Source of the DNA: Okeania sp. SIO2B3
GTDB taxonomy: Bacteria; Cyanobacteriota; Cyanobacteriia; Cyanobacteriales; Microcoleaceae
Length of the DNA stretch: 39,283 nucleotides
NCBI RefSeq assembly: GCF_010672525.1
Contig: NZ_JAAHGH010000073.1
Coordinates: forward strand, 1 to 39,283
Direction: 5' to 3'
The position numbers were made by a program, and so were the translations under genes. Below the pieces are notes generated by a model that had not been told where the DNA came from, made no database searches, and saw only the letters and a list, made by a program, of their open reading frames with translations. Shown in pieces: positions 1 through 39,283 of the stretch (positions are counted from its first letter, which is position 1; every line of letters starts with the position of its first letter).

Positions 1-1180
1 TCATCTATATATGTAGAGCAGTATATTGGGAAATTTGGTGAGGTTTTTCTTTTTTCTACAGTCAAAAGTCAGGTGAGGTATATATTTAAAGCCTGACTTT
101 AGCCGAGACAAAAAAATCAATTACCCCCAGAAAGTAATCTAGAGAAAATCAACAACTCACAGCCATTTAAATTCTGAGATAACTCAACTTTCAACCATAA
201 AAAAATGAGTAGGAATGAGATATATTCAGCTCTACTATAGAAAATTCACTACCAAATCTAAGTAATCTCTATATATCTATATATATATTGTAAAAATTGG
301 CGATATTTTGATTTTTTCTACAGTCAAGAGTCAGATGACATATCTATTTAAACCCTAACTCTCGCCAAGATAAAAAAATAAATTACCCTCAGAAAGTAAT
401 CTAGAGAAAATCAACAACTCACAGTCATTCAAATTCTGAGATCACTTAACTTTTAAACATCAAAAATTAAGTAGGAATGAAATATTTTCAGTTCTACTAG
501 AGAAAATTAACAACAATGCCCAATCATCTCCGATACATCTATAAATATATAGAGCAGTATATTTGGGAATTTGGCGATATTTTTCTTTTTTTTACAGTCA
601 AAAGTCAGGTGAGGTATATATTTAAACTCTGACTTTAGCCGAGACAAAAAAATCAATTACCCCCAGAAAGTAATCTAGAGAAAATCAACAACTCACAGCC
701 ATTCAAATTCTGAGATAACTCAACTTTCAACCATAAAAAAATGAGTAGGAATGAGATATTTTCAGCTCTACTAAAGAAAATTAAAAATAAAGTCCAACTA
801 CCCCTTATACATCTATATATATAGAGCAGTATATTTTGGAGTTTTGCGAGATTTTTCTCAAGTAAAAAACAGGGATAGCCACAGATATTATGAGGAGAGT
901 GCCAGTCAGATATATACATTTAATCCATGACTCTCACTGAGAGATAAAAAATTAATTACTCTCCGACATTTAAACTCTGAGAGAGCTCAACTTTTAAGCA
1001 GAAAAATTTGAGTGGGAATGAGATACTTTCAGCTCTACCGAAGAAAATTAATAACACATTCCAATCATCTCCCATAAATCTATATATATAGAGCAGTATA
1101 TTTGGAAATTTGGCGAGATTTTTCTTTAACTCTCACAGAGACAAAAAAATCAATTATCCTCGGAAAATAATGTGGATATA
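1..1180. repeat. Long-period tandem array, ~268-bp unit, ~4.4 copies
   Basis: The landmark GAGCAGTATAT recurs at 16, 552, 824 and 1091, with a diverged equivalent near 284, giving spacings of about 267-272 bp. Other landmarks, such as AATCTAGAGAAAATCAAC near 137, 398 and 672, recur in the same register. The last copy decays after about 1180. The unit length is not a multiple of three and all frames contain stops, so the array is noncoding. The first copy runs off the left edge, so the true copy number is unknown. The array ends about 140 bp before the start of the large glycosyltransferase gene. Confidence 0.92.
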
Positions 1181-1256
1181 CTTAGTTGCCCTCATACAAG
1201 TAAAATGATCAGAACTTATTCAATATAACTCCTCTTTTTCTGAGACAGATAGATAA

Positions 1257-1264
1257 GCGATCGC
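1257..1264. repeat. HIP1 octamer GCGATCGC (one of at least 13 in the window)
   Basis: This is the highly iterated palindrome typical of cyanobacterial genomes. Other exact copies start at 1499, 4499, 11727, 12998, 13797, 16648, 17337, 21430, 23862, 29257, 33538 and 37576, mostly inside genes. This copy is 58 bp upstream of the first large gene. Confidence 0.9.
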
Positions 1265-1321
1265 TTATTTATATATAGATAGTTAAATCTGTTAGACTTA
1301 ACCAATATAAATATTAAGACA

Positions 1322-4300
1322 ATGAATAAACCTAGATACAAAAAGATGATGAAATGCAAAATATGTGAATCTATTTCTTTAAAATTTTCTGAAGCTCATA
1401 TCCTGAACAAAAAATATAAAATCGACTACTTTCAATGTCAAAACTGCAACTTTATCCAAACAGAATATCCTTACTGGTTAAGTGAAGCTTATTCTCAAGC
1501 GATCGCCTCTAGTGATGAGGGTTTAATCTTCAGAAATTTGATGTTATCTCAAGTTACAAAGAATATTATTGATCGACTGTTTGACTCAGAGGAAAAATTC
1601 CTCGACTTCGGTGGTGGATATGGTTTATTTGTTAGATTGATGCGGGATATTAAATACAAGTTTGATTGGCAAGACAAATACTGTGAAAATCTCTTTGCCC
1701 AACACTTTAAATCTACCCCAAACCAAAAATATGAGTTAGTTACTGCTTTTGAGTTACTAGAACATTTAGTTAATCCTATTTCTGATATTCGAGAAATTTT
1801 AAATTACTCCCAAAATATCCTTTTCAGCACAGAAATATTACCGCCAGACAATCCTAAACCTAATCAGTGGTGGTATTACGCTACGGATGAAGGTCAACAC
1901 ATATCTATATATACAGTTAAATCTCTCCAAATTATTGCTCAGAAATTTCACCTCAATTTTTATACTAACTACTCATCACTTCATTTATTAACGGAGAAAA
2001 AAATATCTCCAGCTTTCTGTGAAGCACTCTTAAAATATGATGCGGAAAATCTCCGAAAAATTCTTAGACAAAATCGGGATTATCTCAAAACACTAGAGAG
2101 AATTTTAGGCAAGGAAGAAGGAGGAGGTCAGAAGGAAGAAGAAATTTCTTTCAATCTCCCAACATCTACCCCAAAATCTCAACAACTCTCAGACAAAACT
2201 CAAATTTTTCAGCAACAAGAAGTAGAAGGGATAAATCAAGAAGAAATTTCTTTCAATCTCCCAACATCTACCCCAAAATCTCAACAACTCTCAGACAAAA
2301 CTCAAATTTTTCAGCAACAAGAAGTAGAAGGGATAAATCAAGAACTAAATTCTTTCAATCTCCCAACATCTACCCCAAAATCTCAACAACTCTCAGATGA
2401 AACTGAATTTTTACACCAGGGAAAAGGAGGAGGTATAAATCAAGAAGAAATTTCTCTCAATTTCCCAACATCTACCCCAAAATCTCCAGAACTCTCAGAC
2501 AAAACTCAAATTTTTCAGCAACAAGAAGTAGAAGGGATAAATCAAGAAGAAATTTCTTTCAATTTCCCAACATCTACTTCAAAATCTCAACAACTTTCAG
2601 ACAAAACTCAATTTTTACACCAGGGAAAAGGAGGAGGGATAAATCAAGAACTAAATTCTCTCCATCTCCCAACATCTACTTCAAAATCTCCAGAACTCTC
2701 AGACAAAACTGAATTTTTACACCAGGGAAAAGGAGGAAGGATAAATCAAGAACTAAATTCTCTCCATCTCCCAACATCTACTTCAAAATCTCCAGAACTC
2801 TCAGACAAAACTCAAATTTTTCAGCAACAAGAAGTAGAAGGGATAAATCAAGAAGAAATTTCTTTCAGTCTCCCAACATCTATCCCAAAATCTCAACAAC
2901 TCTCAGATGAAACTGAATTTTTACACCAGGGAAAAGGAGGAGGTATAAATCAAGAACTAAATTCTCTCAATCTCCCAAAATCTACTCCAAAATCTCAACA
3001 ACTCTCAGACAAAACTGAATTTTTACACCAGGGAAAAGGAGGAGGTATAAATCAAGAACTAAATTCTTTCAACATCCCAAAATCTACCCAAATATCTCAA
3101 CAACTCTCAGATGAAACTCAATTTTTTCAGCCACAAGAAGTAAATTCCCTCAAAATCTCAAAATCTACTCCAAAATCTCAACAACTCTCAGACAAAACTG
3201 AATTTTTTCAGCAGCAAGAAGGAGGAGGGATAAATCAAGAAGAAATTCCTATCAATCTCCCAAAATCTACCCAAAAATCTCAAGAACTCTCAGACAAAAC
3301 TGAATTTTTACACCAGGGAAAAGGAGGAGGGATAAATCAAGAACTAAATTCTCTCCATCTCCCAACATCTACTTCAAAATCTCCAGAACTCTCAGACAAA
3401 ACTGAATTTTTTCAGCAACAAGAACCAGGAGGCAAGAAGAAAGAAAAAATTTCTCTCAATCTCCCAAAATCTACTCAAAAACCTCAAGAACTCTCAGATG
3501 AAACTAAAATTTTATACCAGGAAAAAGCAGCAGTGAGAAGGAAAGAAGAAATGTCCCCAAAACCAGAAAAACTTACAGAGATAAACGAACTTTTATCAAC
3601 TCCAACAACTCCTCAAAAATTAGGAATTAATATTGCAGGTTTTGTGAAAGGAGAATTAGGAATAGGAGAAGGAGTAAGAGCAACACTTCGAGCAGTAGAA
3701 ACCACAAACATTCCCTTTGTTATCAACAATATTATCAGCACTCCCCATAGAAACTCCGACCAAAGCTACCAAAAATTTACCCAAGAAAATCCACATCCAA
3801 TTAACCTATTTCAAGTCAACGCCAATGAAGTCAAAACCTTTCTCAAAAAACCAACTGTCAGACAATATTTCACCAACAAATATAACATCGGTTTTTGGGC
3901 ATGGGAACTTCCGAAATTTCCTCCAGAATGGATAACAGCATTTACGCCATTTCACGAGATTTGGACTTACAGTAATTATTGTGCCGAATCTATTTCAATG
4001 GTGTCATCTATTCCTGTAATAAAAATGATGCCCAGTATTTCTCTACCAATTCCGAAAATTAGTAGAAAAGAACTAGGTTTACCAACAGACAAATTTATCT
4101 TTCTATTTATCTTTGACTTTTTTAGTCGCCTCGAACGAAAAAATCCACTCGCCACAATCACCGCATTTAAAAAAGCATTCGGAAACTCAAACCCAGATGT
4201 TTTGCTCCTGATAAAATCATCCAATTCTCAAAAATTTCCTAGAGATAAGTCACAGCTAATAAATAGTATTGGAGACTCCCCAAATATTAAACATATAGAT

Positions 4301-6178
4301 GGATATTTATCCAAAGAAAAAATCAATGCCTTGCTTTACCATTGCAATTGTTATGTATCTCTACATCGCGCCGAAGGCTTTGGCTTAACAATGGCAGAAG
4401 CAATGTTTTATGGCAAACCAGTTATTGCCACAGGCTATTCATCAAATACTGAATTTATGAATGTAGGAAATAGCTTTTTAGTCGAATATGAAAAAGTAGC
4501 GATCGCTGATAATTACGGACCATATAAACAAGGGGATATTTGGGCAAATCCTAACATCGAACATTGTGCCAATTTGATGAAATATGTGTTTAATAATTCT
4601 TCCAAAGTTCAAAAAATTGGATTAAAAGCTGCTGAAGATATTAAGTCATTACTCAGCCCAGAAGCTATGGGTAAAAAAATTCAAACTCGCCTCGAATATA
4701 TTGCTCAAGTCACGGAAAACTTTACTAATATTCCAACCACAAAATTATCTCAGTCTTCTCCAAGGAAGAAATCTCCACTTGTTAGTATTTGTATTCCTAC
4801 TTACAACGGAGAAAATTTTATCAGAGCTGCAATTAATAGTGCCCTTTCCCAAACTTACTCTAACCTAGAAATCATTATTTCCGATGATAATTCCACCGAC
4901 AAAACCCTGGAAATAGCCAAATCATTACAATCGGAAAATCCACAAATAGAATTTCGGATTATTTGTCATCAAAATTATGGCTTGGTGGGAAATTTAAACT
5001 TCTGTATTTCCCAAGTCAGAGGCAAATATATTAAATTCTTGTTCCAGGATGACTTGCTCGAAAAAAGCTGTATTGAAGAACTTGTCAAAATAGCAGAACA
5101 AGACTCAGAAATAGGTTTAATTTTTTCTCGCCGTCGCGTAATTTTAGAGTCTGGTGCAGAAAAGAATTCTACTTGTATAGCTGCTTATCGTGGTACTCAA
5201 GATTTACACAAAGATTGGTCAAATTTGAAAACTATTCAGTCAGGAAAAGATTTATTATTAGACCCTAATTTAATGAAATATCGTCTGAATAAAATTGGGG
5301 AACCAACAACAGTCTTAATTCCTAAAACTGTCTTTGAAAAAATCGGACTTTTTGACTCTAGTTTGACTCAAGTATTAGATATAGATATGTGGTTCAGGAT
5401 TATGGGAAATTACAAAATTGGATTTGTGGATAAGGATTTATCTCAACTTCGTATTCATCCCCGCCAACAAACTCAAATTAATCTTACTTCTGGGAAAAAT
5501 CCTCAAGATTATCAAAGGTTTTATCAGAAAATGTTGGAGAATCCTGTTTATAGTTTTTTAGCTCCAGAGGTGAAGGAAACTGTCAGACAAAAATTAGGAT
5601 TTTTGCTCAAACAAGACTTTTCTCAACTGCCAAATTTGGTGGAACAATATCGTCGCTTTCCTGGTGATGAATCGGTTTTAAATAGTATCCGTAAATTACG
5701 CCGTCAACTCGCTGAAAAGTTGTTAGGTTTATCAAATGAACAGTTGAAATATTTTTATCAAGCTGAAATAGGTGAAATTTATAAACTTCTGCTCAATAGT
5801 GGGATAAAAAATGAAGTTTTAACTGCTTCTGAAAAAGAGTTTGTTGTTAATCTACAGAAAAATTTTTCCGCAAAAAATATCTGGCAAAATCTTTTAGTAT
5901 TTCTGCTTTATCGCTTTGCTTTTCAGTTACCAATCAATTATCGTCAAGCGGTTTTGCCAAAATGGATTTTTACTGATTTTCTGAATTTTCTATTTGATAG
6001 ACCTCTAAATTTTCAGGAAGTTGGAGAATTGGAAAAGTATTGTGAGTATGTCAAAGATTTAATTGTGTATTTGAAAGGAAATGTTTGTAGTAATAGTAAC
6101 TCCGCAGTTAGACAAAGTATTGCTGCTTTTCTTGCTGACGATCTTGATTTAACTGTTTTTTCTTGTTGTGATTTTTAA
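1322..6178 (+). CDS. Methyltransferase-GT family 1-GT family 2 fusion with a 34-residue repeat linker
   Basis: A 1618-residue multidomain enzyme, probably cytoplasmic, likely to build and methylate a surface glycan. Residues 12-42 hold a Cys4 zinc ribbon (C12, C15, C39, C42), followed by a class I SAM methyltransferase (FLDFGGGYG near 93, FELLEHL near 143). Residues 270-738 are tandem repeats. A GT-B (family 1-like) domain starts near 765 (NIAGFVKGELGIGEG), with the nucleotide-sugar motif EGFGLTMAEAM near 1018. A GT2 domain starts near 1150 (VSICIPTYNG) and has FQDD near 1241. The last ~220 residues are helical-looking and unrecognised. M1, M9 and M10 are all possible starts; M10 sits directly before the zinc ribbon. 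No clear Shine-Dalgarno is visible. It stands alone downstream of a tandem array. Domain families are clear; donors and acceptors are unknown. Confidence 0.9.
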   Translation: MNKPRYKKMMKCKICESISLKFSEAHILNKKYKIDYFQCQNCNFIQTEYPYWLSEAYSQAIASSDEGLIFRNLMLSQVTKNIIDRLFDSEEKFLDFGGGYGLFVRLMRDIKYKFDWQDKYCENLFAQHFKSTPNQKYELVTAFELLEHLVNPISDIREILNYSQNILFSTEILPPDNPKPNQWWYYATDEGQHISIYTVKSLQIIAQKFHLNFYTNYSSLHLLTEKKISPAFCEALLKYDAENLRKILRQNRDYLKTLERILGKEEGGGQKEEEISFNLPTSTPKSQQLSDKTQIFQQQEVEGINQEEISFNLPTSTPKSQQLSDKTQIFQQQEVEGINQELNSFNLPTSTPKSQQLSDETEFLHQGKGGGINQEEISLNFPTSTPKSPELSDKTQIFQQQEVEGINQEEISFNFPTSTSKSQQLSDKTQFLHQGKGGGINQELNSLHLPTSTSKSPELSDKTEFLHQGKGGRINQELNSLHLPTSTSKSPELSDKTQIFQQQEVEGINQEEISFSLPTSIPKSQQLSDETEFLHQGKGGGINQELNSLNLPKSTPKSQQLSDKTEFLHQGKGGGINQELNSFNIPKSTQISQQLSDETQFFQPQEVNSLKISKSTPKSQQLSDKTEFFQQQEGGGINQEEIPINLPKSTQKSQELSDKTEFLHQGKGGGINQELNSLHLPTSTSKSPELSDKTEFFQQQEPGGKKKEKISLNLPKSTQKPQELSDETKILYQEKAAVRRKEEMSPKPEKLTEINELLSTPTTPQKLGINIAGFVKGELGIGEGVRATLRAVETTNIPFVINNIISTPHRNSDQSYQKFTQENPHPINLFQVNANEVKTFLKKPTVRQYFTNKYNIGFWAWELPKFPPEWITAFTPFHEIWTYSNYCAESISMVSSIPVIKMMPSISLPIPKISRKELGLPTDKFIFLFIFDFFSRLERKNPLATITAFKKAFGNSNPDVLLLIKSSNSQKFPRDKSQLINSIGDSPNIKHIDGYLSKEKINALLYHCNCYVSLHRAEGFGLTMAEAMFYGKPVIATGYSSNTEFMNVGNSFLVEYEKVAIADNYGPYKQGDIWANPNIEHCANLMKYVFNNSSKVQKIGLKAAEDIKSLLSPEAMGKKIQTRLEYIAQVTENFTNIPTTKLSQSSPRKKSPLVSICIPTYNGENFIRAAINSALSQTYSNLEIIISDDNSTDKTLEIAKSLQSENPQIEFRIICHQNYGLVGNLNFCISQVRGKYIKFLFQDDLLEKSCIEELVKIAEQDSEIGLIFSRRRVILESGAEKNSTCIAAYRGTQDLHKDWSNLKTIQSGKDLLLDPNLMKYRLNKIGEPTTVLIPKTVFEKIGLFDSSLTQVLDIDMWFRIMGNYKIGFVDKDLSQLRIHPRQQTQINLTSGKNPQDYQRFYQKMLENPVYSFLAPEVKETVRQKLGFLLKQDFSQLPNLVEQYRRFPGDESVLNSIRKLRRQLAEKLLGLSNEQLKYFYQAEIGEIYKLLLNSGIKNEVLTASEKEFVVNLQKNFSAKNIWQNLLVFLLYRFAFQLPINYRQAVLPKWIFTDFLNFLFDRPLNFQEVGELEKYCEYVKDLIVYLKGNVCSNSNSAVRQSIAAFLADDLDLTVFSCCDF
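2129..3535 (+). repeat. In-frame 102-bp minisatellite (14 units of 34 residues)
   Basis: Fourteen in-frame units lie between the methyltransferase and GT domains. Twelve are 34 residues; units 10 and 11 are 32 and 29, consistent with one internal 7-residue deletion. Each unit has the pattern INQEx-(S/N)-x-LPxST, then KSxxLSD(K/E)T, then one of two tails: IFQQQEVEG or FLHQGKGGG. The tails are mixed along the array and units 1 and 2 are nearly identical in DNA, which suggests recent expansion and recombination. The segment is rich in Ser, Thr, Gln, Lys and Glu and looks disordered. Confidence 0.93.
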
Positions 6179-6224
6179 CTTCCGAATACTTGGCAAAATG
6201 TGTTGGAAGTTAGGGAGTTTTTTT
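6177..6224 (+). terminator. Probable Rho-independent terminator of the glycosyltransferase fusion gene
   Basis: AACTTCC at 6177 overlaps the stop codon and pairs with GGAAGTT at 6205-6211. A further five pairs extend the stem across a one-base bulge. A run of seven T follows at 6218-6224. Confidence 0.55.
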
Positions 6225-6271
6225 AGAGTGCAATGGGTATCCACTTGATTATTCATTTCCCGCAAAAACAT

Positions 6272-6440
6272 AAACATTTCCTACGGAATGCTGCATAAAC
6301 AGCTAGCTCGCAGTCAGCTTTTAGCTGTTTCATCAATAATGAATATACATTGCTAAGGTCAAGGTTAGTTTTTTTCCAATACTTTGAATTCTCTTTAAAT
6401 CTCTCAATACTAATTCCTGCTATAAAGGCAATGAATTAAT
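6272..6440 (+). repeat. Dispersed repeat, second copy inverted at 31361-31493
   Basis: The stretch from TAGCTCGC at about 6304 to GGCAATGAATTAATA at about 6440 matches the reverse complement of 31361-31493, sharing blocks such as AAGGTCA and TTTTTTTCCAATACTTT. The lead-in CATTTCC..GAATGCTGC at 6274 also matches 31317, but in direct orientation, so the ends are palindromic. The stretch is noncoding. A three-copy CTGATAG heptamer run follows at 6470-6496. Confidence 0.7.
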
Positions 6441-6705
6441 AACTGTTAACGTAGTTCCTCCGCAGGAGGCTAGCTGATAGCTGATAGCTGATAGCTTATA
6501 CAAAAACAGGCGGTCGCGGTAGCGATGCGGAGCATTATCGCTCTAAAATTTGTCTGGGAATATTACTCTATAAATTAAGCCTTCAACAGGATACTTTTAC
6601 TGTTATTTCAATCCTCGAAAATTTAGATAGACATAACTTTGAAATAGTGTTATATTATTTTTCAATAACAAATGATATTCTGGGCTATCTTTGTCAAAAA
6701 TAGAT

Positions 6706-6815
6706 ATACAGCGGATTCCACCTTGGTGAAGTACACCCGTCGCGGACAAGATACCCGCACTGGGAACGTTTAATTGTTAATATCTGTACTTCATATACCA
6801 CCGAATCTGCTGTAT
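6706..6815. mobile_element. 110-bp MITE-like imperfect palindrome
   Basis: The ends ATACAGCGGATTC (6706-6718) and GAATCTGCTGTAT (6803-6815) are reverse complements except for one transition. Complementarity continues inward (TGAAGTACA against TGTACTTCA). No gene lies inside. This fits a non-autonomous transposable element or a structured RNA; the clean termini favour a MITE. Confidence 0.7.
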
Positions 6816-6923
6816 GTATATTTATCTTTCTAGAAAACTGTTGAAAAATCGATAGTGGTGTACAAGTAGTGATTTTTGCAGTTAAGCTCCTTACTGCTGA
6901 AAGGGGCCTATATCATGTCCGGA

Positions 6924-7418
6924 TAATTAGGGTTTGCTGAAAAAGTCTTATGGGTAAGGGTAGGAGACAGGAGACAACCCACCCCTCGCCCCTCCCCCGA
7001 CCGTGGAGGCAGGGTCTATTTATTGTCACGCCTAGAAAAAAGAAGTAGCGGAGTGGGGGAGTGGGGGAGTGGGGGAGTAAGGTCAATTCATCGTCAACAG
7101 AGAAAAATTGTATCCTTTGAAATTTTGAAATTTTGTGCATCTTGCTAGTGAGTTAACCAAAAATATACAGTTGTAAATATTCTCTGGCGACAATGAATTA
7201 ACCCTGCTCCCAGGAGGGGGAGACAGGAGACAGGAGTTAGGAGAATTTAGAGCAGGTAGGAGTAAGAATTGTCCCAAGATTTTTCTGCCCGACTATGCGC
7301 CTAAAAAACTAACTTTTTGAGCGTTTTAGACTGAAATAGGCGCACTTTTTAAAGGCCCAAAAAAGGCACTTGTCTTTATATGTCAATTCTTTTAGATTTA
7401 ATCAGCAAGCCCTAATTA
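6924..7418 (-). mobile_element. Degenerate element A with TAATTAGGGTTTGCTGA ends
   Basis: TAATTAGGGTTTGCTGA at 6924 faces TCAGCAAGCCCTAATTA at 7402-7418. The right third (about 7300-7418) is homologous, inverted, to the left part of the element at 36581-37005, sharing blocks such as CTCAAAAAGTTAG. The interior holds an 8-base (GAGTGGGG) run at about 7050-7078 and no convincing gene. It is probably a decayed or non-autonomous insertion element; no transposase remains. Confidence 0.65.
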
Positions 7419-7647
7419 GCGATCAAAAAAGTTTCTCTTTGTTCTTCTTTCTTCCCTCCTGACTCCTGACTCTTTAGTCGTCTATTTATAACTATTCAAC
7501 CGGAAATGATATTATTTATGAAAATCGCTAAATCTACAGGACCACCAAAAAATCCATCTAAATCTGTAAATAATATCCGTGCTTAACACTACCAAAAAAT
7601 CAAATTACCATATCAATCCCTCATGACTGATTTATAGTCAAGCTCGG

Positions 7648-8087
7648 TCATCTGCTATACAACTTTTCTTCAGCTTTAGCTGCAATTTCTCTTAATTTTT
7701 CACCAGTAAAATTCAAATCTTGTTGAAGATTATCAATTAATTGATTGAGTTGATTTTCTCTTTCTTTAGCTTCTATATTCTTGAGAATAGGCAAGATAAT
7801 TATAGAAGCTAGGGCAGTGGTTAAAATTTCTTGTTTCAACACTAACGAAATTAATTCTAATTGTACTAGCAAGTGAAGAAACCCAAGTTACTACCGATTA
7901 AAATATCCTTTCTTTTAGCAGACATTTCTTGAATTTCTTCAGGAGTAAGATGTTTGCCATAAGTAACTACGCTCACTTCATTAAAAAGTTTGATTAACTC
8001 TTCTCCCACTAAATCTAAAACCCCACTTTAATCTCCATAAAAGTTTACCACTTCATTAGCAAAATCTGATTTCCAAATCATTTTCAT
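7648..8087 (-). pseudogene. Duplicated 3' fragment of the neighbouring GTPase gene plus a short unknown frame
   Basis: Reading leftwards, an ATG at 8087 follows a GGAGG box by about 2 nt and opens a short frame. It hits TAA at 8028-8030, then continues in the same frame to TAG at 7866-7868. The part after the TAA is LDLVGEELIKLFNEVSVVTY and onward, nearly the same as the tail of the GTPase pseudogene (DNA about 7900-8018 against 8282-8402). A shifted frame from 7872 to 7648 then encodes 74 residues with a hydrophobic start (LTTALASIIILPIL) and a charged helical tail; its family is not recognised. The segment looks like the 3' end of a second gene copy broken by a stop and a frameshift. A third partial echo lies at about 8145-8195. 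Confidence 0.55.
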
Positions 8088-8270
8088 ACCTCCACTTTTC
8101 TTTGAATAACGAGCTGTTTGAGGATAAAAATTCCCAAATCAAATCTATTGTGTGCAGCTTTTTTTTTCTGATTGATTAGCCATTAAAATCTTCTTTTATT
8201 TCAATAAATATCTGTTTTAGCAGACAAATTAATCAAATAAAATCCATTGTGTACAGCTTCTTTTTCCTTA

Positions 8271-10214
8271 CTAATTAGCCATGAAAATGTTCTTTCTTTG
8301 AACAGACATTTCTTGAATTTCTTCAGGAGTGAAATGTTTGCCATAAGTAACTACACTAACTTCATTAAAAAGTTTGATTAACTCTTCTCCCACTAAATCT
8401 AAACGAGACTTTTCTAAATTTATGCTATTGCTTCCTTCTTGCTTGCGCTTGATAATTTGCTCTTGTTGTTCGTGAATTCAATCTATTTGCTCTTGTAGAT
8501 TATTTGTAAGTTTTGAAGCTAATATTTCAAACTCTCCCTCAATAGCTTGATAAAATTCATTCCGTTTTTCAAACACTACTTCCCGCATACTTTCAGGAAT
8601 TTTTTCCCCAAGTTTTTTTAGTATTTCTCTTTGAAATGCATCCCTTTGAAGTTTTATAAAAACCCCTTCAGCAAATAAAGCAATGAGCGCCATTGCCAGA
8701 AAATTAGAAATAGCCAACACATCAACCACAAGAATTAATAGAACTATTTCCTGAAGACGTCTGCCAAGAAAACTTAACCAGTCTCCCTTACCCATCAAGG
8801 CACCTGTAACTTGACTAACATCAAGAGTGAGTCCACCAAGTATAGCTTGAATAATTTTCTGAGCTTTTTTCTGTTCCGGAATAAAAGCTTCTTCTGCTTT
8901 TCCAAAGGTAAACAATCTTTTAATTTTATCGACTTTAAGTTGAAAATCAGATAATTGATTATCTAGTTTTTTTTGCATTTCATGTATGTCTTCCTCAATT
9001 AAAATTGGGATTCGTGTTTCCCACTGTTTCAGCTTAGATTCTATGTACGGTGTACAAGCTTCTTTAATATGGTTTCTTATTTTTGTTTTAGATTTTTCCC
9101 GAAACGTACTTAAAAGAATATCTTTGATATTAGCAAGTGGTTTAATATCTATTAATTTGCGGGAGTCTTGTTGCCAAGTTTCTTTAATTTATTGAGTATA
9201 TCCTATTAAATCATCCAGAAGTTTTTCCTTAATCTTGTCACGGTAAAAAAAGATAGTTTGTTCAATATCTCTTTTATCCTTTTCTAATTCCAATAGTTGT
9301 TCCTCTGCTTGCTTGCGTCGCTCTTCTAACTCGTTAAGAGGTTGGTCTAAAGTCAGCTTTTCTTGATTAATTTGTTCGCGAGAATTAGAAACAATTAAAC
9401 TTAATAATTCTACAGTCGAGTCAAAAGTAGCTGTAACTTTTTCCGGACTTGCTAAAAACTTTTCTAATTCTTCCTCTAGCTCAAGAACTCCAGATGAATT
9501 TAAAACAGCTTTATCTGCTATACCTGTGCGTACCTCTAGCGCTCCTAAAGCATTAACAAAGAAAACTCGACGGTCGTAAAAATCTCTATCAAAATCACCT
9601 TCTCGATCAATATAATAATCTTCAAAGAAATTTTTTGTTCTTCTTTTTACCCTATCAACAGTTTCTTGTCCTTTTTCTTTAGCTAAGTCAATAAAACTAA
9701 CAACAATAAAAACATTATTGACCTGACCTGGTTGAAAATAGCTTTCAAAAAAATCTTTTTCATCTTCACCTAAAAGCTTATCAGCTCTCAGAACAAATAT
9801 GATAGCTTGTGACTGTTTCAAAAAATTATGTGCCATTTTTGTTCGAGCTGCATCTTCTTTTAACCCTGGTGAATCTATTAATATTACCCCATTATTACAG
9901 AGACGATTATGACGTTCTATTTGAGCATATTCAATCTTACTAAATCTCTCAACATAACCTGCCTGAGCTATATTTTCCTCATCCTCATCTTTAAGTTTAA
10001 AATACTCGTTGAAGTCTTTCATGCTGAAAATTTCAGGATAATCTTGACCAGACTTATATATAGCTACCTCATCACTATTTCCATACACTATTTTTGTAAT
10101 AATTGCAGTACAAGGAAGAAAATCTGATGGTAATACTTCTTCCCCTAACATGGCATTCAGCAGAGTACTTTTACCATTCTTAAACTCGCCAAGAACAAGA
10201 ACATTAAAAATTCC
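8271..10214 (-). pseudogene. Dynamin-like GTPase, truncated and interrupted by two in-frame stops
   Basis: One reading frame runs through the whole segment. The P-loop GEFKNGKST is at 10190-10164, the G3 motif LIDSPGLKED lies further on, and the G4 region reads VVSFIDLAKE instead of a clear NKxD. The C-terminal half is coiled-coil with a hydrophobic segment (IVLLILVVDVLAISNFLAMALI) typical of bacterial dynamin-like membrane-remodelling proteins. The frame is cut by TAA at 9189-9191 and TGA at 8478-8480, but homologous-looking protein continues in the same frame after each, ending at TAG 8271-8273. Upstream of the P-loop a TAA at 10215-10217 closes the frame, and the ~40 or more residues normally preceding it are not seen. 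No frameshift is needed. It is most likely a young pseudogene; the longest intact pieces are 10151-9189 and 8978-8478. Confidence 0.75.
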
Positions 10215-10497
10215 TTATCGTAATAGAGCGAGGTATGAAAAGAGGCATGGTAGGTAAAATTAATTAAATTTGAGTGCAAATTTTTTCCTAATTCCCTATC
10301 TCCTATCATCATCTATAGCGATCAGGAATGATTCAGTATGTATATTTTAGATAACTAGAATTACCGGAATTAATCACTCATACTGAGAAAGAATATATGA
10401 ACCTCAGTTTAGCATTAGCAACTAGCTCAGACTTACCCTGGGATTATGACAACCAAATTAGGCAGAAGATGGCCTCTAATTGCAGAAGTCAGGGAAT

Positions 10498-10537
10498 AGG
10501 GAGATGGGGAGATGGGGAGATAGGGAGATGGGGAGAT
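10498..10537. repeat. Short tandem repeat, 8-base GGGGAGAT, five copies
   Basis: Five contiguous octamers, two starting with A instead of G. An open frame crossing it (10397-10621) gets its sequence from this repeat and is not a gene. Confidence 0.85.
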
Positions 10538-10762
10538 TCGTATATTTGCACAATTTTTTATACCTTATATAAGACAACAAAAATTGGTAGTCCTACAGCC
10601 GTAATGGTATACAGGAAATAAGGAATGCGTGGCACGGGAGCAAGATGCTCCGACTGTTCTCGTAACAAAAATAATGAAAATGCACCACCACCCAAAAATT
10701 AACTCTCTTGTTTGTGTTACTAAACAATGTATAAAAGGATTTTCATTAATTGATAATGGATA

Positions 10763-10926
10763 ATTACCTCGGGTTTTAACCGTTACGGAATTGAATATAA
10801 GGAAATATTATTTCTTCTCTTGGTCGATGGTCGGACAGCGAGGAGACCTCGCCATCCCACCCTTCGGGAAGCTACGCAACGACCCCTTTTTTCCCCGATC
10901 AAGGGGAGGCTTTAAACCAGAATTAT
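10763..10926 (+). repeat. Dispersed palindromic repeat, family 1, copy 1
   Basis: Shares with copies at 31102-31311 (+), 32110-32353 (-) and 39032-39256 (-) the order TTCTCTTGGTCGATxG, then CCATCCCACCC..CGGG, then a CCTTTT..AAGGGGAGGCTTTAAA end. It is richer in G+C than its surroundings. Copies 1 and 4 also share AACCGTTACGGAATTGAATA at the left end. It is noncoding and probably spreads non-autonomously. Confidence 0.75.
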
Positions 10927-11612
10927 TTAATTATTAATTATTAATTATTCGGTAATAATTTCAGTTATGGTTAGCAAATGAAGTTGAGATTAAGACTGCA
11001 AATCAAAGTCAAATTTTAAATAATCTAAATCAAACAGAATTTAATTATTAAAAAGCCTTAAAAAACGGTTTTTTTTATCCTAAAAATGGGAGTTATAATG
11101 ATGCTAATACAGGGGAGGCAACTAACTAATGTAATAAACAAAAAAAACAGTAAAATCTAGATTAAAAAAGCACAATAAAAAAATCAAATGTAGGAGAAAA
11201 AGACTACTATAACTCTTAATTATCTGAGTCAATAATCATTATTGAACTAAAGCTATTGTAGACTCTAGTAACAATGATGTTATGATTAACTAAAATCTAA
11301 TATAAATATTTTGACTAGCATATTCATCCGGATCGTACCCAAGTTAAAAACAGCTAGTGAAACCATGGACTAATAAGTATATATTTTGACCAATATTCGT
11401 AGTGCCATGACTCCGGTATAGATACCACTAACAAGGGAACAGGTCCAAATAGTAATGCGTCAAAAGTCAAAATCACCTACTTCTTTATATTTTTAAGATT
11501 AAGGACAAACAAATATAAAGAAATAATAATGATGTGGTAACTTAATGTGCCACTACTTATAACAGAAGACTAAATTAAAAGAGATAGTGCAAGTCAGTTG
11601 GAGATATAAAAA
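10927..11612. other. Gene-free spacer before the secretion locus
   Basis: A short TTAATTA heptamer run lies at 10928-10950. AAAACGGTTTTTT near 11061 could be a weak hairpin. The rest is A+T-rich with no open frame, tRNA or clear promoter. A GGAG at 11600-11603 lies 9 nt before the next start codon. Confidence 0.5.
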
Positions 11613-12359
11613 ATGACAGGACTGTTTCAAATCGGCGATAAATTATTGCAAGCTCAAGATATCCCATCGTTATTAACACGTTATCAGTTAATGCCTCATT
11701 TTTTACGAGGAGTAATAATCGACCAAGCGATCGCTAACTTGACTTGCACAGAAGAGGAACAAACTACAGCGGTAGAAAAATTTGAGAGTCAATATCAGTT
11801 AAATTCCCCCGAAACCAAACAAGCATGGCTCAAAAACCAAGACATGACCCAAGAACAATTGGTAGAAATGGCAATTAGGCCAATATTACTAGAAAAATTT
11901 AAACAAGAAACTTGGAGTAATCAAGTAGAAAGATATTTTCTGACTCGTAAGAGCAGTTTAGACCAGGTAGTATACTCGCTGATTAGGACAAAAAATCCTG
12001 GTCTAGCTCACGAACTGTATTTTCGTATAGTAGAAGAAGAACAAACCTTTGCAGATGCAGCTCGTCAATACTCTGAAGGTCCAGAAGGGCGAACGGGAGG
12101 ATTGTTGGGGCCAGTGCCTCTAAGTCAACCACACCCTGCTATAGGCAAAATTTTATCAGTAAGTAAACCAGGTCAGCTCTGGGCACCACGCCCATTAACA
12201 GAATGGACAGTAATTATTAGATTAGAAAAATTTATCCCGGCACAGCTTGATGACTCAATGCGACGCACTTTAATAGATGAACTATTTGAAAATTGGCTCA
12301 GAGAACAAATAGGAAAAATTGGCACCCTCAAACCACTACGTTCAGACGTAAAAGTATGA
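11613..12359 (+). CDS. PpiC/parvulin-type peptidylprolyl isomerase of a type I secretion locus
   Basis: A 248-residue protein with a helical N-terminal half (SurA/PpiC-like, residues 1-105) and a rotamase domain at about 105-210, recognised by RTKNPGLAHELYFRIVEE, then FADAARQYSEGP and GGLLGPVP (the parvulin GG-L-G motif). There is no signal peptide or membrane segment, so it probably acts in the cytoplasm, perhaps keeping an export substrate foldable. The start has a GGAG box 9 nt upstream. The next two genes encode the exporter and adaptor of a type I system, a grouping common in cyanobacteria. A 417-bp repeat-filled gap separates it from the exporter, so cotranscription is not certain. Confidence 0.85.
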   Translation: MTGLFQIGDKLLQAQDIPSLLTRYQLMPHFLRGVIIDQAIANLTCTEEEQTTAVEKFESQYQLNSPETKQAWLKNQDMTQEQLVEMAIRPILLEKFKQETWSNQVERYFLTRKSSLDQVVYSLIRTKNPGLAHELYFRIVEEEQTFADAARQYSEGPEGRTGGLLGPVPLSQPHPAIGKILSVSKPGQLWAPRPLTEWTVIIRLEKFIPAQLDDSMRRTLIDELFENWLREQIGKIGTLKPLRSDVKV

Positions 12360-12776
12360 AAAATAATTAATAATTAATAATTAATAATTAATAATTACTT
12401 CTCCTGGAAAACGGATAGGATTGACTAATAATGAAAATTTTTTCTTGTTTCTCCTGGAAAGGAGAGGCATTTTACCTGAATTATTCGGTAAATAACATAC
12501 AATAAAAGTGTTAGGTAGTAGGTTTCAATAATTAACAATTATCTCTCCTGGAAAACGGATAGGATTGACTCAAAAGAAAATTGTTCTTTTTATCCCCTTA
12601 AAAGAGGAGGCTTTAAGCCACAATTTTGCGGTAACTATAAGCTTATTATCAAAATAAAGCACGCCATACTACCAAATAAACCAAAACTAATTCTGAATTA
12701 TAAATTCTGAATTATAAATACTACCAAATAAACCAAAACTAATTATAAATTCTGAATTATAAATTCTAAATTATAC
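12360..12776. repeat. Spacer with TTAATAA heptamers, two family-2 repeats and a local duplication
   Basis: A TAATTAA-type 7-base run occupies 12361-12399. Two copies of a repeat (about 12402-12490 and 12538-12640) share CTCCTGGAAAACGGATAGGA and TTGACT and end in a GGAGAGGC or GGAGGCTTTAA motif; a third, inverted copy is at 23460-23563. ACCAAATAAACCAAAACTAA occurs twice, near 12680 and 12723. No gene and no clear promoter. Confidence 0.7.
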
Positions 12777-15700
12777 ATGGCTACTTCTTCAACAATATCA
12801 AGAACCCAAGTACAAGAATTTCTAGCAGAAAAGCCACCATTTAATCGACTTTCAGAAAATGCACTGAAAACTCAATTAGTGGGAAAGTGTCAACTGCTTG
12901 GTTACCGTAGTGGCCAACCACTATTTGAAAGAGAAAAAATGCCCACCCAGATAGCAATAATCTATCAAGGTCAGGCACGAATATTAGGTTATGACCAGCG
13001 ATCGCAACGTCATGTCAGTTTGCAGTTAGCAGGGCCAGGAGAAGTCCTTGGTTGGGCTGGGTTGTTACGAGGGATGCCTTGTGAAACGGCACTTGCTTCC
13101 ACAGATTTAATTGCCGTGACTTTACCAGCCGCAGACTTCTTGGCAATATTAGAAGCAGAACCAGAATTTGGGGCAGCCTTTTTAGAATGTCCGGCAGTGA
13201 GTGAAGTATTTGAACTACTCACTCAAGAATTTGCTAGAAGGGCTGAAGTTAGTGGGAATTTGAAAGAACTGGCTAAAAATGTTGTCGAAAAAACTGTGGT
13301 AGTAAACCTACCAAAAGGAGATAAAAAAACTAAGGAATTAGCATCTATCTTAGAGTCGGAAAAAATCTGGCTAGTCAGTAGCGGGGTAGTAGGAGACTTT
13401 GCTCCGGGTAGTCCAGTGGTTTTAGATGGAGTGGGTAGGTCTTTAAGAATTGAGGGACCTAGAGGAGCAAGAATTTTAGGACTCCCAGAACAACAAGAGC
13501 GAGGTGAAGTTGAAGAGAGTACGGCCGAAAATGGGGCACAAAAAGCTGAACTGGCACCTTTAGATTTATCTATGGTCCCCCAAGCACCAGCACGTCCACC
13601 AGAGCCAACAGTTGCTCAAGATACTCAATCTATAAAATATCCAATTTTCCGGGGTAAGGGAGAAGTACCTGCTGCTTTGGCTTGTTTTCAGATGCTGGCT
13701 AAACATCTGAAGCTGAAGTTTCGCCGAGATGTGATTCGCCGGGTATTGGACAATCAGATTCGGACTGCGGGTAGGGTGTCTCTGCAAGCTTGTGGAGCGA
13801 TCGCTCAGATGATGGGATTAACTGGTCAACTGGTACAGGTTCCGGCAGCAGCAGTTAGTCGTCTGAAGGCACCAGCTTTAATTGAATGGCAGGACCATTT
13901 TGCCGTACTCTACAGCATTACAGAACAAGAGATTGTTGTTGGTAGTCCAGAATTCGGATTAACTCGTCTAAAACCAGGCCAGTTTGCGGAAATTTGGGGA
14001 GAGTCTGGACAAGTTCTATTACTCCAAGCTCCAAAAACTGAACAGAAGGAAAAGTTTAGTTTTTGGTGGTTTGTTCCTTCTTTGATGGAGCATCGCACTG
14101 TCTTTATTGAGGTGTTGATTTCCTCATTTTTTGTACAGGTATTTGGTTTGGTTAACCCCCTGATGACGATGATTATTATCGATAAGGTGATGGGGCAACG
14201 TAATATTGAGGCTTTGGATGTTCTGGGTATCTTGATGTTATTGGTGGCTCTATTTGAGGCTTTGTTGGGGGGTTTACGAACTTTCTTGTTTGTGGATACT
14301 ACTAACCGTATAGATGTCAAACTTAGCTCGGAGGTTATTGACCATTTACTCCGTCTCCCACTTAACTATTTTGATAATCGTCGGGTGGGTGATTTGACGG
14401 GTAGAATTGGAGAATTGGCTAATATTAGGAATTTCCTGACGGGTACTGCTTTGACTGTGGTTTTGGATTCGGTATTTTCAGTAATTTATATTGCTGTGAT
14501 GTTGGCTCTTAACCCGTTAATGACGGCGGTGGCTTTGGCAGGGGTGCCTTTCTTTACTGGAATTATTGTTATTAATTCGCCAATTGTTAGAAGACTTCTA
14601 AGGAAAAAGGCGGAGCGTTATGCTGATTCTCAATCTTATTTAGTAGAGGTTTTAAATGGTGTTCAAACTGTTAAAGCTCAGAATTTGGAACTTCGGTCTC
14701 GTTGGGAATGGTCGGCGCGTTATGCGAAGTTTATGACTGCTAGTTTTAATACTGTTTTGACTCAGACTACTTCTAGTTCTATTAGTACTTTTTTAAATAA
14801 GCTTTCCGGACTGGCACTTTTATGGGTTGGTGCTTATTTAGTAATAGATGGTCAGTTATCTGTGGGGGGATTAATTGCTTTCCGAATTATTGCTGGTAAT
14901 GTGACAGGTTCGTTGCTGCGTTTTGTGAGTGTTTGGCAGAGTTTCCAAGAGGTGGGAATGTCTATTGAACGACTTCGAGATGTTTTGGATACGGAGGCAG
15001 AGGTAGATGAGGAAGACCGGAATAATATTGATATGCCGCCGATGAATGGGGGTGTTAAATTTGAGGAGATTTCTTTCCGGTTTACTCAAAGCGGACCTTT
15101 ACAATTGGCTAATGTAAATTTGGAATTTCCGGCTGGTTATTTTGTGGGAATTGTTGGTTTGAGTGGTTCTGGAAAGAGTACGTTGATGAAGTTATTACAG
15201 CGTTTATATCCTCCACTTTCTGGTCGAATTTTTATTGATGGATATGATATTCAAAAGGTAGAATTATATTCTTTACGTCGTCAAATTGGGGTGGTTTTAC
15301 AGGATACTCTCCTGTTTAATGGTACGGTTCAAGATAATATTGCTTTGACAAATCCTGATGCTACTACTGATGAAATTGTGAGGGCAGCTAAAATAGCGGT
15401 TGCCCATGAGTTTATTATGAATTTGCCTAGTGGTTATAACACTATGGTGGGTGAAAGAGGTGCTTCTTTATCAGGGGGACAAAGGCAAAGAATTGCTATT
15501 GCTAGGACGGTTTTACAAAATCCAAGATTGTTGATTTTAGATGAGGCAACTAGCGCGTTAGATTACAGTTCGGAACGTCAAGTTTGTGAGAATTTAGCGG
15601 AGGCTTTTGCTGATACAACGGTGTTCTTTATTACTCACCGTTTAACAACAGTAAAAAATGCTAATACTATTATTATGATGGATAAAGGTTCGGTGGTAGA

Positions 15701-15779
15701 ACAGGGAACTCATGGTGAATTAATGGCGGTTAAAGGTCGTTATTTCTGTCTCTATCAACAACAAGAAGCTCAACAGTAA
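12777..15779 (+). CDS. HetC/HlyB-like ABC exporter with cNMP-like and degenerate C39 domains
   Basis: A 1000-residue inner-membrane exporter ATPase for type I secretion. Residues ~20-160 form a cyclic-nucleotide-binding-like domain; the usual phosphate-cassette Arg is absent (GMPCETAL), so nucleotide binding is doubtful. Residues ~288-410 are a C39 peptidase-like domain: the catalytic Cys position is V297 and the Asp position appears as S390, while H374 remains. It therefore probably recognises but does not cleave its substrate, as HlyB does. Membrane segments span ~435-700. The nucleotide-binding domain is intact: Walker A 794-802 (GLSGSGKST), LSGGQ 898-902, Walker B ending D922-E923, and an ITHRL H-loop near 950. 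The architecture matches cyanobacterial HetC-like proteins. The isomerase lies upstream and the HlyD-like adaptor downstream; no outer-membrane TolC gene or substrate gene is in the window. Confidence 0.92.
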   Translation: MATSSTISRTQVQEFLAEKPPFNRLSENALKTQLVGKCQLLGYRSGQPLFEREKMPTQIAIIYQGQARILGYDQRSQRHVSLQLAGPGEVLGWAGLLRGMPCETALASTDLIAVTLPAADFLAILEAEPEFGAAFLECPAVSEVFELLTQEFARRAEVSGNLKELAKNVVEKTVVVNLPKGDKKTKELASILESEKIWLVSSGVVGDFAPGSPVVLDGVGRSLRIEGPRGARILGLPEQQERGEVEESTAENGAQKAELAPLDLSMVPQAPARPPEPTVAQDTQSIKYPIFRGKGEVPAALACFQMLAKHLKLKFRRDVIRRVLDNQIRTAGRVSLQACGAIAQMMGLTGQLVQVPAAAVSRLKAPALIEWQDHFAVLYSITEQEIVVGSPEFGLTRLKPGQFAEIWGESGQVLLLQAPKTEQKEKFSFWWFVPSLMEHRTVFIEVLISSFFVQVFGLVNPLMTMIIIDKVMGQRNIEALDVLGILMLLVALFEALLGGLRTFLFVDTTNRIDVKLSSEVIDHLLRLPLNYFDNRRVGDLTGRIGELANIRNFLTGTALTVVLDSVFSVIYIAVMLALNPLMTAVALAGVPFFTGIIVINSPIVRRLLRKKAERYADSQSYLVEVLNGVQTVKAQNLELRSRWEWSARYAKFMTASFNTVLTQTTSSSISTFLNKLSGLALLWVGAYLVIDGQLSVGGLIAFRIIAGNVTGSLLRFVSVWQSFQEVGMSIERLRDVLDTEAEVDEEDRNNIDMPPMNGGVKFEEISFRFTQSGPLQLANVNLEFPAGYFVGIVGLSGSGKSTLMKLLQRLYPPLSGRIFIDGYDIQKVELYSLRRQIGVVLQDTLLFNGTVQDNIALTNPDATTDEIVRAAKIAVAHEFIMNLPSGYNTMVGERGASLSGGQRQRIAIARTVLQNPRLLILDEATSALDYSSERQVCENLAEAFADTTVFFITHRLTTVKNANTIIMMDKGSVVEQGTHGELMAVKGRYFCLYQQQEAQQ

Positions 15780-16409
15780 TTAAATTCAAAATTAAAAAGT
15801 CAAAAGTCAAAAGTGAAGTCAAAAGTTAGGAGTCAGGAATTAAAAATTCAAAAATGAAAAGTTAAAAGTCACAAGTGAAATCAAAAGTTAGGATTCAGGA
15901 GTCAGAAATCAGAAGTGATTTTTGTAAAAACAATGATTTAATGAATAAAACTTGAAAATAATTGCTTAATTCCCCAAATTACTAAAAGTTAAGAGAGGAG
16001 GAATAAAAATCTGGAAATAATGGGTAGTAATAATTAAATTAAACAATAATTATGGCAGTAGAAAAAAATGAAGTAGGAAAGAAATTTCACAAGAATTTTT
16101 AAATCAAAAATTCAATAAAATTGAGAATAATTGCTCAATTATCCAAAGTAAGAAAGGAGGATGAACAAAGTAGGAAGTCAGAAGTGATTTTGGTAACAAA
16201 AATTATTAAATAAGGGAAACTTGAGAATAATTGCTCAATTATCCAAAGTAAGAAAGGAGGATGAACAAAGTAGGAAGTCAGAAGTCAGAAATCAGGAGTA
16301 ATTTTGGTAACAAAAACTGATAACTGATAACTGTTAACTGATAACTGAAATGACTCCTGTGAAACGAAAATTTAAACACAATTATTTATAGGCAAAAATT
16401 AAGAACAAA
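15780..16409. repeat. Leader region with a ~100-bp direct repeat and CTGATAA heptamers
   Basis: TTGAGAATAATTGCTCAATT starts at 16121 and 16221, and the following ~60 bp are identical, including AAGAAAGGAGGATGAACAAA. A diverged third copy lies at about 15951-16008 and also keeps an AGGAGG box. AAAAGTCAAAAGT-type repeats fill 15795-15915, and a four-copy CTGATAA run lies at 16316-16348. No gene. The HlyD-like gene starts at 16410 without a near-consensus Shine-Dalgarno. Confidence 0.75.
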
Positions 16410-18590
16410 ATGAATACTCAATCTACATCATTAAACGAACAACCAGTCATTCTGGAAAAACCAGCCATATTATCTAGGCTATTTCTGTGGATGATTATGA
16501 TAATTACCAGTTCAGCAATAATTTGGGCTTACTTTGCAGAGATAGACCAAGCAGTACCAGCTACAGGACAATTAGAATTAAAAGATGGTTCCATAGACGT
16601 ACAAGCTCCTACCAGTGGAAATGTAGTTAGACTTCATGTAGAAAATGGCGATCGCGTGGAAAAAAACCAGCCATTACTAACTTTTAGTCCTACTGCTCCT
16701 AGTGCAGATTTAGGTTCTGCTAAAGAATTAAGAGACACACTAAAAAGAGAAAATCAGTTTTATAAAGAGGTACTTGATGGTAAAGTTCCGACAGCTTTAC
16801 CTCCAGATTTACAAAAATTAGCTCAAGAGCGACAAACTAGAATATCGGAAAATCAAACATACCGTGCTCTGATTAATGAGCTTTATCTAAACAGAGGTGG
16901 TTTTGTTAATGTTGACTCTAGTTTGCAAGGACTATATGTAAACTATAAAGCTGAATATAATTCTCGTGTAGCTGCTGTAGAATTGCAAATTACAGAGCTA
17001 GAAAAACAACTTCAACAAGCAGAAGAAGACGAAGAAGCAGCCAAAGAACAATTAAGAGTAGCTCAAGACCAATTGCAATATTCCAAGCAACAATTACAGT
17101 TTGCCAAACAACAATTAAATAATAGTAAGCAACAGCTAACTTATGCTTATGAACAATTAAGTAATACAGAGAAACAATTGAATTTTGCTAGGGAACAATT
17201 GAAGAATACTCAGGAACAACTGCAATATTCTCAAGAGCAATTAAATCTGGCTAAAGGACAGTTGAGTAAGTCAGAACAAGTATTAGGATCTAACCAAGAA
17301 ATTTTAGGACAAATATCTCCTTTAGTAGAAGAAGGGGCGATCGCTGAACTACAAAAAAAACGTCAGGAACAAGAAGTATTTCGAGGCGAAAGTGAACTTT
17401 TAAGACAACAAGACCAAATTCAAGCAAGAGCAGGAGAAATAAATACTAGATTGGGAGAAGTAAATTCTCGCCTATCAGATATTAATGCTAGAGAAGGGGA
17501 AATAAATTCTCGCAGGTCTGATATTAATACATTGGAAGGAGAAATAAATATTCGTGAAGGAGAAATAAATTCTCGGCTATCAGATATTAATGCTAGAGAA
17601 GGAGAAGTCAAAGCTCGTCAAGCAGAAATACAACGCGCTAGGTTAGAACAACAGCGTTTAAATGTGTCTATTAATAGAACTAAAGAACAGTTAAAAAATA
17701 CTAGAGATGGTTGGGCAAGGGAACTTTATGCCAGAATTGCTGAAAATGAAGGAAGGGAAATTGCTCGAATAGATTCTCAGTTTACTCGCTTACAACTAGA
17801 CAACAATAAGAGACTAACTGAAGTTAATGCTCAGATTGAAAAATTGGAAGAAACTCGCGATAATCAGGTTTTAAAATCACCAGTTTCAGGGGTAATTTTT
17901 GATTTAAAACCTGTTAGTAAAGAAGAGTCTTCTCTAGATATAAAAACTGACCCTATTTGTCAATATGTAATTAACGATGTTTTGAAGCCTGGAGATATTA
18001 AACCAGAAAGATGTGAAGATGCGTCTTATGAAGCACAACAAACTCAACCATTGTTGACAGTATTGGATGATGATGAAGGTTTAGAAGCGGTAGTTTATAT
18101 TCAGAATAAAGATATTGCTTTGGTTTTAAAAGCTTTAAATGATAAGCGGAAAAAATTAGAACCTTTTCACGACCAAGAGTTAGCTGGTGGGGAGGTTATT
18201 GAATGTGAACCTGGTAAAAAATGTGCTTGTCCGGAACTAAAAGAAAACCGAGAAAAATTAGGTTTAAGTGATGTGGAATGTGTACCTGTAGAAGTGCAAG
18301 TTGAAGCTTTACCAGCTAATGAATTTGGTACAGTAACTGGGGAAGTTATTTCTATTAGTGATGATGCTATTCCACCAGACCAAGAAGCAGGAAGACCTTA
18401 TTTTTCTTTTGAAACTACAATTGATTTGGAACGGCAAACATTTGTTCTGGATAATGAGAATGATTTGGAAATTGGTTTGCAGAATGGCATGGCAATTAAC
18501 TCTAATATTAATGTTGGTAAGCGGACTGTTTTAGAGTTGTTCTTTAATAGATTTACTGGCAAGTTTAAGAGTTTGACTAATGTGAATTAG
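16410..18590 (+). CDS. HlyD-family periplasmic adaptor of a type I secretion system
   Basis: A 726-residue membrane-fusion protein, longer than typical HlyD (~480). A single transmembrane anchor spans residues ~24-44. The first lipoyl half follows at ~60-95 (VQAPTSGNVVRLHVENGDRV). Residues ~194-430 form a long coiled coil. Its first block repeats QL-x5 heptads; its second block (~342-411) is ten gapless heptads of the type GEINxRx/SDINARE, visible as a 21-bp DNA periodicity. The second lipoyl half starts near 490 (LKSPVSGVIFDLKP). The C-terminal beta region has six Cys (near 516, 534, 600, 606, 608 and 624), unusual for this family. It should pair with the upstream exporter across the periplasm. 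A GGAAGAA repeat begins 9 bp after the stop. Confidence 0.92.
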   Translation: MNTQSTSLNEQPVILEKPAILSRLFLWMIMIITSSAIIWAYFAEIDQAVPATGQLELKDGSIDVQAPTSGNVVRLHVENGDRVEKNQPLLTFSPTAPSADLGSAKELRDTLKRENQFYKEVLDGKVPTALPPDLQKLAQERQTRISENQTYRALINELYLNRGGFVNVDSSLQGLYVNYKAEYNSRVAAVELQITELEKQLQQAEEDEEAAKEQLRVAQDQLQYSKQQLQFAKQQLNNSKQQLTYAYEQLSNTEKQLNFAREQLKNTQEQLQYSQEQLNLAKGQLSKSEQVLGSNQEILGQISPLVEEGAIAELQKKRQEQEVFRGESELLRQQDQIQARAGEINTRLGEVNSRLSDINAREGEINSRRSDINTLEGEINIREGEINSRLSDINAREGEVKARQAEIQRARLEQQRLNVSINRTKEQLKNTRDGWARELYARIAENEGREIARIDSQFTRLQLDNNKRLTEVNAQIEKLEETRDNQVLKSPVSGVIFDLKPVSKEESSLDIKTDPICQYVINDVLKPGDIKPERCEDASYEAQQTQPLLTVLDDDEGLEAVVYIQNKDIALVLKALNDKRKKLEPFHDQELAGGEVIECEPGKKCACPELKENREKLGLSDVECVPVEVQVEALPANEFGTVTGEVISISDDAIPPDQEAGRPYFSFETTIDLERQTFVLDNENDLEIGLQNGMAINSNINVGKRTVLELFFNRFTGKFKSLTNVN

Positions 18591-18592
18591 TT

Positions 18593-18749
18593 ATCGCAGA
18601 AGGAAGAAGGAAGAAGGAAGAAGGAAGAAGGAAAAATCTTACTTTGTCTGAGTTTTAAGCTATCGCAGAAGGAAGAAGGAAGAAGGAAGAAGGAAGAAGG
18701 AAGAAGGAAGAAGGAAAAATCTTACTTTGTCTGAGTTTTAAGCTGTCGA
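18593..18749 (+). repeat. Two tandem copies of a GGAAGAA-bearing dispersed repeat (family 3)
   Basis: Each copy reads ATCGCAGAA, then a GGAAGAA 7-base run (about four and seven units), then AAAAATCTTACTTTGTCTGA and TTTTAAGCT. Related copies are at 25746-25863 and, inverted, at 38899-38967. The 3' side runs into TGCTATAT near 18773, matching the terminal motif of the 25746 copy. Confidence 0.85.
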
Positions 18750-18914
18750 TCTGTCCTAACTTTTCCTTCGAGTGCTATATCAGCTTTTAGCAATCAGTTA
18801 TAACAGGTAATAGTGGAAAATATTTCAAGGGTTTAAGATTAACTATTGGTCTATATTGTAAGTGCTTTAGGTTATTGCTATATGGGCTAAAAAAATATAC
18901 TTAACTCGCTGGCT

Positions 18915-18965
18915 AAAAATCCTGGACTTGCTGCAAGTAGTATGGTTAAGTCCAGGTTTAAATAC
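18915..18965 (-). terminator. Likely terminator of the kinase gene, possibly bidirectional
   Basis: CCTGGACTT (18921-18929) and AAGTCCAGG (18948-18956) form a perfect 9-bp stem. On the minus strand it lies 20 bp past the kinase stop and is followed by TTTTT. On the plus strand a TTTTTT run follows about 12 nt later (18969). Confidence 0.65.
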
Positions 18966-18976
18966 CCTTTTTTATA

Positions 18977-20416
18977 TTAATTTGGAATTATTCTTTCTAC
19001 ACCTTCAGCATAAAAATTTCTGAGACGTTCAGCAAAACGAGTAAAGTCTGGTTCACTACTTAAAGAAACTCTTAGTAACTCAACTTTTTTGTATTTATTT
19101 TTAGGTATTTCCGATGGAATACCAACATGAAATTTTGGTTTAGGTCCTGGTCTTTCAGGACTTGAAATAACAACAACTTCATTTCCTGTTATATATCCTT
19201 CAAATTCAGGAAAAAATCGTTTCTCTGAAGGTTTGTGCTGTATACCAACAACTCGCTGTGAAAATGTTGAGTTACTCCAGTCTATTTTTACTTCTAGTTT
19301 TGGAGACTTTCCAGATATAAAATCGCCAAAACTTGAACCAAATATTTCTGTAGCGACGATAATCCCAAAATCTGAACCAAACTCTTTAGGCATATCATAA
19401 ACAATAGAATAAATTTTCTCAATAATTTTTTGAGCTATATTTTCAAATAATTTCTTTTGTGTATGAGAAGAACTTGAGAGTTTATTTTTAATTCTATCTA
19501 AAATAATTTCAGTTTTATTTTCTTCTTGCTCTTCTTGATTTTCTGATTCTAAAATATCTATCAAAGCTTCGTTAAGTGCAGAAATAGACTGCCAACGAGA
19601 ATCTATTTTTATCTCAAAAGTTCTATCAAAAACTCTATTTATTTTAGATAGTATAGATTCAGATAAATTAGGTGAAACTAATAACTTTTGTTTAGCTTCT
19701 TTTCTCTGATGTGGCTTATTTCCATTTTCAGAATCTAAAAGATAAAGAGGAAATTTCCCTGTGACAGTAAAAAACAAAATGCCACAAATTTGTGTAATAT
19801 CTGACCTGGGGTCTCTTTGTAAATTACTTTTTTCCCCAAGCTCTGGAAGTTGAAAAAATCTGTTTCCTAATTGTTGCCATGTTGGTGTTAAATCTTTAGC
19901 ATACTCATCAACTTTGTTGAAGGAAATCCCAAAATCTATTAATACTGGAGTGCTAATTTCGTTATTTTTGATGATGATATTATCAGGCTTAATATCTCTA
20001 TGTACTATTCCTCTTTGATGACAATATCCAAGAATATCTAATAGTTTTATTGTCAAATTTACAGCACTAAATATATTCATTACTTCTGATTTTATAAAAT
20101 CAGATAAGGTATCTCCAGGTATAAATTCAGTTACCAGATAAAGAGGTATATCTAAATTTTTAAACAGCTCGGAATTTGAATCAATTAATTTTGGTATTCC
20201 TGAGCAATCTATTGTTTCTAAAGCAACCACTTCCCTACGCATTCTTGAACGTCTTTCAGGGTCATTTTGTCTGTTAAGTTTTTTGAGAACGTATTGATTA
20301 GTTGGAAAAGAATTATTTTTAGGTTCGACTAGATAGGTTTGACCTTGACCACCGCCACCAATATTCTCAATAATTTTCCAATTTTCATCCCAAGGTTTAC
20401 TACTATTTTTACTCAT
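18977..20416 (-). CDS. Hanks-type Ser/Thr protein kinase with an unrecognised C-terminal domain
   Basis: A 479-residue cytosolic kinase with all key catalytic residues: glycine loop GGGGQGQTY (20-28), ATP lysine in VLKKL (K45), catalytic loop HRDIKPDN (139-146) and metal-binding DFG (161-163). RDPRSDITQICGILF further on is the subdomain IX region. Kinase homology ends near 280. Residues ~285-310 are charged (ENQEEQEENK), then ~310-479 form a separate domain with FGSDFGIIVATEIFG, a beta-rich stretch and EPDFTRFAERLRNFY; I do not recognise it, and it lacks PASTA, WD or FGE-sulfatase motifs. No transmembrane segment is evident. It stands alone, diverging from the plus-strand glycan genes across a tandem array, and may share an upstream region with them. 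Confidence 0.9.
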   Translation of the reverse strand: MSKNSSKPWDENWKIIENIGGGGQGQTYLVEPKNNSFPTNQYVLKKLNRQNDPERRSRMRREVVALETIDCSGIPKLIDSNSELFKNLDIPLYLVTEFIPGDTLSDFIKSEVMNIFSAVNLTIKLLDILGYCHQRGIVHRDIKPDNIIIKNNEISTPVLIDFGISFNKVDEYAKDLTPTWQQLGNRFFQLPELGEKSNLQRDPRSDITQICGILFFTVTGKFPLYLLDSENGNKPHQRKEAKQKLLVSPNLSESILSKINRVFDRTFEIKIDSRWQSISALNEALIDILESENQEEQEENKTEIILDRIKNKLSSSSHTQKKLFENIAQKIIEKIYSIVYDMPKEFGSDFGIIVATEIFGSSFGDFISGKSPKLEVKIDWSNSTFSQRVVGIQHKPSEKRFFPEFEGYITGNEVVVISSPERPGPKPKFHVGIPSEIPKNKYKKVELLRVSLSSEPDFTRFAERLRNFYAEGVERIIPN

Positions 20417-20589
20417 TTTAGATGTCTTTTTCTTTAATTATAGATATTAAAATCTACGAAATTATCATACGAATAATATTATCCATAATTTCTTTCTCAC
20501 AATTTACGCAACATAGGATTCGTAATTTGTACCTCCTAGCTGGAAATAGCGAACAAATTGAGTTTGAAATTAGGCTTAATGGAAAGTAA

Positions 20590-21290
20590 GTGAAAATCAG
20601 AAATAGAAATGTAATTCAACTCTATTGCCATATACGCAATAGTAAATTTTGCTCAGTCAGATGTGTCTGTGGATATTGCAATAGAAGCTTTTAGCTGAAA
20701 AATTCACAGACAAATTTAAGTGAAAATCAGAAATAGAAATGTAATTCAACTCTGTTGCTATATACGCAATAGTAAATTTTGCTCAATCAGATTTATCTGT
20801 GGATATTGCAATAGAAGCTTTTTGCTGAAAAATTCACAGACAAATTTAAGTGAAAATCAGAAATAGAAATGTAATTTAACTCTATTGCTACATACGCAAT
20901 AGGAATTTTTGCTCAATCAGATTTATCTGTGGATATTGCAATAGAAGCTTTTTGCTGAAAAATTCACAGACAAATTTAAGTGAAAATCAGAAATAGAAAT
21001 GTAATTCAACTCTATTGCTATATACGCAATAGTAAATTTTGCTCAGTCAGATTTATCTGTGGATATTGCAATAGAAGCTTTTTGCTGAAAAATTCACAGA
21101 CAAATTTAAGTGCAAATCAGAAATAGAAATGTAATTCAACTCTATTGCTATATACGCAATAGTAAATTTTGCTCAGTCAGATTTATCTGTGGATATTGCA
21201 ATAGAAGCTTTTTGCTGAAAAATTCACAGACAAATTTAAGTGCAAATCAGAAATAGAAATGTAATTCAACTCTGTTGCTATATACGCAAT
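20590..21290. repeat. Tandem array of a 130-bp unit (5.4 copies) with an internal hairpin
   Basis: Copies start at 20590, 20720, 20850, 20980, 21110 and 21240, the last being 51 bp. The spacing is exactly 130 bp every time. Each unit carries CTATTGC-7 nt-GCAATAG, a perfect 7-bp stem; in copies 2 and 6 the left arm is CTGTTGC, which keeps pairing by a G-U wobble, and loop bases vary. Except in the truncated last copy, a second pair of arms, TCTGTG and CACAGA, brackets the rest of the unit. The unit length is not a multiple of three. There are no unique spacers, so it is not a CRISPR array. It sits between the divergent kinase gene and the 580-residue membrane protein gene. Confidence 0.95.
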
Positions 21291-21449
21291 AACTAGATTT
21301 AATCAATTCCGAGCAAGAGGTTCTAATAACAGTGCTTAGTATTCCCCTCAGTATTTAACCGAACATGATATTAAATTTGATTTTTTAAATATTCCAGAAA
21401 ATGTCTGTATATTGGTAATATTTCCTAGAGCGATCGCCACTTCCCAATA

Positions 21450-23192
21450 ATGTTAAAAGTCTTTTCCCGAAACAGAATATTATTACTAACCCTCTATATT
21501 TTCCCAGTCTTATTACTCCTCTGGTTTCTTGCTAATTTTAGTGTCAACGTTCCCTACTGGGACCAATGGAGATTAACCCCTATCTTTGAGAGAGTTGCTG
21601 AAGGAAACGCCACATTTTTTGACTTTTTCACAGTACACGGACATCACAGAATATTAATACCAAAATTAATCATTACCACCTTAGCTTTTGCCACTAAATG
21701 GAACACCCAAGCTGAAATAATTTGTAGCGTAATTTTTGTCATCATCACATTTTTTGCTATCTGCAAAATAGCCGAAATTCAATTCCATAATAAAAACAAA
21801 AATATCCTACATATAGCAAATATATTAGTCAGTCTATTATTATTTTCTTTAGTACAACATCAGAATTGGTTATGGGGATTTACCCTATTTTGGTTTCTGA
21901 CAAATTTATGCTTAATCATCGCAATCTATTTTATTTACGCATTGGATAATTTTTCAGAAAAAACTCAAATATTTTTGGCAGCAATATCCTGTTTTATTGG
22001 CAGTTTTACATTAATACAAGGATTATTTTCTTGGCTTGTACTTATACCATCAATATTTTGCCTGGAAGGTAAATCCAAACAAAAAATTAGTAGAGTAACT
22101 ATTTGGATTTTACTCTTTATACTTTCATGTTTGATATATTCAATTAACTATAATCCTATTCGAGAACCAAAACCATTTTTATTTACAGAGCAACCATTGC
22201 TAATCATCAATTACTTTTTAGCTATTTTAGGTTTACCTTTAGTCAGAATTTCTATTCCAGCAATTTTGATAGGATTAATATTATTGTCTGGTTTTATATT
22301 TTTCACATTTTATTTTCTCAAGAAACCTTGGTATAAATTTACCTTTGCCCCGGCAGCTATTCCTTGGTTAACAATAGGAACATTTTCTCTCATTTCTGCT
22401 CTATCCATTTCTGTAGGCAGGGCAGAATATGGTGTGGAAAATGCAATGATTTCTTCGCGGTATACAACTACGTCAATTTTATTCATTATTTCCCTAATTT
22501 ATCTGTTTGCTTTATTCCTGCAACAGCAGCAAAAGTATTTATCAATATATAAAATTTTTGCTGTAGTAATGACAGGAATTATGATGGTTAACTCGGTGTA
22601 TGTTGTTGCTAGTGTAAAATCAAGTTTTCCCTACATGGAAAGTCGGAAAGAGTGTCTAGAAATAATTAACTATTTGGAAGATTCAGAATTTATTCAAGAA
22701 TCACAGAATAGTTGTTTAGTATTAATGAATGGCAAAACGTGGTTAGTCAGAGAAGGTGCAGAAATTATGGCAAAACTAGGATGGCGAGAATTTCCTCAAA
22801 ATTTGGAATTTATTACAAAAACAAAACAAAATTATGGTTATTTAGATAATCCTCAAACAACTGAAAATACCCTAATTATTAATAGGGATGAAACTCTTAG
22901 TTTAGGGGGATGGGCAATTAGACCAAATAGAAATAAACAACCGAATCTAGTCTTACTTTCTTTTGGTCAAAATAAATCTTTCTTTGCTAATGCTATTGTC
23001 AATTTAGAGAGTAATGATATTGCTAAAGTTCTGAAGTCAAAAAAGTATAACAGACCGCGATGGAAAGTCACATTTTCAGCTAAGTCTTTACCTATAGGAG
23101 AAACGATAATTAATGCTTGGGTTTATAATTCTGATAAACAAGAATTTATTAAATTGAATGATGAAGTTAAAGTCAGGGTCGAAGATGGTTGA
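21450..23192 (+). CDS. Multipass membrane protein, GT-C-like, with a C-terminal beta domain
   Basis: A 580-residue inner-membrane protein of a glycan locus, probably a polyprenyl-linked glycosyltransferase or glycan-handling protein (inference). About ten or eleven hydrophobic segments lie between residues 8 and 390. The first large loop has VPYWDQW (near 34) and HGHHRILIPKLI (near 63), acidic and His residues placed as in GT-C enzymes. GVENAMISSRYTTT near 330 closely resembles GVEQAIASRYAT in the 581-residue protein at 32569, so the two are paralogues. Residues ~475-580 form a soluble domain starting with LSLGGWAIRPN. ATG at 21450 follows a HIP1 site by 13 bp; no strong Shine-Dalgarno. I cannot name a family with certainty. 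Confidence 0.85.
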   Translation: MLKVFSRNRILLLTLYIFPVLLLLWFLANFSVNVPYWDQWRLTPIFERVAEGNATFFDFFTVHGHHRILIPKLIITTLAFATKWNTQAEIICSVIFVIITFFAICKIAEIQFHNKNKNILHIANILVSLLLFSLVQHQNWLWGFTLFWFLTNLCLIIAIYFIYALDNFSEKTQIFLAAISCFIGSFTLIQGLFSWLVLIPSIFCLEGKSKQKISRVTIWILLFILSCLIYSINYNPIREPKPFLFTEQPLLIINYFLAILGLPLVRISIPAILIGLILLSGFIFFTFYFLKKPWYKFTFAPAAIPWLTIGTFSLISALSISVGRAEYGVENAMISSRYTTTSILFIISLIYLFALFLQQQQKYLSIYKIFAVVMTGIMMVNSVYVVASVKSSFPYMESRKECLEIINYLEDSEFIQESQNSCLVLMNGKTWLVREGAEIMAKLGWREFPQNLEFITKTKQNYGYLDNPQTTENTLIINRDETLSLGGWAIRPNRNKQPNLVLLSFGQNKSFFANAIVNLESNDIAKVLKSKKYNRPRWKVTFSAKSLPIGETIINAWVYNSDKQEFIKLNDEVKVRVEDG

Positions 23193-23203
23193 GAAGTATT
23201 TTA

Positions 23204-23330
23204 ATATAGCAATCCTATTTTAGTTGTAATATTTTGGTGGTAGTTAGGAGTCAGGAGTTATAATTTAAAAAGCTTTCAGTTTAAATTAACCACTGTAAAA
23301 CTTGTTACAATCTATTTGGGATTGCTATAT
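23204..23330. mobile_element. 127-bp MITE-like element, TIR ATATAGCAATCC
   Basis: ATATAGCAATCC (23204-23215) and GGATTGCTATAT (23319-23330) are perfect 12-bp inverted termini, and complementarity continues imperfectly inward. It begins 12 bp after the membrane protein stop, so it may also act as a transcript-end hairpin. It is noncoding. Confidence 0.75.
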
Positions 23331-23364
23331 ATATTTAAACAGATAATAATAACTGCCCAAATTA

Positions 23365-23402
23365 CCCTGAAATTTATTTCAGGGCTAATAGCTGGAATTC
23401 CT
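23365..23402 (+). repeat. REP palindrome A
   Basis: CCCTGAAATTTATTTCAGGG forms a hairpin and is followed by CTAATAGCTGGAATTCC. The same plan (hairpin, then CTCATAGCTGAAGTCC) occurs three more times at 24252-24442, on the other side of the Y1 transposase gene. Confidence 0.75.
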
Positions 23403-23459
23403 TTAATCTCTAGATAATTTTCAAGGATAATCGTCTTCATCAGTGTTTTTTTATAGGTA

Positions 23460-23563
23460 GGAATTTACCGAATAGTTAAAGTTTAAAGCCTCTCCTTGAA
23501 AGGAGAAACAAGGAAAAATTTTCCTTTGAGTCAATCCTCTTCTTTTTAAGGAGAGGTAATTAT
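23460..23563 (-). repeat. Family-2 dispersed repeat, inverted copy
   Basis: The reverse complement reads CTCTCCTTAAAAAGAAGAGG, ATTGACTCAAAGG, GGAGAGGCTTTAAA and ATTCGGTAAA in order, as in the copies at 12402-12490 and 12538-12640. It abuts the element at 23564. Confidence 0.7.
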
Positions 23564-23781
23564 TAATTAGGGTTTGCTGATTAAATCTCAAAGTATTGAC
23601 TGATATTGGTAAGTGCATTTTTCAGTTCTGAAAAAGTACCTAGTTTTTGGCTATTATTGTCTAAAATGGTAAAGTTTTGACCCTGACTATCAGAAAATTT
23701 GACTGTAGCAGATAGTTTAAACTGTTCTCTGTTCCCTGTTCCCTTCCTTCACTAACATACTTTTTCAGCAAACCCTAATTA
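23564..23781 (+). mobile_element. Degenerate element B with TAATTAGGGTTTGCTGA ends
   Basis: TAATTAGGGTTTGCTGA at 23564 pairs perfectly with TCAGCAAACCCTAATTA at 23765-23781. The 218-bp interior has no gene. The ends and subterminal ATTAAATCT match the elements at 6924-7418 and 36581-37005. A TTAATTA/TTAATTG heptamer run follows to about 23822. Confidence 0.75.
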
Positions 23782-23809
23782 TTAATTATTAATTATTAAT
23801 TATTAATTG

Positions 23810-24199
23810 TTAATTGTTAATTGTTCCTTTTGAATGATGTTGTTTTTGATTATCGACATAAGCGATCGCTCGTTCTAGTTGTGTTTTTCCCAAAGAAAAG
23901 ACACCATATCCTGCTTGCCAAGCAAATTTATTTTCCTTCGGAGGTAGAACATTATTTAGATAATGAGAACTACTGCCTTTAATATTTTTCACAAAATCAG
24001 AAATAGCTAAAGTAGGTGGGACTGAAACTACTAAATGAATATGATTTTCTGTACCATTAATCGCATGAATAATACAATTAAGAGCATTAGCTTTGCCAAT
24101 AATATAATGATAAAGTTGAGGTTCTATATTTAGTGTGATTAGAGGTTTTCTTTCTTTAGTTGACCAAACAAAATGATAGAAAAGTCGCCATAATGCCAT
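23810..24199 (-). CDS. RAYT-type Y1 (HUH) transposase, IS200/IS605-like
   Basis: A 129-residue single-domain enzyme of usual family length. It has the HUH metal motif in NHIHLVV (H53, H55) and the catalytic tyrosine in WQAGYGVFSLG (Y98), so it looks intact. Such enzymes nick and rejoin single-stranded DNA at hairpin ends. No tnpB-like partner is present, and REP palindromes lie on both sides (23365-23402 and 24252-24442). This suggests a REP-associated tyrosine transposase acting on short palindromes instead of a classical insertion sequence. The C-terminus beyond QKQHHSKGT runs into an A+T heptamer repeat (TTAATTG), which may have altered the last residues. Confidence 0.88.
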   Translation of the reverse strand: MALWRLFYHFVWSTKERKPLITLNIEPQLYHYIIGKANALNCIIHAINGTENHIHLVVSVPPTLAISDFVKNIKGSSSHYLNNVLPPKENKFAWQAGYGVFSLGKTQLERAIAYVDNQKQHHSKGTINN

Positions 24200-24251
24200 T
24201 CTAGTTTTTATCTTTCTAAATATACAAATTTCAGTGAAAATTGATATCCCG

Positions 24252-24359
24252 CCCAGAAATTCATTTCTGGGCTCATAGCTGAAGTCCTCTCAAGAGGACT
24301 CAGTATTTTTATTACCTTTTAAGGGAATTGAGCTATGAGCCTGGGATTTTAATCCCAGG
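24252..24359. repeat. REPIN: two REP palindromes in inverted orientation
   Basis: Left arm (24252-24287): hairpin CCCAGAAATTCATTTCTGGG, then CTCATAGCTGAAGTCC. Right arm (24323-24359), read in reverse: CCTGGGATTAAAATCCCAGG, then CTCATAGCTCAATTCCC. Between them are a TCCTCTCAAGAGGA palindrome and 24 nt. It lies 52 bp upstream of the Y1 transposase gene. Confidence 0.8.
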
Positions 24360-24403
24360 TAATATATCCTAATAGAGGTAAACTCAGTATTTTTAGTCCC
24401 TTA

Positions 24404-24442
24404 AAAGGGCTTCAGCTATGAGTCTAGGATTTTAATCCCAGA
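24404..24442 (-). repeat. REP palindrome D
   Basis: The reverse complement gives a TCTGGGATTAAAATCCTAGA hairpin with one mismatch, then CTCATAGCTGAAGCCCTT. It is the same design as REPs A-C. It lies 60 bp before the methyltransferase start. Confidence 0.75.
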
Positions 24443-24504
24443 TAATATATTTATCTAGATGTAATTTTAACAGAAGTAATTTTAATCAAATATTATGCAA
24501 TATT

Positions 24505-25365
24505 ATGCAAAAGAATAATTGCCCCTTATGTCATACAGATAAATTTAACTACTACAAAGCAGGGGATGACTATCTATTAGCTAAATGTTCTGAATGTGGT
24601 ATGGTATGGGATAACAATCCACCAAAAAATCCCACTGATATCTATCAAGAAGATTACTATAATAACGATTTTCCTAAAGGAGGATATTCTAATTATTTCC
24701 AAGGTATGAAAATTAATAGTCATACTTTTCGACAGCGTTTATTGAAGGCTGAGAAAAAACTTTCTGGTCAAGGTTTATTATTAGATGTAGGTTGTGCTTT
24801 AGGTGATTGTTTGGAACAAGCAAAAGATTTAGGATGGGATAATCCTCAAGGTTTAGAAGTATCAGAATATGCAGTAAAATTTGCTAAAAGTCGTGGTTTA
24901 TCTGTCTGTCAAGGAGATTTGTTTAATCATAGTTTTGAACCTAATTATTTTGATTTGATTATGTTGCAAGATATGATTGAACATACGACAGATCCTATTG
25001 CTCAACTAACAGCAGCTTATCAACTTTTGAAACCTGGAGGATGGATTTTTATTACTACTCCGAATGTGGGAGGATTTTGGGAAAAGTTATTAGGTGCTTT
25101 ATGGTATCACTATAAACCAACAGAACATCTGACTTATTTCTCTCTTGATACGATGAAATTTGCCTTGGAAAAAACAGGATTTTCTGATGTAGAATCAAAG
25201 CCAACTAATAATTCTATGAGTGTGGAATATATACTCGATCGACTCAAATATTATCAGCCAATATTATTCTCCTTTTTACTGAGAATTGCTCGAACTCTAA
25301 ATCTCCATAAATTAGTTTTTTCTCTGTGGATAGGAGAATTAGAAGCTTGGGGAAAGAAAAAGTAG
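24505..25365 (+). CDS. Zn-ribbon class I SAM-dependent methyltransferase
   Basis: A 286-residue cytosolic methyltransferase of the type found in sugar and glycan clusters. An N-terminal Cys4 ribbon (C6, C9, C28, C31) precedes a Rossmann methyltransferase with motif I LLLDVGCALGDC near 91, acidic loop GLEVSEYA near 117, FDLIMLQDMIEHT near 152 and motif KPGGWIFITTPN near 178. It shares the ribbon-plus-methyltransferase plan with the N-terminus of the 1322-6178 fusion, but the two are only distantly similar by eye. A second ATG in the same phase context lies at 24495 but is out of frame. No Shine-Dalgarno. It probably modifies a sugar or lipid intermediate; the substrate is unknown. REP palindromes lie just upstream and an 8-base repeat follows the stop. 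Confidence 0.88.
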   Translation: MQKNNCPLCHTDKFNYYKAGDDYLLAKCSECGMVWDNNPPKNPTDIYQEDYYNNDFPKGGYSNYFQGMKINSHTFRQRLLKAEKKLSGQGLLLDVGCALGDCLEQAKDLGWDNPQGLEVSEYAVKFAKSRGLSVCQGDLFNHSFEPNYFDLIMLQDMIEHTTDPIAQLTAAYQLLKPGGWIFITTPNVGGFWEKLLGALWYHYKPTEHLTYFSLDTMKFALEKTGFSDVESKPTNNSMSVEYILDRLKYYQPILFSFLLRIARTLNLHKLVFSLWIGELEAWGKKK

Positions 25366-25367
25366 AA

Positions 25368-25460
25368 AGCGGGGGAGTAGGGGAGTAGGGGAGTAGGGGA
25401 GTAGGGGAGCGGGGGAGTAGGGAAGTAAGGGAGTAGGGGAGTAAGGGAGCGGGGGAGAAG
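25368..25460. repeat. Short tandem repeat, 8-base AGTAGGGG, about 11 copies
   Basis: Imperfect octamers (AGTAGGGG, AGCGGGGG, AGTAAGGG) begin 2 bp after the methyltransferase stop. Octamers of the same type occur inverted at about 29908-29935 and 36936-36975. Confidence 0.9.
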
Positions 25461-25474
25461 TAAACATCAGAATT

Positions 25475-25563
25475 AGGACTTACGCAGATACGCCATATAT
25501 AGCGCTCAAAACTATTGTCCAATAGTATTTGGACTCTATAAATAGTGCCTTTGCGTAAGTCCT
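25475..25563. mobile_element. 89-bp MITE, TIR AGGACTTACGCA
   Basis: AGGACTTACGCA (25475-25486) and TGCGTAAGTCCT (25552-25563) are perfect 12-bp inverted termini around a noncoding core. The terminal sequence resembles MITE ends I recall from other cyanobacterial genomes. No transposase is present. Confidence 0.82.
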
Positions 25564-25745
25564 GAGAATAATTAACAATAACTGGGGTGCTAATTATCAA
25601 AAAAGTTCCATGGGTCTGTGTTAATTACTTAATAATTTAAATGTCGCCTAAGTTAAGCATTCTTTTTTCACTGTTGGTATGAGGGAAAAAAATGTTGACA
25701 AAACAGACAAAATAAAGTTATATATCTATGGAATTTTTAACTGTG

Positions 25746-25863
25746 AATATAGCAGAAGGAAGGAGGAAGAAGGTTTTAGTTATCTAGGATAGAAGGAAAA
25801 ATCTTGCGTTGTCTTAATTTTAAGCTTTTGATATTTCCTAACCGCTTTGGCGGTTGCTATATT
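25746..25863 (+). repeat. Family-3 dispersed repeat with inverted ends AATATAGCA/TGCTATATT
   Basis: AATATAGCA at 25746 and TGCTATATT at 25855-25863 are inverted termini. Inside are a short GGAAGAAGG run, AGGAAAAATCTTGCGTTGTC, TTTTAAGCTTTTGATAT and a hairpin AACCGC-TTT-GGCGGTT. It matches 18593-18749 and 38899-38967, so the GGAAGAA run belongs to a small mobile-like unit. Confidence 0.75.
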
Positions 25864-25868
25864 TTCAC

Positions 25869-25943
25869 TCTAAAACCTACAACCTAAAACCTAAAACCTA
25901 AAACCTAACAACTAAAACCTAACAACTAAAACCTAACACCTAT
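25869..25943. repeat. Short tandem repeat, 7-base CTAAAAC
   Basis: About ten heptamers (CTAAAAC, CTACAAC, CTAACAA, CTAACAC) directly before rfbC. The rfbC ribosome-binding GAGG at 25954 lies just after. Confidence 0.88.
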
Positions 25944-25965
25944 TAAATAAATTGAGGTTATATAA

Positions 25966-26511
25966 ATGAATGTAATTCAAACAGAAATTCCAGAAGTATT
26001 GCTGATAGAGCCAAAAGTTTTTGGAGACGAACGTGGCTTTTTTATGGAAAGTTTTAATCAACGCAATTTTTCAGAAAAAACAGGAGTAAATCTGGAATTT
26101 GTGCAAGATAATCACTCTCGTTCTAGCAAAGGAGTATTGCGAGGTTTACATTATCAAATTCAACAAGCTCAAGGTAAATTATTAAGAGCAGTTGTAGGAG
26201 AAATATTCGATGTTGCTGTAGATATTCGGAAAAATTCTCCTAATTTTGGTAAGTGGGTAGGTTATCTTTTAAATGCAGAAAATAAACGACAACTTTGGGT
26301 GCCTCCTGGTTTTGCCCATGGTTTTTTAGTAGTTTCTGAAACTGCGGATGTTTTGTATAAGACTACCGACTATTACGCGCCAGAATACGAACGTTCAATT
26401 ATTTGGAACGATCCAGAAATTGGTATTATTTGGCCTCTGGAAGGAATTGAAGTGAAATTATCTAAAAAAGATGAAGCTGGTACAACTTTAAAAGATGCTG
26501 ATTTGTTTTAA
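25966..26511 (+). CDS. rfbC: dTDP-4-dehydrorhamnose 3,5-epimerase
   Basis: A 181-residue cupin of the RmlC family, full length. It converts dTDP-4-keto-6-deoxyglucose to the L-rhamno 4-keto sugar. Visible family signatures: FGDERGFFMESF (19-30), catalytic His in VLRGLHYQ (H62), VDIRKNSPNFGKW (85-97), WVPPGFAHGF (111-120) and the tyrosine region LYKTTDYY (130-137). A GAGG box lies 8 nt upstream of the ATG. The partner reductase gene is 2.2 kb downstream, separated by a tandem array and an unrelated gene; rfbA and rfbB are not in the window. Confidence 0.97.
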   Translation: MNVIQTEIPEVLLIEPKVFGDERGFFMESFNQRNFSEKTGVNLEFVQDNHSRSSKGVLRGLHYQIQQAQGKLLRAVVGEIFDVAVDIRKNSPNFGKWVGYLLNAENKRQLWVPPGFAHGFLVVSETADVLYKTTDYYAPEYERSIIWNDPEIGIIWPLEGIEVKLSKKDEAGTTLKDADLF

Positions 26512-26556
26512 GAAGGAGTTATTTCAGTTATCAATTATCAGTTATCAGTTATCAGT

Positions 26557-26579
26557 ACCTCTGGCGCTCACCCAGAGGT
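26557..26579 (+). terminator. Hairpin after rfbC, weak terminator candidate
   Basis: ACCTCTGG and CCAGAGGT form a perfect 8-bp stem with a 7-nt loop, 45 bp after the rfbC stop. Only a short TTTG follows, so termination is uncertain. A CAGTTAT-type heptamer run precedes it. Confidence 0.35.
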
Positions 26580-26608
26580 TTGAATACTAAATAAAATATT
26601 TTGTTCAT

Positions 26609-27420
26609 CGGTAAATTCTCAAGCTGTAAAAGACTCAAAACTAAGAATTGGAAATTAAATAGATTTCGGCAAACTTTCTAGTTGAAGTGATTTTTCAGAG
26701 AGGGTGAAATTTTGTCTATCTACTTACTCAAAGGCAGAATCAAAATCGGCAAATTCTCAAACTGTCAAATACTCAAAACTCGGAATTGAGAAGATTTCGG
26801 CAAACTTTCTAGCAGAAGTGATTTTTTAGAGAGGGTGAAATTTTCTCTATCTACTTACCCAAAGGCAGAATCAAAATCGGCAAATTCTCAAACTGTCAAA
26901 TACTCAAAACTCGGAATTGAGAATTATCAAGATTTATGTCAACTTTCTAGCTGAAGTAATTTTTTAGAGAGAGTGAAATTTTTCTTATCTACTTACTTCA
27001 AAGAAAGAATCAAAATCGCCAAATTATCAAACTGTAAAATACTCAAAACTCCAAATTGGGAATTGAGAAAATTTCGGCAAACTTTCTAGCTGAGGTTATT
27101 TTCCAGAGAGGGTGAAATTTTGCCTATCCACTTACTCAAAGGCAGAATGAAAATCGGCAAATTCTCAAACTGTAAAATACTCAAAACTCCAAATTGGGAA
27201 TTGAGAAAATTTCGGCAAACTTTCTAGCTGAGGTTATTTTCCAGAGAGGGTGAAATTTTGCCTATCCACTTACTCAAAGGCAGAATGAAAATCGGCAAAT
27301 TCTCAACTTGTCAAATTCTCAATTCTCAGTTCTGAGTTTTGAGAATATTTCGGCAAACTTTCTAGCTGAAGTGATTTTTAATAGAATGCTTTATTTTGCT
27401 TATCTATCTAGTTAAAGGCA
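26609..27420. repeat. Tandem array of a ~138-bp unit, six copies
   Basis: The landmark CGGCAAATTCTCAA (or a variant) recurs at 26609, 26747, 26878, 27017, 27155 and 27293, giving spacings of 138, 131, 139, 138 and 138. Each unit also has CGGCAAACTTTCTAGC, AGAGAGGGTGAAATTTT and CTTACTCAAAGGCAGAAT. Copies 4 and 5 are nearly identical. All frames contain stops. The array lies between rfbC and the 373-residue gene. Confidence 0.93.
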
Positions 27421-27520
27421 AAATAAAAAGAGTAAAATTATGAATATGAATCTGGCATATTTTGTAAAGCAAAAGAGTTCTATTATATTTGGTTGTATGG
27501 CTTAATTTGAGGTAATTATT

Positions 27521-28642
27521 ATGCTAGATCCAATTAGTGTGAGCGTGATTTTCAATCTGATCAATCTGATCGATCAAGATGACAAAGGTAACAATGACAC
27601 TTTCTGTTCTTCCTTAAATAAGGATGACATATTTAGAGATATTTTAACGACTGACCAAAATATAAAGAATGATTCGTCAAAACTACTGAAGGGAATTTTC
27701 TTATATACAGATGTAGACAAAGAGATAGTTAATTATACAAGAGATAACTTTCAGGAATTTTACAAATTAACTGGAGACTGGAGTAAAATATACATCTTAG
27801 AAAAACCTCAACCTAACCTTGACTCACTCAGAAAATATTGGAAGTCAATTCTTTATTCAGAGTTGTATAAAAAATTTTCTTTAAGTAGATGGTTATTTGA
27901 AACTAAACCATTTAATAGAAACGAATCTTACGATATAGCTAGACAACTAGATATCCTTCCCGAACAATTACCTTGTTTAGTCTTATTACCACCCTTAACG
28001 GAAATATCTGGTCTAGAAAAACTGATAATACCTATTCAAGAAGTATCAGGTAATTATTTTAGAAAAATATTTTCGACTTTAGAACAAATAGTTAAACAAA
28101 CAGAGGAGAACAATAAATATGAAGCCATAAAAATCAGATTTAGCGACCTAATAGAATACTTAGATAAAAATTCCGAAAAAATAGTTCAACAAAAAACTAC
28201 CGAATATCAGATAAACGGCACTAATATTTTTGTTAATAGTCAATTAAGGAGATTTAATATGACTGAAAAAAGTAACGATATTAAAATTGCTGGAGGAAGT
28301 TACATCAATAGTGTTGTTGGAGGAGAAGGAAAAATAGAAACGTCTAATATTAACCAGAATAACTATTTAACCACCGAACAAAAACAAACATTAGCAGAAG
28401 CAGCAAAAGAAATTCAACAATTATTAGAACAACTATCTAAAACAGACTATTCCTCAAATCCCACCAATAACTTAGAAATTGCTAACCAAGCAGTTCAAGA
28501 AATAGAAAAAAATCCCTCCCTGAAATCTCGAATAATTACAGCATTAAAAGCAGGAGGACAAGAAACATTCAAAGAATTAATAGACCATCCAGCAGTTAAT
28601 ATATTAATGGCTTCAATTGAAGGTTGGAGTAGTGCCAAATAG
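27521..28642 (+). CDS. Unrecognised 373-residue protein with a cyanobacterial C-terminal module
   Basis: No enzyme family is recognised. Residues 1-235 are a mixed alpha/beta region (LKGIFLYTDVDKEI near 64; LPCLVLLPPLTEI near 151) and a charged helix. Residues 247-373 form a separate module: a beta stretch NDIKIAGGSYINSVVGG, then LTTEQKQTLAEAAKEIQQLL, and a tail SRIITALKAGGQETFKELID ending in VNILMASIEGW. I recall similar modules from cyanobacterial proteins linked to NTPase or conflict systems, but that link is weak. M247 has its own AAGGAG box, so the module may also be made alone. ATG 27521 follows a GAGG box by 8 nt. The stop is 41 bp before rfbD, so the two are probably cotranscribed. 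Function unknown. Confidence 0.75.
   Translation: MLDPISVSVIFNLINLIDQDDKGNNDTFCSSLNKDDIFRDILTTDQNIKNDSSKLLKGIFLYTDVDKEIVNYTRDNFQEFYKLTGDWSKIYILEKPQPNLDSLRKYWKSILYSELYKKFSLSRWLFETKPFNRNESYDIARQLDILPEQLPCLVLLPPLTEISGLEKLIIPIQEVSGNYFRKIFSTLEQIVKQTEENNKYEAIKIRFSDLIEYLDKNSEKIVQQKTTEYQINGTNIFVNSQLRRFNMTEKSNDIKIAGGSYINSVVGGEGKIETSNINQNNYLTTEQKQTLAEAAKEIQQLLEQLSKTDYSSNPTNNLEIANQAVQEIEKNPSLKSRIITALKAGGQETFKELIDHPAVNILMASIEGWSSAK
28246..28261 (+). promoter_or_regulatory. Internal ribosome-binding site and ATG within the 373-residue gene
   Basis: AAGGAG at 28246-28251 is followed 7 nt later by an in-frame ATG (28259-28261, residue 247), at the boundary of the C-terminal module. It would give a 127-residue product. 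Its fit to consensus is better than that of most annotated starts in this window. Confidence 0.55.
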
Positions 28643-28683
28643 AAAAACAAAAATTAAATCAAAATATTATTGGAAAATCACAA

Positions 28684-29559
28684 ATGAAAATCTTATTAAC
28701 AGGCATTAACGGACAACTTGGCCACCAACTACAACCCCTCCTGACAAATATTGGGGAAGTAACCGCAGTGGGGCGAGAAAACTTAGACCTGGCAGACTCC
28801 AATGCCATCTCTCAAATAATTAGCCAAGTTAAACCAGAAATTATTGTCAATGCTGCTGCTTATACCGCAGTTGACAAATCTGAAAATGAACCAGAATTAG
28901 CCCATGCAGTAAATAGTATTGCCCCAGGAATTATGGCAACCGAAGCCAAAAAATTGGGGGCAACCTTAATCCACATTTCCACGGACTACGTTTTTGATGG
29001 GAGTCAAAGTAGACCCTACACAGAAACTGACCCTACCAACCCCCTCGGTATCTACGGCAAATCTAAATTAGCCGGAGAAAAGGCAATTCGGGAAACAGAA
29101 GCTAACCATATTATTATTAGAACAGCTTGGGTTTACGGGGTTTATGGTAAAGGTAACTTTGTCAAAACCATGTTGCGGGTAGGTAAAGATAGGGAAGAAT
29201 TGAGAGTAGTTTACGACCAGGTAGGTTGTCCAACTTGGACCGGAGACTTAGCAGAAGCGATCGCTCAAATTATTCCTCATCTTAATTCAGAAACCTATGG
29301 AACTTATCACTATACAAATAGTGGAGCTATTAGTTGGTACGATTTTGCCATGACTATTTTTGAGGAAGCAAAACAACTGGGTTTTCCTTTGGAGGTTAAA
29401 CAGGTAATTCCTATTACTACTGCCGAATATCCAACTCCAGCAAAACGACCTGCTTTTTCAGTTTTGAATAGTGGCAAAATTTCCCAAATTTTGGGAAAAT
29501 ATTCTCCATATTGGCGGGATGGTTTGAGGCAAATGTTGAAGCAGTTGGCTACTATGTGA
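28684..29559 (+). CDS. rfbD: dTDP-4-dehydrorhamnose reductase
   Basis: A 291-residue extended short-chain dehydrogenase (RmlD) that makes dTDP-L-rhamnose with NAD(P)H. It has the dinucleotide motif TGINGQLG (6-13), LDLAD (35-39), NAAAYTAVDKSE (56-67), STDYVFDG (99-106) and the catalytic YGKSK (Y124, K128). Length is normal and the gene intact. It begins 41 bp after the 373-residue gene and has no obvious Shine-Dalgarno of its own. Together with rfbC it points to rhamnose in the glycan made here. Confidence 0.97.
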   Translation: MKILLTGINGQLGHQLQPLLTNIGEVTAVGRENLDLADSNAISQIISQVKPEIIVNAAAYTAVDKSENEPELAHAVNSIAPGIMATEAKKLGATLIHISTDYVFDGSQSRPYTETDPTNPLGIYGKSKLAGEKAIRETEANHIIIRTAWVYGVYGKGNFVKTMLRVGKDREELRVVYDQVGCPTWTGDLAEAIAQIIPHLNSETYGTYHYTNSGAISWYDFAMTIFEEAKQLGFPLEVKQVIPITTAEYPTPAKRPAFSVLNSGKISQILGKYSPYWRDGLRQMLKQLATM

Positions 29560-30356
29560 GTAATTAGTATTCAGCTTTTTTTTGACCTGAATTTTACTGA
29601 ATAATTAAAATTTAAAGCTTCTACACATTGAGGATAAAAAATCAAAAAAATCCTTTTATAGCTGGAAACAGTAGGAAAAACATTTCCCTGTCTAAAGATC
29701 GCGAATGGTATAAGTCAAATACCTATCTGTCTATTGCTATAGTTAACCCTCTTTTTTAAGGATAGATAATTATCTATTATACCAATTCCCATGCATTATT
29801 GCTATACTTGGGCAGTACTTCAGTTATTAACTAATCAGCACAAGCAGTTAGCACAATGCATGCTAATTTTAGCATGCCTTACCTGTTAATTATTCTTATG
29901 TTTGCTTCTCCCCCACTCCCCCACTCCCCCACTCCCCTTCTGGGAGGGGTTAGGGGTGGGTCCCCTGCTCAACAAAATGTAGAAAAGTTTTTGAGAAATG
30001 GTATTAGACATAGGCGTGATCATCAAAAATCAAATAAATTATTGCACTCTTATTTATCAATTCTTTCCCTCTACTCTGTAGGGACGTTCCATGCAACTTC
30101 CCTACAACTTACTCCCTCTTTTCTCAGAAAATACTGGAGCTGGAAACAGTAGGAAAAACATTTCTCTGTTTAAATATTATGCTAGGTATAAATCAAATAC
30201 TTATCTGTCTATTGTTATAGTTAACCCTGTTTTTTTAAGGATAGATGATTATCTATTAGACATAGGCGTGATCATCAAAAATAAAATCAATTATCGCACT
30301 CTTACTTATCAATTCTTTCCCCCTACTCTCTCTTTTCTAGAGATATCTATTTATTT
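29560..30356. repeat. Gene-free spacer with a two-part direct duplication
   Basis: Unit X (AGCTGGAAACAGTAGGAAAA to ATTATCTATTA) occurs at about 29660-29778 and 30137-30258. Unit Y (GACATAGGCGTGATCATCAA to CTTTCCCxCTACTCT) occurs at about 30008-30078 and 30262-30330. The order is X, Y, X, Y. Between them are a GCATGCT-AATTTT-AGCATGC hairpin (29858-29877) and an inverted 8-base run of CCCCCACT (29908-29935). Open frames here derive from repeats and show no protein family. Confidence 0.7.
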
Positions 30357-31103
30357 ATGAATAAAACCACAACAACTTCTCCTTGGATCAAAATTTTTCA
30401 ACCTTCTTCTCATCCTAAACTACGTCTATTTTGTTTTCATTCTTCTGCATCTGGTGCTTCCTTATTTCGCCTCTGGGGAAAACATTTGCCATCTAATATT
30501 GAGGTTTGTGCCATACAATTACCAGGAAGAGAAACTCGGATAAAAGAAACTTTAATTACTAAATGGGATGACCTACTTTCTTCCCTAACTAAAGATTTGC
30601 AACCCTTTCTCACAGAATATCCCTTTGTGTTTTTCGGTCATAGTCTTGGTGGGTTAATTTGTTTTGAAGTTGCCCGTAAATTACGAGCAAAAAAATTACC
30701 GACCCCTAAATATATGTTTATTTCCGGTCGTCGCGCTCCTCACATTCCTATTGATAACCAACTTCATCAAGCATCTAATCAGACTTTAATTTCGACTTTG
30801 CGTGAATACGGTGGTACCCCTGAAGCAGTCTTGGAAAACCAAGACCTGATGGAATTATTTTTACCTATTTTACGAGCAGACTTTACTCTTAATGAGAAAT
30901 ATATTTATTCTCTTGAAGCACCTTTTGAATTTCCTATTGTTGCTTTTAGAGGTATAAATGACACAGCAGTAAATTTACAACAATTGTCTGAATGGGAAAA
31001 GCATACTGTTGGTAATTTTGCTTTACATGAATTTCCAGGCGGTCATATGTTTTTCCTACAACAACCAGAGACTTTAATTGAGGCAATTTTAAAATTTATG
31101 TGA
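30357..31103 (+). CDS. Type II thioesterase (alpha/beta hydrolase, GrsT-like)
   Basis: A 248-residue thioesterase of the kind that clears mis-primed acyl carriers in nonribosomal peptide or polyketide synthesis. The opening LRLFCFHSSASGASLFRLW (22-40) matches the family's FCFPYAGG-x-S plan, although the usual PYAGG is altered to HSSASG. The nucleophile elbow is GHSLGG (S96). LPGRETRI (55-62), LRADFTLNEKY (172-182), D202 and H230 (PGGHMFFL) complete the expected signature. No carrier protein, NRPS or PKS gene lies in this window, so it is an orphan here; it may serve a distant cluster or an unknown acyl transfer in the glycan pathway. Confidence 0.9.
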   Translation: MNKTTTTSPWIKIFQPSSHPKLRLFCFHSSASGASLFRLWGKHLPSNIEVCAIQLPGRETRIKETLITKWDDLLSSLTKDLQPFLTEYPFVFFGHSLGGLICFEVARKLRAKKLPTPKYMFISGRRAPHIPIDNQLHQASNQTLISTLREYGGTPEAVLENQDLMELFLPILRADFTLNEKYIYSLEAPFEFPIVAFRGINDTAVNLQQLSEWEKHTVGNFALHEFPGGHMFFLQQPETLIEAILKFM

Positions 31104-31311
31104 GGTCATTTCAGCGAAATGTTATCAGTGTCTCCAGCTTAAACAGAAGGCTTGAAATGCGGAATTTTCTTTTCTCTTGGTCGATTGGATATGGCAGGTT
31201 TCGGAGCCATCCCACCCAACGGGTGCGCTCCGAAGATAGAACTCCGTTCCGCTGTCGCGAACGACCACTTTTTATTTCCTTAAAAGGGAAGCTTGAAACC
31301 TTATTTCTTAT
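31102..31311 (+). repeat. Dispersed palindromic repeat, family 1, copy 2
   Basis: Starts at the thioesterase stop with AGGTCATTTCAG, shared with copy 3. The core CGGAGC..CCCACCC-AAC-GGGTG..GCTCCG forms a nested hairpin, and AAGATAGAACTCCGTTCCGC is identical in copy 3. It ends near CCTTAAAAGGGAAGCTTGAAA. Open frames crossing it are not genes. Confidence 0.78.
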
Positions 31312-31695
31312 GTAAGCATTTCCTGCAGAATGCTGCGCAAACAGCCATCAACTATTAGCTATTAATTTATTGCCTTTAGCTCGGAAATTAGTATTGATAT
31401 ATTTAAGTAAAATTAAAAGTATTGGAAAAAAAACTGACCTTGACCTGAGAGTGTATATTTATTTGAAACAGCTAATAGTTGAGCGCGAGCTAGTGTCGCT
31501 ACGTGGAAGTTAAAAGCGAGTGCGTAATTGGCGAGGTTTCCTACACGGCGCCTACTGTGCGGAAGTAATTCCGCACACAGCCCCTCCAGAATGTAAGACG
31601 CATATCTGACAGTCAATCATTTTTGATTTGTAATTGTTTTAGGATTTTGTAACTGGTCAGTTATTTCCGCCATCCTGCACTAGATGAATGCTTAC
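31312..31695. mobile_element. Possible composite element bounded by GTAAGCATT inverted ends
   Basis: GTAAGCATT at 31312 faces AATGCTTAC at 31687-31695. Inside are the inverted copy of the 6303-6440 repeat (31361-31493) and a strong hairpin TGTGCGGAA-GTAA-TTCCGCACA (31556-31577). The same 9-bp termini bound 38663-38837 and a 26-bp palindrome at about 36631-36656. No coding content. Confidence 0.5.
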
Positions 31696-31925
31696 CTTTT
31701 ATACAAATTTGATAAATGTTTTTTACAAATGATTAGTATCAGCAAGGAAGACAGAAGAAGGAAGACCAAAGTTGGAGTAAATATTGAAAAAAAAAGGGAA
31801 AAATGATAGAGATACCTGTCTTAAATAAATTGAAGCAGCTCTTTTTAAGCATCCATCTTTTTGTAGCATTCTTTTTTCAAAGTGGTATTATATATCGCTT
31901 TTTCAAATGAGATGTGAAACAAAAG

Positions 31926-32056
31926 TTATACCAAATTGAAATGAAGCTGCATAGAATAATATTTAAAGCATAATTTACCATAGGTAAGCGTAGATAAATA
32001 TAGATCGATTTAATGAATTTCATCATTCTATGCAACCTCATATCAAACTGGTATTA
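31926..32056. mobile_element. 131-bp MITE-like element
   Basis: The left end TTATACCAAATTGAAATGAA, followed by GCTGCATAGAAT, is an imperfect reverse complement of the right end (ATTCTATGCA..CCTCATATCAAACTGGTAT) over about 30 bp. The core is A+T-rich and noncoding. The stretch 31696-31925 before it shows only A+T-rich DNA without a gene. Confidence 0.65.
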
Positions 32057-32109
32057 GTTATTTACTAACAGTAAAAAATCCTGCAAACCTTCTTACGGAA
32101 AAATCGTAG

Positions 32110-32353
32110 TCTAAAGTCTCCCCTTTTAAGGGGATAAAAAGCGGTCGTTTGCTTTTGCTTCGCAAAACTGGCGTAACGCAACGCTGACGCGAAACGCGAC
32201 AGCGGAACGGAGTTCTATCTTCGGAGCGCACCCGTTGGGTGGGATGGCTCCGAAACCTGCGCTGTCCGACCATCGACCAAGAGAAAAGAGAATTCCGTAT
32301 TTTCTTGCCTCCTTATTGCAGAGGTACTGAGAACTGATAACTGAAATGACCTG
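32110..32353 (-). repeat. Dispersed palindromic repeat, family 1, copy 3
   Basis: Read on the minus strand it matches copy 2, including AGGTCATTTCAG, TTTCTCTTGGTCGATGG and the CGGAGC/GCTCCG nested hairpin. It carries an extra GC-rich insert (CGCGTTTCGCGTCAGCG) and a TTTTGC-GAA-GCAAAA palindrome. Copies 2 and 3 face each other about 800 bp apart. The remaining 215 bp before the next gene hold nothing I recognise. Confidence 0.78.
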
Positions 32354-32568
32354 TTGCCTAAAAGAAACCAATTTTTTACGCAACTAAAATGAAATTACTA
32401 CAGTCATTTCAGTTTAGTTTGAGACAAGGGTTTTTTGCCTTGAAAAACTTTCAGCGGAAAAAGTATTTCATTTTTATTTGAAGTTACTATAAGTAGCCCA
32501 GTAAAGATTAACCTATTTCAAATTAATCTGTACATCCGTGCCAAAATTCGTATCTTGTCTTCCGATTT

Positions 32569-34314
32569 ATGTTAGTCAAAAAAAAGTCAGAACTTACTTT
32601 TCTCATTATCGCCACCATAACAATTTTACTCCCTGCCTTCTATATACTTTTTATGATATCTAAAGCAGGGGAATTGCTAAATTTTGACTATTGGTGGATG
32701 ATTCAAAATATCTATTCTATAGATGGATTTTCCACGAATATTTTTGACTGGATGTTTCGGGCAAACGAACACTTTGTCTTAATTCCTGCCATAATTTATG
32801 CTCTAAATATTGTTGTTACTAAAGGTTCCAATATTGGGTTATGTCTAGCTACATTTTTCCTGGCTTGTATTCAGGGAATTTTATTAACGACATTAGTACC
32901 TAATACCCTGAAAAAATATCGGACGATACTTTTATTATTAATTCTATTTATCTCCATTTTTAACTTTACTCCTGCTGCTGCTCATAATTGGATGCGCGGA
33001 TATAGTGGCGTACATTGGGTAATTGCTAATTTATTTGTTATTGCCTCAATTTTTTGTGTAAATAAATTGGTAGAATCTCCACAAAATAAATGGCTAATTG
33101 CCAGTATCAGTTTGGGAATTTTAGGATGTATTAGTTATAGTACAGCTTTGGGTATTTGGCCGATATTATCTGCCGTTGCTATTTTATTTAAACTGCCGAA
33201 AAGATTTACTATCTCTTATATTATTTTTTCAATTTTAGTAATAGGAATTTATTTCCTCACTTACACAACGCCCTCTCATCATCCCTCTTTGTCTAAACTA
33301 AATATAATTAATATAATTGCCTATATTCCTGTTTATCTAGGAGCAATTTTTACTCATAATATCCCCGTAGCTTCAACAATAGGTTGGTTCGGATTAATTT
33401 TGACAGGAATATTTTTTACTTATTGGTTATTTTCATCTTATCCTCAAGACTGGTTACCCTGGTTATCAATAATAACTTATACTTTAGGCACTGCTTTAAT
33501 GGCAGCAGTTAGTCGTTCTGGATTTGGAGTCGAACAAGCGATCGCTTCTCGTTATGCTACTCTACCTTCTCTATTTTGGTTAAGTCTAATTATCTTAATT
33601 TTTTTATTGCTCCAACAACAGCAACCTACTCTCAAAAAACAGTGGTATTTTGTTATGCCATTAGTGGCAGTTTTGACGATTTTAACTATATTAATGTATC
33701 GAGTAGGTACGGAAACTTTTAGAGAAATTGCTCATCGCGCAACTTATCAACCTTTAGTAGGATTATCCTTACAAATTGGCATTTCCGACCCGGTTTTAAT
33801 TAAAGAAAAAGTAGGCAACCGACCTGCTGCTTTTTTAGGTTTAGTAGATGCTTTAAAAGCTGATGGTCTAGTACCTTTTAATCGAAATATAAAAAAGGAT
33901 AATTTTTGTGCAAATTTGGATGAAAAAATTAACTCAGATTTATTAACGGCAAAACCACCAGAAAATTTACAGGGATATTTTGACACTGTGACTGAATTTT
34001 CTTCTACTACAGCTAGAGTAAATGGATGGGTAAGTCAAGTTCAAAGTCAAAATTTAGAAGTCAAAAGTAAAGAGAATGTTCAGATTAAATGTATTGCTAT
34101 TCTGAATCAAGAAAATGTAGTTAAAGGTTTTGGGATGTCAGGTTTTCCTCGTGCTGATGTGGCAGAATTATTAGGAGCTGAATATGAATTATCTGGCTGG
34201 AAAGGATATATTCAAGCCTCAACCAACGATGTTTTAAAAGCTTATGTGAAATTGAAAAATCGTCAAGATTGGATAGCTTTAACCAATCAACATAGTTTTG
34301 ATAATTTGAATTGA
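32569..34314 (+). CDS. Multipass membrane protein, paralogue of the 21450 gene, with a C-terminal beta domain
   Basis: A 581-residue inner-membrane protein, probably a GT-C-like or other glycan-pathway protein (inference). About ten hydrophobic helices occupy residues 10-385. In the first loop, NFDYWWMIQN (near 38) and ANEHFVLIPAIIY (near 65) match the placement of VPYWDQW and HGHHRILIPKLI in the 580-residue paralogue. SRSGFGVEQAIASRYATLP (near 315) matches that protein's GRAEYGVENAMISSRYTT. Residues ~465-581 are a soluble domain (RVNGWVSQVQ, GWKGYIQAS, DVLKAYVKL). Pieces of the DNA encoding this last domain are repeated in decayed form up to 35292. No strong Shine-Dalgarno. The next intact gene is a polyprenyl-phosphate GT2. 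Confidence 0.85.
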   Translation: MLVKKKSELTFLIIATITILLPAFYILFMISKAGELLNFDYWWMIQNIYSIDGFSTNIFDWMFRANEHFVLIPAIIYALNIVVTKGSNIGLCLATFFLACIQGILLTTLVPNTLKKYRTILLLLILFISIFNFTPAAAHNWMRGYSGVHWVIANLFVIASIFCVNKLVESPQNKWLIASISLGILGCISYSTALGIWPILSAVAILFKLPKRFTISYIIFSILVIGIYFLTYTTPSHHPSLSKLNIINIIAYIPVYLGAIFTHNIPVASTIGWFGLILTGIFFTYWLFSSYPQDWLPWLSIITYTLGTALMAAVSRSGFGVEQAIASRYATLPSLFWLSLIILIFLLLQQQQPTLKKQWYFVMPLVAVLTILTILMYRVGTETFREIAHRATYQPLVGLSLQIGISDPVLIKEKVGNRPAAFLGLVDALKADGLVPFNRNIKKDNFCANLDEKINSDLLTAKPPENLQGYFDTVTEFSSTTARVNGWVSQVQSQNLEVKSKENVQIKCIAILNQENVVKGFGMSGFPRADVAELLGAEYELSGWKGYIQASTNDVLKAYVKLKNRQDWIALTNQHSFDNLN

Positions 34315-34340
34315 ACCTAGTGCCACTGCGCGGAAGTTAA

Positions 34341-35292
34341 AAGTCAAAAGTTAGAAGTCAAAAGTAAAGAGAATGTTTAGATTAAATGTATTGCTATTCT
34401 GAATCAAGAAAATGTAGTTAAAGGTTTTAGAATCTCAAATTTTCCTCCTGCTGATGTAGCAGAAATACCTCAATTTTGTGATTCTGGGAATTCAATGAAA
34501 TGTCTTGCTATTCTCAATCCACAAAAAATTGTCAAAGGTTTTGAAATGTCAAATTTTCCTCCTGCTGATGTAGCAGAATTATTTGGAATGTCAAATTTTC
34601 CTCCTGCCGATTTAGCAGAATTATTCGGAGCTGAATATGAATTATCTTCCTCGAAAGGGATATATTAAAATCAAAAGTTACCCATTGAAAATTAAAGAAA
34701 ATCAACAAAATATCCAAGGCTCAACCAACAATGTTTTAACAGACTATTTGAAATTAAAAAATCCTCAGTATTTGATAATTTTAACCAATCAACATAATAT
34801 TGAGAACTAGAATTAAACTTAGAATCTTAAATACCTGAATTTTGTGATTCTGGGAATTAAATGAAATGTGCTGCTATTCTCAATCAAGAAAAAACTATCA
34901 AAGGTTTTGGAATATTAGATTTTCCTCCTGTAGATTTAGCAGAATTATGAGGAAATGAATATAAATTATCCGCCTCGAAAGGATATATTCAAGTCAAAAG
35001 TTACTCATTGAAAACTCAAGAAAATCAACAAAATATCCAAGGCTCAACCAACAATGTTTTAGCAGCTTGTGTAAAATTGAAAAACCGTCAAGATTGGATA
35101 GCTTTAACCAACTTTAGATGTGAAATAACTGCCTGAAATTACTGTCTAATCAAAGTTTTAAGCCGATAAAATCTGACTTTTAACTTTTGACTTCCGTGAA
35201 TGGGAAATCCTTTAACAACTTATGTTAAATTAAAAAATTGCCTAGATTCGGTAGCTCTAACCAATCAATATAGTTTTGATAATCAGAATTGA
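34341..35292 (+). pseudogene. Serial decayed duplications of the 3' end of the 32569 gene
   Basis: Four fragments repeat the DNA of that gene's C-terminal domain. About 34352-34463 is nearly identical to 34058-34167. About 34493-34810 and 34858-35118 cover most of the domain, with internal duplications (ATGTCAAATTTTCCTCCTGC occurs twice, near 34545 and 34588), stops and gaps. About 35215-35292 repeats the very end, finishing TTTGATAATCAGAATTGA just as the gene ends TTTGATAATTTGAATTGA. The last TGA lies 3 bp before the next gene's start, so the original gene end was probably there, with extra copies inserted or expanded behind the current stop. Confidence 0.8.
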
Positions 35293-35295
35293 ACC

Positions 35296-36285
35296 TTGAA
35301 TAGTACATACCTCAGTTTTGTCATTCCAGTTTATAACGAAGAAGCCACAATCAAACCCTTGTTTGAGCGAATTTTAGATGTAATGAATTTAGCTGAAATT
35401 AATAGTTATGAAATAATTTTTGTAGATGATGGTAGTAACGACTTGTCTTGGATAGAAATTAATGAATTAATCAAAAAACATCCCCAGAAAATTAAAGGAA
35501 TTAGATTAAGAAGAAACTTTGGTAAATCTTCCGCCTTATCTGCTGGATTTAAAAAAGCTACAGGAAATATTATCTTTACTCTAGACGCAGATTTACAAGA
35601 TGACCCGGCAGAAGTACCTAAATTTTTGGAAAAGTTAGAGTCAGGATACGATTTAGTTTCTGGATGGCGAAAACATCGTAACGACCCTTTTTCTAAAACA
35701 TTACCCTCGAAATTATTTAATGGAGTAACATCAATTTTAACTGGTGTAAAATTACACGATTTTAATTGTGGCTTAAAAGCTTATAAAAAAGAGGTATTAA
35801 ACTGCATCAAAGTCTATGGAGAATTACATAGATATATTCCAGTATTAGCCCATAGTTTAGGATTTAAAATTTCTGAAGTAACAGTGCGGCATCATCAACG
35901 GAAACAGGGAAAATCTAAATATGGTTTAGAACGTTATACCCGTGGATTTCTTGATTTATTAACTGTTTTAGCAACTACTCATTATTTACATAAACCAGGT
36001 CATTTATTTGGAAGTTTAGGATTATTATTCGGTGCTTTGGGAATGACATCTTTAGGTTATTTGACTGTACTTTGGTTTATGGAAATTCGACCTATAGGTA
36101 CTCGCCCTTTATTTTTATTTGGAATTTTGTGTATTATTCTGTCCGTACAATTAATATCTTTAGGAATTTTGGCAGAATTAATAACTCGAAATGTCGATGA
36201 TGATTATGTAGATAAGCAGATTTGTGAAGTGCTAGAAATTAAGGAAGAAGGAAGAAGGAAGAAGGAAGAAGAAAGAAGAATTTAG
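35296..36285 (+). CDS. Polyprenyl-phosphate glycosyltransferase, GT2 (GtrB/DPM1-like)
   Basis: A 329-residue membrane enzyme that probably moves a sugar from a nucleotide donor to undecaprenyl phosphate on the cytoplasmic face. The GT-A domain has FVIPVYNEE (8-16), FVDDGS (42-47), RRNFGKSSALSAGF (72-85), DADLQDDP (97-104) and a KQGKSKYG acceptor region near 207. Two transmembrane helices follow (~236-262 and ~272-297). No ATG precedes the conserved YLSFVIPVYNEE, and a TGA lies at 35290-35292 in frame, so TTG at 35296 is the only upstream start. The last ~16 residues (KEEGRRKKEEERRI) are encoded by a GGAAGAA repeat that has run into the gene. Confidence 0.93.
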   Translation: MNSTYLSFVIPVYNEEATIKPLFERILDVMNLAEINSYEIIFVDDGSNDLSWIEINELIKKHPQKIKGIRLRRNFGKSSALSAGFKKATGNIIFTLDADLQDDPAEVPKFLEKLESGYDLVSGWRKHRNDPFSKTLPSKLFNGVTSILTGVKLHDFNCGLKAYKKEVLNCIKVYGELHRYIPVLAHSLGFKISEVTVRHHQRKQGKSKYGLERYTRGFLDLLTVLATTHYLHKPGHLFGSLGLLFGALGMTSLGYLTVLWFMEIRPIGTRPLFLFGILCIILSVQLISLGILAELITRNVDDDYVDKQICEVLEIKEEGRRKKEEERRI

Positions 36286-36340
36286 CAAATTTTGTAGAGT
36301 GCGTATTTAAGGAAGAAGTAAGAAGGAAGAAGGAAGAAGA
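36238..36340. repeat. GGAAGAA 7-base repeats overlapping the GT2 gene end
   Basis: AAGGAAGAAGGAAGAAGGAA-type runs occupy 36240-36281 inside the gene and 36310-36340 after the stop, separated by about 30 bp. The following 240 bp to 36580 hold no gene. Confidence 0.88.
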
Positions 36341-36580
36341 ATTGAGAAATTTTTGCTTATTACCATTTACCATGCAACAAGTTTTTTACCAATGGATAAT
36401 TGACAGTTAATTCATTCGGTTTAAACCCACATTCCGCCAAGTAAAAGTCAGAATTATGATTTTACAGCTTTGAGAGATTTTCTTTTTCGAGGTGGAAAAA
36501 CTAGGCAGCAAAAAATCATAATCTATATTGTTATTGCTATTGTACTTTTGGTTAGATTAACTATGTGTTCTTAGTAGAAA

Positions 36581-37005
36581 TAATTAAGGCTTACCGATCT
36601 AATCTTAAAGCATTGATAGATAAAGGTTAAGTAAGCATTCCGGAGGAAATGCTTACAAAGTTAAAGCATTTTTTGAGTTGAAAAAAGTGCCAGATTTTCA
36701 GACCAAAACCCTCAAAAAGTTAGCATAAAAGGCAGAATAATTACAGAAAAATCACTCTTACAAATATATTTGACTACCTCCTCTATAAATTCTATTTTTT
36801 CAGCCAATAAGTGCCCCTTTTGCTCTGACTAAAATGGTGAAAAGTCAACTTTTAATCATAAATTCAAAGCCTTCATCCCTGTGTCTCCGTGTCTGGTGCG
36901 TCCCCGTGTCTATCGAGAATGAAATAGCCCTGCCCTACTCCCCTACTCCCCTACTCCTCCACTCCCCTACTCCTTAAAAAATACTTTTTCAGCAAACCCT
37001 AATTA
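36581..37005 (+). mobile_element. Degenerate element C with TAATTA..TCAGCAAACCCTAATTA ends
   Basis: The left end TAATTAAGGCTTACCGATCT has decayed; the right end TCAGCAAACCCTAATTA (36989-37005) is intact. Block CTCAAAAAGTTAG and its neighbours match the inverted right part of the element at 6924-7418. Inside are a 26-bp GTAAGCATT..AATGCTTAC palindrome (about 36631-36656) and an inverted 8-base CCCCTACT run near 36936-36975. Downstream, 37006-37420 has only a weak 71-codon frame without family features. Confidence 0.65.
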
Positions 37006-37420
37006 TTCCTTGATTTTTCTGCCTCTGAATAAATAAGTTATTGTTTAAGTTTTGGTCTTTTAGTTTAAAAATTTTTAAGTTTGTCAGGGCTTGATGACAA
37101 AAAAGCAAAAAATTTGTCTGAAGTAGTTAACGAAATTTCAATATTTTTAGCCCTTGCTCTTGATTGTATGATGGTATATACTACAGCAAAATCCAAAGGA
37201 CAATTATTGCTTAAAGTAATTTTTAAGCTGCAAATACCTATTATTTCGTTATTTTTAGAGGCAAATACTCTAAATTTCTCTGGGATGAATGACTAATTTT
37301 TCTCTCCTGATTTTTTGGCTGATTGATAAATTGGCAATTTTATGGTAAGCGAGCGAAAGAAGACAAATGTAGCCAATTATTATTTGTAGGTAGAGTTGAG
37401 GAAACTAAATCCAACAAATA

Positions 37421-37615
37421 TCAATTGCCGAATAAATTTTCTACCCACTGCTTTTCTACCTCAGACAAAATAGGTGGGGGTGGTGCTTCCGTGTAATTTA
37501 TAGATAAATCATAAGCTGCCTCATCATAAATCTCATTAAAAGCAGCAGATAAGTTAAGGACAACATCTGAATCGGGCGATCGCAACGGAATAGGAATTGC
37601 AAGCAGCAAATTTTG
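37421..37615 (-). pseudogene. C-terminal remnant of a DUF4058 family protein
   Basis: The minus strand encodes AIPIPLRSPDSDVVLNLSA, then AYDLSINYTEAPPPPILSEV and a short tail to the stop. This is the typical end of the ~250-residue DUF4058 proteins widespread in cyanobacteria. The roughly 190 upstream residues are absent; the open frame instead continues into unrelated hydrophobic sequence (to 37663). Confidence 0.7.
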
Positions 37616-37762
37616 GAGAGTGACAAGAAAACAGAGAACAGGAAACAAAAAATATACAAACAATTTTGCCTATCTAAATTATTAAGTATGCTGTATAGAA
37701 AATGAATTCTCTGGAAGCTTATTTGAATTGTATAAATTAGAATGTTTATATACTATTATCTG

Positions 37763-38174
37763 TTAACTATCTTGACTATCATATATAGCTTCTATTCTTT
37801 GATAGCGAGGAGTTGCTGGTGGATTTTCAGGTGCGCTTTTATTATTAACCCAACCACTTTCTAATTCAGACAAATACTGTTTTGATTGATTACCTAGACT
37901 GTCATTCATGTAATGTAATTGATTATCTAGACTGTCATTCATGTAAATTGTTTTCTGCTTGAATTGACTATCATATATAGCTTTTGTTCTTTGATAGCGA
38001 GGAGTTGCTGGTGGATTTTCAGGTGCGCTTTTATTATTAACCCAACCACTTTTTAGTTTAGATAAAGACTGTTGTGATTGATTACTAAGAGTTGGTGGTA
38101 TATCTTCAGGTGGACTGTTATTATTGACCACTTCCTAATTTAGATAAAGACTGTTTTGATTGATTCTCAGGCAT
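37763..38174 (-). pseudogene. Small repeat-containing protein of unknown family, frameshifted near its start
   Basis: ATG at 38174 has an AGGAGG box 8 nt upstream and encodes MPENQSKQSLSKLGSG, then hits tandem stops. Four nucleotides appear missing near 38128-38133 compared with the two later repeats (GACC-ACTT against AACCCAACCACTT). After that point a frame to 37763 continues as VNNNSPPEDIPPTLSNQSQQ and two repeats of SGWVNNKSAPENPPATPRYQ with RxxAIYDSQ. The repaired protein would be about 137 residues, hydrophilic, rich in Asn, Ser, Gln and Pro, and without a signal peptide or membrane segment. It could be phase-variable instead of dead. Function unknown. Confidence 0.55.
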
Positions 38175-38234
38175 GAAAAAACCTCCTAAAAGCGAAAATA
38201 ATACTGAACATAATAATATCATATTAATATATAA

Positions 38235-38609
38235 CTATACAGAGTATAGAATCAAACTTACTATTGATAGTATTAATTCCTTTAATACTAAATTGAGTAC
38301 AGTTTTAGGTTTTAGTGCTACTTCAATTTTTTTCAGACGTTGGGCACGAACAAAGGAAACATCGGGTACTTTTAAATTAGTATCTGAAATAATAAAACCA
38401 GCACTAGAATCAAACAAGCGTCCGAGACGACGTGGATAAACCCAGTTAGAAAGAGAGGCTATTAAGCGAACGCCAATTTCACTAGAAACAATATCTGATG
38501 GACCCATAACTAATATTTTTCCTTCGTCTAATTCTAATTGATAATCTAAACCTGCTTGATTCAGAGTACCTTGCAATATTTCTAAGTCTTTGATTGTGAG
38601 ATTTGACAT
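38235..38609 (-). pseudogene. Uma2 family (DUF820) endonuclease, truncated
   Basis: The first ~100 residues follow the Uma2 pattern: an N-terminal helix, LELDEGKILVMGPSD, SSEIGVRLIASLSNW, LGRLFDSSAGFIIS and KVPDVSFVRAQRLKK. After residue ~100 the frame continues as KTVLNLVLKELILSIVSLIL and lacks the family's second half (the PDLxxEVISP region with the catalytic Glu). Length is 124 against the usual ~190. It is probably inactive. It ends about 60 bp before the small repeat-protein gene on the same strand. Confidence 0.75.
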
Positions 38610-38662
38610 ATATATTTCATCTAAATTAACAATTTATTTTGTGATTTGATTATAGCTAATAT

Positions 38663-38837
38663 GTAAGCATTCAGCTATCAGCAGTCAGCTATCAGCAATT
38701 AATAATGAATAATTACTTGTCAGATTGAGTCCGGAGACTTTGACAGTAACTTTTTATTCAAACTCAATTTCAAAGGTTGCTTTTACCTTTCCCAACATTA
38801 ATAGCTGATAGCTAATAGCTGACGGCTGAATGCTTAC
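38663..38837. mobile_element. 175-bp MITE-like element, ends GTAAGCATTCAGC
   Basis: GTAAGCATTCAGC at 38663 and GCTGAATGCTTAC at 38825-38837 are perfect inverted termini. Complementarity continues through GTCAGCTATCAGC-type heptamers on the left and GCTGATAGCTAATAGCTGAC on the right. The core is noncoding. Confidence 0.75.
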
Positions 38838-38898
38838 GGAGTACCTAAATTATAGATGCAACTTTAAGAGATAATTAGTATAGGAATTTAAGGAAAGA

Positions 38899-38967
38899 TG
38901 AGGACAGATAAAAAGCTTAAAACTTAGACAACGTAAGATTTTTCCTTCTTCCTTCTGCTATATAAAT
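38899..38967 (-). repeat. Family-3 dispersed repeat, inverted copy
   Basis: The minus strand reads TATAGCAGAAGGAAGAAGGA, then AAAATCTTACGTTGTCTAAG, TTTTAAGCTTTTTATCTGTC. It matches 18593-18749 and 25746-25863 but has only two GGAAGAA units. Confidence 0.8.
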
Positions 38968-39031
38968 TATCTGGAGTAATCATCAATTACCCATGGCTAG
39001 GTATTACCAAATAATTAATAATTAAATAATT

Positions 39032-39256
39032 CGCGCCTTGAAGCCGACCCTTTTAAGGGGAAAAAAGCGGTCGTTTTGCTGGCGCACAACTCCGTTAACG
39101 CTACGCGACATGTTTGCGGAGCATTCCGTCAGGAAAAAGCGCAGCTTCCCGAAGGGTGGGATAGCTCCTAAAACTGCGCCATATCCAATGGACCAAGAGA
39201 ATAAATAATATTTCCTTATATTCAATTCCGTAACGGTTTTAAGCAGAGGTAATTAT
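39032..39256 (-). repeat. Dispersed palindromic repeat, family 1, copy 4
   Basis: The minus strand reads AAAACCGTTACGGAATTGAA, AAGGAAATATTATTTATTCT, CTTGGTCCATTGG, CCCACCCTTCGGGAAGC and CCCCTTAAAAGGGTCGGCTT. The left half is closest to copy 1 (10763-10926). CAATTAT heptamers follow to the window edge and AATAATTA repeats precede it. Confidence 0.78.
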
Positions 39257-39283
39257 CAATTATCAATTATCAATTAATTAAGC

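Follow-up and report, generated by a model that had tools for sequence, protein, structure and literature searches.

Genome-dispersed, non-coding satellite families were described as rare in prokaryotes in the accessible part of one report (PMC6749651). Among described repeats, the satellite families of Bacillus (Subirana and Messeguer, PMC8161180) come closest to the arrays analyzed here. In the accessible portions of the reports on these families, short sequences frequently occur alongside their reverse within one repeat, the satellites are species- or clade-specific, and conservation between relatives is only partial (PMC8161180, PMC6749651). The SDR elements of Nostoc, which Elhai is said to have described in 2008, are reportedly dispersed, 21-27 nt long and in some cases hairpin-forming. 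Topic-level searches of the literature, which reached few subscription journals and were framed by subject, listed no title or abstract opening that describes the box or its arrays.

Layout of the 130-bp array

The window is the whole analyzed stretch of 39,283 nt from Okeania sp. SIO2B3 (contig NZ_JAAHGH010000073.1). Tandem Repeats Finder (TRF) placed an array at 20587-21291 with a period of 130, 5.4 copies, 96% matches and 0% indels. The initial annotation, made from the letters alone, had counted six copies in exact 130-bp register between two divergent genes. The register and the divergent neighbors (a kinase-like ORF on the minus strand and a 580-aa ORF on the plus strand) were confirmed, and the copies proved to be five full units and a truncated sixth of 56 bp. 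A full unit holds palindrome A, with arms CTATTGC and GCAATAG around a 7-nt loop, and palindrome A starts in exact register in all six copies. The features of the locus are as follows.

18977..20416, minus strand: protein-kinase-like flanking gene, 479 aa (PF00069)
20587..21291, no strand: 130-bp tandem array, five full units plus a truncated sixth (TRF, 96% matches)
20622..20642, no strand: palindrome A, unit 1 (CTATTGC CATATAC GCAATAG, 21 bp), the same box as found genome-wide
20664..20684, no strand: decayed palindrome B, unit 1, with the GCAATAG right arm remaining and the left arm gone
20752..20772, no strand: palindrome A, unit 2, left arm CTGTTGC
20882..20902, no strand: palindrome A, unit 3
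21012..21032, no strand: palindrome A, unit 4
21142..21162, no strand: palindrome A, unit 5
21272..21292, no strand: palindrome A, truncated unit 6 (CTGTTGC...GCAATAA), with the array end falling within it
21450..23192, plus strand: flanking ORF, 580 aa, without a Pfam or NCBIfam family

The annotated CTGTTGC left arm of copies 2 and 6 and the variation of loop bases from copy to copy were both correct. The hairpin reported for every unit is indeed present in each; in copy 6, however, the right end reads GCAATAA and the outer C-G pair is lost. Decayed palindrome B recurs each 130 bp across the full units. When 130-bp units of matching composition were simulated, 21% of them contained a perfect 7-bp inverted repeat with a loop of 3-14, so the hairpin in any one unit is weak evidence. 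A CRISPR array, with a constant repeat and unrelated spacers, was ruled out, as the entire 130-bp unit repeats at 96% matches.

The window contains several other repeats. A second tandem array at 26607-27378 has a 138/277-bp period; it served as a control, and at a threshold of E 0.001 the rest of the genome contained no related sequence. An array with a 274-bp period lies at 2-858 (3.2 copies, 81% matches), and 102-bp (34-codon) repeats occur at 2113-3552 within a 1618-aa ORF (1322-6178). Heptamer runs of AACTGAT and TCAGTTA are located at 16315-16348 and 26524-26556; they are a rotation and the reverse complement, respectively, of the TAACTGA direct repeats, which the accessible part of PMC4679880 describes from Beggiatoaceae and some cyanobacteria.

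The same box throughout the genome

The window genome comprises 10.0 Mb on 249 contigs. When a single unit was used as the query against it, the array itself yielded six units and the other matches were partial, many of them at the palindrome and evenly spaced. The pattern CTATTGC-N(3-14)-GCAATAG gave 33 sites, every one with a loop of 7, and TRTTGC-N7-GCAAYA gave 172 sites; the control gave 0 for each. The sequence context of 135 of the 172 sites was read, and 131 of these sites fell within 19 runs of at least two while four were single. One perfect palindrome (G000:C184:53995, G000 being the window genome) falls within an ORF and its loop is not typical; it was not treated as a box, although it is still counted in the 33-, 172- and 135-site figures. 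The initial annotation had cautioned that the hairpin could be chance, a caution that holds for a single unit and fails for the genome-wide recurrence. The palindrome is a real conserved feature, as had been claimed.

The box consensus is YTRTTGC-N7-GCAAYAR, 21 bp, with one or two boxes per unit. The arms were 7 apart in 684 of 692 arm pairs lying at most 20 bp from each other, although many of these loci were fetched with 7-spaced patterns. Unit periods include 44, 49, 51-53, 55-60, 71, 76, 86, 146, 168 and 413 bp, the commonest spacing of a run being about 41-413 bp. Spacers were clustered by single linkage for 83 runs drawn from the window genome and its relatives; a few of these runs entered through the relaxed motif and do not represent true arrays. 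The outcome was multi-array families of 50, 17, 7 and 3 runs and six singletons; the largest cluster is probably chained in part by a short common tail. The relaxed motif, which lets in some false runs, was used for the run periods, for the spacer clustering and for one comparison among the loop inversions below (locus L119). Duplicate loci L169, L193 and L195 were dropped from the period, loop-core, box-edge and flip counts, and removal of sites with repeated identical context reduced the loop-core and box-edge set from 656 to 618.

Boxes were largely sampled by pattern, and conservation in the motif-selected sets is partly ascertainment because many loci were fetched with box patterns. The loop core YAT, in either orientation, occurred in 613 of 618 arm-selected sites, a figure that itself reflects ascertainment in part, because the genome_contigs loci had been retrieved with a loop-fixing pattern. 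This near constancy suggests sequence recognition or common descent over mere complementarity. Array edges lay within 10 bp of a box 10 times on the left and 16 times on the right, against 7.7 expected per side (36 readable of 39 arrays), a figure that is biased by the extension rule and serves as a lead only.

The arrays are mostly intergenic with respect to ORFs of at least 100 aa: 68 of 79 overlapped none, 10 overlapped one partially and one array lay inside. Both neighboring genes were readable for 42 arrays and were co-directional in 31 cases, divergent in six and convergent in five; in these counts, for which no null was computed, there was no sign of operator-like placement or of a terminator role.

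Some loci are composite. At L025 (G000:C184:201500-203400), box units of 60 and 55 bp alternate, giving a 115-bp higher-order period, and the unit of about 129 bp (42 + 87) at orthologous window loci is composite as well. The left flank of L033 (G000:C177:49059-49153) is an unrelated interspersed repeat of about 95 bp that occurs in many places, among the matches listed, in all five genus genomes.

Distribution across genomes

Genomes are labeled here as follows, by inferred correspondence: G418 to G421 are O. hirsuta, SIO2C9, SIO1I7 and SIO3B5, G429 is Hydrocoleum sp. CS-953, G430 is SIO3I5, G431 is SIO2F4 and G389 is MO_207.B10. Copy numbers are not certain, as several of the assemblies are drafts or metagenome-assembled genomes (MAGs) and contain N gaps.

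That related arrays exist elsewhere held for the window's own genome, for its genus-mates and for further relatives. Across the 386 genomes of a phylum sample, the window genome had 172 sites, the next 16 and all others at most 11; outside the window's family no genome exceeded 11. All five genomes of Okeania had between 120 and 187 sites. The seven genomes of a second genus (g5) had 2, 10, 16, 36, 162, 253 and 310. Counts for individual genomes were 162 in Hydrocoleum sp. CS-953, 253 in SIO2F4, 310 in SIO3I5 and 70 in MO_207.B10, and the remaining 48 of the 61 family genomes searched had 0-6 sites each.

A scan of genome_contigs, which may not cover the window genome, with TATTGCGACATACGCAAYA matched 61 stretches. 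Sixty of these came from Okeania, Hydrocoleum sp. CS-953 and Microcoleaceae MO_207.B10, and one was a single match in a Clostridiales MAG. The scan of viral_contigs returned 14 isolated stretches with one box match each, and plasmid and phage records had no match to the window array. On these grounds a phage or plasmid origin was rejected.

Orthologous arrays at the window locus

An array lies upstream of the same 580-aa gene, at its start region, in all five Okeania genomes. The number of A boxes at this locus ranges from about 2 in O. hirsuta to 14 in SIO3B5, where there is an N gap. Three genomes of the genus have a unit of about 129 bp with two palindromes, 42 and 87 bp apart. In these three, palindrome B is largely intact (e.g., TTGTTGCGGATATAGCAATAG); in the window genome and SIO1I7 its left arm is lost and GCAATAG mostly kept. 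Among the best 40 candidates per genome, the kinase-gene part of the query adjoins the array only in G420, and the matches in G418, G421 and elsewhere are on other contigs.

Identity between the two species groups was 97% for the A arms, 78% for the loop, 72% for the left flank, 71% for the tail and 67% for the rest of the unit. Random sets of 14 columns matched the arm value in 0.2% of cases, and two of 110 windows of the same geometry were as conserved as the arms, one of the two being the arms themselves. For this comparison and its controls, units were taken in register and were not motif-selected, and window unit 6, G420 edge units 1 and 5, G418 unit 2 and N-containing units were omitted.

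Loop inversions

Units of the same run were compared when their 25 + 25-bp flanks matched at 36 or more of 50 positions, and a flip was scored when at least 6 of 7 loop bases were reverse-complemented. By this definition the loop was inverted between some units in 10 of 83 testable arrays, exactly (7/7) in six and at 6/7 in four. Three of these arrays are in SIO3B5, two in SIO1I7 and one each in SIO2C9, SIO2F4, O. hirsuta, the window genome and G429; the single Clostridiales match (L158) was left out of the counts. When offsets from -25 to +39 were scanned, the loop gave 10 arrays and each of the 64 other offsets 0 or 1, for a total of four, although the filter biases offsets within the matched 25-bp flanks against flips. 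The flip controls thus have limits: the pooled one, which accepted a flip at any one of 86 flanking offsets, responded in 11 of 82 arrays. Per offset this is about 0.13 arrays, compared with 10 at the loop.

Individual arrays illustrate the pattern. At L119, the loops read GACATAC or GTATGTC in a 119-bp register, three units being opposite to the fourth, with flanks of the flipped units identical at 47-48 of 50 positions. One of nine units is flipped at L251 (best flank match 49/50). At L223, where one unit has an N stretch, one inner unit and an edge unit are flipped relative to the others. Between the window genome and G429, units of the 76-bp family mostly agree in their flank bases and have opposite loops.

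Polymerase template switching at short inverted repeats inverts the spacer and homogenizes the arms, according to the accessible portions of two reports (PMC8604942, PMC8794818). In the accessible part of the yeast study of template switching, spacer inversion was seen only for arms of more than 9 bp; the arms here measure 7-8 bp, a point against this reading. A flipped loop between unchanged arms is the mark that template switching in a hairpin would be expected to leave. In-register loop inversions in tandem copies make template-switch-like events countable in a bacterial satellite.

A satellite superfamily on a palindromic, probably hairpin-forming box

The arrays form a satellite superfamily that is largely confined to one clade, Okeania and close relatives. 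Its members share a 21-bp box whose arms are almost fixed in spacing and, at the window locus, conserved, and whose loop can be inverted. The shared palindrome and the flipped loops point to a DNA hairpin that has been copied and amplified and not to a small-RNA gene. We consider it somewhat probable that the superfamily is lineage-restricted, built on a hairpin-forming palindromic box and amplified by slippage or unequal exchange, with the box perhaps recognized. The palindrome would fold as a DNA hairpin during replication, and template switching within the hairpin would flip the loop. Slippage or unequal exchange between copies may then enlarge and homogenize the array, by which DNA neighboring the box would become the repeat unit. 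The least certain step is a putative lineage-specific DNA-binding or hairpin-processing activity that would keep the box sequence over and above its self-complementarity. In this the box would be analogous to the CENP-B box, which is shared by eukaryotic satellites that are otherwise unrelated.

The loss of the palindrome B arm in two of five genomes and the amplified uncompensated mutants noted below indicate that the box is not strictly required in each copy. Spacer sequence in common links 50 of 83 runs, so common descent and not selection explains part of the resemblance.

We also entertain, tentatively, a more specific version in which a putative lineage-specific protein recognizes the hairpin or cruciform of the box and its binding or nicking drives both loop inversion and local amplification. 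If this were true, any DNA adjacent to a box could turn into a satellite, which would make the box the bacterial equivalent of a satellite seed motif, the CENP-B box being an example of one. With this superfamily it becomes feasible to study whether tandem amplification is seeded by a hairpin, and to search for a protein by which it is recognized.

Alternative explanations

The box may instead be a miniature mobile palindromic element, SDR-like, or REP-like and moved by a tyrosine transposase, with the arrays being secondary; we regard this as unlikely. A hairpin-forming box of 21 bp that is dispersed over many loci is what such an element would resemble, singleton boxes account for 29 of 118 runs overall and for four of the 23 runs read in the window genome, and the Nostoc SDRs are reportedly similar in size and in part hairpin-forming. 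However, the strict box was found near none of the 15 Y1-transposase (PF01797) loci of the genome, searched with flanks of up to 1.5 kb, some of which end at contig ends. These loci represent Y1 transposases in general, and the relaxed pattern gave six matches in five of them, none of which was a box. Of 612 box edges, 87 had GTAG close by; none had CGTC. Eleven of 18 queried own-genome loci were followed into relatives; boxes were present in most orthologues and no clean empty site was seen, the box-less cases (L022 and L032 in G420, L034 in G419) being partial locus matches. In the orthologue of the L036 array (L229, G421:C519:1-2500, at about 330) there is a single box with a 6-nt loop instead of 7. 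The isolated single matches in viral contigs, and the lack of any array match in plasmid and phage records, also argue against a mobile element.

The window itself carries an IS200-type Y1 transposase gene (23810-24199, minus strand; PF01797, NF033573) about 2.5 kb from the array. The RAYT cut-off, which was applied to this gene only, is 80 bits; the gene scored 22.7 and by this cut-off is not a RAYT.

A protein-binding array that is itself under selection, as a nucleoid organizer, partition site or silencing site, is likewise a doubtful reading. Arm conservation at the window locus, the loop core common to nearly all sites (under biased sampling), the fixed arm spacing and the presence of an array at the same place in five genomes would all suit it, and the accessible part of PMC8161180 proposes a nucleoid role for the 52-nt Bacillus satellites. 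Yet the number of A boxes at one locus differs severalfold between genomes, unit length varies, and the box is at background level in the 48 remaining genomes of the same family.

An RNA-level element, whether a repeated small RNA, a terminator or an RNA-binding site, is improbable. The initial annotation had read the arm changes as stem-preserving and had named a repeated small RNA as one possibility; neither compensating change nor an RNA role was supported. Compensatory change in the stem was not supported in 23 aligned orthologous units (of 26, three from G421 being omitted): 90.4% of cells pair, compared with a shuffle mean of 89.6%, and the observed covariation score was reached by 57 of 500 shuffles. 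Only two cells changed on both sides, both in helix B, which was 82.6% paired as compared with 98.1% for helix A. Pairing with slid partners fell to 25-66%, a fall that is inevitable for any palindrome. Among 569 oriented sites, compensated G-C at variable pair 3 was seen five times versus 14.5 expected from independent columns, and C-G plus T-A at the outermost pair was in mild excess (234 versus 210 expected). In some arrays, uncompensated arm mutants have been amplified. Moreover, pairing-preserving changes at short palindromes can stem from template switching and not from RNA selection.

The second arm pair claimed for each full unit, TCTGTG/CACAGA, does occur in the five full units; orthologous arrays, however, do not keep it. 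Full pairing was limited to the window genome and SIO1I7, and at two of the six pairs the 8 rows (of 23) that do pair all come from the window genome and its closest relative. Folding of the 21-mer exceeds that of its shuffles (z -4.0 to -5.0) and a T-run follows the stem in some families, which would speak for an RNA element, and transcription is reported for the 52-nt Bacillus satellites in the accessible text of PMC8161180. Against it, folding of the whole unit is unremarkable (z -1.43 and -1.00), the window has no Rfam match at gathering thresholds and the loop occurs in both orientations.

A chance hairpin within an ordinary local tandem duplication, for which the frequency of 7-bp stems in simulated units and the purely local second array of the window might speak, is already refuted by the 33 and 172 sites with none in the control and by the 120-187 sites in each of four other Okeania genomes, and we give it next to no credence. 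The interpretation of the initial annotation is, as a whole, partly supported; its suggestion of a DNA structure or a protein-binding array may still hold. We retain the hairpin-based satellite superfamily as the preferred reading.

Comparison with known systems

The SDR elements of Nostoc are reportedly alike in size, hairpin formation, cyanobacterial host and dispersal; here, tandem units dominate, and no genome outside the window's family has more than 11 sites. REP/REPIN elements with their RAYT are, in the accessible portions of PMC3116915 and PMC3733652, short intergenic palindromes that sometimes form tandem modules with flanking sequence. The present boxes differ in having no Y1 transposase gene beside them in the window genome, within flanks of up to 1.5 kb, and no GTAG/CGTC tag rule, and assignment to REP/REPIN was rejected on the tetranucleotide tag and the adjoining transposase.

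The spacer inversions attributed to template switching in the accessible text of PMC8604942 and PMC8794818 resemble those described here in that the loop is reverse-complemented and the arms stay; ours differ in being recurrent in tandem copies of one superfamily, with arms of 7-8 bp.

The 52-nt and 20-21-nt Bacillus satellites (Subirana and Messeguer, PMC8161180) are alike in that several non-coding tandem families share short sequences, and several such families were found per genome here as well. As far as the accessible text describes them, the Bacillus families have a constant unit length and species-specific sequences, whereas the units here are not constant, with run spacings of about 41 to 413 bp. 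Unlike them, the arrays described here have one 21-bp palindrome in common across genera, with almost fixed spacing and with loop inversions.
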